Below are positions 1 through 64,000 of a stretch of DNA of 64,000 nt, in pieces. Origin of the DNA: Minwuia sp. (GTDB taxonomy: Bacteria > Pseudomonadota > Alphaproteobacteria > Minwuiales > Minwuiaceae); contig JARGPL010000009.1 in the NCBI GenBank assembly GCA_029210175.1, positions 62,001 through 126,000 of the forward strand, read 5' to 3'. The notes beneath the pieces are model-generated. The model made no database searches, was not told the DNA's origin, and was given only the letters and a program-made list of their open reading frames with translations. The stretch's first letter is position 1; every line of letters begins with the position of its first letter. Both the position numbers and the translations under genes were made by a program.

Positions 1-1196
1 TCATAGAGGTTCTTGTCCATCGGGTCGCCCGGATGGATCTTGTTCTCGATACCGTCAAGGCCAGCCATCAGCATGGCAGCGAACGCCAGGTAAGGGTTGG
101 CGGTCGGATCGGGGAAGCGAACCTCGACACGCTTCGCCTTCGGACCGGAACCGAACGGGATCCGGCAGGAAGCAGAGCGGTTGCGGGCAGAATAGGCCAG
201 CAGCACCGGCGCTTCGAAACCCGGGATCAGGCGCTTGTAGGAGTTGGTGGAGGCATTGGTGAAGGCATTCAGGGCCTTCGCATGCTTGATGATGCCACCG
301 ATGTAGTACAGCGCCGTCTCTGACAGGTCAGCATAGCCGGAGCCTGCGAAGGTCGGCTTGCCGTCCTTCCAGATCGACATGTGCGTGTGCATGCCGGAGC
401 CATTGTCACCCGATACCGGCTTCGGCATGAACGTGGCTGTCTTGCCCCACTGGTGCGCGACCTGGTGGATCACGTACTTGTAGATCTGCATGCTGTCAGC
501 GGTCTTCACCATGGTATCGAACCGGGTGCCCAGCTCATGCTGGCTCGGTGCAACCTCATGATGATGCTTTTCGGTCACGAGACCCATTTCGCGCATGACG
601 GACAGCATCTCGCCGCGAATGTCCTGCCCGGAATCCATCGGCATGACGGGGAAGTAACCGCCCTTGACCGGCGGACGATGGGCCATGTTGCCGCCTTCCA
701 GCGCGGCGCCGGAATTGTGCGGGGCCTCGACGTCGTCCAGCTGGTACGACGTGTGATGCGAACCGGTCGTGATCCGCACATCGTCGAACATGAAGAACTC
801 GGCTTCCGGGCCGAAGAACGCCGTGTCACCGATGCCGGTGTACGCCAGATAGGCTTCGGCGCGCTTCGCGGTCGTGCGCGGATCGCGGCCATAGCCTTCA
901 CCGGTCGAGGGCTCATGGATGTCGCAGAACAGGATCAGCGTCGGCTGAGCCGTGAACGGATCCATGACGGCGGTGGATGCATCGGGCATCAGCGCCATGT
1001 CGGATTCGTTGATCGCCTTCCAGCCTGCGATCGACGAGCCATCGAACATGATGCCCTCCTCGAAGAACTCCTCAGTGAAGTCCAGGGCATCCATGGAGAG
1101 ATGCTGCCACTTGCCGCGCGGGTCCGTGAACCGCACGTCGACATAGGCAATCTCGCCCGATTTGATCTGTTCCATAACGCTTTTGACGTCAGACAT
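1..1196 (-). CDS. glnA: Glutamine synthetase type I, 3' end missing
   Basis: Glutamine synthetase makes glutamine from glutamate, ammonia and ATP in the cytoplasm. The reading frame begins at the ATG at 1196 with [16 protein letters not shown] and stays open to the window edge, giving 398 residues of a protein that is normally about 470. Visible signatures are FDGSSIAGW near residue 50, the metal-ligand region [18 protein letters not shown] and NGSGMHMHMS. The last complete codon is the Tyr of KNLY, which corresponds to the adenylylation tyrosine (Tyr397 in Escherichia coli), so the enzyme is probably regulated by GlnE. It lies 83 bp downstream of glnB on the same strand, the usual alphaproteobacterial glnBA order, so co-transcription is likely. 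The missing C-terminus is only a window cut. Confidence 0.97.
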
Positions 1197-1237
1197 TTTT
1201 CACCCTCTGAAGTGGATAACTAACCTGTCGTAGTTGC

Positions 1238-1257
1238 TGGCCCCTGCGACGGGGCCA
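1238..1257 (-). promoter_or_regulatory. Hairpin between glnB and glnA
   Basis: TGGCCCC and GGGGCCA form a perfect 7-bp stem around a 6-nt loop in the glnB-glnA gap. No T-run follows it on the minus strand, so it is not a good intrinsic terminator. It could act as a processing or attenuation structure setting the glnB/glnA ratio. That role is inferred. Confidence 0.4.
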
Positions 1258-1279
1258 AATTCGTCCTGGCAGGGACGCG

Positions 1280-1642
<363 letters not shown>

Positions 1643-1687
1643 TCAGTACGTTTCCTCACGCGATCCTGCGACCGCGCCTTCAAGGAA

Positions 1688-1704
1688 TAGCATGGCTCAT
1701 GCCA
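1688..1704 (-). promoter_or_regulatory. Candidate sigma-54 (-24/-12) promoter of glnB
   Basis: Read on the minus strand, the site is TGGCATGAGCCATGCTA. It keeps the invariant GG and GC dinucleotides at the spacing of the RpoN consensus TGGCACG-N4-TTGCW, with C6 to T and T12 to A as the main deviations. Transcription would start near 1678, about 60 nt before the glnB ATG. Control of glnBA by NtrC and sigma-54 is established in many proteobacteria. Its use here is inferred. Confidence 0.55.
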
Positions 1705-1806
1705 TCCTGTCCGATTGTAAAAGACCTTGTGTTTCATGGAATTAGGGATATGTGCCAGAATATTGCGCAGTCACGTTGCCGATTTTTTGATCAGTATGAC
1801 GTATTA

Positions 1807-2673
1807 ATGGGCAAAATTGCCGCGTCCATCCTGGCTCTGCTGCTGCTCGGTCTGGCCGTTCAGGTTGCACACGCCGGTTCCCCGTCACCCGCTCCCGCTA
1901 CTCTTCGGATTCCTGCCGGGCCGGTCATCGTCGGATCCGACCGTGGTGAGCGAGAGATGGCCTATGCGCTGGATGAGGCCGCCTACGGCCACAGTGTGAC
2001 CCGCGATCAGCGATGGTACGAAAACGAGCCGGAACGGAAGCGGCTGAACACGCCATCCTATCGCATCATGCGCGATCCGGTGACCAATGCGGACTATGCG
2101 CGTTTCATCCAGGCCACCGGTCACGCGGTTCCTGACGTCGACCCGGCGACCTGGGAATCATATGGCCTGATTCACCCCTACGCCCGAACGCGGCGTCACG
2201 CCTGGGCTGATGGCGCACCGCCAGCGGGTCGCGACGCGCACCCCGTCGTGCTGGTCAGCCGCCATGATGCCGATGCCTACGCGACCTGGCTTTCCGCCGT
2301 CACCGGCGCGGTCTGGCGGGTGCCGACGGAGCTTGAGTGGGAGAAGGCGGCCCGCGGTATTGATGGCGTGGCCTTCCCCTGGGGAGAAACGTTTGATCCC
2401 GCAAAATTGAACAGCCATGATCAGGGGCCGTTCGACACGCGCCCCGTGGGTGCTTACGTGTCGGGGCAGAGCCCGTTCGGCATGCGTGATCCGGCGGGGC
2501 AGGTATTCGAGTGGACGGCGACCCCTTCGGCTGACGGCAGAAGCATCGTCAAGGGCGGTTCGTGGGATGACAGTGGGTGCGGCGTCTGCCGTCCTGCTGC
2601 ACGTCACGGGCGGCCCGACGATCTGAAGCACATCCTGGTGGGGTTCCGGCTGGTACAGGAGCAGGCGCAGTGA
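1807..2673 (+). CDS. Secreted SUMF1/formylglycine-generating-enzyme-like protein
   Basis: A 288-residue protein of the FGE-sulfatase (SUMF1) fold. The ATG at 1807 is chosen because it starts a clear signal peptide (MGKIAASILALLLLGLAVQV, cleavage near AHA-G); upstream in-frame starts only add non-conserved sequence. Family motifs are PVTNADYARFI, HPVVLVS, WRVPTELEWEKAARG, FPWGE, SPFGMRDPAGQVFEWT, KGGSW and the terminal VGFRLV. The C-terminal cysteines occur as SGCGVCRPAAR, not in the spacing I know from true FGEs (CxxxxC just before AAR), and no sulfatase gene is nearby. A structural or accessory role, as in NirV-like proteins, is as likely as formylglycine formation. The stop overlaps the GTG of the next gene. 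Confidence 0.8.
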   Translation: MGKIAASILALLLLGLAVQVAHAGSPSPAPATLRIPAGPVIVGSDRGEREMAYALDEAAYGHSVTRDQRWYENEPERKRLNTPSYRIMRDPVTNADYARFIQATGHAVPDVDPATWESYGLIHPYARTRRHAWADGAPPAGRDAHPVVLVSRHDADAYATWLSAVTGAVWRVPTELEWEKAARGIDGVAFPWGETFDPAKLNSHDQGPFDTRPVGAYVSGQSPFGMRDPAGQVFEWTATPSADGRSIVKGGSWDDSGCGVCRPAARHGRPDDLKHILVGFRLVQEQAQ

Positions 2674-3482
2674 AACATGATGGTCTGATCAGTGACCACC
2701 CCGACCTTCCGGCCTTCAGCCGGGCCTGGCAGGGGACAGTGGATGAACCGGAATCGGATCTGCAGATTGATCCGGCCCGCCTGCTTGCCCGCATGGGACA
2801 GCGGCGTCTGCGACGGATGGAGGCTGCGGGTGATGAACTGATAGACATCTATCGGGTCATCGCAAAGACCGGTGACAATATCGTCGGCCTGCTGCTGAAG
2901 CAGTCGGAAGGTTTCTTCGAATGGGACCATTACCCGAAGGGTGACGTCTACGATTCCGAGACCCACAGCCAGTACTATTACCATGCGCACCGTGGCGCGA
3001 TGGGGGAACACGGGCATTTTCATACCTTCGTGCGGTCAAAGGGCATGCCGCCCGGTGTGCTGCCGCTGCCGCTGGAACGCGACGAAGCCTGGCCGAAGGG
3101 TGATGATGCGGTCGCCCACATGATCGCGATTTCAATGGATCCCTTTGGTGTGCCCACGCACCTGTTCAGCACCAACCGCTGGGTGACCGGTGAAACGCTT
3201 TACGGGGCGCAGGACGTGATCGCGATGCTCGACCGGTTCGAGATGGATCTGATCTGGCCGGACTGGCCGGTGAACCGCTGGCTGACGGCGATGATGGTGC
3301 TATTCCGGCCGCAGATCGAAACCCTGCTGCACCGGCGTGACGCCGTGCTGAACCATCAGATGATGGCCCGGCCAAGTGATGATGTGCTGGAAGACAGGGA
3401 CCTGGAGATCACCGCACTGACCACCATCGATGCAGATCGCCAGATCGCAGCGGTGCAGACCGCGATCAAGGCACTTGCCTGA
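2670..3482 (+). CDS. Conserved protein of unknown function (DUF6969-like)
   Basis: A 270-residue protein starting at a GTG that overlaps the preceding stop (GTGA), so translation is probably coupled to the SUMF1-like gene. No signal peptide or membrane segment is seen. The conserved-looking core is KQSEGFFEWDHYPKGDVYD followed by a His/Tyr-rich stretch (SQYYYHAHRG) and GEHGHFHTFVR, which resembles a metal-binding site. The distal part has WVTGETLYGAQDV and the Trp-rich WPDWPVNRWL. I recall similar proteins being called DUF6969 in Rhodospirillales, but cannot confirm this. Function unknown; the histidine cluster suggests a metalloprotein, which is inference. Confidence 0.75.
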   Translation: MKHDGLISDHPDLPAFSRAWQGTVDEPESDLQIDPARLLARMGQRRLRRMEAAGDELIDIYRVIAKTGDNIVGLLLKQSEGFFEWDHYPKGDVYDSETHSQYYYHAHRGAMGEHGHFHTFVRSKGMPPGVLPLPLERDEAWPKGDDAVAHMIAISMDPFGVPTHLFSTNRWVTGETLYGAQDVIAMLDRFEMDLIWPDWPVNRWLTAMMVLFRPQIETLLHRRDAVLNHQMMARPSDDVLEDRDLEITALTTIDADRQIAAVQTAIKALA

Positions 3483-3552
3483 CCGTTGCACCATGCGGGA
3501 TTAAGTCATTGTTTGCCTTTTTCAGCCCAGGGTAGCTGTAGACACGACATCA

Positions 3553-4773
3553 GTGTCGGATTGGCAAGGGGCTGGACAGGACGTGTCAGCGACTTTGAAA
3601 CAGGTGCCAGGAGCGAAAGGTGAGGCGGCCGGCAACGCGCGGCGCCCCTTGCCGGCCAGCAGGCCACCGGGGACGAATCGCAGTCACCATGAACCGGCGA
3701 CCTTTCTGCAGCGCGGCACGGTCGTGCCCTTTACCACATCCAGCCTGGCCCAATCGCGCGTCCGCCTGGATGACCGGGGAAGGCAGGAAGTCATCCTGCC
3801 CGGATTTTCAGGGGGCAAGGGCGTCTATATCACCGCATGGTCCAGCCTGCCGGATATCACGTCGCCGTCTGTCCATGACCGGGCACTGATCGAAACCATC
3901 GCGCAGCAGAGGGTGATTTCGCCGCCGGATGTCCGTCGCTGCTGGGCGGAACTTGCGACCACCGGCATCGGGGGACAGGCCCTGGCCGAGAAAGCGCGGG
4001 AAGAGCTGGCGCACGCTGCCGAAGTTCGGGTCGCGACCAGGATCATGCTTCTGCTCGACTGCATCCGCCGTTCCGGTGGTAAGGTCGGGCCGGAACTGAT
4101 GGCCCGATTGGGTCACCCCGATGGGGAGCAGCAGGCAAAGGCCCTGCTGGCCGGTACTGCACGGCGCATTGACTGTGATGTGGCAACCATTGACGCCCAT
4201 ATCGGGGAACTGGCGGCACTGCTCGGCACCCTCGGGTTGCGGTCCCTGCCGCAACCGGGTCGTCTGCGTGACCTGCATGTTCGCTTGCAGGAATTCTCCC
4301 ATGCGATCGGCAACTGGTCTCGCACCACCGTATCCGAATCGGCCCCTGTCGGCCATTTCGCGGCCATGTCGTCAGAACATTCCGCCGCTATCGCAGGGCG
4401 TGCAATCGCGCAGGTCGACGCGCTGCTGGCGGATTCATTGAAGCTGATCAGCAACCGGGAAGCCGGAAAGAAATCCCTCCGCACCGAGCTGCTGCGGATT
4501 GCCTGGCTGCTGGACGGCTGGGACTACGTGCTGCGAGTCTGGGCTGACGTGGTTGCCGAGCGCACGGCGGTCGATGTCGCGATTGCCGAGATCGGCCGGA
4601 TCGTTCCCATCGTGCCGGCCAGCGAAGTTCAGGATGCAAGTGCCCACAAGTCTGTCGAACTGTTCCGCCAGTACCGCAGCCGCGTCGGCCATTCCGAGGA
4701 CTGGTTGAGCGGAGATCCGGACGAAGCCGACCCCGCCGGTCCCGGGCCCGGCAACCGGGATACCCGCGCATGA
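3553..4773 (+). CDS. Hypothetical protein, helical, coupled to next gene
   Basis: A 406-residue protein that I do not recognise. The GTG at 3553 gives the full frame; the first ~50 residues are Pro/Arg/Gly-rich and probably disordered, so the true start could be further in. From about residue 55 a more ordered region appears (RGTVVPFTTSSLAQSRVRL, then GGKGVYITAW). After that comes a long Ala/Leu-rich helical part with REELAHAAEVRVATRIMLLL and a Trp-rich segment (RIAWLLDGWDYVLRVWADVV). The tail is acidic and Pro-rich. No signal peptide, membrane segment or nucleotide-binding motif is visible. The stop overlaps the next ATG (ATGA), so the two proteins probably work together. Confidence 0.7.
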   Translation: MSDWQGAGQDVSATLKQVPGAKGEAAGNARRPLPASRPPGTNRSHHEPATFLQRGTVVPFTTSSLAQSRVRLDDRGRQEVILPGFSGGKGVYITAWSSLPDITSPSVHDRALIETIAQQRVISPPDVRRCWAELATTGIGGQALAEKAREELAHAAEVRVATRIMLLLDCIRRSGGKVGPELMARLGHPDGEQQAKALLAGTARRIDCDVATIDAHIGELAALLGTLGLRSLPQPGRLRDLHVRLQEFSHAIGNWSRTTVSESAPVGHFAAMSSEHSAAIAGRAIAQVDALLADSLKLISNREAGKKSLRTELLRIAWLLDGWDYVLRVWADVVAERTAVDVAIAEIGRIVPIVPASEVQDASAHKSVELFRQYRSRVGHSEDWLSGDPDEADPAGPGPGNRDTRA

Positions 4774-6086
4774 AAGGCACAGTCTCGCAGGAAGAACTCA
4801 AGGAGCGCCTGTTCGTTCTGGAGCCACAGCAGTTTCTGGAACTCTACCGGTTGTACGAGAAGCTTGGCAGCACGGTCGATGTGAAGGTGGAGATGCAGAT
4901 CCTGCGTCGGCGCCTGGTGCGGATGCGACCCAGGCGCGCCCTGACGTTCACGCGGCTGCTGTGCGAACCGTTCGAGGCATTTCTGGTCAACGGACAACCT
5001 TCGGACCCCGGGCTGGTGTCTCGGCGCATGTGTCTGCCGGTCGCCCGGCTTGTCCGGCGACATCTTTCTGCGGCCGAGTTGGTGCGCTTCGAGCAGCGGA
5101 TCGCAGCGCTGAAACCCGATGACGGTGCGGCCAAGGTGCTGCTGGGCCGCGACCTCTGGGAGGTGGCGGCGAAGATACTTTCCGACCTGCGTCTTTCCAG
5201 GCCCAGGACGCCAGGTGACCCGCAGCCGCGTATTGGCCTGTTGATCGGCTGCCTGCAGATCGGGGAGGCGATGGTCACGCTGTCGCGCGGTATTCCTGAA
5301 GGGCGGGTTGATGCGCTGGACGAGGGCGGGGCCAAGCTGCTCGTCAGGCTGCTCAGGACCCTGCCGCAGGACCGGACCGGTCACGCCCGGTACCTCATGG
5401 CGCTGCTGGCCCGGCGGCTGGAGAACCCCGCGAGCGTCATGGCAATCCTTCAGTCCGATGCCGGGTCGCTGCCGGCGGCGACACGCCAGGACCTGACCCG
5501 AATGGTGCGCGGCGAGATCGAGGCAGGCGTCGAGGCCGGTGTCGCGAAACTGGCTGCCGGGGGGCATGGTGCGCCGGAGGTTGTGCGCCAGGCGGAACGT
5601 CTGCTCGACCGGCTGGGCCAGATCAGCGCGTCAGGTGCGGTCGGCCCGAAGATGCAGCAGGCCGGTTCACGGATTGCCAGCAGGCTGGGCGGCATGGAAA
5701 GCCTGTCGGACGTGGCTGCGCTTGAGCCGTCACGGCAAGATCAGATCAGGACGCTGTTGTCCGTCGAGCAGAGCGCCGGACTGGCGCACGCGGAGACCTA
5801 TCGCGAACTGGAGAGCGAAATCGGCAACGTCATCCGGCTGGGTGCCCGGATCGACCGTCTGGGTGTGGACAACCCCTTGCGCGCGCGCGAGGTGGCGCTG
5901 CGCAACCAGATCGCGACCCGCCAGGCCGCGCTGCTCTCGTCCTTGCCGCAGGTGCCGGATGAACCCGGTGCCCGGGCGTCGGCCCGCGCCGGTCTCTATG
6001 GCCTGGTACGCATGGTGGAAATGCTGGACGGCTCCAATGCCGCCGAGACGCTGCGCTGCGAGGGCGACCGGATCCTCGCCGGGTAG
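4770..6086 (+). CDS. Hypothetical alpha-helical protein, partner of upstream gene
   Basis: A 438-residue protein of unknown function, translationally coupled to the preceding gene by an ATGA overlap. The N-terminus holds LFVLEPQQFLELYRLYEKLG and then a strongly basic stretch (MQILRRRLVRMRPRRAL), which could contact nucleic acid or membrane. The rest is almost wholly helical and Leu/Ala/Arg-rich, with QAERLLDRLGQISASGAVG and a final segment ARAGLYGLVRMVEMLDGSN. There is no signal peptide and no transmembrane helix. Codon use looks like the surrounding genes. The gene is followed by a small hairpin (GTGCC-GTT-GGCAC at 6086-6098) and a 126-bp gap, so the pair may form its own unit. Confidence 0.7.
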   Translation: MKGTVSQEELKERLFVLEPQQFLELYRLYEKLGSTVDVKVEMQILRRRLVRMRPRRALTFTRLLCEPFEAFLVNGQPSDPGLVSRRMCLPVARLVRRHLSAAELVRFEQRIAALKPDDGAAKVLLGRDLWEVAAKILSDLRLSRPRTPGDPQPRIGLLIGCLQIGEAMVTLSRGIPEGRVDALDEGGAKLLVRLLRTLPQDRTGHARYLMALLARRLENPASVMAILQSDAGSLPAATRQDLTRMVRGEIEAGVEAGVAKLAAGGHGAPEVVRQAERLLDRLGQISASGAVGPKMQQAGSRIASRLGGMESLSDVAALEPSRQDQIRTLLSVEQSAGLAHAETYRELESEIGNVIRLGARIDRLGVDNPLRAREVALRNQIATRQAALLSSLPQVPDEPGARASARAGLYGLVRMVEMLDGSNAAETLRCEGDRILAG

Positions 6087-6212
6087 TGCCGTTGGCACCG
6101 CCTCAGTCGATCTCCGGCCGGACAGGCGCGCGACTGTTGCCCTGCCGTCACTTCCCGAATCATGGCTCACAGCCGATGATGTCAGCCCTTTCTGATCCAG
6201 GCGGTATAGATC

Positions 6213-7250
6213 ATGCGCTTTCTGCGGGTAGTTCCGGGTTCGGCCTTGCTTGCCGTCATGACCGTTCTGGCGGGGCTGACAGCTCCGGCGCTGGCGGACG
6301 ATACGCCGCCGCCGTTCGACGTCTGGCTGGACGGCGTGCGGCAGGAAGCGCGGGAAAAGGGCATTGCCGAGGAAACCATTCAGGTCGCTCTGACCGGCAT
6401 TGAACCGGTCCGGCGTGTGGTGCAGCGGGATCGCAACCAGTCCGAATTCAAATTGACCTACCAGATCTATCATGACCGCCTGCTGACGCCGACCAACATC
6501 CGTGTCGGACGTGGCAAGCTGGCGAAGCACGAAGCCCTACTTGCCGAAATCGAGGCGGAATACGGGGTGCAGCCCCGCTTCATCCTGGCGATCTGGGGAA
6601 TGGAGACCCGTTACGGTGCGGTGAAACCGACGATGGCGGTCGTGCCTGCCGTGGCGACGCTTGCCTATGACCGGCGCCGGTCGAGCTATTTCCGTCGGGA
6701 ACTGTTTCAGGCCCTGCTGATGATCGACAAGGGCTACATCACGCATCCGCAGATGCTCGGGTCCTGGGCCGGGGCCATGGGCCAGCCGCAGTTCATGCCT
6801 TCCAGTTACATGGCCTATGCCCGCGATCATGATGGCGACGGTCGCCGCGATATCTGGACGAACGAGGCAGACGTCTTTGCCTCCATCGCCAATTACCTGG
6901 CCAGGCATGGCTGGCACAATGACCAGACCTGGGGCCGCGAAGTGACGATTCCGAAGGATGCCGCATTTCGCGCGGCCATACCCGAACCCCGCACCGGGAG
7001 TGGCTGCCGCGCCATCAATTCGATGTCCGGTGCGGCACCTCTGAGCACCTGGCAGCAGATGGGCGTGCGGCGTGCGGATGGCACAGACCTGCCGTCGCGT
7101 GATCTGCCTGCGTCCCTGGTGGAACCGGATGGTACTACCGGTAAGGCCTTTCTGGTCTATCGCAACTATCATTCGATCCTGCGATATAACTGCGCCCACC
7201 TGTACGGTCTTGCCGTCTCCCAGCTTGCCGATGCCATAGGCCGCAGATAG
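6213..7250 (+). CDS. Lytic murein transglycosylase, MltB family
   Basis: A 345-residue periplasmic enzyme that cleaves the MurNAc-GlcNAc bond of peptidoglycan with anhydro-ring formation. The N-terminus is a signal peptide (MRFLRVVPGSALLAVMTVL, cleavage near ALA-DD). The SLT-like domain holds the catalytic glutamate in IWGMETRYG (Glu131), followed by the family motifs GSWAGAMGQPQFMPSSYMAYA and DGDGRRDIW. There is no C-terminal PG-binding domain and no lipobox, so this is the soluble short form. The next two genes, rlpA and a D,D-carboxypeptidase, also act on the septal or lateral wall, making a wall-remodelling group on one strand. Confidence 0.93.
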   Translation: MRFLRVVPGSALLAVMTVLAGLTAPALADDTPPPFDVWLDGVRQEAREKGIAEETIQVALTGIEPVRRVVQRDRNQSEFKLTYQIYHDRLLTPTNIRVGRGKLAKHEALLAEIEAEYGVQPRFILAIWGMETRYGAVKPTMAVVPAVATLAYDRRRSSYFRRELFQALLMIDKGYITHPQMLGSWAGAMGQPQFMPSSYMAYARDHDGDGRRDIWTNEADVFASIANYLARHGWHNDQTWGREVTIPKDAAFRAAIPEPRTGSGCRAINSMSGAAPLSTWQQMGVRRADGTDLPSRDLPASLVEPDGTTGKAFLVYRNYHSILRYNCAHLYGLAVSQLADAIGRR

Positions 7251-7289
7251 ACTGGGCGAATCAGGCCCTTGTTTCGTGGAGTAGCCGTC

Positions 7290-8291
7290 ATGACCAGCCA
7301 CCTGGACCGTTCAACCTGGTGGCTGACAAGGCTTGCCGTGCCGGTCCTACTTCTGGGCCTCGCGGGCTGCGCCGAGACGACGCTGGCGATCCATGGCGCG
7401 AAACAGATCGCGCAGGCGGATGAGGCCCGGCCCGGGACTCGCCAGATCGATGCCGCAAAGGTACGACGTGCCAGCCTGCGCCCCTATCAGATCAAGGGTA
7501 TCTGGTACTACCCGACCGTCATGCCCGATTACGACGAGACCGGGATCGCGTCCTGGTACGGCGACCCGTTTCACGGTCGCAAGACGGCAAGCGGCGAAGT
7601 CTATGACAAGCGTATCGTGACCGCCGCGCACAAGACATTGCCGTTGCCGAGCACGGTGCGGGTGACCAATCTGGAGAATGGGCGGGTCCTGACGGTCAGG
7701 GTCAATGACCGTGGCCCCTTCGTGAACAACCGCATCATCGACATGTCGCAGCGCGGTGCGCAGCTGCTGGGGTTCGAACGCCAGGGCGTCGCGCGCGTCC
7801 GGGTCGAAGTCGTCGGTTCCGATGATGACCGGTTTGTCCTGCGTGAGGTGAAGACACCCACGGGGGAGAAGCGAGCCGGATCAGCCGCACCACGCAAATC
7901 CGTCAAGGTCGCTTCCCTGCCACCCCCACAGGGGTCGAGCGGTGATGCCGCCCTCAACCAGTCCACGCCGGTCACCCGACCCGTGGTGCGCAGCAGACCG
8001 CTGACCCTGGCCGGCGGTGAAGAGGCGGCGAACGGTCAGGTGCGGGTTGTCCCCACTGTTCCCACACGCCTGTTCGTGCAGGCCGGATCCTTCACCCAGT
8101 TCCAGAATGCGGATCGCTTGCGGTCCAGGCTGGCCGCTGTCGGACCGGCATTCATCGATCATGTGCTGATCGATGAGCGGGATTTCTTCCGCGTTCGGCT
8201 GGGGCCGATCGATTCCGTGGACCGTGCCGACCAGTTGCTGGCGCTGTCGCTGAACGCCGGGGCGGATGACGCACGCATCATCGTCGACTAG
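7290..8291 (+). CDS. rlpA: RlpA family septal lipoprotein with SPOR domain
   Basis: A 333-residue outer-membrane lipoprotein. RlpA proteins cleave denuded glycan strands at the septum. The ATG at 7290 is preferred to the in-frame TTG at 7269 because it follows a GTGGAG ribosome site and gives a clean lipoprotein signal ending in the lipobox LAGC (cysteine near residue 30). The double-psi beta-barrel domain follows, with GIASWYGDPFHGRKTASGE and the catalytic-type VRVNDRGPF. A Pro/Ser-rich linker then leads to a C-terminal SPOR domain (RLFVQAGSFTQFQNADRLRS) that would bind denuded septal peptidoglycan. It sits just after the MltB-like gene and before the carboxypeptidase. Confidence 0.93.
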   Translation: MTSHLDRSTWWLTRLAVPVLLLGLAGCAETTLAIHGAKQIAQADEARPGTRQIDAAKVRRASLRPYQIKGIWYYPTVMPDYDETGIASWYGDPFHGRKTASGEVYDKRIVTAAHKTLPLPSTVRVTNLENGRVLTVRVNDRGPFVNNRIIDMSQRGAQLLGFERQGVARVRVEVVGSDDDRFVLREVKTPTGEKRAGSAAPRKSVKVASLPPPQGSSGDAALNQSTPVTRPVVRSRPLTLAGGEEAANGQVRVVPTVPTRLFVQAGSFTQFQNADRLRSRLAAVGPAFIDHVLIDERDFFRVRLGPIDSVDRADQLLALSLNAGADDARIIVD

Positions 8292-8376
8292 ACTTCACGG
8301 CTCGCTTCATTCTGCCTGGCCGCGTGTGTTGTTTCACATCGTGGCCCCCAATGTGTCCTGACAAGGTCTGTTGCTC

Positions 8377-9525
8377 ATGTTTCCCAGATTCCTGCCGCAG
8401 CTGCTTTCCGCTCTCCTCACCTGCACCATGCTGGCCGCATTGCCCGTGCAGGCGGCCGAGTTCGAGACCAAGGCGAAACATGCCATCGTCATTGATTTCC
8501 AGTCCGATCAGCCGCTGTTCGAAAAGGACGCGGATCTGCCGATACCGACCGCATCCATGAGCAAGCTGATGACGGTCTACATGCTGCTGGAACGGGTGAA
8601 GAGCGGCGAACTGAAACTGGATGACACTCTGCCGGTCAGCAAGAAGGCCTGGCAGAAGGGCGGATCCAAGATGTTCGTGGAGGTCGGCAAGCAGATCCGG
8701 GTGGAGGATCTGCTGCGTGGCATCATCATTCAGTCCGGCAATGACGCAAGCATCGTGGTCGCAGAGGGCCTGGCTGGCAGTGAGGAGGCCTTTGCGGAAC
8801 AGATGACCCGAAAGGCCCGGGAACTCGGGCTGGAAAACACGACGCTGAAGAATGCGACGGGCTGGCCCGACCCGGAGCACAGGATGAGCGTGCGTGACCT
8901 GGCGAAGCTGGCCACGCTGATCATCCGCAACTTCCCCGATTTCTATCCGATCTACTCGGAAAAGAGCTTTACCTTCAGCGACATCACGCAGCGCAACCGC
9001 AACCCGCTGCTCTATCGCAACGTCGGTGCGGATGGCCTGAAGACAGGCCATACCGAAGCTGCAGGATATGGCCTGGCAGCGTCGGCCGTGCGCGGAGATA
9101 CCCGCCTTGTCATGGTGGTTGCCGGGCTGGAGAGCTCGCGGGAACGCGGTGATGAGGCGGAGCGGTTGCTGAAGTGGGCGTTCCGGACCTTTGAAACCTA
9201 CCGTCTCGGCTCGGCAGGCGACACGATCACGGAAGCGGAAGTCTGGCTCGGCCAATCGACCAAGGTACCGCTGATGCTGGGCAATGACCTGCTGGTGAGT
9301 ATGGCCAGGGCTGACCGCCCGCGGATGAAGGTGGAAGCAGTCTATGATGGCCCGATCCCGGCACCGGTCGTGAAAGGCACGCAGGTCGGGCGACTGGTCG
9401 TGACGTCCGATGGGGCAAGGATCGCGACAGCGCCGCTGCTGGCCGCGGCTGACGTCGAGGCGCTGGGACCCTTCGGGCGTATCGGTGCGGCCCTGGCACA
9501 TGTGATATGGGGTCCGGGCAGTTGA
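8377..9525 (+). CDS. dacC: D-alanyl-D-alanine carboxypeptidase (PBP5/6 type)
   Basis: A 382-residue periplasmic D,D-carboxypeptidase that trims the terminal D-Ala from pentapeptides. It has a signal peptide (MFPRFLPQLLSALLTCTML, cleavage near VQA-AE). The three penicillin-binding motifs are present: SMSK (about residues 60-63), SGN in QSGNDASIV, and KTG in GLKTGHTEAAG. The C-terminal beta-rich domain is typical of the PBP5/6 class. The ATG at 8377 is used; an in-frame TTG lies two codons upstream. The gene is followed after 19 bp by thymidylate kinase in the conserved rlpA-dac-tmk-holB order. The dacC symbol is a family-level choice; dacA or dacF would fit equally. Confidence 0.93.
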   Translation: MFPRFLPQLLSALLTCTMLAALPVQAAEFETKAKHAIVIDFQSDQPLFEKDADLPIPTASMSKLMTVYMLLERVKSGELKLDDTLPVSKKAWQKGGSKMFVEVGKQIRVEDLLRGIIIQSGNDASIVVAEGLAGSEEAFAEQMTRKARELGLENTTLKNATGWPDPEHRMSVRDLAKLATLIIRNFPDFYPIYSEKSFTFSDITQRNRNPLLYRNVGADGLKTGHTEAAGYGLAASAVRGDTRLVMVVAGLESSRERGDEAERLLKWAFRTFETYRLGSAGDTITEAEVWLGQSTKVPLMLGNDLLVSMARADRPRMKVEAVYDGPIPAPVVKGTQVGRLVVTSDGARIATAPLLAAADVEALGPFGRIGAALAHVIWGPGS

Positions 9526-9544
9526 CCCGGCCAGGAGTAGGGCT

Positions 9545-10183
9545 GTGCAATCCGCGCTGACACCAGGCCTGTTCATCACCTTCGAAGGCGGGGAAGGGGT
9601 TGGCAAGTCGACCCAGACCGCCCTGCTGGCAGACGCACTCAGGGCGCAGGGTTTCCAGGTGACCGTGACCCGCGAACCCGGCGGCACGCCGATGGCCGAG
9701 ACCCTGCGTGGTCTGCTGCTCGATCCGGCACACGATCTGGATCCCATGGAGCAGGTGCTGTTGCTCAATGCCGCCCGCCACAGCCATGTGCGCCAGGTCA
9801 TTGCCCCGGCGCTGGCGGCGGGTGACGTGGTGATCTGTGACCGTTTCATCGATTCCACGCGGGCCTATCAGGGGGCTGCCGGCGGCATTGACGGACAGGT
9901 GATCACGGACCTGCACCGGCTGGTGTTTGGTGATCTGATGCCGGTTCTGACCGTTGTCCTGGATGCGCCGGTGGAAACGGGTCTGCGCCGGGCTGCTGAT
10001 CGCGCGGCCGCAACCGACAGGTTCGAGACCGCCGACCGCGCGTTTCATGAACGCCTGCGCCAGGGTTTCCTGGCCATCGCGGCGGCGGAACCGGTGCGCT
10101 GCCAGGTGATCGCCGCCGATGCGCCCGCTTCGGACATCGCGCAATCGGTCCTGGCGTTCGTCGAACCCCGGGTGTGGTCGTGA
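9545..10183 (+). CDS. tmk: Thymidylate kinase
   Basis: A 212-residue cytoplasmic kinase that makes dTDP from dTMP and ATP for DNA synthesis. The P-loop is FEGGEGVGKST (residues 13-23). The DR motif is in CDRFIDSTRAYQG and the lid region is ATDRFETADRAFHERLRQGF. The length fits the family. It starts with GTG at 9545; no better in-frame ATG exists before the P-loop. Its stop overlaps the GTG start of holB, the usual arrangement in alphaproteobacteria, so the two are translationally coupled. Confidence 0.96.
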   Translation: MQSALTPGLFITFEGGEGVGKSTQTALLADALRAQGFQVTVTREPGGTPMAETLRGLLLDPAHDLDPMEQVLLLNAARHSHVRQVIAPALAAGDVVICDRFIDSTRAYQGAAGGIDGQVITDLHRLVFGDLMPVLTVVLDAPVETGLRRAADRAAATDRFETADRAFHERLRQGFLAIAAAEPVRCQVIAADAPASDIAQSVLAFVEPRVWS

Positions 10184-11295
10184 GCGACGACATCCCGCGC
10201 CCTGCACCGGACGAGATCGCAGAAGAACTGCATCCGGCGCTGTCGACCAGGGTACACGGCCACGCCGAAGCCTGGGATACGCTGGCCGAAGCCGCGGCAG
10301 GCACCGGGTTGCACCATGCCTGGCTGCTGAGCGGCAGCGCCGGAATCGGCAAGGCAACGCTGGGCTATCATTTCGCGCGCAGTCTGTTGTCGGCTGAATC
10401 CGGGGGCGGCCTGTTCGGCGACAGCGCACCGAGCCTGCACGCCGATGCCGATGATCCCCTGTTCCAGCAGGTCGCCAGCGGTTCCCATCCCAACCTGACC
10501 ATCCTGCGCCGCGCCTGGAACCGGGAGGGCAAGCGCTATTACACCGAAATCCGCGTGGACGACGTCCGGCGGTTGACCGCGTTCCTGGGGCAGCGGGCGA
10601 ATCTGCCGACACGCCGTGTCGTGCTGATCGACGCAGCCGACGACATGAACCGCAATGCCGCCAATGCATTGCTGAAACCGCTGGAAGAACCGCCTGCCGA
10701 CACGGTGTTCATCCTGATCTGCCATTCACCGGGTCGATTGCTGCCCACCATCCGGTCGCGTTGCCGTCGGCTGTCGCTGTCCGGCCTTTCGGAGGGGGAG
10801 GCGCTGGCGGTCATGGAAACCGCCCGCCCTGATCTGGATGGCCCGACGGCACGGCTGCTGCTGCAGCTGTCGAATGGCGCCCCCGGACAGGCGTTGCGCC
10901 TGGAAGTGGCGGGGGGCGAGGCGCTGTACCGGCAGTTGCTTGCCGTCCTAGTGGCTGCCCCTGACATGGACCGCGCGGCGGCACAGAAACTGGGCGACAT
11001 GGTATCGAAGCCCGGCGTGGGCGAGATTGCCTTTGGCCTGCTGATGGATCTGCTGGACGGGTTCCTGAAGCGCCTGGTGCAGGCGCCGGTCAATGATCTT
11101 GCAGCCAGCCAGCCGGAGCGCGAACTGATGCAGCGCCTGACCCGGGGCAGTCTTGATCAATGGTTCGAGGTGTGGGACAAACTCGCACGGCTCAGGGAGC
11201 GCACCGGGGCCGTCAATCTGAACCGCAAGGCCGTGACATTGTCGATCCTCTCCGACGTCGAGGAGGCGGCGCGGATCAGCGTGGGCCAGACCTGA
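10180..11295 (+). CDS. holB: DNA polymerase III subunit delta prime
   Basis: A 371-residue clamp-loader subunit of the replicative polymerase. Visible are HHAWLLSGSAGIGKATLGYH (a degenerate P-loop), EIRVDDVRRLTAFLGQ, and the AAA+ sensor-1 region NAANALLKPLEEPPADTVF. The zinc-module cysteines found in the E. coli protein are absent from the corresponding stretch, as I recall for other alphaproteobacterial homologues. The start is the GTG at 10180 that overlaps the tmk stop; a second in-frame GTG two codons earlier (10174) is equally possible. metG follows after 31 bp. Confidence 0.93.
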   Translation: MSDDIPRPAPDEIAEELHPALSTRVHGHAEAWDTLAEAAAGTGLHHAWLLSGSAGIGKATLGYHFARSLLSAESGGGLFGDSAPSLHADADDPLFQQVASGSHPNLTILRRAWNREGKRYYTEIRVDDVRRLTAFLGQRANLPTRRVVLIDAADDMNRNAANALLKPLEEPPADTVFILICHSPGRLLPTIRSRCRRLSLSGLSEGEALAVMETARPDLDGPTARLLLQLSNGAPGQALRLEVAGGEALYRQLLAVLVAAPDMDRAAAQKLGDMVSKPGVGEIAFGLLMDLLDGFLKRLVQAPVNDLAASQPERELMQRLTRGSLDQWFEVWDKLARLRERTGAVNLNRKAVTLSILSDVEEAARISVGQT

Positions 11296-11326
11296 GCAAC
11301 CAAGGTGCGCTGATCGGGAGATTTGG

Positions 11327-12946
11327 ATGACCATCGACGCTGCAGCGACTGGCAGCAACGGACCGCAGGGCCAGCTGCAGAGTGAGGGCCAGGGACGTCC
11401 GTTCTACATCACGACCCCGATCTATTACGTCAATGACCGGCCCCATATCGGGCATGCCTACACGACGCTGGCCTGCGATGTGATCGCGCGTTTCAAGCGT
11501 CTGGACGGCTTTGATGCGCACCTGCTGACCGGCACCGATGAACACGGGCAGAAGGTGGAGAAATCGGCTGCCGCCGCCAACACGGACCCGCAGGATTTCT
11601 GTGACCGCGTGGCGCAGAATTTCCGCGACATGATGCCGGTGCTGAAGATTTCCAATGATGACTTCATCCGCACGACGGAGGAACGCCATGTGCGCTCCGT
11701 CCAGGCACTGTGGAAGAAGCTTGAGGAATCGGGCGACATCTATCTGGGCAGCTATTCCGGCTGGTACGCTGTGCGCGATGAGGCTTTCTATGGCGAGGAT
11801 GAACTGACGAAGCAGCCTGATGGCAGCCGCGTCGCGCCGTCCGGTGCCGAAGTGGAGTGGGTGGAGGAGCCGAGCTATTTCTTCCGCCTGTCCGCCTGGG
11901 GCGACCGGTTGCTCGCGTTCTATGATGCGCACCCCGACTTCATCATGCCGCCTGCGCGGCGCAACGAAGTCGTCAGCTTCGTGAAGGGCGGTCTGCGTGA
12001 TCTCTCCATCTCCCGCACCAGCTTCAATTGGGGTGTCCCGGTGCCGGGCGACGACACGCACATCATGTACGTCTGGCTGGATGCGCTGACCAACTACATG
12101 ACCGCCGTTGGCTACCCGGATACGGATGACCCGTTGTTCAGGAAGTTCTGGCCGGCTGATGTGCACATGGTGGGCAAGGATATACTGCGCTTCCATGCGG
12201 TCTACTGGCCCGCGTTCCTGCTTTCGGCCGGTCTGCCGACGCCGAAGCGGGTCTTCGCACACGGCTGGTGGACCATCGAGGGCGAGAAGATGTCCAAGTC
12301 GCTGGGCAATGCCATAGCACCGGAGGAACTGGTTGAGTCCTATGGTCTGGACCAGACCCGCTATTTCCTGCTGCGTGAAGTGCCGTTCGGCAACGACGGC
12401 GACTTCTCCCGCGAGGCGATGATCCATCGCACCAACGGTGATCTGGCCAACGACCTGGGCAACCTGGCGCAGCGCGTGCTGTCGATGGTGTTCAAGAACT
12501 GTGACGGCGCGCTGCCGGAACCCGGCCCGATGACAGACGATGACCGCGCCCTGCTGGACCTTGCCGCTGGCATGCTGGCCCGTGTTCGCGCGGAGGTGGA
12601 TGTCCAGGCGCTGCACAAGGCGCTGGCCGCGATCTGGGAAGTCTGTGGCGCCGCGAACCGCTATGTGGATGCTCAGGCCCCGTGGACGCTCCGCAAGACG
12701 GATCCGGAGCGCAAGAAGACCGTGCTCTACGTGCTGGCCGAAACCGTACGCCGGATCGCCATTCTGGTGCAGCCGATCATGCCGGATGCCGGGGCCAACC
12801 TGCTGGATCAACTGAAGGTGGATGCTGGCGCGCGGGCATTCGTGCACCTGACGGCGGATCACGCGCTTCAGGGCGGCACGGCCATCGACAAACCGGTGCC
12901 GGTGTTCCCGCGTATCATGATTGAAGAACCCGAGACGAAGGGCTGA
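11327..12946 (+). CDS. metG: Methionyl-tRNA synthetase
   Basis: A 539-residue class I aminoacyl-tRNA synthetase that charges tRNA-Met. The HIGH motif is at residues 40-43 (NDRPHIGHAY) and KMSKS at about 321-325 (EGEKMSKSLGN). Other family signatures are TGTDEHGQK, WLDALTNY and KDILRFHAVYWPAFL. The protein ends after the anticodon-binding helical domain and lacks the C-terminal tRNA-binding dimer domain of the E. coli enzyme, the usual short alphaproteobacterial form. The connective peptide shows no zinc-binding Cys cluster. tatD begins 4 bp downstream. Confidence 0.97.
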   Translation: MTIDAAATGSNGPQGQLQSEGQGRPFYITTPIYYVNDRPHIGHAYTTLACDVIARFKRLDGFDAHLLTGTDEHGQKVEKSAAAANTDPQDFCDRVAQNFRDMMPVLKISNDDFIRTTEERHVRSVQALWKKLEESGDIYLGSYSGWYAVRDEAFYGEDELTKQPDGSRVAPSGAEVEWVEEPSYFFRLSAWGDRLLAFYDAHPDFIMPPARRNEVVSFVKGGLRDLSISRTSFNWGVPVPGDDTHIMYVWLDALTNYMTAVGYPDTDDPLFRKFWPADVHMVGKDILRFHAVYWPAFLLSAGLPTPKRVFAHGWWTIEGEKMSKSLGNAIAPEELVESYGLDQTRYFLLREVPFGNDGDFSREAMIHRTNGDLANDLGNLAQRVLSMVFKNCDGALPEPGPMTDDDRALLDLAAGMLARVRAEVDVQALHKALAAIWEVCGAANRYVDAQAPWTLRKTDPERKKTVLYVLAETVRRIAILVQPIMPDAGANLLDQLKVDAGARAFVHLTADHALQGGTAIDKPVPVFPRIMIEEPETKG

Positions 12947-12950
12947 GGCG

Positions 12951-13727
12951 ATGCTGGTCGATTCCCACTGTCATCTGGACTATCTGGCCCGCGACGGCGA
13001 TCTGGACGATGTACTGGTTCGGGCGCGCAATGCCGGTGTGTCACCAATGCTGACGATTTCCACCAAACTACGGGAATTCGATATTGTGCGCGGCATCGCC
13101 GAAAAGGCCGATGACCTGTTCTGCAGTGTCGGTGTGCATCCGCATGAGGCGGAGAGCGAGCCGGACACCACCGCCGAAACCCTGATCGAACTGGCCGCGC
13201 ATCCGAAGGTGGTCGGGATCGGCGAAACAGGTCTCGACTATTTTTATGAACACAGTCCGCGTGATGTTCAGCAACGCCTGTTCCGTGCCCACATCACTGC
13301 GTCGCGTGAAACCGGCCTGCCGCTGATCGTTCATACCCGTGATGCCGAATCCGACACCATCGACATCATGCGCGATGAGATGGCAAACGGGGCGTTCACC
13401 GGTGTGATTCATTGTTTCAGCGGCACGCGGCAGCTCGCCGACCGTTCGCTGGACCTCGGCTTCTACATCTCGATCTCCGGCATCGTCACCTTCAAGTCTG
13501 CGGAGGACCTGCGGCGCACGGTTGAAGCGGTGCCGCTCGAGCGGTTGCTGGTGGAGACCGACAGCCCGTACCTGACACCGGTGCCGAAACGCGGCAAGCG
13601 CAACGAGCCGGCGATGACCGCCTATACCGCGGCGAAGGTCGCCGAGATCAAGGGCGTATCGGTTGACGAGGTGGCGCGCCAGACGACACAGAACTTCCGC
13701 GACCTGTTCACCCGGGCGGAATTCTGA
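12951..13727 (+). CDS. tatD: TatD family metal-dependent hydrolase
   Basis: A 258-residue TIM-barrel metallohydrolase; family members act as 3'-5' DNases or RNases. The ATG at 12951, four bases after the metG stop, begins directly with the metal-binding strand MLVDSHCHLDYL. An earlier in-frame ATG lies inside metG and is rejected. Further signatures are VGVHPHEAE, GIGETGLDYFYE, IVHTRDAE, GVIHCFSGT and the terminal ETDSPYLTP. The conserved position between metG and a PhnP-like hydrolase supports the assignment. Confidence 0.95.
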   Translation: MLVDSHCHLDYLARDGDLDDVLVRARNAGVSPMLTISTKLREFDIVRGIAEKADDLFCSVGVHPHEAESEPDTTAETLIELAAHPKVVGIGETGLDYFYEHSPRDVQQRLFRAHITASRETGLPLIVHTRDAESDTIDIMRDEMANGAFTGVIHCFSGTRQLADRSLDLGFYISISGIVTFKSAEDLRRTVEAVPLERLLVETDSPYLTPVPKRGKRNEPAMTAYTAAKVAEIKGVSVDEVARQTTQNFRDLFTRAEF

Positions 13728-13729
13728 TC

Positions 13730-14488
13730 ATGCGCATCACCATCCTTGGCTGTGGCAGTTCCGGCGGTGTGCCGCGCATTGGCGGTGAATGGGGCGTCTG
13801 CGACCCGAAGGAGCCGAAGAACCGGCGTCGGCGCTGTTCCATCCTGGTGGAGAACGAGGGGACGCGGGTTCTCGTCGATACCTCCCCCGATGTTCGCGAA
13901 CAGTTGCTGGATGCAGAGGTCACGGATCTGGAAGGGGTCATCTGGACCCATGACCACGCCGACCAGACGCACGGGCTGGATGACCTGCGGGTGCTGGCGA
14001 TCCACAACCGCCGCCGGATCGAGGTCTGGGGTGACGCGGACACGCTTGTCCGCCTGAAACGCAAGTTCGGCTATTGCTTCCCCGATGAAGCCACGTCGGC
14101 CTATCCGGCCATCGTCAATGATCACCTCATCGACGGCCCGTTCCAGATCGGCAACGTGCCGATCCTGCCATTCTACCAGGATCACGGCACCATGCCCTCG
14201 CTGGGGTTCCGCTTTGGCGATGTGTCCTATGCCAACGATGTGGTGCAACTGGATGACGCCGCGTTCGAGGCAATGGCGGGCAGCCGCCTGATGATCGTTG
14301 ACGCCCTGCGCTATCGCCCGCACCCGACGCATGCCCATCTGGAACGGGCGCTGGAATGGATTGCGCGGATCGGGCCGGAGCGCGCGATCCTGACCAACAT
14401 GCATGTCGATCTGGACTATCACACCCTGGCGGCGGAACTGCCTGCCGGGGTCGAGCCCGCCTATGACGGGATGACCGTCGAAATCTGA
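13730..14488 (+). CDS. MBL-fold metallo-hydrolase (PhnP-like)
   Basis: A 252-residue metallo-beta-lactamase-fold phosphodiesterase-like protein. It has the N-terminal GCGSSGGVPRIGG typical of the PhnP/YycJ-like group, a cysteine-containing loop GVCDPKEPKNRRRRCS, and the metal-binding motif THDHADQTHGLDD. The later ligands appear as QDHG, DALRYRPHPTHAHLE and NMHVDLDY. The start lies 2 bp after the tatD stop, so it belongs to the metG-tatD operon. The substrate is unknown; no phosphonate (phn) genes are nearby, so a role in carbon-phosphorus metabolism is not supported. Confidence 0.9.
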   Translation: MRITILGCGSSGGVPRIGGEWGVCDPKEPKNRRRRCSILVENEGTRVLVDTSPDVREQLLDAEVTDLEGVIWTHDHADQTHGLDDLRVLAIHNRRRIEVWGDADTLVRLKRKFGYCFPDEATSAYPAIVNDHLIDGPFQIGNVPILPFYQDHGTMPSLGFRFGDVSYANDVVQLDDAAFEAMAGSRLMIVDALRYRPHPTHAHLERALEWIARIGPERAILTNMHVDLDYHTLAAELPAGVEPAYDGMTVEI

Positions 14489-14570
14489 AACATCTGCTTT
14501 TCCGCGCTGGGCTTGCTGACCCGTCCGTGCCAGATTTCATTGGCATGATGGCTCGGGGGGATCGGTTCAG

Positions 14571-15713
14571 GTGACAGGGTTGAAACATGTCGAGGTACTG
14601 GGCGGCGGTCCGGCGGGCCTCTATGCCGCTATCCTGCTGAAGCGGGCCTGGCCTGGCATCTCCGTGCGGCTGACGGAACAGAACCCGGCGGACGCGACGT
14701 TCGGATTTGGCGTTGTCTTCTCCGATCAGGCGCTGGATTTCCTGCGTGGCGAAGACCCTGAAACACATGATCTGATCACGCCGCTGATGGAGCGCTGGCG
14801 GAACATGACCCTGGCGCATCGCGGCGACCGGGTGACGCTGGACGGTATCGGCTTTGCCGCCATTGGACGGCTGGAACTGTTGCAGGCGTTGCAGGATCGC
14901 GCGGGCGAGGTCGGGGTGGAACTGAGGTACGACCGGCCCATTGGATCCCTGAGCGAATTGAGCGCCGATCTGATCATCGGCGCCGACGGGCTGAATTCCC
15001 TGGTGCGGGCATCCGATGAAGCCGGGTTCCGGTCGCGTCTGGAATACTTCGACAACCGCTTCGCCTGGTTCGGCACGACGCAGCCGTTCGACACGCTGAC
15101 CCAGACCTTTGTCACCACGGACAAGGGCTCGCTGAACGCGCATCACTATCGCTACCAGCCTGGCATGAGCACCTTCATCGTCGAATGCGATCCGGCGACG
15201 TTTCATGCCCATGGTTTCGACGGGATGGGAGAGGCGGAAACGGCGATCGCCTGTGCAGAAATCTTCCATGAACCGCTGCAGGGCGCCGCGCTGATCTGCA
15301 ACCGCTCGCTCTGGCGGCAGTTCCCGAGGCTCTGGTGCGAAAACTGGGTCTCCGGCAACCGCGTGATCCTGGGCGATGCGGCACATACCGCTCATTTCTC
15401 CATCGGGTCCGGCACGCGGCTGGCTATGGAGGACGCCATCGCACTCGTGCGGGCGTTGCAGGCGAATGCGGATGTTGGCACGGCCCTGGCGGCGTTTCAG
15501 GCGGCACGGCAACCCATTGCCAGAAAGATCGTCGATGCCGCCAACACCTCTGCCGCCTGGTACGACCGGTTTCCGGAGAAGATGGCGCTGGATCCGCTGG
15601 ATTTCGCCTTCGACTATGTGACCCGCTCCGGGCGGGTGGACATGGATCGCCTGCGCAATCTGTCGCCCGAATTCATGGCCCGCTACGACGCGGCGAAGGG
15701 ACCCGCCGCATGA
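14571..15713 (+). CDS. FAD-dependent monooxygenase, salicylyl/anthraniloyl-CoA hydroxylase-like, single domain
   Basis: A 380-residue group A flavin monooxygenase. The Rossmann dinucleotide motif is [16 protein letters not shown] at the N-terminus, DLIIGADGLNS corresponds to the DG motif, and [19 protein letters not shown] is the GD motif binding FAD ribityl phosphate. The sequence parallels the N-terminal half of the fused protein at 49380-51716 (for example GFGVVFSDQ and [14 protein letters not shown] in both) but lacks its old-yellow-enzyme domain. Start is GTG at 14571, 10 bp after a GGGGGG ribosome site. The stop overlaps the next gene (ATGA), tying it to an aryl-CoA ligase. It probably hydroxylates an aromatic acid or its CoA thioester; the substrate is unknown. 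Confidence 0.85.
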   Translation: MTGLKHVEVLGGGPAGLYAAILLKRAWPGISVRLTEQNPADATFGFGVVFSDQALDFLRGEDPETHDLITPLMERWRNMTLAHRGDRVTLDGIGFAAIGRLELLQALQDRAGEVGVELRYDRPIGSLSELSADLIIGADGLNSLVRASDEAGFRSRLEYFDNRFAWFGTTQPFDTLTQTFVTTDKGSLNAHHYRYQPGMSTFIVECDPATFHAHGFDGMGEAETAIACAEIFHEPLQGAALICNRSLWRQFPRLWCENWVSGNRVILGDAAHTAHFSIGSGTRLAMEDAIALVRALQANADVGTALAAFQAARQPIARKIVDAANTSAAWYDRFPEKMALDPLDFAFDYVTRSGRVDMDRLRNLSPEFMARYDAAKGPAA

Positions 15714-17305
15714 GCATTCAGGACCCGGTCGGCGAAACGGCGGGCGCGGCGGAGATCGGTTTCATCAAGGCGGACCATCCGAACTGCAGCACCATCCTGT
15801 TCGACAATCTGCCCTGCAATGCCGACCGGGTCGCCGTGACCGGGCCAGCCGGCACACTGACCTATGGCGCACTCTGTGCCGAGGCGGCGCGGTGGGGGCA
15901 CGCGTTCCAGACGTTCGGGCTGCAGCGTGGTGGTCGCATCGCCTTCTTCCTGGATGACACGCCGGTCTATCCGGCGGCGTTCTTCGGCGCTGTCCGGGCG
16001 GGATTCGTACCCGTCCTGCTCAATACCCTGACAACGCCGGACCTGCTGCAGTTCTTCCTGGCGGATACCGAGGCCCGGATCGCGGTGGCGGAGGCCGAGT
16101 TCACGGATCGGTTCACGGCTGAGACGCGCGCGGAGACCCGGCTTGAGCGCATTGTCATTGCCAACGGGGCGGGTGCGCTGGCCGATGACATGCAGCATGC
16201 GTCCGACTTCATCGACGGTCAGCCAGAGACCCTGGAGATGGCGGATACAGGGCCGGACGACATGGCGTTCTGGATGTATTCGTCGGGTTCGACCGGGCGA
16301 CCCAAAGGCATCGTTCACCTGCATCATGACATGGCCTACACGCAGCTTTCGTTCGCCGAAAGCATCCTGAAACTGCGGTCCGATGACCTGTGTTTCTCGG
16401 TGCCGAAGATCTTCTTTGCCTATGGCTTTGGCAATGCCTTCACGTTTCCCTTCTCGGTCGGTGCAACAGCGGTGCTGATGCCCGGACGCCCCGACCCGAC
16501 TGCCGTACTGGATTGCATCGAGGCATTCAGGCCCACGGTGCTGTTCGGTCTGCCGACGCTCTATACGGCGATCTGCCGGACACCCGGCGTCGACGCGCGG
16601 GACCTGTCGTCGTTGCGGCTGGCCATGTCGGCGGCGGAAACCCTGTCGGATGACATCTTCAACGCCTGGCTGAGCCTGACCGGCCTGCGCCCGATCGAAG
16701 GTCTGGGCTCCACGGAGGTGCTGCACATCTATCTGTCGAACACGCAGGATGAGCAGCGCATCGGTGCCGCCGGGCGACGGGTTCCGGGCTATGAGGTGGA
16801 GTTGCGCGACCGGGACGGCGCGCCGACCCCGGGGGGCGAGGAAGGCATCATGTGGGTGCGCGGTACATCGTCGGCTCCATGCTACTGGAACCGGCCTGAC
16901 AAGACCGCCGAGACCATGCGCGGGGACTGGATCAACACCGGTGACCGGTTCCTTGAAACGGATGGCTTCTATCATTTTCAGGGCCGCGCCGATGATCTGA
17001 TCAAGGTCTCGGGTCAGTGGGTCTGGCCCCTGGAAGTCGAACGCTGCCTCAACGAACACCCGCATGTGCATGAGTGCGCGGTGCTGGCGCATCAGTTGCC
17101 GGACCGGCGCATGAGCCTGCGTGCCGTGGTCTGCCTGCGCGATGGCCAAGCTGGTGACGATGTGCAGGTCAAGGTGCTGCAACAGCATGTGCGCCAGGCC
17201 TTGCTGCCGTTCAAGTATCCGCGCATCGTCGAGTTCGTGGGGGAGATGCCGAAGACCGGGACCGGCAAGATCGACCGGCAGGCACTGCTGAACGGGGGAG
17301 AATGA
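15710..17305 (+). CDS. Benzoate-CoA ligase family acyl-CoA synthetase
   Basis: A 531-residue adenylate-forming ligase that would activate an aromatic acid to its CoA thioester with ATP. The ATG at 15710 overlaps the upstream stop and is preferred over the much longer upstream extension, which lies inside the monooxygenase gene. Motifs are the P-loop-like YSSGSTGRPKGIVH, the A5 region GLGSTEVLHIYLSN, the A7/A8 region TGDRF and GRADDLIKVSGQWVWP, and the A10 lysine in PKTGTGKIDRQAL. It resembles benzoate/2-aminobenzoate-CoA ligases most closely. The product could be the substrate of the coupled monooxygenase. The next gene overlaps by ATGA. Confidence 0.88.
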   Translation: MSIQDPVGETAGAAEIGFIKADHPNCSTILFDNLPCNADRVAVTGPAGTLTYGALCAEAARWGHAFQTFGLQRGGRIAFFLDDTPVYPAAFFGAVRAGFVPVLLNTLTTPDLLQFFLADTEARIAVAEAEFTDRFTAETRAETRLERIVIANGAGALADDMQHASDFIDGQPETLEMADTGPDDMAFWMYSSGSTGRPKGIVHLHHDMAYTQLSFAESILKLRSDDLCFSVPKIFFAYGFGNAFTFPFSVGATAVLMPGRPDPTAVLDCIEAFRPTVLFGLPTLYTAICRTPGVDARDLSSLRLAMSAAETLSDDIFNAWLSLTGLRPIEGLGSTEVLHIYLSNTQDEQRIGAAGRRVPGYEVELRDRDGAPTPGGEEGIMWVRGTSSAPCYWNRPDKTAETMRGDWINTGDRFLETDGFYHFQGRADDLIKVSGQWVWPLEVERCLNEHPHVHECAVLAHQLPDRRMSLRAVVCLRDGQAGDDVQVKVLQQHVRQALLPFKYPRIVEFVGEMPKTGTGKIDRQALLNGGE

Positions 17306-18168
17306 CCATGCAACTGGAACCACTGCACGCCGACTTCGGGGCGCGGGTGACGGACTTCGATATCTCGCAGCCGCTCGACGCAGAACGCCGTGCCGCGCTG
17401 ATGGCTGCCATCGACCGCTATTCGTTTCTCTGTTTCCCCGATCAGGCCCCCGGTGATGACCGGCAACTGGCTTTCACCCGCGAAATCGGCGAACCGGAGC
17501 CCAATCATCTGCCGAAGGGTGAAGAGAATCGCATCGACTATTTCGGCACCATCGGCAATGTGCAGGAAGATGGCACGGCGCTGGGCAATGACCACAGGAA
17601 GACGATATTCCTGACCGGCAACAACATGTGGCACACCGATGCCAGCTTCAAGCCGGTGCCTGCTCTGGTCTCCATCACCTCAGCCTATGAAGTGCCTTCG
17701 GAAGGTGGGGAAACCCAGTTCATCAGCGCCCGCGCCGCCCATGCGCGGCTGTCGGAGGAGCAGAAGTCGACCGTCGATCCGCTGATTGTCATTCATGATT
17801 ATGTCTATTCCCGATCAAAGATCGCGCCGGATGCCGTGTCGCCGGAACTCGCCCGGTCCCTGCCGCCTGTCCGCCAGCGACTGGTCCGCACCAACCCGGG
17901 CACCGGACAGAAGAACCTGTTCATGGGTTCACATGCGAAGACCATCGAGGGCTGGAACGATACCGAAAGCCGTGACCTGATCGAAGGGCTGATCACCGAA
18001 GCCACCGCGCCAGAGCATGTCCATACCCACCGGTGGCAGACCGGCGATGTGGTGATCTGGGACAACAGGTGCCTGCTGCATCGCGGTCTCGGCTATGACG
18101 CGGACAAGCATCGCCGCCTGATGCGCCAGACCCGGGTGCGCGGCGCGGGGCCGACACTGGAAGAATAG
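17302..18168 (+). CDS. TauD/TfdA-family Fe(II)/2-oxoglutarate dioxygenase
   Basis: A 288-residue non-haem iron dioxygenase. The HxD iron ligands are in NNMWHTDASFKPVPA and the distal histidine is in DNRCLLHRGLGYD; the 2-oxoglutarate-binding arginine is probably in the final RLMRQTRVRG. The N-terminal GARVTDFDISQPLD is typical of the TfdA branch. Start overlaps the ligase stop (ATGA); a second ATG lies two codons on. Family members cleave aryloxyacetates, taurine and similar compounds by hydroxylation. Here it is the third gene of an operon with aryl-CoA ligase and flavin monooxygenase, which suggests release or further oxidation of an aromatic substrate. The actual reaction is unknown. Confidence 0.88.
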   Translation: MTMQLEPLHADFGARVTDFDISQPLDAERRAALMAAIDRYSFLCFPDQAPGDDRQLAFTREIGEPEPNHLPKGEENRIDYFGTIGNVQEDGTALGNDHRKTIFLTGNNMWHTDASFKPVPALVSITSAYEVPSEGGETQFISARAAHARLSEEQKSTVDPLIVIHDYVYSRSKIAPDAVSPELARSLPPVRQRLVRTNPGTGQKNLFMGSHAKTIEGWNDTESRDLIEGLITEATAPEHVHTHRWQTGDVVIWDNRCLLHRGLGYDADKHRRLMRQTRVRGAGPTLEE

Positions 18169-18177
18169 GAAGCTGCC

Positions 18178-19365
18178 TCAGACAGCCTCACCCGCTGCAC
18201 GGCCGCTGGCCCAGGCCCACTGGAAATTGTAACCCCCGAGCCAGCCGGTAACATCCACAGCCTCGCCGATGACATGCAGGCCAGGGACGGCCTTTGCCTC
18301 CATCGTGCGCGATGACAGGCTGGCCGTGTCGATACCGCCTGCCGTGACCTCAGCCTTGGCATAGCCCTCTGATCCGCTGGGCGTCAGGTCCCAGCCGTTC
18401 AGCATTGCGCCGAGCTTGCGCAGCGGAGCGTCGGCGATTTCCGCCATCGGACGGTGGGGAAGTTCCTGCGCAGCCAGCGCCGTCGCCAGCCGCGCGGGCA
18501 GCAGCTCCGCCAGAATGGTTGCGGGCTGTGCCTTGGGCCGGTCGCGTTTCATGGCCAGCAGATGTGCCGCCGCATCAAGGTCGGGCGCGATATCCAGGCG
18601 AATGGTGCCGCCGTCCCGCCAGTAGGACGATATCTGCAGGATGGCCGGGCCGGACAGCCCGCGATGCGTGAACAGCATGGCCTCATCGAATGCAGTCCTG
18701 TCGGCCCGTGCGATGCAGGGCAGGGCGACCCCGCTCAGACCGCGCATGAAGTCGCCGATCTGATTGCTGAACGTCAGCGGCACCAGACCCGGGCGCACAT
18801 CCGCAAGCTTCAGACCGAAGCGGGTGGCGAGGTCGTGGGCGAAGCCGGTTGCCCCCATCTTCGGAATCGACAACCCGCCTGTCGCCAGGATCAGGGCAGG
18901 GGCCTGAAACACGCCCTGGCTGGTGGTGACCGTGTAGTCATCGGACCGGCTGACGTCCTGCACCGTGCAGTTCAGACGCGTTTCCACCGCGCCGACAGCA
19001 CATTCCGCCAGCAGCATGTCGACGATCTGCCGGGCTGATCCGTCGCAGAACAGCTGCCCCAGGGTCTTCTCGTGCCAGGCGATGCCGTGGCGGTTCACCA
19101 TCTCCAGAAAATCATGCTGGGTGTAGCGCGCCAGTGCGGACTTGGCGAAATGCGGATTGGCGGACAGGAAGTTCTGTGCGCTGCAACCGATGTTGGTGAA
19201 GTTGCAACGTCCGCCGCCGGAGATCAGGATCTTCTTGCCGACCTTGTCCGCATGATCCAGCAGCAGGACGCGGCGTCCACGCTGTCCCGCCGTCAACGCG
19301 GCCATCAGCCCTGCCGCACCTGCGCCGAGAATGATGCAATCGAATGTGTTGGCCAGATATGCCAT
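18178..19365 (-). CDS. NAD(P)/FAD-dependent flavoprotein, HI0933/BaiN family
   Basis: A 395-residue flavoprotein of the HI0933-like (YhiN/BaiN) family. The ATG at 19365 starts MAYLANTFDCIILGAGAAGL with the FAD-binding GxGxxG; the frame is open further upstream but that is shadow sequence. The family hallmark GKKILISGGGRCNFTN is present, as are ATGGLSIPKMGATGFAHDLA and the C-terminal VIGEAVDVTGWLGGYNFQWA. BaiN is known from bile-acid metabolism, but most members have no assigned substrate. It is transcribed away from the SDR gene, with a 69-bp shared promoter gap, and converges on the TfdA-type operon with only 9 bp between stops. Confidence 0.9.
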   Translation of the reverse strand: MAYLANTFDCIILGAGAAGLMAALTAGQRGRRVLLLDHADKVGKKILISGGGRCNFTNIGCSAQNFLSANPHFAKSALARYTQHDFLEMVNRHGIAWHEKTLGQLFCDGSARQIVDMLLAECAVGAVETRLNCTVQDVSRSDDYTVTTSQGVFQAPALILATGGLSIPKMGATGFAHDLATRFGLKLADVRPGLVPLTFSNQIGDFMRGLSGVALPCIARADRTAFDEAMLFTHRGLSGPAILQISSYWRDGGTIRLDIAPDLDAAAHLLAMKRDRPKAQPATILAELLPARLATALAAQELPHRPMAEIADAPLRKLGAMLNGWDLTPSGSEGYAKAEVTAGGIDTASLSSRTMEAKAVPGLHVIGEAVDVTGWLGGYNFQWAWASGRAAGEAV

Positions 19366-19434
19366 CAGGTCGCTCCCGTTCCCCAGAACGCGGTCTATAC
19401 TCGTTTCATCAGACAAGCCATGGGGAGGGTGAAG

Positions 19435-20139
19435 ATGAGCAGCCCAGTATGTGTTCTGACGGGGGCCGGGGCCGGTACCGGGGCGTCCATTGCCCGCCGG
19501 TTTGCTGCCGGCGGATACCGCGTTGCCATGCTCGCACGGTCTGCGGATCGGCTGGCCGAGCTGGAGGCGGAGATCGATGGCTCCAGGGGATATGCCTGCG
19601 ATGTCAGCGACCTCGAAGCCTTCCGGGAAACGCTGGCCCGAGTGAAGACGGAGATGGGAGCGCCAAAGGCAGCCGTCCACAATGCGGCGATGGGTGGATC
19701 GCGCTACGTGCTGGAGGGCGATGCGCTGAAGATGGAGAAGATGTTCCGCGTCAACACGACAGCGCTGCTGGTTCTGGCACAGGAAACCGCGCCGGACATG
19801 ATTGCCGCCGGGGAGGGGTCGATCATCGTCACCGGCAACACGGCGGCCTGGCGGGGCAAGCCGCATTTCTCCCACTTCGCACCGACCAAGGCGGCGCAGC
19901 GCATCCTGGCGGAGGCGATGGCGCGGGACTTCGGGCCAAAGGGGATCCATGTCGCCTACGTCACGATCGACGCGGCCATCGATACACCATGGACCCGCCC
20001 GTCGCTGTTTCCCGACAAGCCCGATGACTTCTTCGCCAAACCGTCAGCGATTGCCGATGAGGTCTTTCACGTTGCCCATCAGGACAAGTCGGCCTGGACA
20101 TTCTCCATCGTCGTCAGGCCATTTGGCGAGACCTGGTAG
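19435..20139 (+). CDS. SDR-family protein lacking the usual catalytic Ser and Tyr
   Basis: A 234-residue short-chain dehydrogenase/reductase fold. The ATG at 19435 gives MSSPVCVLTGAGAGTGASIA with the TGxxxGxG cofactor motif; the 121 residues upstream in frame lie in the divergent flavoprotein gene and are rejected. The NAA motif is in VHNAAMGGS. Where the family normally has Ser and YxxxK, this protein reads TGNTAAWRGKPHFSHFAPTK, giving Asn for Ser and FxxxK for YxxxK. Related SDRs with FxxxK exist, so this may define a subgroup rather than a dead gene. No substrate can be assigned. Length is normal and the frame intact. Confidence 0.85.
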   Translation: MSSPVCVLTGAGAGTGASIARRFAAGGYRVAMLARSADRLAELEAEIDGSRGYACDVSDLEAFRETLARVKTEMGAPKAAVHNAAMGGSRYVLEGDALKMEKMFRVNTTALLVLAQETAPDMIAAGEGSIIVTGNTAAWRGKPHFSHFAPTKAAQRILAEAMARDFGPKGIHVAYVTIDAAIDTPWTRPSLFPDKPDDFFAKPSAIADEVFHVAHQDKSAWTFSIVVRPFGETW

Positions 20140-20160
20140 CCCCGGCCACCCCGTGCGCTA

Positions 20161-20212
20161 ACCCCGGGCGCTGTCACCCCGGGCGCTGTCACCCCGGACG
20201 CAAGACCCGGGG
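20161..20212. repeat. Short tandem repeat with REP-like hairpin
   Basis: The 15-bp unit ACCCCGGGCGCTGTC occurs twice in tandem (20161-20175, 20176-20190) and is followed by a diverged third start, ACCCCGGACG. The end forms a stem CCCCGG/CCGGGG (20192-20212). It lies between the convergent SDR and indolepyruvate oxidoreductase genes and looks like an intergenic REP-type palindrome rather than coding sequence. Confidence 0.5.
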
Positions 20213-20223
20213 GCCAGACTTTC

Positions 20224-20261
20224 TGAGCCGGCAATGGGGCGAATGGGCTGTTTCTGGCTCA
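20224..20261. terminator. Weak hairpin between convergent genes
   Basis: TGAGCC and GGCTCA, 26 nt apart, flank a G-rich loop in the gap between the SDR stop and the end of the indolepyruvate oxidoreductase gene. There is no T-run on either strand. It may contribute to transcription termination in both directions, but the support is slight. Confidence 0.25.
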
Positions 20262-20278
20262 GGGCCGCTCTGGCAGTG

Positions 20279-23200
20279 CTACTCCGCCGCCTGTGCCTGA
20301 TCGCCGGACGATGACGGCTGGCGGAACAGGCGGAGCAGGTCAGCCTCCCGCTTTTTGGCACCTTCGATGTTGTGCTCCTTCACATGGCCGTAACCACGGA
20401 TGTCCTGCGGAATTTCCGCAATGACCTTGGCCATCGCGTGGTTGCCCGCGGTCAGACCGTTGATCAGTTCCGCAACGACGGCCTCGTACTCCGTGATCAG
20501 CGCGCGTTCCTGCTTGCGTTCCGGGTTGTAGCCGAAGATGTCGAGGCGGGTGCCCCGCAGTCCCTTCATCCGAGCCAGCACATGGAAGACGGGCAGGATC
20601 CAGCCACCGAATTCGATCTTCGACAGCTTGCCCGTCTCCGGGTCCGGCTTGCTGATCATCGGCGGTGCCAGATGGAACTTCAGCTTGTAGTCACCGTCGA
20701 ACTGGTTGCGCAGGGTCTGCTTGAAACTGCCATCGGTATAGAGCCGGGCGACCTCGTACTCGTCCTTGTAGGCCAGCAGCTTGTAGTAGTTGCGGGCCAC
20801 GGCCAGCGCCAGGCCGGTCGCACCGCCGGCCTTCTGCTGTTCCGCCTTCGCCACGTCGCGCACCAGCGCCTCATAGCGGTCGGCATAGGCAGCATTCTGG
20901 TAGGCAGTCAGCAGACCTCGGCGATGGTCGATGATGTCATCCAGATCGGTCAGCGGCTTCTTGAACGGCAGCACCTTGCTGGCGGTGGGCTTGGCAGCGG
21001 CTTCCACCTCATCCAGATCATGGGCGGCAAGGCGACCCCAGTTGAAGGTTTCCTTGTTCATGCTGACGGCGACGCCATTCAGTTCGATGGCGCGCATCAG
21101 CGCCTCGTGCCCGACCGGCAATTGCCCGCGCTGGAACGCATAGCCCAGCATGAACAGGTTGGTGGCGATGGAATCGCCCAGCAGCGCGGTGGCGATGCGG
21201 GTGGCGTCGATGAATTCCGTCTGGTTGCCGCCTGCGGCTTCCCGGATGGTTTCTTCCAGTGCCGTCGGCCCGTACTTGAGGTCCGGGTTGAGGGTGAACG
21301 CGGCAGTCGGTGCCAGGTGGCTGTTGATGATCGCGCGCGTGCCACCCTTTTCCATGGTGTCGATGGCATTGTCGGACGCGGCAACGACCATGTCGCAGCC
21401 AAGCACCAGATTGGCCTTGCCGGATGCCACCCGTGCGGCGTGGATATCCTCAGGGGCCCTGGCGATGCGGACATGGCTCATGACCGCGCCATTCTTCTGC
21501 GCCAGACCGGTGTAATCCAGCACAGACGTGCCCTTGCCCTCCAGATGCGCCGCCATGCCCATCAGGGCGCCAACGGTCAGCACACCAGTGCCACCAATGC
21601 CGGTGATGACCATGCCGAAGGGTTCTTCCTCCACGGATGCGGCCTCTGGCATCGGCAAGTCGGCGAAGCGGTCCTTCGCGACGGCACCCTGCGCTGATTT
21701 CGCGGCGGCCTTCGGCTTGCGCAATCCACCGCCATGCACAGTGACGAAGCTGGGGCAGAAGCCGTTGACGCAGGAGAAATCCTTGTTGCACGACGACTGG
21801 TTGATTTTCCGCTTGCGGCCCAGTTCGGTCTCGGCGGGTTCCACCGAGACGCAGTTGGATGCCACGGAACAGTCGCCACAGCCCTCGCAAACCGCTTCGT
21901 TGATGATCACGCGCTTGGCGGGGTCGGGGAAGGTGCCGCGCTTGCGGCGACGGCGCTTCTCGGCCGCACAGGTCTGGTCGTAGATCAGGGCGGTGCAGCC
22001 CGGCGTGTCGCGCAGTTCCTTCTGCACCTCATCCAGCTCTGCCCGGTGGAAGATCCGGGTCCCGGCGGGAAAGCCCGCGTCACCCGGATACTTGTCAGGC
22101 TCATCGGTCACCACCACCAGCTTCTTGACGCCCTCTGCCGCCACCTGCTGCGCGATCTGCGGCACGGTCAGCGTGCCGTCATGCGGCTGTCCGCCGGTCA
22201 TGGCGACGGCGTCGTTGTAGAGGATCTTGTAGGTGATGTTCACGCCGGACGCGATTGCCGCTCGGATGGCCAGCAGCCCGGAATGGAAGTAGGTGCCATC
22301 GCCCAGGTTGGTGAAGATGTGGTTGTCGGTGACGAACGGAGCCTGACCGATCCAGGGCGTGCCTTCGCCGCCCATCTGGGTGAAGGTCATGGTTTCGCGG
22401 TTCATCCACAGCGCCATGAAGTGGCAGCCGATGCCTGCGGTGGCGCGCGAACCCTCCGGCACGCGGGTCGACGTGTTGTGGGGACAGCCGGAACAGAAGT
22501 ACGGCGTGCGTTCCAGCTTGTCGCCGGCTTCCCGGGTCTCCGCCGCGATCTTCTTCATCCGCTCCTTGGCGTCCAGGATCTCGATACGCTCTTCCATCTC
22601 CGGGTTGGAGTGGAACGGTGCCAGACGGCTGGCGATGAAGCGGGCGATCTGGGCGGGATTGAGTTCGCCGTGGCTCGGGAACAGCCAGTTGCGGTTTTCG
22701 TCGAACTTGCCGAAGATCCGAGGGCGCACGTCCTCGCGCCAGTTGTACAGCTGTTCCTTCAACTGGTTCTCGATGACCGCACGCTTCTCCTCGATCACCA
22801 GAACCTCTTCCAGTCCTTCGGCGAAGTGGCGCGCGCCTTCCGGCTCCAGCGGCCAGGGCATGCCGACCTTGTAGAGGCGGATACCGATTTCGGCTGCCAG
22901 TTCCTCATCAATGCCCAGATCATCGAACGCCTGCATGACGTCGAGGTACGACTTGCCGGTGGTGATGATGCCGATGCGCGGCTTCGGGCTGTCGATCAGG
23001 GTCTTGTCGATGCCGTTCGCACGGGCAAAGGCGAGGGCGGCATAGATCTTGTGGCGGTGCAGGCGATGTTCTTCCTGAAACCGGTCATCGGGCCAGCGGA
23101 TCGAAAGTCCGCCCGGCGGCATGTCGAACTCCGGTTCCTTGATCTGAATGCGGTGCGGATCGATGTAGACGCTGGCGGAGCTTTCAACGGTCTCGGAGAC

Positions 23201-23803
23201 GCACTTGAAGCCGACAGCCAGACCCGAATAGCGGCTCATCGCCCAGCCGAGCAGCCCGAAATCCAGATATTCCTGCACGTTGGACGGATGCAGCACCGGC
23301 ATCATCGCCGACTGGAACACATGCTCCGACTGATGCAGCAGGGTGGACGACACGCCCGCATGATCGTCCCCTGCCAGCACCAGCACGCCACCGTTCTTTG
23401 ACATGCCCGCCGAGTTCATGTGCTTGAACACATCCATGGACCGGTCAACGCCGGGGCCCTTGCCGTACCAGATGGAGAATACGCCGTCGTACTTGGCGGT
23501 GCCGTAGAGGCTGGTCTGCTGCGAACCCCAGACGGAGGTCGCCGCCAGGTCCTCGTTCAGGCCCGGCTGGAACCGGATGTGGTTCTTTTCCAGATATTCC
23601 TTCGCCTGCCAGAGCTGCTGGTCATAGGTGCCGAGCGGGGAGCCACGATAGCCGGAGATGAAGCAGGCCGTGTCCAGCCCTGCCGCCAGATCGCGGTTGC
23701 GCTGCATCATCGGCAACCGGATCAGCGCCTGCGTGCCACTGATGAACACGCGGCCTTCTTCCAGTTCGTACTTGTCGTTCAGGGATACCTGGGCGAGGTC
23801 CAT
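20279..23803 (-). CDS. Fused indolepyruvate ferredoxin oxidoreductase (IorAB-type)
   Basis: A 1174-residue cytoplasmic enzyme that oxidatively decarboxylates aryl pyruvates from aromatic amino-acid transamination to acyl-CoA. Domain order: pyrimidine-binding region from the N-terminus (SGYRGSPLGTYDQQ), TPP-binding region near residues 450-580 (CPHNTSTRVPEGS, GGEGTPWIGQ, YKILYNDAVAMTGGQ), ferredoxin-like cysteines near 630-690 (CEGCGDCSVASNC and later CNKDFSCVNGFC), then the gamma/IorB domain from about 730 (VITGIGGTGVLTVGALMG). The single-chain fusion is the form commonly seen in alpha- and betaproteobacteria. It is monocistronic and divergent from the polysaccharide-deacetylase gene. A candidate promoter and palindrome lie upstream. 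Confidence 0.93.
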   Translation of the reverse strand: MDLAQVSLNDKYELEEGRVFISGTQALIRLPMMQRNRDLAAGLDTACFISGYRGSPLGTYDQQLWQAKEYLEKNHIRFQPGLNEDLAATSVWGSQQTSLYGTAKYDGVFSIWYGKGPGVDRSMDVFKHMNSAGMSKNGGVLVLAGDDHAGVSSTLLHQSEHVFQSAMMPVLHPSNVQEYLDFGLLGWAMSRYSGLAVGFKCVSETVESSASVYIDPHRIQIKEPEFDMPPGGLSIRWPDDRFQEEHRLHRHKIYAALAFARANGIDKTLIDSPKPRIGIITTGKSYLDVMQAFDDLGIDEELAAEIGIRLYKVGMPWPLEPEGARHFAEGLEEVLVIEEKRAVIENQLKEQLYNWREDVRPRIFGKFDENRNWLFPSHGELNPAQIARFIASRLAPFHSNPEMEERIEILDAKERMKKIAAETREAGDKLERTPYFCSGCPHNTSTRVPEGSRATAGIGCHFMALWMNRETMTFTQMGGEGTPWIGQAPFVTDNHIFTNLGDGTYFHSGLLAIRAAIASGVNITYKILYNDAVAMTGGQPHDGTLTVPQIAQQVAAEGVKKLVVVTDEPDKYPGDAGFPAGTRIFHRAELDEVQKELRDTPGCTALIYDQTCAAEKRRRRKRGTFPDPAKRVIINEAVCEGCGDCSVASNCVSVEPAETELGRKRKINQSSCNKDFSCVNGFCPSFVTVHGGGLRKPKAAAKSAQGAVAKDRFADLPMPEAASVEEEPFGMVITGIGGTGVLTVGALMGMAAHLEGKGTSVLDYTGLAQKNGAVMSHVRIARAPEDIHAARVASGKANLVLGCDMVVAASDNAIDTMEKGGTRAIINSHLAPTAAFTLNPDLKYGPTALEETIREAAGGNQTEFIDATRIATALLGDSIATNLFMLGYAFQRGQLPVGHEALMRAIELNGVAVSMNKETFNWGRLAAHDLDEVEAAAKPTASKVLPFKKPLTDLDDIIDHRRGLLTAYQNAAYADRYEALVRDVAKAEQQKAGGATGLALAVARNYYKLLAYKDEYEVARLYTDGSFKQTLRNQFDGDYKLKFHLAPPMISKPDPETGKLSKIEFGGWILPVFHVLARMKGLRGTRLDIFGYNPERKQERALITEYEAVVAELINGLTAGNHAMAKVIAEIPQDIRGYGHVKEHNIEGAKKREADLLRLFRQPSSSGDQAQAAE

Positions 23804-23844
23804 GATCTACGCTCCCGCATTCAGAATTTCCGAAATATAATCTG

Positions 23845-23873
23845 AAGGTATCTGCCGGGTGACGCAAAGTCAA
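23845..23873 (-). promoter_or_regulatory. Candidate sigma-70 promoter of the indolepyruvate oxidoreductase gene
   Basis: On the minus strand TTGACT (23873-23868) and TACCTT (23850-23845) are separated by 17 bp, about 40 bp before the ATG at 23803. The -35 match is good and the -10 match poor, so activator dependence would be expected. The palindrome at 23878-23896 lies 4 bp upstream of the -35, where an activator would bind. Confidence 0.35.
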
Positions 23874-23877
23874 TAAT

Positions 23878-23896
23878 AGGTCAGATATATTGACCT
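23878..23896. promoter_or_regulatory. Palindromic candidate operator AGGTCA-N7-TGACCT
   Basis: Perfect 6-bp arms AGGTCA and TGACCT flank the AT-rich spacer GATATAT in the 295-bp gap between the divergent oxidoreductase and deacetylase-like genes. Its size and symmetry fit a dimeric regulator, for example Lrp/AsnC or GntR type. No regulator gene is adjacent, so the binding protein is unknown. The rest of the gap (to 24098) is AT-richer than the genes and holds no further clear signal. Confidence 0.4.
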
Positions 23897-24098
23897 TTTA
23901 TTGTAATAATCGTTCGTGATTGGCCAGCTGCCGCACCTTGCTCGCCGCGTCGAACCGGGTGATGATCAGGGCCGGGCGTCGCTGACGCCCGCATGGGAAA
24001 TTCAACCCAGATGTGAATTGAAGGTCGGGTTCGACAACTCCTGCCAACTGAGGTGAGAGGTTGATCGAATTTGGTGCGTGGGAAAGGGAGACTTGACC

Positions 24099-25148
24099 GT
24101 GCAGGATGAAATGGTTCGCAATATCTATTCTGCGGCGCATGAATACGGCTCGATCCGTGATAATTGGGCGCGATCACCTTCGTTCATCCAGGACGCGTTT
24201 CCGAAGTTGACCCCGGTCCTGTCGGAACAGTTGCATTCGAACGGCTTTCGCCCGGCCTATCCGGACGGGAAGCAGTTCGCGGTTTGCGTGTCGCATGACG
24301 TTGACTGGATCCATCAACCGTTGTCGCGGTCAGGGTTTTTCAAGGCTGCGGTCCGGGGGGCGCTGAAGGGTGATATCAGGACGGCATCATTTGCAGGAAA
24401 GAACCTGCTTGTCCCGGTGGAAAAGCCGGAGTGGTCCTTGCGGCGGTTGATCGACAGGGAAGCGGAGCAGAACATCCGGGCCACCTATTTCTTCCTGTCT
24501 CTTGCGAAGGGTGATTGGGACTACAACTACGCCATGGATACGGTGGAGCGATACCGGCCTCTGATCGATTTGCATGGCAACGAGATCGGGCTTCATGGCG
24601 GGCATGAAACCACGGTTGACCAGAACCGGCTGACATTGGAGAAGAGTCGGCTGGAGACGGCCCTGGGATACCCAATCCAGGGGCATCGCAGTCACTATCT
24701 GAAGTTCAGGACGCCTCATACTTGGCAGAACCTGAAGGATGCGGGTTTCGCTTATGATACGACATTCGGGTTTGCTGATCTGGCGGGTTACAGGAACGGC
24801 CTCTGCTATCCATTCCGGCCCTTTGATCAGGAAACCGGGGCCTATATTGACCTGATCGAAATACCCTTGATCGTCATGGACGTGACTCTCTGGAAATACA
24901 TGAACCTGGGGTTGGAAGCGTCGCTTGCGCTGGTCCAGCGGATGATCGACGACGTGCAGCGACTGAATGGTGTGTTCACGCTGCTATGGCACAACCACTC
25001 GTTCAACGGACAAGAGGGTGAGATATACACCCGGGTGATCGATTACCTGGTGGAGCGTGATCCGTGGTTCGCGACTTCGGGGCAGGTTGCCGAGCACTGG
25101 CGCAAAGAGAACCTTCCGGCCATGGAAGCACAGCTGCCTATGGAATAG
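24099..25148 (+). CDS. Polysaccharide-deacetylase-like protein
   Basis: A 349-residue protein with a NodB-type deacetylase fold, although no signal peptide is evident. Metal and catalytic motifs are SHDVDW (residues 65-70, in place of TFDDG), ATYFFLSL, HGNEIGLHGGHET, GHRSHYLKFRTP and LLWHNHSF. The start is set by the ribosome site GGGAAAGGGAG ending at 24090, which places the GTG at 24099 eight bases downstream; GTG 24078 and TTG 24093 are also in frame. Its 3' end overlaps the convergent GNAT-like gene by 11 bp. It sits next to an ACP/LnmK-like/GNAT operon, suggesting a shared product such as a modified sugar or lipid. That link is inferred. Confidence 0.82.
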   Translation: MQDEMVRNIYSAAHEYGSIRDNWARSPSFIQDAFPKLTPVLSEQLHSNGFRPAYPDGKQFAVCVSHDVDWIHQPLSRSGFFKAAVRGALKGDIRTASFAGKNLLVPVEKPEWSLRRLIDREAEQNIRATYFFLSLAKGDWDYNYAMDTVERYRPLIDLHGNEIGLHGGHETTVDQNRLTLEKSRLETALGYPIQGHRSHYLKFRTPHTWQNLKDAGFAYDTTFGFADLAGYRNGLCYPFRPFDQETGAYIDLIEIPLIVMDVTLWKYMNLGLEASLALVQRMIDDVQRLNGVFTLLWHNHSFNGQEGEIYTRVIDYLVERDPWFATSGQVAEHWRKENLPAMEAQLPME

Positions 25149-26163
25149 CCCGGTAGAGGCCCATGTGCGCATGGGAGCATTGCCATTCGCCCCCTAGACC
25201 TTTCCCGGTTGCATCATGAAGAAAGCAGACCTGTTCGGATTGGCCGGTGTGTGTGAATCCCAGGTCGTCCAGTGACATGCCCAGGTCATCCGGCAGATCC
25301 ATGACCAGTCCGATGCCGCTTCCCTTTGCGGTTTCCTGCAGAGCCACTGCCGCGATTGCCGCCCATTCACCCAAGGCCGGTCGGTCGGATGTGTGCAGCA
25401 GCATCAAGGGTTTGGAGCGTCGCGGCTGTTCGAACACGAACAGGCAGGGCAGGGCGCCGGGACGGTCGATCAGCAGTTTCATGAATGATTCTTCGGGAAA
25501 CCGGTAGTTGATCAGGGCTTCCGACGAACTGAACAGGGCATTGTCGTATCCGCATGCAACGGGTTCTGCCAATCGCGCAACGCGGCGGACGTTGGGCAGC
25601 TGCGAACCAGCCTTCGCGCGCAAAGCCTTTGCCAGTCCGGTCATCCGGTGCTTCCGGAACAGCAGCCGATCTATCCTGCGGGCGTACCGGTTCTGTGGCT
25701 GGGTTGGTCCGATCCATCGGTTGAAGGTGTACTGAACCGGCAAGTCACCCGCCCGTCGCAAAGGGCGCGAACCCTGGGGCGACACTGTCTGAACGACATG
25801 GTAACCATGGGGCGCGGCTTCACGCCTCAAAGCAGCAAAAATTGCCCAGGGCAGGCGGTCACCGCCAACGGTCAGCTTCAGGAACTCCGGCCGAACCGAC
25901 CAGAATTCGGCCTTGCCCGCCTTGGCGGTCTGCCCATCCACGCGCATTTCGATGTCGATCAGGCTGATGAACCCAACCAGCCGATCATCGACCTTTGCTG
26001 AAACGAAGAGGCCATTGCCGAGTGGATTTTCACGGAAGAAATGGTTCGCCCATCTGTCAGCCCGCGCATTGTCAGCCTCACCGGTCAACTCACCGTAAAG
26101 GCGCAGGCCGTCGAAGACATCATCATTCAGTTCGGTCGAAACTGACAGTATCGCTTCATCCAT
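25138..26163 (-). CDS. GNAT-like N-acyltransferase-type protein
   Basis: A 341-residue protein. The N-terminal part resembles a GNAT domain: GLFVSAKVDDRLVGFISLID, a beta-strand pair, then AEFWSVRPEFLK and a helix. The C-terminal half (from about residue 200) may be a second degenerate GNAT unit, with FVFEQPRRSKPLMLLHTSD and AVALQETAKGSGIGLVMDLP. The ATG at 26163 overlaps the stop of the upstream LnmK-like gene by 8 bp, so it is translationally coupled in an ACP-LnmK-GNAT operon. An acyl group might be taken from the ACP or from CoA. I cannot assign donor or acceptor. The gene's end overlaps the convergent deacetylase-like gene. Confidence 0.75.
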   Translation of the reverse strand: MDEAILSVSTELNDDVFDGLRLYGELTGEADNARADRWANHFFRENPLGNGLFVSAKVDDRLVGFISLIDIEMRVDGQTAKAGKAEFWSVRPEFLKLTVGGDRLPWAIFAALRREAAPHGYHVVQTVSPQGSRPLRRAGDLPVQYTFNRWIGPTQPQNRYARRIDRLLFRKHRMTGLAKALRAKAGSQLPNVRRVARLAEPVACGYDNALFSSSEALINYRFPEESFMKLLIDRPGALPCLFVFEQPRRSKPLMLLHTSDRPALGEWAAIAAVALQETAKGSGIGLVMDLPDDLGMSLDDLGFTHTGQSEQVCFLHDATGKGLGGEWQCSHAHMGLYRAIP

Positions 26164-27028
26164 CGTCACGGGCCTTGCCGTCCCCGAGAGCCTTGATCGT
26201 GCAGATTCTTGCAAGTAGCCGGTCCGTGCCCGCTTCCATCATCGACGTATCAAGACGGGCGAATTCCTGCTCCGCGCCGAGAAATTCTGCGCCGACGACC
26301 TTCATCTCGATGTGTTTTCCCAGGTCCAGATTGCCGAAATAGAAAATATCCCGTTGCACCGTACCCGAATGCAGGGACCAGTCCGTATCCAGGCGCAGTT
26401 TCACCGCCTTGCGTTCCATATGGTCGCTGATGGCCGGATAGGACGCGAAATAGAGCAGGCCCGCACCATTGTAGTCGGTGTAGGGATTGGGCTCATAGAC
26501 ACCGGGATCGATTGTCGGGATAGGTTTGCCGGTTGCGCAACCCGGAACGGTTATCTCATTTGCCTTGCCCGCCCGCACTTTCTGAAAGTCCCGAACAAGC
26601 TCTGGTGGTTGCCCCATGTCATCAATGGGATGCACGGGTACGGGTCGCATGGATGCGCGGACCAGATCATTGGACCCTTCGCGCTCCCGGGCGACGAACT
26701 TGGTGAGCATTTCCATGTTGATGACGGGCTCGCCGTCGATGTGGCCTGTATGGCGACTGCGCAGGATGGACATTCCGAAATGATCCATCACGACAGAGAA
26801 GTCGATCTCGGTATTCTCCTGAATTTCTGACAGGGGCACGGCATAACGCCCTCTGATTGCCACGAAGCTTGAATAGATCCGGGCGCCGCTGTCGCTGATG
26901 AAGTCCTGTGATCGCGCACCGAAAATGCGACTGAGTTCGCTCCAGTGAGAATCCCCACAATGCTTGAACAGCCAATTCTCTGACAAGCCCTTCACCGCCA
27001 TCTGCGGCATGCCGACATGAACCCGCAT
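26156..27028 (-). CDS. LnmK/Pnap_2097-like hot-dog-fold biosynthesis protein
   Basis: A 290-residue protein resembling the Pnap_2097 family, itself related to LnmK, a bifunctional acyltransferase/decarboxylase that loads a short acyl group onto an ACP. Supporting motifs are the opening MRVHVGMPQMAVKGLSENWL, FASYPAISDHMER, and RDIFYFGNLDLGKHIEMKV. In known members the gene lies beside an acyl carrier protein, and here the ACP gene is directly upstream: its TGA and this ATG share a base (TGATG). Two hot-dog halves are likely. The family name rests on memory, not on a search. It probably acts on an ACP-bound acyl thioester in the cytoplasm. Confidence 0.7.
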   Translation of the reverse strand: MRVHVGMPQMAVKGLSENWLFKHCGDSHWSELSRIFGARSQDFISDSGARIYSSFVAIRGRYAVPLSEIQENTEIDFSVVMDHFGMSILRSRHTGHIDGEPVINMEMLTKFVAREREGSNDLVRASMRPVPVHPIDDMGQPPELVRDFQKVRAGKANEITVPGCATGKPIPTIDPGVYEPNPYTDYNGAGLLYFASYPAISDHMERKAVKLRLDTDWSLHSGTVQRDIFYFGNLDLGKHIEMKVVGAEFLGAEQEFARLDTSMMEAGTDRLLARICTIKALGDGKARDDG

Positions 27029-27243
27029 CAGATTTGTTCTATCAGATTGCGGAAAGTCGGTGCGTTCTCCCATACATGTGAGTCGATCTCCCTTCCCAGC
27101 GCTTCCTCCAGAGCCGTGCGAAGGATCACCAGATCCAGTGAATCGACACCCGTATCCTCGACTTGCTCGTCCAGCATTTCGCCGAATGCTCCTGCTTCAG
27201 GCAAAGCACTGGCGGCGATAGAAATGAAGTCATTCTCGGTCAT
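27028..27243 (-). CDS. Small acyl carrier protein
   Basis: A 71-residue phosphopantetheine carrier protein. The attachment serine is Ser35 in DTGVDSLDLVILRT, matching the DSL motif. The protein is acidic and helical, as expected for an ACP. It is shorter and more divergent than the housekeeping AcpP and is not near fatty-acid synthesis genes. It is the first gene of a coupled ACP-LnmK-GNAT operon, so it is most likely a dedicated carrier for that pathway. No phosphopantetheinyl transferase is in the window; the cellular enzyme would have to activate it. Confidence 0.85.
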   Translation of the reverse strand: MTENDFISIAASALPEAGAFGEMLDEQVEDTGVDSLDLVILRTALEEALGREIDSHVWENAPTFRNLIEQI

Positions 27244-27336
27244 GGTCGTTTGATCCGTTCGGCGCGGGCAGGGAATGTTTCACTTGCCAGCATCAGGCCA
27301 GCGCGGCGTGCGAACATCAAGAACTTCCCGAGATCC

Positions 27337-28689
27337 TCAGGCCACCTTTTCGCGCATTGTCACGAATTCCTCGGCGGCGGTCGGATGGATGCCGACGGTG
27401 CGGTCGAAGTCGCGCTTCGTGGCGCCCATCTTCACGGCAATCGCGATGCCCTGGATGATCTCCCCCGCGTCGGGGCCGACCATGTGGACACCGACGACCT
27501 TCTGGCTGGTCCGTTCGACGATGATCTTCATCAGCGTCTTCTCTTCCCGCTCCGTCAGGCTGAGCTTCATCGGTGTGAAGGTGGAGCGGTAGATGTCGAT
27601 GGAATCGTGCAGTTCCCGGGCCTGGTCCTCGGTCAGGCCGACGGACCCCACCGGCGGCTGGCTGAAAACGGCGGACGGCACGTTGGCATGGTCACATGGC
27701 GTCGGGTCGTTCAGATACTCGGTGCGATAGACGGCCATGGCTTCCTGGATCGCGACCGGGGTCAGGGCGATACGGTCGGTGACGTCGCCGATGGCCCAGA
27801 CATTGTCCAGGTTGGTGCGGGAATATTCATCGACCTTGATCGCACCATTGGGCGCCAGTTCGACGCCTATTTCCTCCAGCCCGATGTCCTGGGTGCGCGG
27901 GTGGCGACCGGTGGCGTACATGATGCAGTCTGCTTCGATGGTGGTGCCGTCGGTCAGGGTCGCGATCAGTGTCTCGCCCTGCTTTTCGATGGCGGTGATA
28001 TTGACCCTGGTGCGCAGGTCGACGCCCTTGCGCACGATTTCCTTCGACAGGACATCGCGCACATCCTCATCGAAGCCGCGCAGGATCTTCTCGCTGCGAT
28101 AGATCTGGGTCACCCTGGACCCGAGACCGTTCATGATCCCGGCAAATTCCACGGCGATGTAGCCGCCGCCGACAACGACAAAGCGCTTCGGCAGGTCCTT
28201 CAGGAAGAAGACCTCATTCGACGAAATCGCATGTTCCACACCCGGCACGTCGGGCATCGACGGCCAGCCGCCGGTGGCGACGATGATGCGGTCGGTGGTG
28301 ACCCGTTCGTTGCCGACCTGGATCGTGTGTCGGTCGATGATCTTCGCCGGGGCCTCGTAGAGTTTCACCCCGGCATTGTCGAGCAGGCGGCGATAGACAT
28401 CGTTCAGACGGCTGATCTCGGTATTCTTGTTCTCGATCAGGCGGTCCCAGTTGAACCGGTCCGGTTTCACGTCCCAGCCGAAGCCTGCCGCGTCCTCGAA
28501 ATCCTCCGCAAAGTGGCTGGCGAAGACCATGAGCTTCTTCGGCACGCACCCGACGTTGACGCAGGTGCCACCCAGGAACTGCTGTTCGGCGGCGGCCACG
28601 CGGGCGCCGGTGCTGGCGATCATGCGGGCGGCGCGGGTGCCGCCGGAGCCGACACCAATGACGAAGAGGTCGTAGTCGTAGTTGCTCAT
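27337..28689 (-). CDS. gor: Glutathione-disulfide reductase
   Basis: A 450-residue flavoprotein disulfide reductase that regenerates GSH with NADPH. The FAD motif is DLFVIGVGSGGTRAARM, the redox disulfide is in GGTCVNVGCVPKKLM, the NADPH-binding motif is VVGGGYIAVEFAGI, and the dimer-interface active-site His/Glu pair is in GIHPTAAEEFVTM. The start ATG at 28689 gives the normal length. It is the only gene of its unit, 93 bp downstream of the acyl carrier operon on the same strand. GST-family proteins elsewhere in the window would use its product. Confidence 0.94.
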   Translation of the reverse strand: MSNYDYDLFVIGVGSGGTRAARMIASTGARVAAAEQQFLGGTCVNVGCVPKKLMVFASHFAEDFEDAAGFGWDVKPDRFNWDRLIENKNTEISRLNDVYRRLLDNAGVKLYEAPAKIIDRHTIQVGNERVTTDRIIVATGGWPSMPDVPGVEHAISSNEVFFLKDLPKRFVVVGGGYIAVEFAGIMNGLGSRVTQIYRSEKILRGFDEDVRDVLSKEIVRKGVDLRTRVNITAIEKQGETLIATLTDGTTIEADCIMYATGRHPRTQDIGLEEIGVELAPNGAIKVDEYSRTNLDNVWAIGDVTDRIALTPVAIQEAMAVYRTEYLNDPTPCDHANVPSAVFSQPPVGSVGLTEDQARELHDSIDIYRSTFTPMKLSLTEREEKTLMKIIVERTSQKVVGVHMVGPDAGEIIQGIAIAVKMGATKRDFDRTVGIHPTAAEEFVTMREKVA

Positions 28690-28735
28690 GGGAATTCACG
28701 TCCTTGAATACCGGTGCCGGAGCGATTGCCGGTTT

Positions 28736-28772
28736 CGGTGCCATTATCGGTGTACGGTGCCATTATCGGTGT
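28736..28772. repeat. 19-bp direct repeat upstream of gor
   Basis: CGGTGCCATTATCGGTGT occurs at 28736-28753 and again at 28755-28772, separated by one base, 47 to 83 bp before the gor ATG. The surrounding 157-bp gap holds no gene. The repeat may be a slipped duplication or a tandem regulator site. Confidence 0.6.
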
Positions 28773-28846
28773 CACTGTCAGTACGGAACATCGGCGGGGC
28801 GCACAAAAAGGGTACGCCCCCCGACTGTTCAGCTATCTAGGGTGGA

Positions 28847-30337
28847 TCAGGTGTCGAGGCCACCCATCAACAGATACTTGATCTCCAGATAGTCATCGAT
28901 GCCGTACTTGGAGCCTTCACGCCCGAAGCCGGACTCCTTCATGCCGCCGAACGGTGCGACTTCGGTAGAGATGATGCCGGAGTTGATGCCGACAATGCCG
29001 TATTCCAGTGCTTCCGACACACGCCACACACGACCCAGGTCGCGGCCATAGAAATAGGCGGCAAGGCCGAATTCCGTGTCGTTGGCCATCTGGATCGCCT
29101 GCGCCTCATCCTTGAAGCGGAAAACGGGGGCGAGGGGGCCGAAGGTTTCTTCCCGCGCAACCTTCATGTCGGGCGTCACGTCGGCCACGATGGTCGGCTG
29201 GAAGAACTGGCCACCCAGTTCATGGCGCTTGCCGCCCTGGACCAGACGTCCGCCCCTGGAGACAGCGTCGTCCACATGTTCCTGCACCTTGGCGACCGCC
29301 GCATCGTCGATCAGCGGTCCCTGGTCCGTTTCCCCCAGCAGGCCGTCACCGACCCGCAGCTTGGCCACCGCCGCCTGCAGCTTGTCCAGGAAGGCATCGT
29401 AGACGCCATCCTGCGCCAGGATGCGGTTGGCACAGACGCAGGTCTGACCGGTGTTGCGGAACTTGGACATGATCGCGCCTTCGACAGCGGCATCCAGGTC
29501 GGCGTCATCGAAGACGATGAAGGGGGCGTTGCCGCCCAGTTCCATCGTGGTCTTCTTCAGGGTGTCGGCGCACTGCTTCATCAGCATCTTGCCGATTTCC
29601 GTGGAGCCGGTGAACGACAGCTTCCGCACGATGGGGTTGCTGGTCATCTCCCCGCCAATGGCGGACGAGGAACCGGTGACCACCGACAGCAGACCATCCG
29701 GCAGACCGGCGCGGTTGGCCAGTTCGGCCATGGCGAGGGCCGAATAGGGGGTCGAGGTCGCGGGCTTCACGACCATGCCACAGCCCGCAGCCAGTGCCGG
29801 GGCGGCTTTCCGCGTGATCATGGCGGCAGGGAAATTCCACGGCGTGATCGCGGCACAGACACCGATGCCTTCCTTGATCACGACGATGCGGGCATCCGCG
29901 CGGTGGCTGGGGATGGTGTCGCCATAGATGCGCTTGCCTTCCTCGGCGAACCATTCGATGAAGCTGGCGGCGTAGGCGACCTCGCCCTTGGCTTCCAGCA
30001 GCGGCTTGCCCTGTTCGGCGGTCATCAGGCGGGCCAGGTCATCCTGATGTTCGAACATCAGGTCGTGCCAGCGGCGCAGGATCGTGGCGCGTTCCTTGGC
30101 GGTCTTGGCCTGCCATGCGGGCATCGCAGCCTCTGCGGCCTCGATCGCGCGGCGGGTTTCGTTGGCACCCATCTTGGGCACGGTGCCCAGCTTGGCCCCG
30201 GATGCCGGGTTGGTCACATCGACGGTCTCGCCGCCGTAGGCGTCGCACCAGACGCCATTGATGAAGCACTGCTCCCGAAACAGGTTGGCGTCCTTCATGC
30301 CGATGGCTGGCACGCCCATGGGGGTCTGGTCATTCAT
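28847..30337 (-). CDS. gabD: NAD(P)-dependent succinate-semialdehyde dehydrogenase family protein
   Basis: A 496-residue aldehyde dehydrogenase closest to GabD-type succinate-semialdehyde dehydrogenases, which oxidise succinic semialdehyde to succinate. Typical features are AAITPWNFPAAMITRKAAPA, GNAPFIVFDDADLDAAVEGA with the general-base Glu in MELGGN, and the catalytic cysteine in NTGQTCVCANR (first Cys). The C-terminal EYGIVGINSG and GGMKESGFGREGSKYGIDDY are also typical. No gabT or regulator is adjacent, so a related semialdehyde (for example glutarate semialdehyde) is possible. It starts at the ATG at 30337, with a 144-bp promoter-sized gap upstream in which no clear signal is seen. Confidence 0.88.
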   Translation of the reverse strand: MNDQTPMGVPAIGMKDANLFREQCFINGVWCDAYGGETVDVTNPASGAKLGTVPKMGANETRRAIEAAEAAMPAWQAKTAKERATILRRWHDLMFEHQDDLARLMTAEQGKPLLEAKGEVAYAASFIEWFAEEGKRIYGDTIPSHRADARIVVIKEGIGVCAAITPWNFPAAMITRKAAPALAAGCGMVVKPATSTPYSALAMAELANRAGLPDGLLSVVTGSSSAIGGEMTSNPIVRKLSFTGSTEIGKMLMKQCADTLKKTTMELGGNAPFIVFDDADLDAAVEGAIMSKFRNTGQTCVCANRILAQDGVYDAFLDKLQAAVAKLRVGDGLLGETDQGPLIDDAAVAKVQEHVDDAVSRGGRLVQGGKRHELGGQFFQPTIVADVTPDMKVAREETFGPLAPVFRFKDEAQAIQMANDTEFGLAAYFYGRDLGRVWRVSEALEYGIVGINSGIISTEVAPFGGMKESGFGREGSKYGIDDYLEIKYLLMGGLDT

Positions 30338-30481
30338 GGCGATCTCCCGAAATGCTTGATGGATTGATTTGCGCCCACACTAGCAGGCCACGTCCGGGCC
30401 GCGAAGGGTGGCAGCGGCGCACACCCCGTCGCCGCACCCACGCAACGCACCCCGCAACCGGATCAAACGCCTGTCCCTGCG

Positions 30482-31702
30482 TCAGGCCTCGGCGGTTCGC
30501 GTGACCGGCCGCTCGTCAATGGGGAAGTGAACCACCGCCGCCAGCACACCCAGCCCGATGCTCAGCCACCAGACGATGTCGTAACTGCCATAGATGTCGA
30601 ACAGCAGACCGCCCATCCAGACGCCCAGAAATGCCCCGACCTGATGGCTGAAGAACACGATCCCGGCCAGCATGCCGATGTACTGCGCCCCGAAGATCTG
30701 ACCGACCAGACTGGTCGTCAGCGGCACGGTGGACAGCCAGAGCAGGCCGATCATGGCGGAGAAGATCAGGATCGTCAGTTCCGTCGGTGGTGCGTACAGC
30801 AGGAACAGGATCGCGCCCGAGCGTGCGAAGTAGATGACGCTCAGCATGTACTTCTTGCTGAACCTGTCGCCCAGCAGGCCTGCCGTCAGGGTGCCGAAGA
30901 TGTTGAAGAATCCGATCACCATCAGCGCCACCGCCCCCAGTCCCGGATCCAGCCCGAGGTCGCGGATGTAGGCGGGCAGATGGTTGCCGATGAAGGTCAC
31001 GTGAAAGCCGCAGACGAAGAACCCGGCGATCAGCAGGATATAGCCGCGATGGCGACGCGCCTCCCGCAAGGCCGCGCCGAATGTCTGGGTGCTGCCCACC
31101 GTCGCAAGCGGTCTGCCGGACAGCGGCACCGCCAGCGGCACGATCATCAGCACCATGATGGAGATGATGACCAGCGCCGTAACCCAGCCGTAGCCTTCAA
31201 TGAAGGACTGGGCGAGGGGGGACAGCACCATCTGACCGGCGGAGCCACCCATGGTCACGATGGCCATCACCAGGGTCCGGCGATGGGTCGGTGTCGAACG
31301 TGCGACCACGGCCATGCCGATGTTCATTGACGCCAGGCCCTGCGCCACACCGATCAGCACGCCACCTGCCAGATGCATGGCGATGGGCACGCCGGAGAAG
31401 CTGATGGCCAGAATGCCGACGGCATACAGGACGCCGCCTAGCGCCATGACCTTGCCCGCGCCATAGCGGTCGGCAATGGCCCCGGCGAACGGCTGCGTGA
31501 CACCCCACATGATGTTCTGCAGCGCCAGGGTCATGGAGAATATCTCGCGACCCCAGGTCATGGATTCGGAGATCGGGTCGAGGAACAGCCCGAAGGTGTT
31601 GCGCGTGCCCATGCCGAAGAAGACGATCAGGGACGCGGACGCCACCATCAGCCACAGCGGCCAGCGACGGCTTGCCGCCGCCATTCCTTCTCGTGCCGTC
31701 AT
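30482..31702 (-). CDS. MFS transporter
   Basis: A 406-residue inner-membrane transporter with about 12 hydrophobic segments. It has a TM1 with the FFGMGTRNTFGLFLDPIS stretch common in OFA/monocarboxylate-type MFS proteins, a loop-2/3 motif GAIADRYGAGKVMALGG (motif A), and the repeat GLLGDRFSKKYMLS in the second half. The C-terminus is cytoplasmic. The substrate is unknown; organic anions are typical for this branch. It is flanked by catabolic genes (gabD downstream, a PaaI-type thioesterase upstream), consistent with carboxylate uptake or export. Confidence 0.9.
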   Translation of the reverse strand: MTAREGMAAASRRWPLWLMVASASLIVFFGMGTRNTFGLFLDPISESMTWGREIFSMTLALQNIMWGVTQPFAGAIADRYGAGKVMALGGVLYAVGILAISFSGVPIAMHLAGGVLIGVAQGLASMNIGMAVVARSTPTHRRTLVMAIVTMGGSAGQMVLSPLAQSFIEGYGWVTALVIISIMVLMIVPLAVPLSGRPLATVGSTQTFGAALREARRHRGYILLIAGFFVCGFHVTFIGNHLPAYIRDLGLDPGLGAVALMVIGFFNIFGTLTAGLLGDRFSKKYMLSVIYFARSGAILFLLYAPPTELTILIFSAMIGLLWLSTVPLTTSLVGQIFGAQYIGMLAGIVFFSHQVGAFLGVWMGGLLFDIYGSYDIVWWLSIGLGVLAAVVHFPIDERPVTRTAEA

Positions 31703-31746
31703 TCTCGTGTCCCCCCAGAAACGGGTTCAGTCAGATCCGGGTCGGA

Positions 31747-32196
31747 TCAGTTATCCATGATGATGCAGGTCGTGGTGCCATGCGCAATCAGTCGGCCTTT
31801 TGCGTCGATCATCCGGCCTTCCGCCGTGGCCGTCGACCGGCCGACGTGAATGACCTCCCCGATCGCCTGCACCTTGCCTTCGCCCGGGCGCATGGCGCGG
31901 ATGTAATTCACCTTCAGTTCCAGCGTCGTGTAGCTCTTGCCCGCCGGCAGCTTCGAATGGATCGCGCAGGCCATGCAGGAATCCAGCAAGGTGGCCGCAT
32001 AGCCACCGTGTACGGTGCGCAGCGGGTTCAGGTGATCCTCAGTCGGTTCGCCTTCGAAGATGACCTTGCCTTCTTCCAGGCTTGAGGGATGGAAATTCAG
32101 GGTCCGGCCGATGCTGGGCGCCCTGTCCCGGCTGCCGAACGCGAACTCCAGCATCTGCAGTCCCGTCATCTCGCGCATCTGGTCTGGCGCATTCAT
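31747..32196 (-). CDS. PaaI-type acyl-CoA thioesterase
   Basis: A 149-residue hot-dog thioesterase. The catalytic-type motif is RTVHGGYAATLLDSCMACA, with the HGG and Asp of the PaaI/YbdB-like group. It continues with LELKVNYIRAMRPGEGKVQA and the terminal GRLIAHGTTTCIIMD. The ATG at 32196 overlaps the stop of the HxlR gene (ATGA), so the regulator and thioesterase are translationally coupled. The frame is open upstream, but that part reads as shadow of the HxlR gene. The substrate is probably an aryl- or short-chain-CoA; which one is unknown. Confidence 0.9.
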   Translation of the reverse strand: MNAPDQMREMTGLQMLEFAFGSRDRAPSIGRTLNFHPSSLEEGKVIFEGEPTEDHLNPLRTVHGGYAATLLDSCMACAIHSKLPAGKSYTTLELKVNYIRAMRPGEGKVQAIGEVIHVGRSTATAEGRMIDAKGRLIAHGTTTCIIMDN

Positions 32197-32663
32197 TTCT
32201 TTGGCTCCTGCTGCAGGTTGGGCTGGTTGATGACCGCCCGGGTGTTGCGCACGGTGAGGGGGCTTGCGCAGGTCGGGCAATCGACGCGCGGCTCGATGAC
32301 CTCATCACAATCCGTGTGGCGATACTGGACGGCGGTTCCGTCCGGGTGGGGCAGGTGCCTGTCGGCCCAGCGCGACAGCGCCATGATGACCGGCAGCAGG
32401 TCGCGACCGGCATCGGTCAGGCGATATTCTTCCCGCAAGGGACGTTGCGAATAGGCTTCGCGACGCAGGACGCCCTTGTCCACCAACAGGTTCAGCCGAT
32501 CCGTCAGCACGCGGCGCGCAATACCCAGCCGGGACTGGAAATCCTCGAACCGGCGGATGCCGAGCAGGCAGTCGCGGACGAGCATCATGGTCCAGCGGTC
32601 GCCCAGCACGGACTCGGCCCGGGCGACGGCACACCTCTGATCTTCCAGTTCATTCCAGCGCAT
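32193..32663 (-). CDS. HxlR-family transcriptional regulator
   Basis: A 156-residue winged-helix regulator. The HxlR core is visible: CAVARAESVLGDRWTMMLVR, DCLLGIRRFEDFQSRLGIAR, VLTDRLNLLVDKGVLRRE and YRLTDAGRDLLPVIMAL. The C-terminus carries a cysteine cluster (Cys, then CPTC) that may bind zinc, as in longer family members. The ATG at 32663 starts MRWNELEDQ; an in-frame start 21 codons earlier is less likely. It is co-transcribed with the thioesterase and may control it. A short palindrome (GTGCG-T-CGCAC) lies about 76 bp upstream. Confidence 0.92.
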   Translation of the reverse strand: MRWNELEDQRCAVARAESVLGDRWTMMLVRDCLLGIRRFEDFQSRLGIARRVLTDRLNLLVDKGVLRREAYSQRPLREEYRLTDAGRDLLPVIMALSRWADRHLPHPDGTAVQYRHTDCDEVIEPRVDCPTCASPLTVRNTRAVINQPNLQQEPKK

Positions 32664-32738
32664 TGATCGGTCCAGCCTGTCTGCGTGATGCAGGACCACT
32701 ATCAAGTCTGCATTTAAGACCGACAACCAAGAAATTCT

Positions 32739-32749
32739 GTGCGTCGCAC
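32739..32749. promoter_or_regulatory. Short palindrome upstream of the HxlR gene
   Basis: GTGCG-T-CGCAC, a perfect 5-bp inverted repeat with one central base, lies in the 109-bp gap before the HxlR regulator gene. It could be an autoregulatory operator. At this length it may also be chance. Confidence 0.25.
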
Positions 32750-32772
32750 CAGATTTCCTGCGTCCGGATCAT

Positions 32773-33411
32773 TCAGGTGCCGGGGAAATCGACCTGCTGC
32801 TCAGGTGCAGCCCGTTGAAAGGCTTCCAGTTCGCGGCATCGCCGGTCGATCTGCAGCAGGCGCGGATAGGGGCTGAGGTCGCAGTCGAACCGCCGTGCAT
32901 TGTCGATCTGCGGCACCAGACAGGCGTCTGCCACTGTCGGATGGTCGGCAAAGCAATAGCGGAATGCGCCGTCGTTGCGCGCGATGGACTGTTCCAGTGC
33001 GCTGAAGGTCACGGCCACCCAATGGGCATACCAACCGGCAATCGCCTGCTCACCGGCTCCCATGGTGCCACTCAGATAGCGGCGGACGCGCAGGTTGTTC
33101 AGCGGGTGCAGGTCGGCACAGATCAGGTCGGCAAAGGCCCGCATCTGCGCGCGTCTGATCGGGTCGGCGGGCATGACGGACGGGTCGGGATGCAACTCCT
33201 CGATCAGTTCCACGATGGCCATCGACTGGGCAATGAACCGGCCATCCACCTCCAGCGTCGGCAGAAGCCCCTGCGGATTGATCGCCAGGTAGGCCGGGTC
33301 GGATGCCTTGCTGACAGGCACATACGTGTAGGCCAGGTCCTTCAGGTTCAGGACAATGCGTACCCGTTGCCCGGCCGAGTTCTGATAGCGCGCGTGCAGT
33401 CGCAATTGCAT
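32773..33411 (-). CDS. maiA: Zeta-class glutathione S-transferase / maleylacetoacetate isomerase
   Basis: A 212-residue GST-fold protein close to maleylacetoacetate isomerase, which converts maleylacetoacetate to fumarylacetoacetate in tyrosine and homogentisate breakdown. The zeta-class N-terminal SxxxxxRVRI pattern appears as YQNSAGQRVRIVLNLK, with NPQGLLPTLEVDGRFIAQSM as the glutathione site and CADLHPLNNLRVRRYL in the C-terminal domain. No homogentisate dioxygenase or fumarylacetoacetase is in the window, so the role could instead be maleylpyruvate isomerisation. It starts one base after the stop of the HCCA-isomerase-like gene. Confidence 0.85.
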   Translation of the reverse strand: MQLRLHARYQNSAGQRVRIVLNLKDLAYTYVPVSKASDPAYLAINPQGLLPTLEVDGRFIAQSMAIVELIEELHPDPSVMPADPIRRAQMRAFADLICADLHPLNNLRVRRYLSGTMGAGEQAIAGWYAHWVAVTFSALEQSIARNDGAFRYCFADHPTVADACLVPQIDNARRFDCDLSPYPRLLQIDRRCRELEAFQRAAPEQQVDFPGT

Positions 33412-33412
33412 C

Positions 33413-34009
33413 TCATGCCCCGCGCTTCAGAGCGTCCTCGACGAATTCCATCCGGTCCTTGCCCCAGAACAGTTCCTCACCCACAAGGATCGAGGGTGCG
33501 CCGAAGATGCCCCGATCCAGCGCCTCCGTCGTTTCCTGGATGAGGGCCTGCTTGATCGGGTCTGATTCCAGCAGGGCCACGAAGCCATCCGGGTCCAGGT
33601 CGATCTCGGCCGCAACCGCGTGCAGGCCGGAAAGCTCCGCGATGCTGTGGTCGTTCTCTTCCCAGTAACGGCGGAAGATCGCGTCCATGTAGGCGTCTTC
33701 CCGCCCCAGTTCGCGGGCGGCAAGGGCGCCACGCAGGGCGCGGCTGGTCTTGATGGGAAAGACGTCGGGCACCCGGAACGGCAGGTCGTAACGCTCTGCC
33801 CAGCGTTCCAGATCGCGTATCCGGTTGCTGATCTTGGCCGCCGGTTCCTCCATCAGCACATAGTTGTGGTGGCGAAAGACGTAACCCAGGTTGAAGGGGC
33901 GGAGCAGGATCGTGGCGTTGTGTTTCCTGGCCAGCGGGCGGAGCAGGTGCAGCGCGAAGTAGGTGTTGGTGCTGCCGATATCCCAGAAGAACTCGATCTG
34001 CTGACTCAT
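33413..34009 (-). CDS. 2-hydroxychromene-2-carboxylate isomerase-like (DsbA-fold) protein
   Basis: A 198-residue kappa-GST/DsbA-fold protein of the HCCA isomerase family, which uses glutathione to isomerise 2-hydroxychromene-2-carboxylate in naphthalene-type degradation. The start ATG at 34009 yields MSQQIEFFWDIGSTNTYFA, matching the family opening (FDxxSP/SxYxx); upstream in-frame codons lie in the divergent hyuA region. Further features are LRPFNLGYVFRHHN and GIFGAPSILVGEELFWGKDR. It forms a two-gene unit with the zeta-class GST. No ring-cleavage dioxygenase for naphthalene is nearby, so the substrate is uncertain. Confidence 0.88.
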   Translation of the reverse strand: MSQQIEFFWDIGSTNTYFALHLLRPLARKHNATILLRPFNLGYVFRHHNYVLMEEPAAKISNRIRDLERWAERYDLPFRVPDVFPIKTSRALRGALAARELGREDAYMDAIFRRYWEENDHSIAELSGLHAVAAEIDLDPDGFVALLESDPIKQALIQETTEALDRGIFGAPSILVGEELFWGKDRMEFVEDALKRGA

Positions 34010-34082
34010 GGCTGCGTTTCCCCGTGCGCGATTGAAGCGTGTCGCCGGAACGTCCAGACTGCCCGGCAGGGGAGAACGATAC

Positions 34083-36212
34083 ATGATGCCAGAGGCGGAG
34101 ATAACACCACCTGAAACAACGTCGCCTGCGATCACGCCGCCCTGGCGGATCGGTGTCGATATCGGGGGCACCTTCACGGACATGGCCCTGATGGATGCAG
34201 GTGGCAGCCTGCGGGTATTCAAGAGCCCGACAACCCCTGCTGACCCCTCACAAGGTGTGTTGCAGGTGCTGCAGGTTGCGGCGTCGGAGCTGGGCGTTCC
34301 GGTGGCGGAGTTGCTCGCCCAGTGTCGCCTGTTCATCCATGGGTCGACCATCGCCACCAACACGATTCTGGAACGCAAGGGCGTGCCCGTCGGGATGATC
34401 GTCACCGAAGGGTTCCGGGACTTTCTGGAGATCCGGCGTGGCCTGCGCGCGGATCAATGGGACCACCGCGCGCCGTTTCCGCCGGTGCTGGTGCCGCGAT
34501 ACCTGCGCCGCCCGGTGCGGGGCCGCCTGGACAAGGACGGCATCGAGGAATCGGCCCTGTCCGAAGATGACGTGCGCGAAGCGATCCGGTTCTTCGAGGC
34601 GGAGGGCGTGGAATCCATCGCTGTCTGCCTGATGAATGCCTACGCCAGCCCGGCGCATGAGCAGCAGGTGGCGGACATCATCAAGGCGGAATGGTCCGGG
34701 CGCTGGCTGTCGCTGTCGTCCGGTATCAATCCGGTGGTCGGGGAATACGAACGCGGCTCCACCACCGTCGTGAATGCCTGGATCGCACCGAAGGTCGTCG
34801 GCTATCTGGAACGTCTCGACCAGTTGCTGCAGGCGGAGGGGCTGAAACAGTCGATCCTGCTGGTGCAATCGAACGGTGGCGTGGTGTCAGCGCGGGAAGC
34901 AGCGGACCGTCCGGTCAATCTGGCGCTTTCCGGTCCGGCAGCAGGTGTCGGGGCGCTGAACCTCTACCGCAGCCTGACGGGGATCGACGATCTGGTGGCG
35001 ATGGAGATCGGTGGCACCAGCTGCGATGTCACGCTGATGGCGGACGGCGACGTGCCGGTCTCGGACGCGCTGGAGATCGACGGCTATCACCTCGCAACCC
35101 CGGCTGTGGACATTCATACGGTTGGTGCCGGGGGCGGCACGCTGGCCGGGGTCGATGGCGGGGGCATGTTGCGGGTCGGGCCGGCCGGGGCAGGGGCAGA
35201 CCCGGGCCCTGCGGCCTACGGACTTGGCAATGACCGCCCGACGGCGACCGATGCGCACCTGGTGCTGGGGCGCATGCGTCCCGGACCCATGGCGGGTGGG
35301 GCCGTGACCCTGGATGTAGATCGGGCTGCACAGGCCATCCGAACGCATGTGGCCGAGCCGCTGGGGCTGACAGTCGAACAGGCCGCCATCGGCATCCTGC
35401 GCCTGCTGGAACAGAACCTGTTGCATGCGGTGGAGCGGCTGTCGGTGGAGCGCGGCTATGACCCGAAGCGGTTCACGCTGGTGGCCGTTGGCGGGGCCGG
35501 GCCGATGCATGGTGTGGCCGTCGCCCGGGCGCTGGGCTGTCGGCGCGTCTTCGTGCCGGTGCAGGCAGGCGCGTTCTGCGCCCTCGGTATGCTCTGGTCC
35601 GACGTACGGCTGGATTCGCTGCGGGTGTTGGATGGCGATCTGGATGCCATCGGACCTGAGGAGGTGTCAGAGGGCTTTGCCCCGCTGGTCAGTGCAGCCG
35701 ACGCCGCGCTGGCGCGTGAAGGTTTCACCACTGCGGAAGCGCAGGTGCAGCGGGTGTTCGATTTACGCTACAAGGGCCAGCAATGGTCGCTCCGGACCGT
35801 GGTGCCCGACACCGGTGAAACACTGGATCATGCCGCCATCCGCAGCGCGTTCGAGGCAGATCATGAGCGTCGCTTCGGTCATATCCAGCCAGATGGCAAC
35901 CTGCTGATCACCGCACTGCGCACTGTGGCAACGGGCCAGATCGCGCGACAGGCACCCGTTGGCCTGTCTGAGAAGGCAACAGCGGCGCAGCCGCCGGTGC
36001 TGGATCACCGCAGGGTCTTTGTCGATGCGGCCAGTGGCTGGGTCGATGCGCCGGTCTTTCGGTCCGACACCCTGTTGCCAGGCCACGCGCTGACCGGGCC
36101 GTCGATCATAGAGGCCCCGACGACAACCGTCCTGATCGGCAGTGGCGACGGCCTGACAGTCGATGGTCACGGCAACTATCTGATCCAGATCGCCGAGGGA
36201 GTGGCAGCATGA
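34083..36212 (+). CDS. hyuA: Hydantoinase/oxoprolinase subunit A
   Basis: A 709-residue ATP-dependent amidohydrolase subunit (N-methylhydantoinase or 5-oxoprolinase type). The N-terminal ATPase fold shows GVDIGGTFTDMALMD, the middle part SGPAAGVGALN and EIGGTSCDVTLM, and the hinge region VGAGGGTLAGVDGGGM. The ATG at 34083 follows a GGGGAG ribosome site at about 34071; the ATG at 34086 is an alternative. It is divergent from the HCCA-isomerase-like gene across a 73-bp gap. Its stop overlaps the ATG of hyuB, so the two subunits are made together. The substrate cannot be read from sequence. Confidence 0.92.
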   Translation: MMPEAEITPPETTSPAITPPWRIGVDIGGTFTDMALMDAGGSLRVFKSPTTPADPSQGVLQVLQVAASELGVPVAELLAQCRLFIHGSTIATNTILERKGVPVGMIVTEGFRDFLEIRRGLRADQWDHRAPFPPVLVPRYLRRPVRGRLDKDGIEESALSEDDVREAIRFFEAEGVESIAVCLMNAYASPAHEQQVADIIKAEWSGRWLSLSSGINPVVGEYERGSTTVVNAWIAPKVVGYLERLDQLLQAEGLKQSILLVQSNGGVVSAREAADRPVNLALSGPAAGVGALNLYRSLTGIDDLVAMEIGGTSCDVTLMADGDVPVSDALEIDGYHLATPAVDIHTVGAGGGTLAGVDGGGMLRVGPAGAGADPGPAAYGLGNDRPTATDAHLVLGRMRPGPMAGGAVTLDVDRAAQAIRTHVAEPLGLTVEQAAIGILRLLEQNLLHAVERLSVERGYDPKRFTLVAVGGAGPMHGVAVARALGCRRVFVPVQAGAFCALGMLWSDVRLDSLRVLDGDLDAIGPEEVSEGFAPLVSAADAALAREGFTTAEAQVQRVFDLRYKGQQWSLRTVVPDTGETLDHAAIRSAFEADHERRFGHIQPDGNLLITALRTVATGQIARQAPVGLSEKATAAQPPVLDHRRVFVDAASGWVDAPVFRSDTLLPGHALTGPSIIEAPTTTVLIGSGDGLTVDGHGNYLIQIAEGVAA

Positions 36213-37972
36213 GCACGCAGATCGATCCCGTCACACAGATAGACCCCGTCACACAGATAGACCCCGTCACTCTGGCACTGGTGCAGAATCGGCTGGACCA
36301 TATCTCCCGCCAGATGGGCTTTGTCATGACCCGAACGGCACGCAGCCCGATCTTCAATCAGAGCCATGACTTCTCCTGTTTCATCGCCGATGCGTCCGGC
36401 ACCCTGATCAGCCAGGCGGACGGCATTCCGATCCATACCGGCGGAGGGGGCTTCACGGTCCGGGCGCTGATTGAAACATTTGCGGGGCTGATCAATCCCG
36501 ATGACATCTTCCTGTCCAACGATCCCTATGTGGCCGGGGGCAATCACCTGCCGGACTGGGTGATCAGCCGCCCCGTCTTCGTCGATGGGGAGCTTGCGGC
36601 ATGGACCTGCAACCGGGCGCACCAGTCCGACATCGGCGGCGGGGCTGCGGGGACATACAATCCGGAAGCCACCGAGATATTTCATGAAGGCATTCGCCTG
36701 CCGCCGCTGAAACTGTTCGAGCGGGGGGAGGTGCGTGAAGACCTCTGGCAATTGCTGCTGCTCAACAGCCGCACGCCGGAACTGCTGGATGGCGATCTGC
36801 GCGCCATGATCGGGTCCACCCGCATCGGGGCCGAGCGGTTGGCGGAACTGGTCACGGAGCTGGGTCGGGAAACCGGTGCAGGCTATTTCGACGCCCTGCT
36901 GGCCTATGCCGATCAGCGGTTCCGCCAGGCCTGCGAGGAACTGCCGCGCGGCCGTTATGTGGCGACCGAGATCACCGACAATGACTGCTTCGTGCAGCGC
37001 GATATCAAGGTCTGTGTCGCCCTGACGGTGACCGATGATGGTGTGAAGGTGGATTTCACCGGGTCGGACCCGCAGATGCGCGGCTTCAAGAACTCGTCCA
37101 TCGCCAACACGCATTCCGCCGTCTACATGGCGCTGGCGTCATTCTTTGATCCTGATCTGCCACGCAACGAAGGCGCTTTCCGGTCGGTGGAGATCATCGC
37201 CCCCTACGGCACCGTGGTGAACCCGCGCCCGCCTGCGCCGCTGACCATGTGCACGGTCTTCATCGCGCATGAGATTGTTCACGCCATCTGGCGCGCACTG
37301 GGGGAAGCAGTGCCGGAACGCGCCTGCGCAGGGTGGGGCAAGACCATCCACAACATCACCTCTGGCCGGATGCCGGGCAGCACGGAGCCCTATGTGATGT
37401 ACAACTGGGCCGCCAATGCGGCTGGCGGCGCGGTGGAGGGGCGCGACGGCTTCAACCAGATCGGATTGCTGATCGCCCTCGGCGGCCTGCATCTGCCGAA
37501 CGCGGAAGGCTATGAGCGGATATATCCCGCCATGATCCGCAGGCAGGAATTCAGGACCGACGCCGCCGGTGCCGGGACCTATCGCGGCGGCAGCGGTGTG
37601 CACTACGCCGTCGATGTCACCGGCGACGCCACCTATTCGTTCCGGGGAGAAGGGCTGGACACGCCCTCCGGCTTCGGCATTCAGGGCGGCGGCACCGGAC
37701 TGGCCGGGGCCATGCGGATCCATGCGGAAGATGGCACGGAGCATGTCGCGCCGAAATACGGCGTCCGGGAGTTCCCGCCTGCGCGGCTGGAGGCGGAATC
37801 GCCTGCCGGAGGCGGCTGGGGAGAGCCGATGCAGCGCGATCCCGCGCTGGTGCTGCGCGACGTACGCGATGAGATCGTCAGCCGGGATGCGGCCCGCAGC
37901 GTCTATGGCGTGGCCCTGACAGCGGATGGTCGGGCGGTCGATGCGGTAGGCACCGCAGCGCTCAGGGATTGA
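36209..37972 (+). CDS. hyuB: Hydantoinase/oxoprolinase subunit B
   Basis: A 587-residue partner of HyuA. Core motifs are SHDFSCFIADASGTLISQAD, DDIFLSNDPYVAGGNHLPD, HQSDIGGGAAGTYNPEATEI and the C-terminal GGSGVHYAVDV and FRGEGLDTPSGF. The normal family start (IDPVTLALVQNRLDHISRQMG) is preceded here by two extra copies of a TQIDPV hexapeptide, encoded by an 18-bp tandem repeat. The start overlaps the hyuA stop (ATGA). The gene ends 3 bp before the convergent methyltransferase gene. Confidence 0.92.
   Translation: MSTQIDPVTQIDPVTQIDPVTLALVQNRLDHISRQMGFVMTRTARSPIFNQSHDFSCFIADASGTLISQADGIPIHTGGGGFTVRALIETFAGLINPDDIFLSNDPYVAGGNHLPDWVISRPVFVDGELAAWTCNRAHQSDIGGGAAGTYNPEATEIFHEGIRLPPLKLFERGEVREDLWQLLLLNSRTPELLDGDLRAMIGSTRIGAERLAELVTELGRETGAGYFDALLAYADQRFRQACEELPRGRYVATEITDNDCFVQRDIKVCVALTVTDDGVKVDFTGSDPQMRGFKNSSIANTHSAVYMALASFFDPDLPRNEGAFRSVEIIAPYGTVVNPRPPAPLTMCTVFIAHEIVHAIWRALGEAVPERACAGWGKTIHNITSGRMPGSTEPYVMYNWAANAAGGAVEGRDGFNQIGLLIALGGLHLPNAEGYERIYPAMIRRQEFRTDAAGAGTYRGGSGVHYAVDVTGDATYSFRGEGLDTPSGFGIQGGGTGLAGAMRIHAEDGTEHVAPKYGVREFPPARLEAESPAGGGWGEPMQRDPALVLRDVRDEIVSRDAARSVYGVALTADGRAVDAVGTAALRD
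36215..36268 (+). repeat. 18-bp in-frame tandem repeat at the hyuB 5' end
   Basis: Three consecutive 18-bp units encode TQIDPV. The second and third (36233-36250, 36251-36268) are identical, ACACAGATAGACCCCGTC; the first (36215-36232) differs at third codon positions. The unit duplicates the natural N-terminus of HyuB. It looks like slipped-strand expansion and adds 12 residues without disturbing the frame. Confidence 0.9.
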
Positions 37973-37975
37973 GCG

Positions 37976-38809
37976 TCAGTCCTTTGTCAGAATGAAGCGT
38001 CCACCGCCGAGACGGCCTGACTGCACCAGACCGACAAAGGTTTCGTAGGCGTCCATGTAGCGTTCATGCACGCCGTCACCCAATGTCGCCTGCGTTGAGG
38101 CGCTCATGGCGCGGTACATCTCAAGCCGTTCGGTCAATATGCCCACCCAGGCCGCGCTGAGATCGTCGTGGCGGACCAGGGACAAGCCCGCAGCATCGAA
38201 CATCGCGCCATAGCCGCTGACCGTCTGGATGGTCCGCATTTCCATGCCATCCTCGATCGCGGCGCGGTCCTGCTCCGTCAGTTCCGGCCCGGCAATCAGG
38301 TCGGTGAAGCCCAGCGTGCCGCCTTTCCGCAGCGCACGCGCCGCTTCTGCCAAGACAGCGAACTTGTCAGGGATATGCAGAAACGCTTCCTGACTGAGCG
38401 CCAGGTCCAGGCTGCCGTTTGCAAACGGCATCGACTGCGCATCCCCCTGCACGACGCTGATCCTGTCCTGCAGGCCAACCATTGCGTTCAGCCGCCTGGC
38501 GCCACGGCATCGCCCGCCATTCAGGTCGAACGCGATGAACCGTGCCGTTGGATACCGTTCCGCCAGCAGGCGCGACGGCCCACCGACGCCGGCACAGATG
38601 TCGACGACCCGGTCGCCATCCTTCAGGCCCGCCGCCTCCGCCAGGGCCAGTACGGCCGCCTCACCGCCGTAATGGTCCTGATCGTGTGGGCGCAGGTCTG
38701 CCGGGATCAGACGCTCCATATCCTTGCCCGCATCACGCACGGTGTTGAGGATCTGATCCGCATTGATCGGGTGCCGGTCATACAGCGCATTGCTGGACGG
38801 GTTGTTCAT
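37976..38809 (-). CDS. SAM-dependent class I methyltransferase
   Basis: A 277-residue methyltransferase. Motif I is RVVDICAGVGGPSRLLAERY, followed by ARFIAFDLNGGRCRGARRLN for the ribose-binding region and VQGDAQSMPFANGSLDLALS for motif II. The later LRKGGTLGFTDLIAGPELTE is like small-molecule (UbiE/sarcosine-type) methyltransferases. There is no signal peptide. It converges with hyuB (3 bp between stops) and lies 53 bp downstream of the enoyl-CoA hydratase gene. The acceptor is unknown. Confidence 0.88.
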   Translation of the reverse strand: MNNPSSNALYDRHPINADQILNTVRDAGKDMERLIPADLRPHDQDHYGGEAAVLALAEAAGLKDGDRVVDICAGVGGPSRLLAERYPTARFIAFDLNGGRCRGARRLNAMVGLQDRISVVQGDAQSMPFANGSLDLALSQEAFLHIPDKFAVLAEAARALRKGGTLGFTDLIAGPELTEQDRAAIEDGMEMRTIQTVSGYGAMFDAAGLSLVRHDDLSAAWVGILTERLEMYRAMSASTQATLGDGVHERYMDAYETFVGLVQSGRLGGGRFILTKD

Positions 38810-38862
38810 CCGGCAGTCTCCAGGCGGTCAATAATGGAAGGGAATATATTTGAATCAAGTGG

Positions 38863-39672
38863 TTAAACAGGATTCCTGTCGCCGAAGGTGAGTGTTCCTT
38901 CGTTGTAGGCATCCAGCCGTTCGACAGCTTCGTCCTGTACCAGCAAGTCCATGAACAGTGTGCGTTCCAGTGCCAGGGCTGCCGGGTCGGCGGGGTCAGC
39001 CGCGGCCCGCGCAATCTGCTTGATGTGTTGGGCGGCAAGCGGCGGATAACCGGAGATCTGTTCCGCCACGGCAATGGCGCGAGCCACCACATCGCCATCC
39101 ACGAGTTCATTGACGATACCCAGCCGCGCCGCCTCCGCCGGGCCGAACGCGTCGCCCATCAGACAGAGTTCCATGGCCTTGGCGGCACCGATCATCTTTG
39201 CCGTCCGTGCCACGCCACCTGCGCCTGGCAGGATGCCCAGCGCGATCTCGATCTGACCCATGCGGTAGTCACCGGCCTTCGCATAGCGCAGGTCGCAGGC
39301 GAGGGAAAACTCCAGCCCGCCGCCCATGCAGGCGCCGTTGATCGCGGCGATATGCACCTTCTTGCTGGCGCCGATGCGGTTGAACAGCAGGTCGATGTTC
39401 CGTTCCGGCATCATCCGCTCGGGCGAGAACTTCATGCCGCGTTCGCGAATGTGCCGGGCCATGCCAGCCAGTTCGTTGGTGTCGTAATGCTTGATGAAGA
39501 CATCGGGCTGGCTGCCCGTGTAGACCACGGCCCGAATGCTGTCGTCTGCATCGAACTGCGCCGTGGCCGTGTCCAGATCATCCAGCGTGTCGGCGTTCAT
39601 GTAGCCGTGTGGCGGGTTGCAGAAGCGGACCACAGCCACCGCACCTTTTTGTTCAATTTGCAGTTGTTTCAA
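38863..39672 (-). CDS. Enoyl-CoA hydratase/isomerase family protein
   Basis: A 269-residue crotonase-fold enzyme acting on acyl-CoA thioesters. The oxyanion-hole region GACMGGGLEFSLACDLRYAK and ALGILPGAGGVARTAKMIGA are typical. It starts with TTG at 39672, seven bases after the strong ribosome site GGGGGGA; the first in-frame ATG is too far inside the conserved domain. The gene is divergent from phoR. The precise substrate is unknown. The usual catalytic Glu pair of hydratases is only partly recognisable, so isomerase or other crotonase chemistry is possible. Confidence 0.88.
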   Translation of the reverse strand: MKQLQIEQKGAVAVVRFCNPPHGYMNADTLDDLDTATAQFDADDSIRAVVYTGSQPDVFIKHYDTNELAGMARHIRERGMKFSPERMMPERNIDLLFNRIGASKKVHIAAINGACMGGGLEFSLACDLRYAKAGDYRMGQIEIALGILPGAGGVARTAKMIGAAKAMELCLMGDAFGPAEAARLGIVNELVDGDVVARAIAVAEQISGYPPLAAQHIKQIARAAADPADPAALALERTLFMDLLVQDEAVERLDAYNEGTLTFGDRNPV

Positions 39673-39708
39673 TGGCTTATCCCCCCAGGACGCGATTTAA
39701 TCTGAACT

Positions 39709-39726
39709 GTGTCATCATTCTGGCTT
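39709..39726 (+). promoter_or_regulatory. Possible Pho box before phoR
   Basis: GTGTCAT-CATT-CTGGCTT resembles the two direct heptamers of a Pho box (CTGTCAT with 4-nt spacing), matching 6 and 5 of 7 positions. It lies 65 bp before the phoR ATG. The downstream -10 is poor. PhoB control of phoR would make the locus autoregulated; the site is weaker than that of pstS. Confidence 0.35.
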
Positions 39727-39790
39727 GATTTGGTGTTTCTTTCATCCTTTCCAGCCGCATTGCAGGGTCGCCCGGAACCGGAATGTCGAG

Positions 39791-41155
39791 ATGAGTGTCG
39801 AAACGCACAGAGATGATAACGCCCACTGGTGGCGGTTGCTGCGGCTGGCGTTGCTCATCGCAGTGCCGACATCGGCAATGTTTGGCGGACTGGCCGTGAA
39901 TTCGGCCATTCAGCCGTTCACGGCGCTGATCTGCTGGACCCTGCTGAATGTGTTGATGATCGGCATGTTGCATGTGCTGGTTCGGGAAAACAGGTCGTTG
40001 ACGGCCCTGCTGCGTCGCCCGGCCAGCACCCGCGACTATGCGGCGGCGGTGGAGCGGCTGGGCAGTGACCTGGCCGAGGCGAGGGCCCGCAGTCAGGCAG
40101 ACGCGGCCGCGCTGCGGGCAATTCTGGACGGGATCGAGCGGCCTGTCCTGACATTCGATGTGCGGCGGCGCCTCGAATTCATGAACCTTGCCGCAAGGGA
40201 ACTGTTCGGCACGGGGCTGGAGGGACGTGACATTGCTGCGGCTCTGCGCCATCCGGACGTGCTTGCGGCCATTGAGAAATCCGTCAGTGACCGGCAGTCG
40301 CGCAGCGCCGAATTTCCGGTCTTTGCGCCCGTCAAACGACGGTTCCGCGTCACCATCGATGCGCTGCCTGCGCGGTTCGTGGGCGGGCAGGGGTTCGTTG
40401 CATCGGTAGACGATGTGACCGACAGCCGCCGGGTGCAGGAAATGCGGTCCGGCTTCGTGGCCGATGTCAGTCACGAACTCCGCACGCCCCTGGCAGCGGT
40501 GCTGAGTATTGTCGATACGCTTCAGGGCCCTGCACGCAACGATCCGAAGGCGCAGGAAAGGTTTCTGGACATCCTGCGCGAACAGTCGGAGCGCATGGCC
40601 CGTCTGGTGGATGATCTGCTTGCCCTCAGTCGGATCGAGATGAACGAGCATCAGCCGCCGCGCGACAAGGTTGATCTGTCAGCGGTGCTGGATGGTGTCC
40701 TCAAGAGCCTGAGCCTGCTTGCGGAGGCGCGGGAGATGCAGGTGGTCAAGGATTATCCCGATGACATGCTTGCCGTCGGCGCGCGTGATGAGATGACACG
40801 CCTGTTCACCAACCTGGTCGACAACGCCATCAAGTACGGCGACAGGGGGACCCTGGTGTCTGTCACGGCCAATGTCGATGCGCAGAACATCCTTGTGGAG
40901 GTTCGCGACCAGGGGCCCGGCATCGCGCGGGAACAGATTCCGCGGCTGACCGAACGATTCTACAGGACGGACAAGGCGCGCAGCCGCACGGCAGGGGGCA
41001 CCGGCCTTGGTCTGGCCATCGTCAAGCACATCGTTTCGCGTCACCGCGGTGAGCTTGCGATCAGGTCCAGCGAGGGCGAAGGGTCCTGCTTTGCCGTGCG
41101 CATCCCGCGCGCAGAATCGGTCCCTGTCGGCGAGTCGGAGATTTCTGCACTGTAA
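39791..41155 (+). CDS. phoR: Phosphate-regulon sensor histidine kinase PhoR
   Basis: A 454-residue membrane kinase that phosphorylates PhoB under phosphate limitation and is inhibited through Pst and PhoU. Two N-terminal membrane helices (LLRLALLIAVPTSAMFGGLA and ALICWTLLNVLMIGMLHVLV) are followed by a PAS domain (ILDGIERPVLTFDVRRRLEF) and a HisKA domain with His228 in FVADVSHELRTPLAAV. The ATPase has the N box (NLVDNAIKYGD), G1 (DQGPGI) and G2 (GGTGLGLAIVKH). The ATG at 39791 is chosen because it directly precedes conserved sequence; the in-frame extension to 39725 crosses the candidate Pho box. It is followed by pstSCAB-phoU-phoB, the usual alphaproteobacterial order. Confidence 0.95.
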   Translation: MSVETHRDDNAHWWRLLRLALLIAVPTSAMFGGLAVNSAIQPFTALICWTLLNVLMIGMLHVLVRENRSLTALLRRPASTRDYAAAVERLGSDLAEARARSQADAAALRAILDGIERPVLTFDVRRRLEFMNLAARELFGTGLEGRDIAAALRHPDVLAAIEKSVSDRQSRSAEFPVFAPVKRRFRVTIDALPARFVGGQGFVASVDDVTDSRRVQEMRSGFVADVSHELRTPLAAVLSIVDTLQGPARNDPKAQERFLDILREQSERMARLVDDLLALSRIEMNEHQPPRDKVDLSAVLDGVLKSLSLLAEAREMQVVKDYPDDMLAVGARDEMTRLFTNLVDNAIKYGDRGTLVSVTANVDAQNILVEVRDQGPGIAREQIPRLTERFYRTDKARSRTAGGTGLGLAIVKHIVSRHRGELAIRSSEGEGSCFAVRIPRAESVPVGESEISAL

Positions 41156-41168
41156 CGTGACGGAAGTG

Positions 41169-41184
41169 CATGATCTGGATCATG
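41169..41184. promoter_or_regulatory. Perfect palindrome CATGATC-TG-GATCATG upstream of pstS
   Basis: A 16-nt sequence with perfect 7-bp arms lies 39 bp upstream of the pstS Pho box, just after the phoR stop. A two-base loop is too small for a good terminator hairpin, and no T-run follows directly. A second regulator or an upstream activator site is the simplest reading. Its binding protein is unknown. Confidence 0.45.
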
Positions 41185-41222
41185 GAAATGCTTCAAATAT
41201 ATGAAAATGAATAAATTTCTTC

Positions 41223-41240
41223 CTGTCACAACGCTGTAAC
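41223..41240 (+). promoter_or_regulatory. Pho box of pstS
   Basis: CTGTCAC-AACG-CTGTAAC are two direct heptamers spaced 11 bp apart, close to the PhoB consensus (CTGTCAT repeated). A -10-like CATAAG (41251-41256) follows after 10 bp, the spacing seen in PhoB-dependent promoters, where the Pho box replaces the -35. The pstS ribosome site GAGGAGG and GTG start lie about 35 bp further on. Confidence 0.8.
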
Positions 41241-41288
41241 ATTGCCCGAGCATAAGCGGCATCACTTTCCGATCTCGAGGAGGTTCAA

Positions 41289-42317
41289 GTGATCAAGAAA
41301 GTCGTTATCGCGGCATCTGTCGCAGTCGTTTTTGCCGGTGCCGCCCAGGCCCGGGATCAGATCCAGATCGTCGGTTCGTCGACGGTGTTCCCGTTCTCCA
41401 CCGCGGTGGCCGAAGCCTTTGGCCAGAAGACCAGGTTCAGTACGCCTGTTGTCGAATCTACCGGCTCCGGTGGCGGCATGAAGCTGTTCTGTTCCGGTGT
41501 CGGCACAGGACACCCCGACATCACCAACGCGTCCCGCCGCATCAAGTCTTCGGAAGTCGAGCTGTGTGCCAAGAATGGCGTGGCCGACATCACCGAGGTG
41601 AAGCTTGGGTATGACGGGATCGTCATTGCCAACGCCATCGAGGCCCCGGCCTACGACCTGACCCTGCGCGACCTCTACATGGCGCTGGCGAAGGACGTGC
41701 CGACAGCTGACGGCAAGTGGATTCCGAACCCGAACAAGACCTGGAAGGATGTCAACGCGTCCCTGCCAGCGGTGAAGATCGAGGTCCTTGGCCCGCCGCC
41801 GACCTCCGGCACCCGCGATGCCTTCGTCGAGCTGGCCATGGAAGGCGGTTGCAAGACCTTCGACTGGGTGAAAGCGCTGAAGAAGAAGGACAAGGCTGCC
41901 TACAAGGCTGGCTGCCACACGGTCCGCGAAGACGGCGGTTATATCGATGCGGGCGAAAACGACAATCTGATGGTCCAGAAGCTGACCTCCAACCCGGACG
42001 CGCTGGCCATCTTCGGTTTCTCGTTCTTGGATCAGAATGCCGACAAGGTAAAAGGTTCCAGGGTTGGCGGCGTCGCGCCTGAGTTCGAGCTGATTGCCGA
42101 TGGATCCTATCCGGTCAGTCGTGCGCTGTACTTCTACGTGAAGCAGGCTCACATCGGTGTCGTCCCCGGCATTGCCGAATATGTTGCCGAGTTCACCAGC
42201 GAAGCCGCCTGGGGTCCGGAAGGCTACCTCGGCGACAAGGGCCTGATCCCCATGTCCGATGCGGAGCGCGCCCAGTGGAGCGCATCTGCCCAGGGCAACG
42301 CCAAGCTGTCCATGTAA
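41289..42317 (+). CDS. pstS: Phosphate ABC transporter substrate-binding protein PstS
   Basis: A 342-residue periplasmic phosphate-binding protein. The signal peptide is MIKKVVIAASVAVVFAGAAQ (cleavage near AQA-RD). Phosphate-ligand motifs are VGSSTVFPFS, ESTGSGGGMKLFC and GPPPTSGTRDAFVELAM. Start is GTG at 41289, eight bases from a GAGGAGG ribosome site. It belongs to the larger PstS type with NLMVQKLTSNPDALAIFGFS. It is the first gene after a strong Pho box. A hairpin downstream would let pstS transcript accumulate over pstCAB. Confidence 0.96.
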   Translation: MIKKVVIAASVAVVFAGAAQARDQIQIVGSSTVFPFSTAVAEAFGQKTRFSTPVVESTGSGGGMKLFCSGVGTGHPDITNASRRIKSSEVELCAKNGVADITEVKLGYDGIVIANAIEAPAYDLTLRDLYMALAKDVPTADGKWIPNPNKTWKDVNASLPAVKIEVLGPPPTSGTRDAFVELAMEGGCKTFDWVKALKKKDKAAYKAGCHTVREDGGYIDAGENDNLMVQKLTSNPDALAIFGFSFLDQNADKVKGSRVGGVAPEFELIADGSYPVSRALYFYVKQAHIGVVPGIAEYVAEFTSEAAWGPEGYLGDKGLIPMSDAERAQWSASAQGNAKLSM

Positions 42318-42328
42318 TCGAATGTCTC

Positions 42329-42357
42329 GGGGTCGGTGCCCTGGTGGTGCCGACCCC
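42329..42357 (+). terminator. Hairpin between pstS and pstC (partial terminator)
   Basis: GGGGTCGG and CCGACCCC form an 8-bp stem that extends to 12 with two G-T pairs, beginning 11 bp after the pstS stop. Only GTT follows, so termination would be leaky. Such attenuation between a binding-protein gene and its permease genes is common. The remaining 140 bp to pstC show no other clear signal. Confidence 0.55.
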
Positions 42358-42499
42358 GTTCATTTGCGCGCCCTGCGCCGCCATGACCGATCACGGGCTA
42401 TCTGCCGCATTTCCTAACGGCATCGAAGATGCCGATATGATATCCGGCGGGATGTACTAGAACTCTGCCAGTCCGACCGATGAAGCCTGGATACCTCTC

Positions 42500-43879
42500 A
42501 TGATCTACACGATTGCCCTCGCGGCGCTCGCGGCCATCTGGTTCGCGTCATGGAAGATGGGCCAGGGGCAGGCGCGTGGCATCATTGCCGGCGGCCAGCG
42601 AATGCACTCCCTGCCGAGCCATTATGGTGCCTACACGGCCATACTTGCGGTGGTTCCTGCCGTGCTGGCGCTGTTGATCTGGTCGATTTTCCAGCCGCTG
42701 ATCATTGACGGCATGATCGTCAGCAGCCTGCCGCCCGAGAGGCAGGCGCTGGATGACCTCTTCCTCAACGCCCTGATCAATGACATTCGCAACATGGCTG
42801 CCGGCAATCCCGTGCGGGATGCCTCGGATCCTGTCATCATCGCTGCTGCCGCCGAACTGAGCGGTTGGCAGACAACGGCCAATTTCATGCTGCTGGCCCT
42901 GCTGGGGGGGCTGGCCGTGATCGGCCTGTTCATCAGCCGCGGTCAGGTCGTGCCGGAGATGCGCGCCCGCAACCGGGTCGAGCGCTTTGTCATGGTGCTG
43001 CTGATCCTCTCATCGACCATTGCCGTGATCACGACGGTCGGCATCGTCATGTCGCTGCTCTACGAGAGCATCGAGTTCTTCCGCCGCGTGCCGTTCTACG
43101 AATTCCTGTTCGGCCTGCACTGGAGCCCGCAAACGGCCCTGCGTGCCGATCAGGTGGGCGGTTCCGGTTCCTTCGGCGCGATCCCGATCTTCATGGGTAC
43201 GCTGCTGATCAGTACCATCGCGCTCTGCATTGCGGCTCCGGTCGGTCTGTTCTCCGCCATTTACATGGCCGAGTTCTCCAGTCCGCGCGCCCGCAGCATC
43301 ATCAAGCCCTTGCTGGAGATACTGGCGGGTGTGCCGACCGTGGTCTACGGCTTCTTCGCCGCCTTGCTGGTGGCCCCGCTGTTGCGGGACGGTGGGGCGC
43401 AACTGGGCATCGGGATCGATTCCGAAAGTGCGCTGGCCGCCGGTCTGGTCATGGGGGTGATGATCATCCCGTTCGTTTCATCCCTTTCCGATGACGTGAT
43501 CACGGCGGTTCCCAGGTCCCTGCGCGAAGGTTCCTACGGTCTTGGCGCCACGCGGGCTGAAACCATCCGTCTGGTGATCGTGCCGGCGGCCCTGCCGGGC
43601 ATCGTTGGTGCGTTGCTGCTGGCGGCGTCCCGCGCCATCGGTGAAACCATGATCGTGGTCATGGCGGCTGGTCTGACAGCGAACCTGACGGCGAATCCGT
43701 TCGAGGCGGTGACGACCGTGACGGTTCAGATCGTCACCCTGCTGACCGGTGATCAGGAATTCGACACCGCCAAGACCCTGTCCGCCTTCGCGCTTGGTCT
43801 TCTCCTTTTTGTTGTCACCCTGGCGCTGAATGTCATGGCGCTGCGGATCGTGCGGAAATATCGGGAAAAATATGACTGA
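42500..43879 (+). CDS. pstC: Phosphate ABC transporter permease PstC, long form
   Basis: A 459-residue inner-membrane permease. After the N-terminal helix and a cytoplasmic segment, an extra periplasmic region of about 70 residues (with PPERQALDDLFLNALINDIR) precedes the core. The core shows GTLLISTIALCIAAPVGLFS and EILAGVPTVVYGFFAALLV, and the permease EAA-like loop is in LREGSYGLGATRAETIRLVI. The N-terminal extension is a known feature of alphaproteobacterial PstC. PstA begins inside its last codons (8-bp overlap), so expression is coupled. Confidence 0.95.
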   Translation: MIYTIALAALAAIWFASWKMGQGQARGIIAGGQRMHSLPSHYGAYTAILAVVPAVLALLIWSIFQPLIIDGMIVSSLPPERQALDDLFLNALINDIRNMAAGNPVRDASDPVIIAAAAELSGWQTTANFMLLALLGGLAVIGLFISRGQVVPEMRARNRVERFVMVLLILSSTIAVITTVGIVMSLLYESIEFFRRVPFYEFLFGLHWSPQTALRADQVGGSGSFGAIPIFMGTLLISTIALCIAAPVGLFSAIYMAEFSSPRARSIIKPLLEILAGVPTVVYGFFAALLVAPLLRDGGAQLGIGIDSESALAAGLVMGVMIIPFVSSLSDDVITAVPRSLREGSYGLGATRAETIRLVIVPAALPGIVGALLLAASRAIGETMIVVMAAGLTANLTANPFEAVTTVTVQIVTLLTGDQEFDTAKTLSAFALGLLLFVVTLALNVMALRIVRKYREKYD

Positions 43880-45203
43880 TGCACCCATGAACGGGCAGCC
43901 CGGCGAAGTCAGGCGCGGTCTCAGCCGCACCGACACGATGGAAACTGTCAGGAAAGGTCTGCGTCGGCGGTACGCTGCGGAACGGCGCTTCAAATGGTAC
44001 GGACGTATCGCGATTGCCATCGCGCTCGGCTTTCTGGTCGTGCTGGTGGGGTCGATCCTGTTCCGTGGCGCTTCGGTCATCACCCAGACCCACATCCTGC
44101 TGTCGGTCGAATTGCCGATGGATGCGTTCTCGGTCGATGGCGAGGTCACCGACGAGTCCCTGCAACGCGCCGACTTTGGCGGGATCGTGAAGCAGGCACT
44201 GCGTGACCGGTTTCCCGATGTCAGCAAACGTCGTGACCGGAGGACGCTGTATCAGCTGATCAGCACCGGGGCGACATACGAACTGCGCGACCACGTCGTG
44301 GCGGACCCGTCGCTGATCGGGCAGACCATCGACATCTGGCTGACAGCCAGCGACGACATCGACATGCTCGACAAGGGATACATCGACCGGAACGTGGATT
44401 CCACGGGCCGCCGTGTCTCGGACCAGCAGATCGCCTGGTACGACGCACTGATTGCGGACGGGCGGCTGGAACGGCATTTCAACACGACATTCTTCACCTC
44501 CGGCGACAGTCGTGAACCGGAACAGGCCGGCATCTGGGGTGCCGCGCTGGGGTCGTTCTACACCCTGATGGTGACGCTGTTGCTCGCATTCCCGCTGGGG
44601 GTGACGACGGCGGTCTATCTCGAGGAATTCGCGCCGAAGAACAAATGGACGGACCTGATCGAGGTCAATATCAACAATCTCGCTGCCGTGCCGTCGATCA
44701 TCTTTGGTCTGCTCGGGCTGGCGGTTTTCCTGAACGTGATAGGATTGCCCCGATCCGCCCCGCTTGCCGGTGGCGTCGTGCTGGCGCTGATGACCCTGCC
44801 GACGATCATCATTGCCGGTCGTGCCGCGTTGAAGGCCGTGCCGCCATCGATCCGCGAGGCGGCGCTGGGGGTCGGGGCGTCGCGACTGCAGACAGTGACG
44901 CATCATGTGCTGCCGCTGGCCATGCCAGGCATGCTGACCGGGTCCATCATCGGCATGGCCCAGGCGCTGGGGGAAACCGCGCCGCTGCTGATGATCGGCA
45001 TGGTGGCCTTCATCGTTGACCTGCCAGGCGGCCCCCTGGACCCGGCGACGGTGCTGCCCGTGCAGGTCTATATCTGGGCGGACAGCCCGGAACGTGCCTT
45101 TGTCGAGCGGACATCGGCGGGGATCATTGTCCTGCTGCTGTTCCTTGTCGTGATGAACCTGAGCGCGGTCATGCTGCGCAAGCGCTTCGAGCGCCGTTGG
45201 TAG
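43872..45203 (+). CDS. pstA: Phosphate ABC transporter permease PstA, long form
   Basis: A 443-residue inner-membrane permease and partner of PstC. The ATG at 43872 lies inside the end of pstC (ATGACTGA); the in-frame start at 43830 is rejected as shadow of pstC. The N-terminal half carries a membrane helix ([19 protein letters not shown]) and a soluble domain of the DUF3333 type, with [20 protein letters not shown] and [20 protein letters not shown]. The core permease follows, with [35 protein letters not shown] and the loop [20 protein letters not shown]. pstB follows after 11 bp. Confidence 0.95.
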
Positions 45204-45214
45204 AGAATGGATTG

Positions 45215-46009
45215 ATGGTCATGGCTGATACACTGCCCGACGAGAAGACACCGCGTACCGCGATCGTGGCCGACGGGGTCAATGTCCACTACGGCACCAA
45301 GCAGGCACTGTTCGATGTCGATCTGGACATCAAGCAGCATCAGGTAACAGCGCTCATCGGCCCGTCGGGCTGCGGCAAGTCAACGTTCCTGCGCTGCATC
45401 AACCGCATGAACGACGTGATCGACGGCTGCTCGGTCGAGGGCCGCATCCTGCTCGACGGTGACGACATCTACGACCGGTCCGTCGACGTGGTGCAACTGC
45501 GCGCCCGGATCGGCATGGTGTTTCAGAAGCCGAACCCGTTCCCCAAGTCAATCTTCGACAATGTTGCCTACGGTCCGCGCATCCATGGCATTGCCGAGAA
45601 GAAGGCGGACCTGGAGGAGATCGTGCACGACAGCCTGGTGCGTGCCGGTCTCTGGGGTGAAGTTTCCGATCGGCTGAATGAACCAGGTACCGGCCTTTCC
45701 GGTGGCCAGCAGCAGCGGCTGTGCATTGCACGCGCCATCGCCGTGCGGCCCGATGTCATCCTGATGGACGAACCCTGTTCCGCGCTGGACCCGATCGCAA
45801 CGGCGCGCATCGAGGAACTGATCGATGATCTGCGCGAAAACTACACCATCGTCATCGTCACCCATTCGATGCAGCAGGCGGCCCGTGTCTCGCAGCGCAC
45901 CGCCTTCTTCCACCTGGGGAATCTGGTGGAATTCGGCTCGACCGACGCAATCTTCACCGCGCCGAAGGACCCGCGTACCGAAAGCTACATCACGGGCCGT
46001 ATCGGCTGA
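45215..46009 (+). CDS. pstB: Phosphate ABC transporter ATP-binding protein PstB
   Basis: A 264-residue ABC ATPase that powers PstCA. Walker A is [20 protein letters not shown], the Q-loop is [16 protein letters not shown], the signature is [14 protein letters not shown], Walker B is [13 protein letters not shown] and the switch His is in IVTHSMQQA. The start is uncertain: ATG at 45215 or 45221, while an upstream TTG at 45197 lies inside pstA. I list 45215. phoU follows after 29 bp with a GGAGG ribosome site. Confidence 0.96.
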
Positions 46010-46038
46010 CGCACGGCAATCTGCTGGAGGCAGGAAAC

Positions 46039-46779
46039 ATGGCGACCAATGAAGGCAACAATGCGCCGCACATCATGTCGGCCTATGAGGATGAGCTGGA
46101 GCAGCTCAACAACCTGGTCCTGGAAATGGGCGGACGGGCCGAGATCCAGCTTTCCGGTGCGATCCGGGCGATGGAAAAGCGTGACAGCGATTCCGCCGAG
46201 GAACTGATCGCGGCCGACCGGGAAATTGACGAGATCGAGGAACGCATCAACGATCTGGCCGTGCGCACGCTGGCGCTGCGCCAGCCCATGGCGGGGGATC
46301 TGCGCATCATCGTCTCCGTCATCAAGATCGCCGGTGATCTGGAACGCTTTGGTGACTACGCGAAGAACATCGCCAAGCGGACGCTTGTCGTGAACCAGTC
46401 GCCGCCAATCCGCTCCATCAGCTCGATCCCGCGCATGGCGGAACTGGTGCAGCGCATGCTGGACAGCGTGCTGAAGGCCTTCGTCACCCGTGATGCGACC
46501 ATGGCGGAGGAGATCTGGGCCAAGGATGCGGAGGTTGACGAGAGCTACAACAGCCTGTTCCGCGAACTGCTGACCTACATGATGGAAGACCCGCGCAACA
46601 TCAGCGCCGCCACCCACCTGCTGTTCGTTGCCAAGAACATCGAACGCATGGGCGACCTGGTGACGAATGTTGCCGAGACCATCCACTTCGTCGCGCGTGG
46701 TGAGCGCATGGAGCAGGAACGGCCCAAGCGCGATTTCACCAGCACGACGGATATTCCGATGACCGAAGACAACGCGTGA
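46039..46779 (+). CDS. phoU: Phosphate signalling complex protein PhoU
   Basis: A 246-residue all-helical protein with two PhoU repeats. It links Pst transport activity to PhoR and keeps the regulon off when phosphate is plentiful. Repeat motifs are EELIAADREIDEIEERINDL with LRIIVSVIKIAGDLERFGDYA, then AKDAEVDESYNSLFRELLTY with LLFVAKNIERMGDLVTNVAE; the acidic residues in these helices bind metal clusters in known structures. phoB starts 7 bp after the stop. Confidence 0.96.
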   Translation: MATNEGNNAPHIMSAYEDELEQLNNLVLEMGGRAEIQLSGAIRAMEKRDSDSAEELIAADREIDEIEERINDLAVRTLALRQPMAGDLRIIVSVIKIAGDLERFGDYAKNIAKRTLVVNQSPPIRSISSIPRMAELVQRMLDSVLKAFVTRDATMAEEIWAKDAEVDESYNSLFRELLTYMMEDPRNISAATHLLFVAKNIERMGDLVTNVAETIHFVARGERMEQERPKRDFTSTTDIPMTEDNA

Positions 46780-46786
46780 GAGTGAT

Positions 46787-47479
46787 ATGCAGGCGCATGT
46801 GCTGATTGCTGAAGATGAACCGGCTCTGCTGGCCACGCTCAGCTACAATCTGGAAGCCGGAGGCTTTCGCGTGACCACCGTGGACGATGGTGGTGATGTC
46901 ATGATGTATCTGGATGAGGAACTGCCCGATCTCGTGATCCTCGACTGGATGATGCCGAACATGTCCGGCCTGCAGGTCTGCAAGGAGATTCGGCATCGCA
47001 CCGCGACCCGCAACCTGCCCGTCATCATGCTGACTGCGCGCGGGGAGGAGGAAGACCGGATTCGCGGTCTGGACGCCGGCGCGGACGACTATGTGGCCAA
47101 GCCGTTTTCCACCAATGAACTGATCGCCCGCGTCAAGGCGGTGCTGCGGCGGCTGCGCCCCATCCTGACCGACGAACAGATCGTCCGCGGTGACCTTGAA
47201 ATGGACCTGACGGCCCACCGGGTGACGCGCGGCGGGCAGCCCCTGCATCTTGGCCCGACCGAATTCCGCATGCTGCGCCACTTCATGGAACATCCTGGCC
47301 GCGTCATGTCGCGCGCCCAGCTGCTGGACGCGATCTGGGGCAATGAGGCCGAGATCGAAGAGCGCACGGTCGATGTTCATATCCGGCGCCTGCGCCAGGC
47401 GGTCAACGTCGGGGACGGGGGGGATCTGATCCGCACGGTCCGCTCCGCAGGCTATGCGTTCGAGCCAGCCATTCACTGA
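46787..47479 (+). CDS. phoB: Phosphate-regulon response regulator PhoB
   Basis: A 230-residue OmpR-class response regulator that activates pst and other phosphate-starvation genes by binding Pho boxes. The receiver domain has the acidic pocket AEDEPALL, phospho-acceptor Asp53 in VILDWMMPNMSG, the Thr in MLTARGEEED and the Lys in YVAKPFSTNE. The winged-helix domain shows LGPTEFRMLRHFMEHPGRVM and RTVDVHIRRLRQAV. As last gene of the locus it is probably co-transcribed with phoU. Confidence 0.96.
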   Translation: MQAHVLIAEDEPALLATLSYNLEAGGFRVTTVDDGGDVMMYLDEELPDLVILDWMMPNMSGLQVCKEIRHRTATRNLPVIMLTARGEEEDRIRGLDAGADDYVAKPFSTNELIARVKAVLRRLRPILTDEQIVRGDLEMDLTAHRVTRGGQPLHLGPTEFRMLRHFMEHPGRVMSRAQLLDAIWGNEAEIEERTVDVHIRRLRQAVNVGDGGDLIRTVRSAGYAFEPAIH

Positions 47480-47514
47480 CAAGCAACCCCGCCACCCGAT
47501 CCAACCGGTTGCCT

Positions 47515-47531
47515 GCATCGCGCTGCGATGC
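47515..47531 (+). terminator. Hairpin after phoB
   Basis: GCATCGC-GCT-GCGATGC is a perfect 7-bp stem with a 3-nt loop, 36 bp after the phoB stop. A 10-bp palindrome CAACCGGTTG (47502-47511) lies just before it. No T-run follows, so intrinsic termination is not certain. Confidence 0.4.
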
Positions 47532-47560
47532 TGTAGTCGCGCGTGGGGAGGAACTTGCAC

Positions 47561-48412
47561 TTGGCTGATGGAAACTATCCGCACTATCAGGATGTTCTGG
47601 CGGAACGTCGTGGCACGCGGCTGCATCTGACATTCAATCGTCCGGCGGCGCGCAATGCGTTGACGCATGACATGATGCGCCAGATCGGCGACGTGCTGGA
47701 ACGGGCCCGCGACGACGCGTCCGTTCACGCGCTGGTGTTGCGCGGTGCGGGGGGCAATTTCTCCGCCGGTGGCGATCTGAACGCCATGCAGGACATGCCA
47801 CCGGAGCCGACGGATGGTTCCCCGGACCCCCTGATCGCGGAGTATCGGTATTTCGGCAATGTGTTGCTGGCCATGGACCGGATGCCGAAACCCGTGATCG
47901 CATTGGTGGAGGGGGGCGCCGCAGGAGGTGGATTCGGCATGGCCTGTTGCGCCGATGTGACCATTTTGCTGGCCGATGCGAAGTTCGCCCTGCCTGAACC
48001 GCGCGTGGGCTTCATTCCATCCCAGATCATTCCTTTCATTTCCCGCCGCATCGGATCAGGACAGTTGCGCCGGATCGCAGTGCTCGGGCAGCGCGTTTCG
48101 GGGCGGGAGGCGTTCCGGCTGGGTGTCGGGCATTACCTGGCGGACACCGTCGCGGAGGCAGAGGCGCAATTGGCTGCCGTGCTGGCTGATGTGGATGCCT
48201 GTGACCCGGCGGCTGTTTCTGCGGTCAAGGACGTGGTCCTTTCGACCGATCACCTGGCAGATGAGGACGTGTTCGACCATGCCGCCAGCCATCTGGTCCG
48301 CCTGCTGAGGCGACCGGAAGCCCCGGCGGGCATGCGCGCATTCCTGAACAAGCAGACACCACCGTGGGCAGCAGACGCCCAACGGCTGAATTCAACTGAT
48401 GGCGGAGACTGA
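47561..48412 (+). CDS. Enoyl-CoA hydratase/isomerase family protein
   Basis: A 283-residue crotonase-fold enzyme. Motifs are LTFNRPAARNALTHDMMRQI, VLRGAGGNFSAGGDLNAM (oxyanion-hole strand) and VEGGAAGGGFGMACCADVTI. The ribosome site GGGGAGG (47546-47552) is best placed for the TTG at 47561, eight bases on; an in-frame GTG at 47543 would put the site inside the gene. The next crotonase gene starts 1 bp after its stop, so the two form an operon. The substrate is unknown. Confidence 0.85.
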   Translation: MADGNYPHYQDVLAERRGTRLHLTFNRPAARNALTHDMMRQIGDVLERARDDASVHALVLRGAGGNFSAGGDLNAMQDMPPEPTDGSPDPLIAEYRYFGNVLLAMDRMPKPVIALVEGGAAGGGFGMACCADVTILLADAKFALPEPRVGFIPSQIIPFISRRIGSGQLRRIAVLGQRVSGREAFRLGVGHYLADTVAEAEAQLAAVLADVDACDPAAVSAVKDVVLSTDHLADEDVFDHAASHLVRLLRRPEAPAGMRAFLNKQTPPWAADAQRLNSTDGGD

Positions 48413-48413
48413 C

Positions 48414-49322
48414 ATGGCTTACGAATCGATCCTGTACGATGTGGAGGACCAGATTCTCACCATTACCCTCAACCGGCCCGACCGGCTGAATGCGTTCACC
48501 GAACAGATGCGGGTGGAGGTCATCGACGCGATGGACCGCGCTGATGCGGATGACAATGTCCGCGCCATCATCTTCACCGGTGCCGGTCGCGGGTACTGTG
48601 CCGGTGCCGACCTGTCACGCGGTGGCGGAACCTTCAATTACGAGGAACGCGGCTACAAGCCCGGTGAGGTTGTCCGCGATGGCGGCGGCGTCATGACCCT
48701 GCGCATCTACAAGTCGCGCAAGCCGGTGATCGGCGCGATCAACGGCCCGTCGGTCGGTATCGGGTCCACCATGCAGTTGCCGATGGATATTCGCATCGCG
48801 TCGGAAAAGGCCCGTTTCGGCTTTGTCTTTGCCCAGCGCGGCGTGGTGCCAGAGGCATGCTCCAGCTATTTCCTGCCGCGTCTGGTCGGTATCTCCCAGG
48901 CGCTGGACTGGGGCTTTTCCGGTCGGGTGTTCGAAGCGGACGAAGCGCTGGCAGGCGGCCTGGTGAAGGAAGTCGTGCCGCACGATGACCTGCTGCCGCG
49001 CGCCCGTGAGATCGCCCGCACCTATATCGACAGGTCGTCAGCGGTCTCCGTTGCCCTGATCCGCCAGATGTTCTGGGGCTGCCTCGCCGCCGATCACCCG
49101 ATGGAGGCGCACCAGATCGACAGCCGCAACATGGTCTACATGGGGGCCAATGCCGATGCGCAGGAAGGGGTCAGTTCCTTCCTCGAAAAGCGGGCACCGC
49201 AGTTCTCCATGAAGGTGTCGGAGGACATGCCGCCCTGGTACCCGTGGATCAAGGAGCCTGATTTCGCGGACGGCATCGACGCCGACCCCGGCAAGCTGGA
49301 TGACGGTCTGAAAAACGGCTGA
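48414..49322 (+). CDS. Enoyl-CoA hydratase family protein
   Basis: A 302-residue crotonase-fold enzyme. Features are LTITLNRPDRLNAFTEQMRV, FTGAGRGYCAGADLSRGGGT, GAINGPSVGIGSTMQLPMDI and FAQRGVVPEACSSYFLPRL, including a likely catalytic Glu in VVPEACSS. The ATG at 48414 is preferred over 48399, which overlaps the upstream gene. It is co-transcribed with the preceding crotonase gene and converges on the salicylyl-CoA hydroxylase-type gene, which suggests a shared aryl- or fatty-acyl-CoA pathway. Confidence 0.9.
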   Translation: MAYESILYDVEDQILTITLNRPDRLNAFTEQMRVEVIDAMDRADADDNVRAIIFTGAGRGYCAGADLSRGGGTFNYEERGYKPGEVVRDGGGVMTLRIYKSRKPVIGAINGPSVGIGSTMQLPMDIRIASEKARFGFVFAQRGVVPEACSSYFLPRLVGISQALDWGFSGRVFEADEALAGGLVKEVVPHDDLLPRAREIARTYIDRSSAVSVALIRQMFWGCLAADHPMEAHQIDSRNMVYMGANADAQEGVSSFLEKRAPQFSMKVSEDMPPWYPWIKEPDFADGIDADPGKLDDGLKNG

Positions 49323-49346
49323 TCCTGCACTGCGCCTGTTATGGAT

Positions 49347-49385
49347 GACTGATCGGGGCGATGGCGTGCCAAGTCCCGATCAGTC
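49347..49385. terminator. Bidirectional hairpin overlapping a stop codon
   Basis: GACTGATCGGG and CCCGATCAGTC form a perfect 11-bp stem with a 17-nt loop between two convergent genes. The stop codon of the minus-strand gene (49380-49382) lies inside the stem. No T-run is present on either strand. It probably ends both transcripts with help from Rho, or protects 3' ends. Confidence 0.6.
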
Positions 49386-51716
49386 AGATGCCAGCCGGTG
49401 CATGACGTGTCGGGCCGGGCGGGCGGCGGCGCGCAGGTTGGCAAGGTCAGCCTTGTCCTTCTCCGCCGTTGCCTTCGCCTGGTCGCCGCCTGCCTGATAG
49501 GGCTGGGGCCAGACAGCGCCATCGAACCCGGCCTCGGCTGCTGCCCGCAGGGTGAAATAGGGATCTGACAGGTGTGGTCGGGCGAGTGCCACCAGGTCGG
49601 CGCGACCTGAGGCCACGATGGTGTTCACCTGATCGGCGGTGGTGATGTTGCCGACGGCCATGGTCGGTTTGCCGGTGGTCTGGCGTACGGCATCGGCAAA
49701 CGGAGTCTGGAACATGCGCCCATAGACCGGTTTCTGGTCCGGCACCGTCTGGCCCGCCGAAACGTCGATCAGATCGACCCCGTGATCCGCCAGCATCGCG
49801 GCTGCGGCCAGCAAGTCGTCCTCCGTCAGACCTTCCGGCATCCAGTCCGTGGCTGACAGGCGCACCGACATGGGCTTGCCATCCGGCCAGACCGCCCGCA
49901 CGGCGTCGAACACCTCCAGCGGGAACCGCATGCGGTTGGCGATGTCACCGCCGTAGCGGTCCGTCCGCTGATTGGTGAGCGGCGAGATGAAGGATGCAAG
50001 CAGATAGCCGTGGGCCATGTGCACTTCCAGCATGTCGAAGCCCGCGCGCTCAGCCCTCTGCGCCGCCTGCACGAAGTCCGCGACCGTCGCGTCCATGTCA
50101 GTGCGGTCCATGGCCTTCGGCACCTGGCTGTCGGGAAAATAGTGCAGGGCGGACGCGGCGATCAGTGGCCAGTTCCCGTCCTGCAACGGGCGGTCCATCT
50201 CCTCCCAGGCCAGTTGCGTCGACCCCTTGCGACCGGCATGACCCAGTTGCAGCGCGATCTTCGCGTCTGATTCCGCATGCACGAAACCGACGACCCGCTT
50301 CCACGCCGCTTCCTGCGCATCGGAATAGATGCCGGTACAGCCGGGGGAGATGCGGCCGTCTGCGGACACGTTCGTCATCTCCGTGAAGATCAGTCCGGCA
50401 CCACCAATGGCACGGCTGCCCAGATGCACCATGTGCCATTCGCCAGGCAGTCCGTCCGTTGCCTTGTACTGACACATGGGGGACACGACCACACGGTTGG
50501 CCAGCACCATGTCACGCAGGCGGAACGGGATGAACATCGGCGGCGGTGTCGTGTTCGCCGGAACCGGCAGCCCCTTCGCCCGTGCATCATCGGCGAACCA
50601 TGTCGCCACATCCTGAACCAGGGCCGGATCACGCAGCGCCAGGTTCTCGTATGTGATCTGCTTCGACCGTGACAGCATGGAGAAATTGAACTGGACCGGC
50701 GGCAGATTGAAGTTCCGCACCACATTCTCGAACCAGCCAAGCGAGACATCAGCGGCGTGCTGGGTCTTTTCCACGTCCAGGCGTCGGCCACTGTCATAGG
50801 CGGCAAGCGCGTCCGCCACACTGTCGGGATTGGCGAGCAGGCTCTGCGCCAGGGCGATGGAATCCTCCATCGCCAGCTTGGTTCCCGACCCGATGGAGAA
50901 GTGCGCCGTGTGCGCCGCATCCCCCAGGATCACCACGTTCTCATGGATCCAGCTCTCGCACTTGATGCCGGGGAACTGCCGCCAGATGGACCGGTTGGTG
51001 AGCAGCTTGTGGCCCTGCAACTCATCACTGAACAGGTCTTCCAGGTAGGCAGCGGAACCAGCCTCATCATCTTCACGCAACCCGGCATTGGCGAAGGCTT
51101 CCGGTGTGGTCTCGATGATCCAGGTCGCGGCCTCGCCACGGAAGCGATAGGCGTGGATCATCCAGTGGCCGTGCTCATTCTCCTTGAAGTGAAACGTGAA
51201 GGCCTTCAGGGGCGCGGTTGACCCCATCCAGCTGAACTTGTTGCGCTTCATCTCTATGGTCGGGCGGAAGGCATCTTCGAAGGCGCGCCGCACGATGGAA
51301 TTGGCACCGTCGGCACCGACCAGCAGATCGCAGTCCCGCAATCTGGCGATATCAACGATCTCGTTTTGGAACTCGATTTGCACACCCAGCTTTTCCGCGC
51401 GCTGTTGCAGGATGTTCAGCAACTCGATCCGGCTGATCCCGCAGAACCCGTGCCCGGTGGAGCGGATCACCTGTCCCTTGTAATGGGTGTCGATCTCTTC
51501 CCAGTAGGCGAAGCGTTCGATGATCTGGGCGTAGCTTTCCGGATCGGACTCACGGAAATGCGTCAGGGTCTCATCGGAGAACACGACGCCGAAGCCGAAC
51601 GTGTCGTCGGACCGGTTCCGTTCGTGCACCGTGACGGCAATGTCAGCACGGGCGCGCTTCAACAGGATTGCCAGATAAAGGCCCGCGGGACCGCCGCCAA
51701 CCACGTTGATTTTCAT
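49380..51716 (-). CDS. Bifunctional salicylyl-/anthraniloyl-CoA monooxygenase-reductase
   Basis: A 778-residue fusion. The N-terminal flavin monooxygenase (about 1-370) has [50 protein letters not shown] and [20 protein letters not shown]. The C-terminal old-yellow-enzyme domain (about 395-770) has [50 protein letters not shown] and [20 protein letters not shown]. This arrangement is known from 2-aminobenzoyl-CoA monooxygenase/reductase and salicylyl-CoA 5-hydroxylase, which hydroxylate the aryl-CoA ring and, in the first case, reduce it. No dedicated ligase is adjacent; the ligase at 15.7 kb could supply substrate, which is inference. Its monooxygenase half is a paralogue of the protein at 14571-15713. 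Confidence 0.92.
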
Positions 51717-51774
51717 CGCCCGTCATCTCCGTCGCGCCTTGATGTGAACGGAGATAGTTTAAGCTTGAAGTAAT

Positions 51775-51802
51775 TCCGGCGCCACCCGCTGGCGACGCCG
51801 GA
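51775..51802 (-). terminator. Hairpin after the TPR gene
   Basis: TCCGGCG and CGCCGGA pair across a 14-nt loop, 13 bp downstream of the TPR gene's stop. On the minus strand the stem is followed by ATTACTT, a short AT-rich tail. It is a plausible terminator and separates the TPR gene from the monooxygenase gene downstream. Confidence 0.5.
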
Positions 51803-51815
51803 CATGATGGTCGTG

Positions 51816-52544
51816 TCAGAGCGCGCCGATGCGGCTGTGGGCCGCCTTGATGATGCGGGACCCGGGGTTCAGTTCGTAGGCAGTGCGGATATCGAACTTG
51901 GCGGCATTCACCAGGCCGAGGTCTTCCAGGGCGAGACCGCGATAGAGATAGCCGTGGCCATAGTCGGGGCGCAGGTCCAGCAGCCTGTTGAAGTCGGCCA
52001 GCGCCAGATCCAGATCCTTCACCGACCGGTGGACCTTGCCGCGATTCCGGTAGGCCGTGGCATTGTCGGGGTCCAGGCGGATGACCTGACTGAACTGCGC
52101 CACGGCATCCTTTGACCGCCCCATCTCATGCAGCAGCGTGCCACGGTTGTTCATGGCCCGGATGTAGCTGTTGTCGGCGATGATCGCGGCCTCGAAATCC
52201 TTCAGCGCCAGGCTGTTCTCGCCCTTCTTCTGCCGCGCCAGACCACGGTTGTTCAGGGCGATGTGATACCGCGGATCCAGCCGGATGGCCTGGTCATAAT
52301 CGGCAATGGCATCATCTGTCCGGCCCAGCTTGTAGCGCGCAAGGCCACGGTTGTTGAAGGCCTTGACCTGCATTTCCTGGCTCAGATCGCCTGCGTTGAT
52401 CGCCAGCGTGTAGCTTTGGGCAGCGACTTCATGCTGACCATCCCGTGCGGCGTTGAACGCCGAGCGGAAATCACTGGCGCTGTCGGCAACTGCCGGTGCT
52501 GCCAGGGCAATGAGGGCGAGCGAGAAGACAGTCTTGCGAAACAT
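51816..52544 (-). CDS. Exported TPR-repeat protein
   Basis: A 242-residue periplasmic protein. The ATG at 52544, with a GGAGG ribosome site upstream, starts a signal peptide (MFRKTVFSLALIALAAPAVA, cleavage before DSA). About five tetratricopeptide repeats follow, for example AFNNRGLARYKLGRTDDAIA, NNRGLARQKKGENSLALKDF and RNRGKVHRSVKDLDLALADF. Such proteins serve as protein-interaction scaffolds. No partner can be named. The two PilZ-like genes upstream are on the same strand but separated by about 60 and 140 bp. Confidence 0.88.
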   Translation of the reverse strand: MFRKTVFSLALIALAAPAVADSASDFRSAFNAARDGQHEVAAQSYTLAINAGDLSQEMQVKAFNNRGLARYKLGRTDDAIADYDQAIRLDPRYHIALNNRGLARQKKGENSLALKDFEAAIIADNSYIRAMNNRGTLLHEMGRSKDAVAQFSQVIRLDPDNATAYRNRGKVHRSVKDLDLALADFNRLLDLRPDYGHGYLYRGLALEDLGLVNAAKFDIRTAYELNPGSRIIKAAHSRIGAL

Positions 52545-52610
52545 CGGGTCCTCCATTGGTGTGATGGTGGGCGATTTCGCAATCGCTGTACCATGCTCGC
52601 TTGTCGCTGG

Positions 52611-53045
52611 TCAGTTCAGTGGCTGATCGCCGAGAGGTTGTTCGGACAGGCATGCCTTTACCCTGATGCCGTTTGGTGCGCGCGTGTCGTTGGCCATCTC
52701 GGTCAGCCAGGCGCGTATCGCGGCGCCATGGGCCGGGGATTCGAACAGCAGGGCCGTACCGTTGTGACGATGTGCAACAACGGCTGCGCGGGCGTTCCTC
52801 AGGAACAGGCCGACACTGACCTCCACCACCGTGCCTGTCGCAACCGGCATGGCGGGCTCGAAGAACAGACCACCGTCAGAGACATCAACTGCGATACGTG
52901 ACTGGGGCGCAGTCTCCGACAGCTCACGGACCTTGATCGGCAGGTTGACCGCGAACCGCACGTGCGCCCGGCGCAGCTGCGGCGGGGGGCGGAAGAGCAG
53001 GTGAAACTGACGGGCGCGGCGCAACACGTTCTGGAACAGGCTCAT
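52611..53045 (-). CDS. PilZ-domain-like protein
   Basis: A 144-residue cytoplasmic protein. It has RRAHVRFAVNLPIKVREL and the following VDVSDGGLFFEPAMPVATGT, like the RxxxR and (D/N)xSxxG motifs of PilZ domains, which bind cyclic-di-GMP. The first arginine motif is imperfect (RRAHVRF), so ligand binding is not assured. A similar, smaller gene lies 139 bp upstream on the same strand; the two may be an old duplication. No effector domain is fused to it. Confidence 0.75.
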   Translation of the reverse strand: MSLFQNVLRRARQFHLLFRPPPQLRRAHVRFAVNLPIKVRELSETAPQSRIAVDVSDGGLFFEPAMPVATGTVVEVSVGLFLRNARAAVVAHRHNGTALLFESPAHGAAIRAWLTEMANDTRAPNGIRVKACLSEQPLGDQPLN

Positions 53046-53184
53046 TCAGGGATTCCGTCGGTCAGCTTGATCAATGCCCTGATCATCGGGGCAGCTGATG
53101 AATCTGTGGTTAACGTCGCCGACCTGTGATCATCCCGGCTCGCGGCATCCGCCTGCTTGCCTTGTGGCAACCGGCAACGCCGGA

Positions 53185-53568
53185 TCAGCTGGTCGGGCCA
53201 ACTCCGCTTCGGCCCTCTGCCCGGGCGCACAGCAAGGCTGCGAACCTGCGGCCCATCTCGGCATCGGCAAAGGCAACCGCTGTCCCCTCCGGCCGTTGTC
53301 CGGCGATGACTGCCGGCACCTGACCCAGGAACTGGTCCGTCGTCAGGAAGACATGCTCGCTGACAGAGCCGTAGAGGTTCGGCTTCACCAGCATGCCGCT
53401 GTCGGATACGTCGATGGCCAGGGAAGGGCCTTCAGGATCGTTACGGAACCGGGAAATGGTGACAGGCAACCTGACAGGATAACGGGCGCTGCGGCGGCGT
53501 TCGCCCGCACCTGCGCTCCGGTCGCCACCGCGCCACCACTTGCTGTTGAATCGTGCCAATGTCCACAT
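53185..53568 (-). CDS. PilZ-domain protein
   Basis: A 127-residue protein with a clear PilZ signature: ERRRSARYPVRLPVTISRFR (RxxxR type) and then AIDVSDSGMLVKPNLYGSVS, the DxSxxG motif. It probably binds cyclic-di-GMP and acts in the cytoplasm on motility, secretion or envelope functions. The ATG at 53568 is used; a TTG five codons upstream extends the frame, and neither has a strong ribosome site. It lies upstream of the second PilZ-like gene on the same strand. Confidence 0.82.
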   Translation of the reverse strand: MWTLARFNSKWWRGGDRSAGAGERRRSARYPVRLPVTISRFRNDPEGPSLAIDVSDSGMLVKPNLYGSVSEHVFLTTDQFLGQVPAVIAGQRPEGTAVAFADAEMGRRFAALLCARAEGRSGVGPTS

Positions 53569-53684
53569 GGGTATCGTTGGCAAGCAATCACGATGCCAAA
53601 CAGACCAGCCGTCATCGGTAGGCGGCCATGCGGTGCGGGACAGGCTGCCCGTTCATGGCCGCCTGTCCCTGAAAGCCGAAGGTA

Positions 53685-54293
53685 TCAGGCCCGCGCGGTT
53701 GGCCGCGAAGTCACGCGTTTCCACCAGGCGGTGAGATTCTCCAGTTCCTCGGGAATGCTCAGCTTCACACCCTTGCCGAGCAGGATGCCGCACTGCAGCG
53801 TGATGTCGGCTGCGGTGTAGTCGTCGGTGGCCAGGAATTCCCTGTCCTTCATGTGCTTGTCGAAGATGACCATGTTGGCCAGTGTCTTGGCGTGGCATGA
53901 CTCGCCCCAGCCCTTGTGCTGTTCCAGACGTCCGATCCAGAAATCGCTGGTGTGCTGAAAGCACTGGGCAGTGGGATAGAGGATCTCCAGCTCGGCCCGT
54001 CGGCTCCACATTTCGACCTGTGCCTTTTCGAGGGACGTGCGCCCGAACATCGGCGGCTCGGGGTTCTCTTCCTCGAAGTAGCGGCAGATGGCCATGGATT
54101 CGGTCAGAACCGTGCCGTCGTCCAGCTCCAGGGTCGGCAACTTGCCAAACGGATTGATCTTGAGGAATTCAGGCTGGCTGTTTTCCTTCTTCATCATGTC
54201 GATGGCCTGCGTCGGCACTTCAATGCCTTTTTCAGCCAGATAGATACGTACGCGGCGGGTGTTCGAACCCCCGGCCAGATCATAGAGTTTCAT
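53685..54293 (-). CDS. Glutathione S-transferase family protein
   Basis: A 202-residue GST. The thioredoxin-fold N-terminus is MKLYDLAGGSNTRRVRIYLA, the cis-Pro and glutathione-contact part is NPFGKLPTLELDDGTVLTES, and the C-terminal helical domain holds FIATDDYTAADITLQ-like sequence (ATDDYTAADITLQCG). Ser or Asn rather than Cys lies at the catalytic position. It stands alone between the PilZ genes and the DUF4159 operon. Substrate unknown; detoxification is the default assumption. Confidence 0.88.
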   Translation of the reverse strand: MKLYDLAGGSNTRRVRIYLAEKGIEVPTQAIDMMKKENSQPEFLKINPFGKLPTLELDDGTVLTESMAICRYFEEENPEPPMFGRTSLEKAQVEMWSRRAELEILYPTAQCFQHTSDFWIGRLEQHKGWGESCHAKTLANMVIFDKHMKDREFLATDDYTAADITLQCGILLGKGVKLSIPEELENLTAWWKRVTSRPTARA

Positions 54294-54368
54294 TGTGGTT
54301 TCTCCCCAGTTGATTGTTCTCTGTCTTGGTTCGGTCGGCCTCTAGGTCCCGCGCCGTGCCACGTGGTT

Positions 54369-56453
54369 CTACTGTCCCTCGCGGCGCCAGCAGGCCAGCA
54401 GAAGTACAAGCAGCAGCAGCAAGACAGCCAGCGGCGGCGCCAGCGGTGTTGTCTTCAGACCGGCCACGTCGAATGCGTCGTTGCGCACCAGCCCGACCCA
54501 GGTGCTGCCTGCGGCCTGCCGCCCGGGCAGCACGCGGCGGATATCGGGTTCGCCATGACGGGCCAGACGAATGGTGCCACCACCCGTTGCCTCGACAAAG
54601 GGGCGCAGGTGTCTGTCGGTGGAGACGAGGTCGGAGAATTCCACGGGATTGAGATTGCCGAGCACGGCAATCGTGCTGCGTGTCCCGTCACTGACGCGAT
54701 AGAGCCCGGCGACATTCAGGTCGATGCGGCCAAAGTCGATGCCATCCCGCCCCTCAGTCAGATCAAGGCTCCGGGGCGTGCCATCGGGGCCGGTGATGAC
54801 AACAGGCGGCTGACCGGTATCAAGCGACCGGCGGGTGATCTTCAGGGTCGCGCCCTCAATCTCCGCGGTCAGGCTTTCCTCTTCCAGCGCCGGTTCCTGC
54901 ATCAGCCAGTGCGCGGTGCGGCGCATGATCTCGGCTTGTGGGCCACCGCCTTCCAGACCGCGCGACCAGAGCCAGCCGTGATCGGACAATATCTGCGCCA
55001 CGCGGCCTTCACCGACGCGATCCAGCACCAGCAGGGGTTTCTGATCAGGTCCGTGCATCAGCACGTCCGCATCATCGACAGTGACATCCACCGCCCGGAA
55101 CCAGCGCCCCCAGGGCTGCTGCGATGGTCCGGGTTCCAGTCCGGCGGTTACCGGATGACGCTTGCCGGTCTCCGACAGGGCAGGTCGGAAGCCCCTGGTC
55201 GTGACCTCGCCTGTGGGCACACCTGGCAGGATCTGGCGCAGCGGTGTGCGGTAGATGCTGGCCGGGCCTGCGAAAGAAGGTCCGGCGGCGTTCAGCAACG
55301 CGCCTCCCTCCAGCACGTAGGTCGCGATATTCTCCAGATAGGTAAAGTGCAGTACGCCGCGCCGCCAGAACCGATCAAAGATGATCAGGTCGAATTCGTG
55401 CAGCTTGATCTCGAACAGTTCCCGGATCGGGAATGCGATCAGCGCCAGCTCATGGATGGGTGTCGAATCCTGCTTCTGGGGTGGCCGCAGGATGGTGAAG
55501 TGCACCAGATCCACCGCCGGATCGGCCTTCAGCAGGTTGCGCCACGCACGCTCCCCCGGATAGGGCTCACCTGATACCAGCAGGACCCGCAGCCGATCCC
55601 GCACACCGTTGACGGTGATTGCGGCACGATTGTTCTCCGCCGTCAGTTCGCCCGGAACGGCCTCGGCCTCGAACTCGATGAGGTTGTGGCCGCCATGGGT
55701 GATATCGACCGGCAGCACGACCTCTCGCCCGACCGGCACGATCCGGGTTTCGATGACTTCGCCATCCCGGCGGATCGTGACGCGGGCGATGGCCTCCTGG
55801 GCGCTGCTGCCCTGATCATGAACGATGATCGCCGTTTCCGCCGACTGATCCACGACAGTGAATGTCGGGGCGTTGATGATCTCTATCCTGCGGTCCCGCT
55901 CGGAAACCTCTCCCGTCAGCAGAACATGCAGCGGACCGGGCAAGGTGCCCTCTGCCGGGGTGTCCCCCACGGCCAGACGCGGCAGGTCATGAACCTGACC
56001 GTCGGTGATCAGGATGACACCTGCTGTCCGCTCTGCCGGGACACCCTCCAGCCCGCGCCGGATGGCGCTGACCAGATGCGTGCCATCGGCGGGGCCGCCG
56101 CTGTCAGGCCCGGCCTCCACCACGCGCACATCCAGACCTGCCTGACCATCCAGGTCGCCAAGCAGGGCGGTGAGCGCCACGTCGGTCTGGTCGGCACGGC
56201 GGTCGAGGGACTGGCTGGCGCTGCGGTCGACGACGACAAGTGCCACGTCATCGTGGTAGCGCCGTTCCTCCTCCAGCAGGGTCGGGCCTGCGAGCACGCC
56301 GAACAGGATGGTCAGCAGCAGGAACCGGATTGCCGTGCCACGCGCCCGTCGGAACAGGCCGAACAGGACAAGCAGCACCGCCAGAATGGCCAATGGTGTC
56401 AGGATCGACAGCGGTATCAGCGGTTCGAATGCGATCTGCACGCCATCCAGCAT
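54369..56453 (-). CDS. Membrane protein with vWA/glutamine-amidotransferase-like regions, last gene of MoxR operon
   Basis: A 694-residue protein. Two N-terminal helices (ILTPLAILAVLLVLFGLF and IRFLLLTILFGVLAGPTLL) and a C-terminal helix (LAPPLAVLLLLLVLLLACW) anchor a large periplasmic or cytoplasmic body. Near residue 70 DVALVVVDRSASQS and GVILITDGQVHDLP form a degenerate vWA-like domain. The middle part (RVLLVSGEPYPGERAWRNLL, FDLIIFDRF, NIATYVLEGGALLNAAGPSF) resembles class I glutamine-amidotransferase-like folds without a clear catalytic triad. It starts 3 bp after the BatA/DUF4159 gene, so the two products probably form one complex. No enzymatic role is established. Confidence 0.8.
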   Translation of the reverse strand: MLDGVQIAFEPLIPLSILTPLAILAVLLVLFGLFRRARGTAIRFLLLTILFGVLAGPTLLEEERRYHDDVALVVVDRSASQSLDRRADQTDVALTALLGDLDGQAGLDVRVVEAGPDSGGPADGTHLVSAIRRGLEGVPAERTAGVILITDGQVHDLPRLAVGDTPAEGTLPGPLHVLLTGEVSERDRRIEIINAPTFTVVDQSAETAIIVHDQGSSAQEAIARVTIRRDGEVIETRIVPVGREVVLPVDITHGGHNLIEFEAEAVPGELTAENNRAAITVNGVRDRLRVLLVSGEPYPGERAWRNLLKADPAVDLVHFTILRPPQKQDSTPIHELALIAFPIRELFEIKLHEFDLIIFDRFWRRGVLHFTYLENIATYVLEGGALLNAAGPSFAGPASIYRTPLRQILPGVPTGEVTTRGFRPALSETGKRHPVTAGLEPGPSQQPWGRWFRAVDVTVDDADVLMHGPDQKPLLVLDRVGEGRVAQILSDHGWLWSRGLEGGGPQAEIMRRTAHWLMQEPALEEESLTAEIEGATLKITRRSLDTGQPPVVITGPDGTPRSLDLTEGRDGIDFGRIDLNVAGLYRVSDGTRSTIAVLGNLNPVEFSDLVSTDRHLRPFVEATGGGTIRLARHGEPDIRRVLPGRQAAGSTWVGLVRNDAFDVAGLKTTPLAPPLAVLLLLLVLLLACWRREGQ

Positions 56454-56456
56454 GGT

Positions 56457-59195
56457 CTACTGCCCCAATCTGTCGAGGATGGCAGGCAGGTGCACCTGAT
56501 CGGACTTGTAGTTGCCGGTCAGCGCGTACATCACCAGATTGATGCCGAACCGAAAGGCCATTTCCCGCTGCCGCCGGTTGCCACCGCTCAAGGCGGCCAC
56601 CGGGCGACCGTCGCGATCCATGGCCCAGGCCGCAGCCCAGTCGGCACCGCCGATCAGCAAGGGCGAGACACCGTCGTTGGCACGCGCATTCAGTTGCTCA
56701 ACCCAGACCCTGTCGGACGGATATCGCCCGGGAAAACTCTGCGTCAGATAGAAAGACCGGGTCAGTACATGACCTTCCTTGACGAGTTCCAGCGGCCCGA
56801 TGTCGACCCGCGCGAGCAACTGGCGCAGGCGCGCGGTTCCCGGACTGGTCTGACTGCGGCCCAGCTGCGGCCCGCCCGCATCGCGGGTATCGAACAGCAC
56901 CACGCCGCCGGTCTTCAGGTATCGGTCCAACCGCCTGATCGCCTCATCGGACAGGGCAGGCTGACTGGCGACCATGGGCCAGTAGACCAGCGGATAGAAG
57001 ATCAACTCATCGCGTTCCACATCCAGGGCGACAGGCGTGTCCGGTTCGACGGATGTCCGCGCGCGCATCATCTCGCTGAGGCCGAACATGCCTGCCGCGG
57101 ACATGCGATCGACCCGCTCATCCCCGGTCAGCACATAGGCAAGCCGGGTGTTGAGTGCAGCATCGATGACACCGGGGTCCACGCCGGCTTCGGCATCCTG
57201 GGCGCGGACGTCACTCGGAACCAGCAAGCCCGCGGCCAGCATCAGCGGCAGGGCATGGGCCAGGCGGCGCATGTTGAGCATGCCTCGCAGCGCCAATGCG
57301 ATCAGCGCATCGGCGAGCAACAGGACAAGCGCTGAAACCAGCAGCCATGGTCCCAGATCCCGCTCCGGCGTTGCACCTGTCACGCCCTGGACGACACCGC
57401 CCGGCAGAGCAGCAAGCGGTTCGGGCGGTGGTGCGGCAGAGCCGACATTGAGCGCACGCAGGGTCGGATCCTCCCCATAAAGCCCCGGCGGGTGATCCGG
57501 TCCGACCCGCATGGTGGCCAGATCAGCCTCCGCCAGTGGCCGGGTGCCGATCCGCGGCTCGCTGCGTCGACCCAGACCATCCAGCGCGCTTTGCGCGGCG
57601 AGCAGACGCTGCGTATCGGAACTGTCAGCACTGATGCCGACCGATAGCGAACTCAGCCGACGCAACATCTCCACGAACAGGCCGGAAATCGGCAGGTTCG
57701 ACCAGCCCGTGTTCGCTGTTGTGTGGAACAGCACCAGCCAGCCGTCACCGCGTCGTTCTGCGGTGACCAGCGGGGTTCCGTCCACCAGGCTGGCCCAGGT
57801 TCTTTCGGGCAGGTCGAGAGTAGGCTCGGCCAGCACCTGACGCTGAATGGTGACGTCGCGCGGGATGGCCAGGCCAGCAAATGGACTGTTGTCGGGGAAG
57901 GCGGCGAGGCGGGCCGGTTCTGCCCAGCTCATCGTACCCTCCAGACTGCGCCCGCCGGATCGCAGGTCAACGGGCACCAGATCGCTGGCATTGTCTGCCA
58001 GCTTCGGCCCGGCAAAGCGTACCAGCACGCCACCCTTCTCGATCCAGTCGGCGAGCCGCAGCCGGTCACCATCCACCCACCGTCCCACATCGGGCAGCAT
58101 CATGATCGAAAGCGCGGTGTCGAGCAGGTCGCTGATGCTGCCTTCGCGCAGTTCGGCGAAGGGCTGCAACGCGCGCTTCAGAAAATAGAGATCAGCGAGC
58201 AGCGGCTGGGCCTGATCCTGTGTCTGTGCTCCGGCAAGGCCCACGCGAAACCGGCGCAGGCCTGAATCGATCAGGCTTACCGTGCCCGCGCTCTGACGTC
58301 CCTCCACCTCGACACGCTCGATGGCGTTCATGGCCTCCAGCGGCAGATCTTCGCTGAAGGTCACGCTGCGCTCCCCCGGGGCGAAAACCACATCACGGCG
58401 AAACAGCACGCCACCGCCTGCACCGGTCGCGCGCAGGGCAAGGCGCTCTTCCTGGGCCGAACTGTCACGTTCCACCGCAACCTCCAGCCGCGTGCCGCTG
58501 CTGGCTGGCGGGCGCACCAGCATCACACTGCTGACCGGGTCACGCCGCAGTACGGTCAGACCCCCCAGGCGTCGGGCGGTCTCGATCAGATCGGCGTCAG
58601 CATCGGACGCAACACCATCGCTGAGCCAGTAGACGTTGGCAGATCCCGGAAGGGTCAGGTCACCCAGTGCGGTGATCGCGGCTGCACGGTCCGGCGCCCA
58701 GGCACGGGGCACCATGCCGCCGATGGAGGCCAGCGCCTCCTCTGCCGTACCCAGACGGGCGATCGGTGCGGTGTTGTCCACAGGTCGGGCTGTCCGCAGC
58801 ATCACCACATTGCGGTCCTGGCGTCGTGCCCGGCGGGCGATATCGGTCATGCTCTCGACCTGCGCGTCCCAGTGCTGCGCGGCGGCCCAGCCGTCATCGA
58901 CGATCAGCACGACAGGGCCGGAGCCGTCAAAGCTGCTGCCCGGATTGATCACGGGGCGTGCAAGTGCAATGACAATCAGCGCCGCGATCAGCAGACGCAG
59001 CAGCAACAGCCACCAGGGCGTGCGCGCCGGGGTCTCATCGGTGCGGGCCATGTCGAAGATCAGGCGTGCAGGCGGAAAGGAAACAAACTCCGGCGCAGGC
59101 GGGGTGGCGCGCAGCAACAGCCAGATGACCGGCAGGACCGCAAGCCCCAGCAGCAGCCAGGGATGGGCAAATGTCATGGCGGCCAAGGCGCTCAT
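56457..59195 (-). CDS. BatA N-terminal plus DUF4159 membrane protein
   Basis: A 912-residue protein. It opens with the aerotolerance-regulator N-terminal domain (MTFAHPWLLLGLAVLPVIWL, then a second helix LLLLRLLIAALIVIALARPV) and a vWA-like part (GPVVLIVDDGWAAAQHWDAQ). Another membrane helix lies near residue 640 (LVSALVLLLADALIALALRG). The C-terminal ~220 residues match DUF4159: NTRLAYVLTGDERVDRMSA, LKTGGVVLFDTRDAG and MAFRFGINLVMYALTGNYKS. Its ATG overlaps the stop of the DUF58 gene. Together with MoxR and DUF58 it forms a widely conserved but poorly understood chaperone-like module at the membrane. Confidence 0.88.
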   Translation of the reverse strand: MSALAAMTFAHPWLLLGLAVLPVIWLLLRATPPAPEFVSFPPARLIFDMARTDETPARTPWWLLLLRLLIAALIVIALARPVINPGSSFDGSGPVVLIVDDGWAAAQHWDAQVESMTDIARRARRQDRNVVMLRTARPVDNTAPIARLGTAEEALASIGGMVPRAWAPDRAAAITALGDLTLPGSANVYWLSDGVASDADADLIETARRLGGLTVLRRDPVSSVMLVRPPASSGTRLEVAVERDSSAQEERLALRATGAGGGVLFRRDVVFAPGERSVTFSEDLPLEAMNAIERVEVEGRQSAGTVSLIDSGLRRFRVGLAGAQTQDQAQPLLADLYFLKRALQPFAELREGSISDLLDTALSIMMLPDVGRWVDGDRLRLADWIEKGGVLVRFAGPKLADNASDLVPVDLRSGGRSLEGTMSWAEPARLAAFPDNSPFAGLAIPRDVTIQRQVLAEPTLDLPERTWASLVDGTPLVTAERRGDGWLVLFHTTANTGWSNLPISGLFVEMLRRLSSLSVGISADSSDTQRLLAAQSALDGLGRRSEPRIGTRPLAEADLATMRVGPDHPPGLYGEDPTLRALNVGSAAPPPEPLAALPGGVVQGVTGATPERDLGPWLLVSALVLLLADALIALALRGMLNMRRLAHALPLMLAAGLLVPSDVRAQDAEAGVDPGVIDAALNTRLAYVLTGDERVDRMSAAGMFGLSEMMRARTSVEPDTPVALDVERDELIFYPLVYWPMVASQPALSDEAIRRLDRYLKTGGVVLFDTRDAGGPQLGRSQTSPGTARLRQLLARVDIGPLELVKEGHVLTRSFYLTQSFPGRYPSDRVWVEQLNARANDGVSPLLIGGADWAAAWAMDRDGRPVAALSGGNRRQREMAFRFGINLVMYALTGNYKSDQVHLPAILDRLGQ

Positions 59196-60130
59196 CCGCG
59201 CCCATTGCCCGAAATGGCCTGATACAACGCCAGCAATGCCGTCTGGGGTGGCTGGTCGGTGCGGTGCACGCCGTGGGTCCAGCCCGTGCTGCGGGCGATC
59301 TGGCGCAGGGCCACCTCGCGCTCATCAACGCGACGGGCAAATGTTTCACGCAGGTCTTCGGCACGGCCAATCAGCACGTTGCCCTCGCCCTCCGGCCCCT
59401 CGAAGCGGACGCGCCCCGAATAGGGCAGGCGATGTTCCGCCGGGTCCATGACCTGCAACAGGTGCCCCCCCACACCTGCCGCCGCAAATCGGCGCAGGAA
59501 GTCGCGCACGTCGTCGAGTGGTGTCAGGAAATCACCCACGAGGACCACTTGCGCGAAACGCGGCAGGTCTGCCGGTGGTGGCAGGCTGTGGTGATCCTCG
59601 ACAAGGCCCCGGCTGATCGCCAGGGCATAGTCTTCCAGCAAGGCCCGCGACGATCCAGGTGGGTTGTCGAGGCCCAGGAACGCGATCCGTTCACCGCCAC
59701 GCAGCAATAGTGACGCCAGCGCCATCAGCAACAGTGTCGCCCGGCGCAGCTTGCTCGTCTGGCCCAGATGGGACTGGAAATCCATTGATGCCGAGCCATC
59801 GCGCCAGAGCCAGACTGCCTGCGCCGCCTCCCATTCATTCTGCCGCACATAGGTCGGTACGCGCTTTGCCGACTGCCGCCAGTCGATGGCAGTCGCCGGA
59901 TCGCCCTGTTGATAGCGCCTGAACTGCCAGAAGCTCTCCCCCACACCGACGCGACGGCGGCCATGCACGCCCTGACTGACTGTCTGGGCGACGCGTTCTG
60001 CCGCCACAAGCAACGGCGGCATGGAATCAGCCAGGCGGTCAGCGCGATTGCGCAGCCGCGGGTCATAGCGGCTGGTGCGCCGGGGCGCATTGTCGCCCGT
60101 CTGCTTCAGGGTGCGTGGGGAAATCGCCAT
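59192..60130 (-). CDS. DUF58 domain protein of a MoxR system
   Basis: A 312-residue cytoplasmic or membrane-associated protein. The DUF58 core is GESFWQFRRYQQGDPATAID, followed by WRQSAKRVPTYVRQNEWEAA and a vWA-like WLWRDGSASMDFQS. Other conserved pieces are RATLLLMALASLLLRGGERI and QVVLVGDFLTPLDDV. It lies 11 bp after moxR and overlaps the next gene by ATGA. In other bacteria MoxR-DUF58-vWA sets are thought to mature or assemble protein complexes; the client here is unknown. Confidence 0.9.
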   Translation of the reverse strand: MAISPRTLKQTGDNAPRRTSRYDPRLRNRADRLADSMPPLLVAAERVAQTVSQGVHGRRRVGVGESFWQFRRYQQGDPATAIDWRQSAKRVPTYVRQNEWEAAQAVWLWRDGSASMDFQSHLGQTSKLRRATLLLMALASLLLRGGERIAFLGLDNPPGSSRALLEDYALAISRGLVEDHHSLPPPADLPRFAQVVLVGDFLTPLDDVRDFLRRFAAAGVGGHLLQVMDPAEHRLPYSGRVRFEGPEGEGNVLIGRAEDLRETFARRVDEREVALRQIARSTGWTHGVHRTDQPPQTALLALYQAISGNGRG

Positions 60131-60141
60131 GCGGGTCTGTT

Positions 60142-61137
60142 TCAGATCCGCTGGATCAGGCGCTGGATGATGTCTTCCACCGTGACCCCATCAGCGCGCG
60201 CGGCAAAGTTGACCGCCATGCGATGGCGCAGGATTGGTGGCGCAAGGGCGGCGATGTCATCGGCTGACGGCACGAAACGCCCGTCCAGCATGGCGCGGGC
60301 GCGGACTGCCAGCATCAATGCCTGGCTGGCGCGTGGACCGGGTCCCCAGGCGACATGCTCACGCACCTCGTCGACCTCGGTTTCTTCGGGGCGGCCATTG
60401 CGCACCAGCTTCAGAATGCTGTCCACCACCGTCTCCCCGACGGGCAGGCGACGCACCAGGCGCTGTGCATGCAGCAATTCATCCGCGCTCATCACCATGT
60501 CCGGTTCGGCCTCATCGGCACCGGTCGTGGCCAGAAGCATCCGCCGTTCCGCCTCCAGATCCGGATAGGGCACGTTCACCTGCATGAAGAAACGGTCGAG
60601 CTGCGCCTCCGGCAGGGGGTAGGTGCCTTCCTGTTCCAGCGGGTTCTGGGTCGCCAGAACGTGGAACGGTCGCGGCAGGTCATGGCGTTCCCCGGCCACG
60701 GAGACGTGATATTCCTGCATGGCCTGCAGCAACGCCGACTGGGTGCGCGGGCTGGCGCGGTTGATTTCGTCGGCCATCAGCAGCTGGCAGAAAACCGGCC
60801 CCTTGATGAAGCGGAAGCTGCGACGACCATTGTCACTTTCCTCAAGTACCTCGGAACCCAGAATGTCGGCAGGCATGACATCGGGGGTGAACTGCACCCG
60901 ACGGCTGTCCAGCGACATGACCTTGCCCAGCGTGACCACCAGTTTGGTCTTGGCCAGGCCGGGCACACCGATCAGCAGCACATGGCCGCCGGAAAACAGG
61001 GTGATCAGCGTTTCATCGATCACGGACTGCTGCCCGAAGATGACCTGTCCGATCGACTCGCGGATCTGCCGGGCCTTGGCGCCGAGCGTTTCCACTTCCT
61101 GGGCGAAGGCTTCGCCCGTTTCACTGACGTTTTGCAT
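60142..61137 (-). CDS. MoxR-family AAA+ ATPase
   Basis: A 331-residue AAA+ ATPase. Walker A is HVLLIGVPGLAKTKLVVTLG, Walker B is LLMADEINRASPRTQSALLQ, followed by sensor-1 FHVLATQNPLEQEGTYPLPE and the arginine-containing EAQLDRFFMQ. The ATG at 61137 begins MQNVSETGEAFAQEVETL; the further upstream in-frame codons would run into the divergent DUF1285 promoter and are rejected. It heads the operon moxR-DUF58-BatA/DUF4159-membrane protein. Confidence 0.94.
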   Translation of the reverse strand: MQNVSETGEAFAQEVETLGAKARQIRESIGQVIFGQQSVIDETLITLFSGGHVLLIGVPGLAKTKLVVTLGKVMSLDSRRVQFTPDVMPADILGSEVLEESDNGRRSFRFIKGPVFCQLLMADEINRASPRTQSALLQAMQEYHVSVAGERHDLPRPFHVLATQNPLEQEGTYPLPEAQLDRFFMQVNVPYPDLEAERRMLLATTGADEAEPDMVMSADELLHAQRLVRRLPVGETVVDSILKLVRNGRPEETEVDEVREHVAWGPGPRASQALMLAVRARAMLDGRFVPSADDIAALAPPILRHRMAVNFAARADGVTVEDIIQRLIQRI

Positions 61138-61267
61138 GTGCGGGAGTATATGGAGACCACGGCGGAGGACGAAACGAATTCCCGTGAGCAGGCGAAATTC
61201 TGTCGTTCGGGCTTTGCAATTGTGGCCGTGTGCTATCAAGTCCCCCCACATGTGAAGGAGTTTCATC

Positions 61268-61894
61268 GTGTCGGAGGCTGCCGTGCAGAAATCACATCTG
61301 GATATCGCCGATCTCGCCGAACGTCTGGAACAGGCCGCCGGGCGTGGCTACCCGCCGGTCGATCAATGGCACCCGGCGCATGAAGGCGTGATCGACATGC
61401 GGATCACGGCGGATGGCACGTGGCTGTATCAGGGGTCGCCGATCCAGCGGGCCGGGATGGTGAAGCTGTTCGCGACGGTGCTGCGCCGGGATGCGGACGG
61501 ACACCACTATCTCGTGACACCTGCGGAAAAACAGCGAATCACCGTGGATGTTGCGCCGCTGCACATCGTCGAGATGTTCCGCGAAGGGCATGGGGCGAAG
61601 CAGAAACTGGTCTTCCGCACCCTGACCGACGATATGGTGACCCTGGATGCCGATCATCCGCTGCGTGTCGATGTGGACCCGGAAACGGGCGAGCCAACAC
61701 CGCTGGTCGCGGTGCGGGGCCGCCTGATGGCGCTGATTGTCCGCGCGGTCTTCTATGATCTGGTGGATATTGCGGAGGAGCGCGAGATTGACGGCGTCAT
61801 GGTGCAGGGGGTGATGAGCAATGGCATGTTCCACATCATCGGCCGTCTGGATGGACAGCCGCATGATCAGCTCGTGGCGGACAGCGGCGCATGA
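61268..61894 (+). CDS. DUF1285 domain protein
   Basis: A 208-residue cytoplasmic protein. The DUF1285 signature is QWHPAHEGVIDMRITADGTW, with LYQGSPIQRAGMVKLFATVL and the following HHYLVTPAEKQRITVDVAP. Start is GTG at 61268, preceded by a GAAGGAG ribosome site. The gene is divergent from the moxR operon across a 130-bp gap. Its stop overlaps the ATG of the NUDIX gene, so the two are translationally coupled. Function unknown; structures of this family are known without a clear activity. Confidence 0.9.
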   Translation: MSEAAVQKSHLDIADLAERLEQAAGRGYPPVDQWHPAHEGVIDMRITADGTWLYQGSPIQRAGMVKLFATVLRRDADGHHYLVTPAEKQRITVDVAPLHIVEMFREGHGAKQKLVFRTLTDDMVTLDADHPLRVDVDPETGEPTPLVAVRGRLMALIVRAVFYDLVDIAEEREIDGVMVQGVMSNGMFHIIGRLDGQPHDQLVADSGA

Positions 61895-62508
61895 GCCCCG
61901 ATGACATCCGTGCCCGGCTGCTGCAGCCTGCGCAGCCCGAATGGGGCCATTCGGATTTCGACCTGACACCGGAAACCCGCCCGAAGGCAGACGCGCGCCT
62001 GAAGCCGGCGGCGGTTCTGGTGCCGATCATCGACCGTCCGGAGGGGCCGACGGTGCTGCTGACCCGGCGCACGGCGCATCTGTCGTCCCATGCCGGGCAG
62101 ATCAGCTTTCCCGGTGGCCGCGCCGAACCGGAAGATGCGTCGCCGGAGATCACGGCCTTGCGGGAAACCGAGGAAGAGGTGGGGATCGACCGGGACATCA
62201 TCGACATTGTCGGACGGCTGGACACCTATCGCACCGTCACCAATTACGCGGTGACGCCGGTTGTGGGCATCGTGCGACCGCAGTTCGCCTGCAGCCCCGA
62301 TGCCTACGAGGTTGCGGAGGTCTTCGAGGCACCGCTTTCGTTCCTGCTCGACAGCCGCAACCACGTGCGCCATTCGGGCTGGTTCAACGGCACGTCGCGC
62401 CGCTGGTGGGCCATGCCCTGGGGCGAATACTACATCTGGGGGGCCACCGCCGGAATGCTGATGAACCTTCACGCCCGTTTGATTGAACCGGAGAATTCCA
62501 GCACATGA
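61891..62508 (+). CDS. CoA pyrophosphatase, NUDIX family
   Basis: A 205-residue NUDIX hydrolase of the CoA/acyl-CoA diphosphatase type, which splits CoA to phosphopantetheine and 3',5'-ADP. The NUDIX box is GGRAEPEDASPEITALRETE followed by EEVGI, and the CoA-type signature upstream is VLLTRRTAHLSSHAGQISFP. It overlaps DUF1285 by ATGA and the DUF6111 gene by ATGA, forming a coupled trio. Confidence 0.93.
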   Translation: MSPDDIRARLLQPAQPEWGHSDFDLTPETRPKADARLKPAAVLVPIIDRPEGPTVLLTRRTAHLSSHAGQISFPGGRAEPEDASPEITALRETEEEVGIDRDIIDIVGRLDTYRTVTNYAVTPVVGIVRPQFACSPDAYEVAEVFEAPLSFLLDSRNHVRHSGWFNGTSRRWWAMPWGEYYIWGATAGMLMNLHARLIEPENSST

Positions 62509-62771
62509 CGAAAATCATCCTGCTCAGAATCCTGCTGTTTCTGTTGCCGTTCCTGATCTACTGGATCTACTGGCGGCTGATAAAGCGCCGTTCCGATGCC
62601 GGACGACCTGTATTTCCGGTGATGATCCTGACCATCTGCGGCCTGGTGCTGGTCGCAGGCTCGTTCTTCGTCCTGCGCGCCACGACGGGGGAGGGGACGG
62701 ATTCCACCTACGTGCCGCCACGATACGAAGACGGCAAGGTCATTCCCGCACAGAACATTCCCAAAGAGTAG
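62505..62771 (+). CDS. DUF6111-like small membrane protein
   Basis: An 88-residue protein with two membrane helices (IILLRILLFLLPFLIYWIYW and VFPVMILTICGLVLVAGSFF) separated by a short basic loop, and a hydrophilic tail (YVPPRYEDGKVIPAQN). It matches what I recall of DUF6111, a small inner-membrane protein of Rhodospirillales found after the CoA pyrophosphatase gene. Translation is coupled to the NUDIX gene (ATGA). Function unknown. Confidence 0.8.
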   Translation: MTKIILLRILLFLLPFLIYWIYWRLIKRRSDAGRPVFPVMILTICGLVLVAGSFFVLRATTGEGTDSTYVPPRYEDGKVIPAQNIPKE

Positions 62772-62775
62772 ACCC

Positions 62776-63855
62776 ATGGAAACCAACGACACCATCTCCA
62801 TCTCCATCGCCGTCCTGCCGGGAGACGGTATCGGTCCCGAGGTCACGGCCCCGGCGCTGGAGGTTCTGCACGCGGTCGCGAAGAACCGCGGCTTCAAGGT
62901 CGACGCGCGCGAACATGGTGCGGGGGCCGGTCATTACCGCGATCATGGCTCGGCCTTGCCGGAGGCGACGGTCAAGGCTGTCGAAGACGCTGATGCGACC
63001 TTGCTTGCGGCCATGGGGCTGCCCGATGTGCGCTGTGCGGACGGTACCGAAATCGTCCCCCAGATCGATCTGCGGGAGATATTCGGCCTGTATGGCGGTG
63101 TCCGACCGATCCGCGCCTGGTTGCCTTCGGCTGTGCCCCTGAAGGATCCGCGCGGGGCGGACATCGACTTCGTGCTGGTCAGGGAATCGACGGAAGGCCT
63201 GTTCGTCGAGCGGGGCAAGCGCAATGGCGATGCGGATCACGCCACTGACACCATGCGGGTGACGCGATCGGTCTCCGAGAAGCTGTTCCACTTCTCCTTC
63301 CAGCTGGCGCGCCAGCGTCGCGGCCAACTGACCCTGATCGACAAGGCGAACGTGCTGGGTTCCATGGCGTTCTTCCGGGAGATCTTCGACGCTGTTGCAC
63401 TGGAATACCCCGATGTGGAGGCACGTCATCTCTATGTCGATGCCGCTGCCATGCTGATGGTACAGCGCCCGTGGGACTTCGACGTCATGGTGACGGAGAA
63501 CATGTTCGGCGACATCCTCTCCGATCTGGCCGCTGGTCTGGTTGGCGGGCTTGGCCTCGCGCCGTCCGGCGATATCGGTGACAAGGCCGCGATTTTCCAG
63601 CCGAGCCATGGCACGGCACCGGACATCATGGGCAAGGGCATTGCCAATCCGCTTGCGACCATTCTGTCCGTCTCCCTGATGCTGGACTGGCTGGGACGAC
63701 GGTGGGAGGATCAGCGCCTGATCGCCGGTGCTGCGGATGTAGACGCTGCTGTCGCGAAGGCGCTGGCCGAAGGTGCGGCAACGACGATTGATCTTGGTGG
63801 TTCGGTGTGTACTGCCGACGTGGCCCAGGCGGTGATCGCGCGGCTCGGCACCTGA
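62776..63855 (+). CDS. Isocitrate/isopropylmalate dehydrogenase family protein
   Basis: A 359-residue beta-decarboxylating dehydrogenase. The N-terminus is AVLPGDGIGPEVTAPALEVL, the substrate-arginine region is FVLVRESTEGLFVERGKRN, the catalytic Lys and Asp regions are LTLIDKANVLGSMAFF and DVMVTENMFGDILSDLAAGL, and the cofactor loop is FQPSHGTAPDIMGKGIANPL. The substrate could be isopropylmalate, isocitrate, tartrate or a sugar acid. leuC/leuD are not nearby, and the gene overlaps a Gfo/Idh/MocA gene, which points away from leucine synthesis. Confidence 0.9.
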   Translation: METNDTISISIAVLPGDGIGPEVTAPALEVLHAVAKNRGFKVDAREHGAGAGHYRDHGSALPEATVKAVEDADATLLAAMGLPDVRCADGTEIVPQIDLREIFGLYGGVRPIRAWLPSAVPLKDPRGADIDFVLVRESTEGLFVERGKRNGDADHATDTMRVTRSVSEKLFHFSFQLARQRRGQLTLIDKANVLGSMAFFREIFDAVALEYPDVEARHLYVDAAAMLMVQRPWDFDVMVTENMFGDILSDLAAGLVGGLGLAPSGDIGDKAAIFQPSHGTAPDIMGKGIANPLATILSVSLMLDWLGRRWEDQRLIAGAADVDAAVAKALAEGAATTIDLGGSVCTADVAQAVIARLGT

Positions 63856-64000
63856 TGCGCGGGCGTCTGCGCGTCGCTGGCGTCGGCGCTGGATACTTCA
63901 GCCAGTTTCATTATAGATCCTGGCAACGCATTGATGCGGTTGATTTGATTGGTGTCTGCGATACCGATCTCGACCGTGCGAGAGCCATTGACCCGGATTG
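63855..64000 (+). CDS. Gfo/Idh/MocA family oxidoreductase, 5' end only
   Basis: The frame opens at the ATG at 63855, which shares a base with the upstream stop (TGATG), and stays open to the window edge (48 codons). The translation begins MRGRLRVAGVGAGYFSQFHY and continues to LIGVCDTDLDRARAI. This is the N-terminal NAD(P)-binding Rossmann unit (GxGxxxxxH, then a strand ending in CD) of the glucose-fructose oxidoreductase family. Coupling to the isocitrate/isopropylmalate-type dehydrogenase suggests a common sugar-acid pathway. The rest lies outside the window. Confidence 0.8.
   Translation, partial: MRGRLRVAGVGAGYFSQFHYRSWQRIDAVDLIGVCDTDLDRARAIDPD

Follow-up and report, generated by a model that had tools for sequence, protein, structure and literature searches.

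What might a compact set of four genes, lying within a 64,000-nucleotide stretch of Minwuia sp. DNA (the window), do with an acyl carrier protein of its own? All four open reading frames reported in a first-pass annotation are present. A 71 amino acid acyl carrier protein (ACP; 27028..27243, minus strand) carries the phosphopantetheine site TGVDSLDL, including the DSL serine noted earlier, and matches PF00550 at 30.3 bits (Pfam cut-off 20.8). The same strand encodes a putative LnmK-type double hot-dog acyltransferase/decarboxylase (26156..27028) and a GNAT-like putative acyltransferase (25138..26163), while a NodB/VimE-like putative sugar N-deacetylase (24099..25148) lies on the plus strand. 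The tight coupling described previously is real: the ACP stop and the LnmK start share the sequence TGATG, the LnmK stop overlaps the ATG of the GNAT-like gene (26163) by 8 nt, and the NodB-like and GNAT-like genes converge with an 11-nt overlap. The probable function, predicted from sequence and structural models, is to charge the set's own carrier with a short acyl group that then takes the place of an acetyl on a sugar of the cell surface.

The four genes form an insert of approximately 3.4 kb (23915..27336, unstranded), whose left end is approximate and whose right end lies just past the gor stop. In four congeners gor is followed directly by an indolepyruvate-oxidoreductase-like gene, with only 133-230 bp between them, and the four genes are thus an insertion. 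The G+C content of the insert is 57.4% compared to a window mean of 63.3%, a value within the two lowest of 304 sliding windows, and GC3 is 0.57-0.70 in its genes versus 0.83-0.86 in the flanking genes; the lower G+C first suggested by spot counts is therefore genuine. No LnmK homologue was found in six congeners. Taken with the empty congener sites and the low GC and GC3, this identifies the insert as horizontally acquired. No repeats, tRNA or transposase were found marking it, a search of the window against Rfam gave no match, and the insert showed no sigma-70-like promoter. The flanks consist of gor, aldehyde dehydrogenase, MFS and indolepyruvate-oxidoreductase-like genes. No nitrilase, MSMEG_0568 or MSMEG_0569 gene is among them, and membership of a nitrilase (Nit1C) cluster was rejected. 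There are likewise no glycan genes beside the insert, so any acceptor sugar must depend on genes in another part of the genome.

The protein encoded at 26156..27028 belongs firmly to the LnmK family, since its profile score, fold ranking and conserved residues agree. It matches TIGR04098 at 181.3 bits over residues 2-277 (NCBIfam cut-off 100) and TIGR04099, the Pnap_2097 family, at 162.4 bits (cut-off 125), so that the LnmK/Pnap_2097 assignment, on which the earlier reading chiefly depended, holds. An AlphaFold model (pLDDT 90.4) has the double hot-dog fold of LnmK, and all seven solved LnmK structures occupy Foldseek ranks 1-7, with TM scores of 0.75-0.81; acyl-ACP thioesterases rank next at approximately 0.6. 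Residue Y52 aligns with LnmK Tyr62, a residue of the catalytic region, and the loop asparagine N187 is invariant in 83 of 83 aligned proteins. MadB requires its loop residue Asn45 to decarboxylate malonyl-ACP, and LnmK has been reported to use an asparagine on a similar loop (PMC8666670). The catalytic activity of the window protein is predicted from these similarities. No Pfam match to PF09500, the family of the Mad decarboxylases, was found in it. Sub-threshold TIGR04098 matches to the C-terminal half, in frames of about 150 amino acids, were not counted as LnmK relatives; E. coli served as the control, and we take these matches to be Mad/YiiD-type hot dogs.

Assignment of the remaining two proteins is less direct. 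The GNAT-like protein is the weakest call of the four, matching PF00583 with an E value of 0.017 (15.8 bits, below the gathering score of 20.7); its structure model, built from a 3-sequence alignment, reached a pLDDT of 31 and was discarded, a PDB sequence search with the GNAT alignment gave no match, and no relatives were found in plasmid records. It is, however, homologous (2e-6) to a gene adjoining a NodB relative at a locus in another proteobacterial lineage (L175). The NodB-like protein, encoded by the only VimE-like gene in the genome, matches the NCBIfam VimE model NF053580 at 3.7e-31 (108.2 bits, far below the equivalog cut-off of 440), with no match to PF01522 (CE4/NodB) or any other Pfam family. 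The HDVD and GLH-type motifs, which include the first metal-binding histidine, are conserved in seven aligned relatives, whereas these relatives do not conserve the second metal-binding histidine of classical NodB. A PDB sequence search with the NodB alignment gave weak deacetylase matches only.

The gene contexts of 80 LnmK relatives fell into three groups. Group A comprises Nit1C clusters, in none of 32 of which is an ACP gene adjacent to the LnmK relative; the classical Pnap_2097 proteins belong here, and the earlier statement that these proteins sit beside a carrier protein does not hold in general. A methylmalonyl-CoA mutase gene directly follows LnmK in three of the nitrilase clusters. 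Group C comprises polyketide synthase loading modules in the order LnmK-ACP-KS. In group B, an ACP is adjacent to or fused with LnmK at 35 of 36 loci (34 by profile and one, L078, by reading), often within surface-glycan loci; many other bacteria have this pair of carrier and loading enzyme in gene clusters for surface sugars. An acyl-consuming enzyme is encoded nearby at 30 of the 36 loci: hexapeptide proteins at 17, MBOAT proteins at five (one locus has both), GNATs at four and thioester reductases at five. Hexapeptide, MBOAT and thioester reductase partners were absent from groups A and C, and hexapeptide, ACP and LnmK were also found as a single polypeptide. Many group B loci have no recognised deacetylase. 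The window shares the group B layout, and it is by this layout rather than by tree position that its LnmK-like protein, which has a long branch, is likened to group B; among the loci compared, the window ACP has its best relatives in the ACP portions of ACP-LnmK units. One LnmK relative, on a Thalassospira plasmid, lies next to NRPS-type genes.

The four types of gene also occur together in two further proteobacterial lineages, in a Sphingomonadales MAG and a Magnetococcales MAG; one of these two loci, L099, has them as a single co-directional run GNAT-NodB-ACP-LnmK, and the other is L078. Since the GNAT-like proteins of the window, L099 and L078 lack significant pairwise similarity, these sets recur by gene type and not by orthology. 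The proposal that the four genes travel together is thus borne out for the ACP-LnmK pair and, as gene types, in these two MAGs, but the partner is not fixed, its place being filled by hexapeptide, MBOAT, GNAT or thioester-reductase proteins. L175, which represents a third lineage, has the homologue of the window GNAT next to a NodB relative, together with a gene resembling asparagine synthase, the arrangement of VimE-VimA-WbpS.

We consider the odds slightly in favor of the insert being a self-contained acyl-swap cassette, in which an ACP-borne acyl group replaces the acetyl of an amino sugar. We infer the substrate, acyl group, decarboxylation, direction of acyl flow and acceptor as follows. 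The LnmK-like enzyme would move an acyl group from a dicarboxylic acyl-CoA, most likely methylmalonyl-CoA and alternatively malonyl-CoA, to the phosphopantetheine of the ACP, and would decarboxylate it there to give propionyl-ACP (or acetyl-ACP) without ATP or a ligase. The present data fit both substrates and do not separate them; the host genome carries a methylmalonyl-CoA mutase. The first-pass annotation took the absence of a ligase as leaving the product open, but this absence is no gap, because LnmK-type enzymes charge an ACP from acyl-CoA without ATP. The NodB/VimE-like protein would then strip the N-acetyl group from a sugar or nucleotide sugar made elsewhere by the host, the GNAT-like protein would transfer the acyl group to the freed amine, and the modified sugar would enter the host's own surface glycan; an EPS initiating transferase is present in the host genome. 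The earlier suggestion that a deacetylase exposes an amine for the GNAT to re-acylate is supported in part, by the GNAT and NodB neighbors of L175 and by VimE/VimA, a described precedent for such re-acylation of a sugar amine (PMC7468200).

Other arrangements of the same parts can be envisaged. The acyl-ACP might serve sugar O- or N-acylation while the NodB-like protein acts separately, for example in trimming a finished polymer. Hexapeptide and MBOAT proteins, which are commonly O-acyltransferases, make up most of the group B partners, and the many group B loci with no recognised deacetylase would fit this as well; but amines are the usual acceptors of GNATs, the GNAT homologue in L175 is coupled to the NodB relative, L099 likewise couples its genes of these two types, and we regard a separate role as unlikely. 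It is quite unlikely, in our estimation, that loading occurs without decarboxylation, so that malonyl- or methylmalonyl-ACP is made and the sugar receives the dicarboxylic half-amide intact from the GNAT. The acyl transfer can be separated from the decarboxylation, the LnmK-like protein is known here through sequence and fold alone, and the cell surface would change meaningfully if it gained an acidic substituent; against this, the loop asparagine required for decarboxylation by MadB and reported for LnmK (PMC8666670) is invariant in all 83 proteins.

A reading in which ACP and LnmK make a starter unit for a polyketide or peptide built elsewhere, with the GNAT and NodB genes as unrelated neighbors, would draw on the service of LnmK and group C to polyketide synthases and on the NRPS-type genes of the Thalassospira plasmid. 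The overlap of the ACP, LnmK and GNAT genes, the presence of the four gene types together in two other lineages and the lack of a ketosynthase within the insert make it distinctly improbable; a polyketide loading module was also considered and rejected. Finally, hydrolysis of acyl-ACP might be all that the LnmK-like protein does, as an acyl-ACP thioesterase or another hot-dog enzyme. Acyl-ACP thioesterases have a double hot-dog fold too and come next in the fold ranking, yet they fall clearly below every LnmK structure, and the profile and residues match LnmK; a plain thioesterase was rejected, and we hold hydrolysis alone to be very improbable.

Beyond the acyl-swap reading of the insert, it is tempting to speculate, at somewhat less than even chance, that ACP-LnmK units are widespread and constitute an as yet undescribed module supplying acyl groups for the modification of surface glycans. 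They would offer an acyl-ACP other than acetyl-ACP, for instance propionyl-ACP, to hexapeptide, MBOAT or GNAT acyltransferases that can replace one another, and in the window would be joined with a VimE/VimA-like pair as a portable N-acyl-swap cassette for a host amino sugar. To our knowledge, LnmK has been described from a single family of polyketides, and the Pnap_2097 proteins of nitrilase clusters are classed as hypothetical. If the ACP-LnmK pair does supply acyl groups to surface glycans, these proteins would gain a function in Pseudomonadota, Bacteroidota and one Acidobacteriota locus. Such a supply would also widen the reported use of acetyl-ACP by GlmU to other acyl groups on dedicated ACPs, and would explain how a 3.4-kb insert could alter the cell surface in one step.

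Several known systems share parts of this design. LnmK of the leinamycin pathway (TIGR04098; PDB 4HZN-4HZP, 6X7L-6X7P) resembles the window protein in profile, double hot-dog fold, equivalents of Tyr62 and the loop asparagine, and an adjoining ACP of its own, although identity is approximately 19% and the window has GNAT-like and NodB/VimE-like partners in place of a polyketide synthase. The Pnap_2097 proteins of Nit1C clusters share the TIGR04099 profile, above its cut-off, but their nitrilase, radical-SAM, flavoprotein and AIR-synthase-like neighbors are all missing from the window, which has the ACP that those clusters lack at the adjacent position (0/32). In the Wbp/Vim pathway of Porphyromonas and Tannerella, a NodB-type deacetylase (VimE) is likewise paired with a GNAT-like transferase (VimA), with a proposed deacetylate-and-replace logic; what that pathway adds, however, is an amino acid, and it lacks an ACP-LnmK pair, whereas the window protein is below the VimE cut-off and has no adjoining Wbp genes. 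The Mad malonyl-ACP decarboxylases (MadA, a GNAT plus hot dog, and MadB; PF09500) have in common with the window a hot-dog fold, an asparagine loop, an ACP-bound substrate, association with a GNAT and a product, acetyl-ACP, used by GlmU on an amino sugar. They differ in being single hot dogs acting on FAS malonyl-ACP, rather than an LnmK-family double hot dog with a dedicated ACP. A fusion protein of undescribed function on Roseobacter litoralis plasmid pRLO149_63 (WP_148264532.1) also joins an LnmK domain to a sugar-type acyltransferase, in this case a hexapeptide rather than a GNAT and with no recognisable ACP in the fusion, and is encoded in a polysaccharide cluster among glycosyltransferase and sulfotransferase genes.

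The coordinates given for all four open reading frames in the first-pass annotation were confirmed. The ACP gene (27028-27243), the LnmK-like gene (26156-27028) and the GNAT-like gene (25138-26163) follow one another on the minus strand and are translationally coupled, the first two sharing a TGATG and the stop of the LnmK-like gene overlapping the ATG of the GNAT-like gene by 8 nt. The NodB-like gene (24099-25148) lies on the plus strand, opposite to the GNAT-like gene, and the 3' ends of these two genes overlap by 11 nt. The G+C content of the region is 57.4%, compared with a window mean of 63.3%, and GC3 is 0.57-0.70, compared with 0.83-0.86 for neighboring genes. The genes on either side, gor and an indolepyruvate-oxidoreductase-like gene, are present in four other Minwuia genomes at 90-93% identity to those of the window, but are separated there by 133-230 bp rather than ~3.5 kb; the four-gene region is an insertion. 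None of six congeners has an LnmK homologue. The right end of the insert is directly behind the gor stop, while its left side is marked by a palindrome, AGGTCAGATATATTGACCT (AGGTCA-N7-TGACCT; 23878-23896), which lies before the indolepyruvate-oxidoreductase-like gene, is largely kept in the four congeners and is likely a regulator site. No repeat, tRNA or transposase was found at the insert ends.

The LnmK-like protein had been noted by inspection to resemble the Pnap_2097/LnmK family, and profile searches bore this out, with 181.3 bits to TIGR04098 (cut-off 100) and 162.4 bits to TIGR04099 (cut-off 125). A structure model built from 36 homologues (pLDDT 90.4) agreed: in a fold search of the PDB its seven best matches were all LnmK (TM 0.75-0.81), followed by acyl-ACP thioesterases (TM ~0.6). 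Y52 aligned with Tyr62 of LnmK, the proposed catalytic residue of that enzyme. A loop asparagine, N187 (in DYNGAGLLYFASY), was invariant in 83 proteins; the corresponding kind of Asn is required for malonyl-ACP decarboxylation by MadB, and a comparable loop reportedly supplies the Asn used by LnmK (PMC8666670).

A scan of the genome collection for relatives of this protein yielded 80 loci in three contexts. Group A, which forms one clade (support 100/100), consists of nitrilase (Nit1C) clusters that also contain radical SAM genes of the MSMEG_0568 type and flavoprotein genes of the MSMEG_0569 type, and its plasmid copies are annotated as such; a profile search detected an ACP within 700 nt of the LnmK relative in 0 of 32 loci. 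In three Nit1C clusters, from Marinomonas, Oceanobacter and Methylotenera (L089:10891-13017, L143:10938-13043 and L136:10723-12909), a methylmalonyl-CoA mutase gene lies directly 3' of the Pnap_2097/LnmK gene, a hint that the family as a whole may use methylmalonyl-CoA. On a Thalassospira marina plasmid (L188:6938-10965), a Pnap_2097 gene beside an AMP-binding/PCP/condensation protein, a fatty acyl-AMP ligase and a P450 is part of a small biosynthetic cluster. Group C comprises polyketide synthases of Streptomyces and Bacteroidota with an N-terminal LnmK-ACP-KS, apparently a loading module (for example L113:9917-13216, L094:9986-13285 and L127:9941-13240). In group B, an ACP directly precedes or is fused to LnmK in 35 of 36 loci (34 by profile and L078 by reading), the profile having been seeded partly from group-B loci, although a dozen non-seed loci also match. 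The window shares the group-B layout; its LnmK branch is long and the tree gives it no firm placement.

Many group-B loci have glycosyltransferase genes nearby, and 30 of the 36 have an acyl-consuming enzyme within ~5 kb: a hexapeptide acyltransferase (17), an MBOAT (5, one locus having both), a thioester-reductase-like protein (5) or a GNAT (4; the window, L078 and L099 read from sequence, L071 from Pfam). These counts are not all independent, because eight Weeksellaceae/Flavobacteriaceae loci are closely related. No hexapeptide, MBOAT or reductase gene was detected in the 32 group-A and 13 group-C loci. Hexapeptide, ACP and LnmK also occur joined in one polypeptide, and on Roseobacter litoralis plasmid pRLO149_63 a hexapeptide-LnmK fusion lies amid glycosyltransferase, sulfotransferase and nucleotide-sugar genes. 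One hexapeptide-ACP-LnmK fusion, in a Sphingomonadales MAG (L068/L133, ~4402-5163), is interrupted by an in-frame stop within its LnmK part. PIG-L-type deacetylase genes near ACP-LnmK in two Saprospiraceae loci (L098:13339-13977 and L135) may represent a second deacetylase fold serving the same function. Two further MAGs, one Chitinophagales and one Ignavibacteriales (L102, L109), have three small conserved genes 5' of an ACP-LnmK fusion; two of these genes are DUF488-like by eye.

The neighborhood survey found all four gene types together in two further loci. In a Sphingomonadales MAG (L099), genes for a GNAT-like protein, a polysaccharide deacetylase (PF01522 above cut-off), an ACP and LnmK form one co-directional run; in a Magnetococcales MAG (L078, the same as L067), ACP-LnmK faces a GNAT-like gene and a deacetylase-like gene whose product has VDD and HGLTH motifs without a profile match. 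Among 378 genomes, one clear homologue of the window GNAT was found (G481, locus L175; pairwise 2e-6), coupled to a relative of the window NodB protein and adjoined by an asparagine-synthase-like gene. This row of VimE-like deacetylase, GNAT and asparagine-synthase-like genes (L175:10977-15548; Magnetococcales-type genus g372) resembles the published gene order of VimE, VimA and WbpS, where deacetylation is proposed to expose an amine to which the GNAT then attaches an amino acid (PMC7468200). The window NodB-like protein matched the VimE model at 3.7e-31 but scored under the equivalog cut-off.

The individual parts of the set belong to known families; in the open-licence literature searched, we found no description of ACP-LnmK units supplying acyl groups to glycan acyltransferases, or of such a unit being joined to a VimE/VimA-like pair. 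The LnmK-like enzyme would convert an acyl-CoA to acyl-ACP with loss of CO2, the NodB-like enzyme would N-deacetylate a host sugar, and the GNAT would N-acylate the deacetylated sugar. Since plain acetyl could be obtained from acetyl-CoA and a dedicated ACP would then make little sense, we infer that the acyl group is more likely something other than acetyl. Methylmalonyl-CoA would be a more likely substrate of the LnmK-like enzyme than malonyl-CoA. The host has a methylmalonyl-CoA mutase and encodes an EPS initiating transferase elsewhere in its genome.
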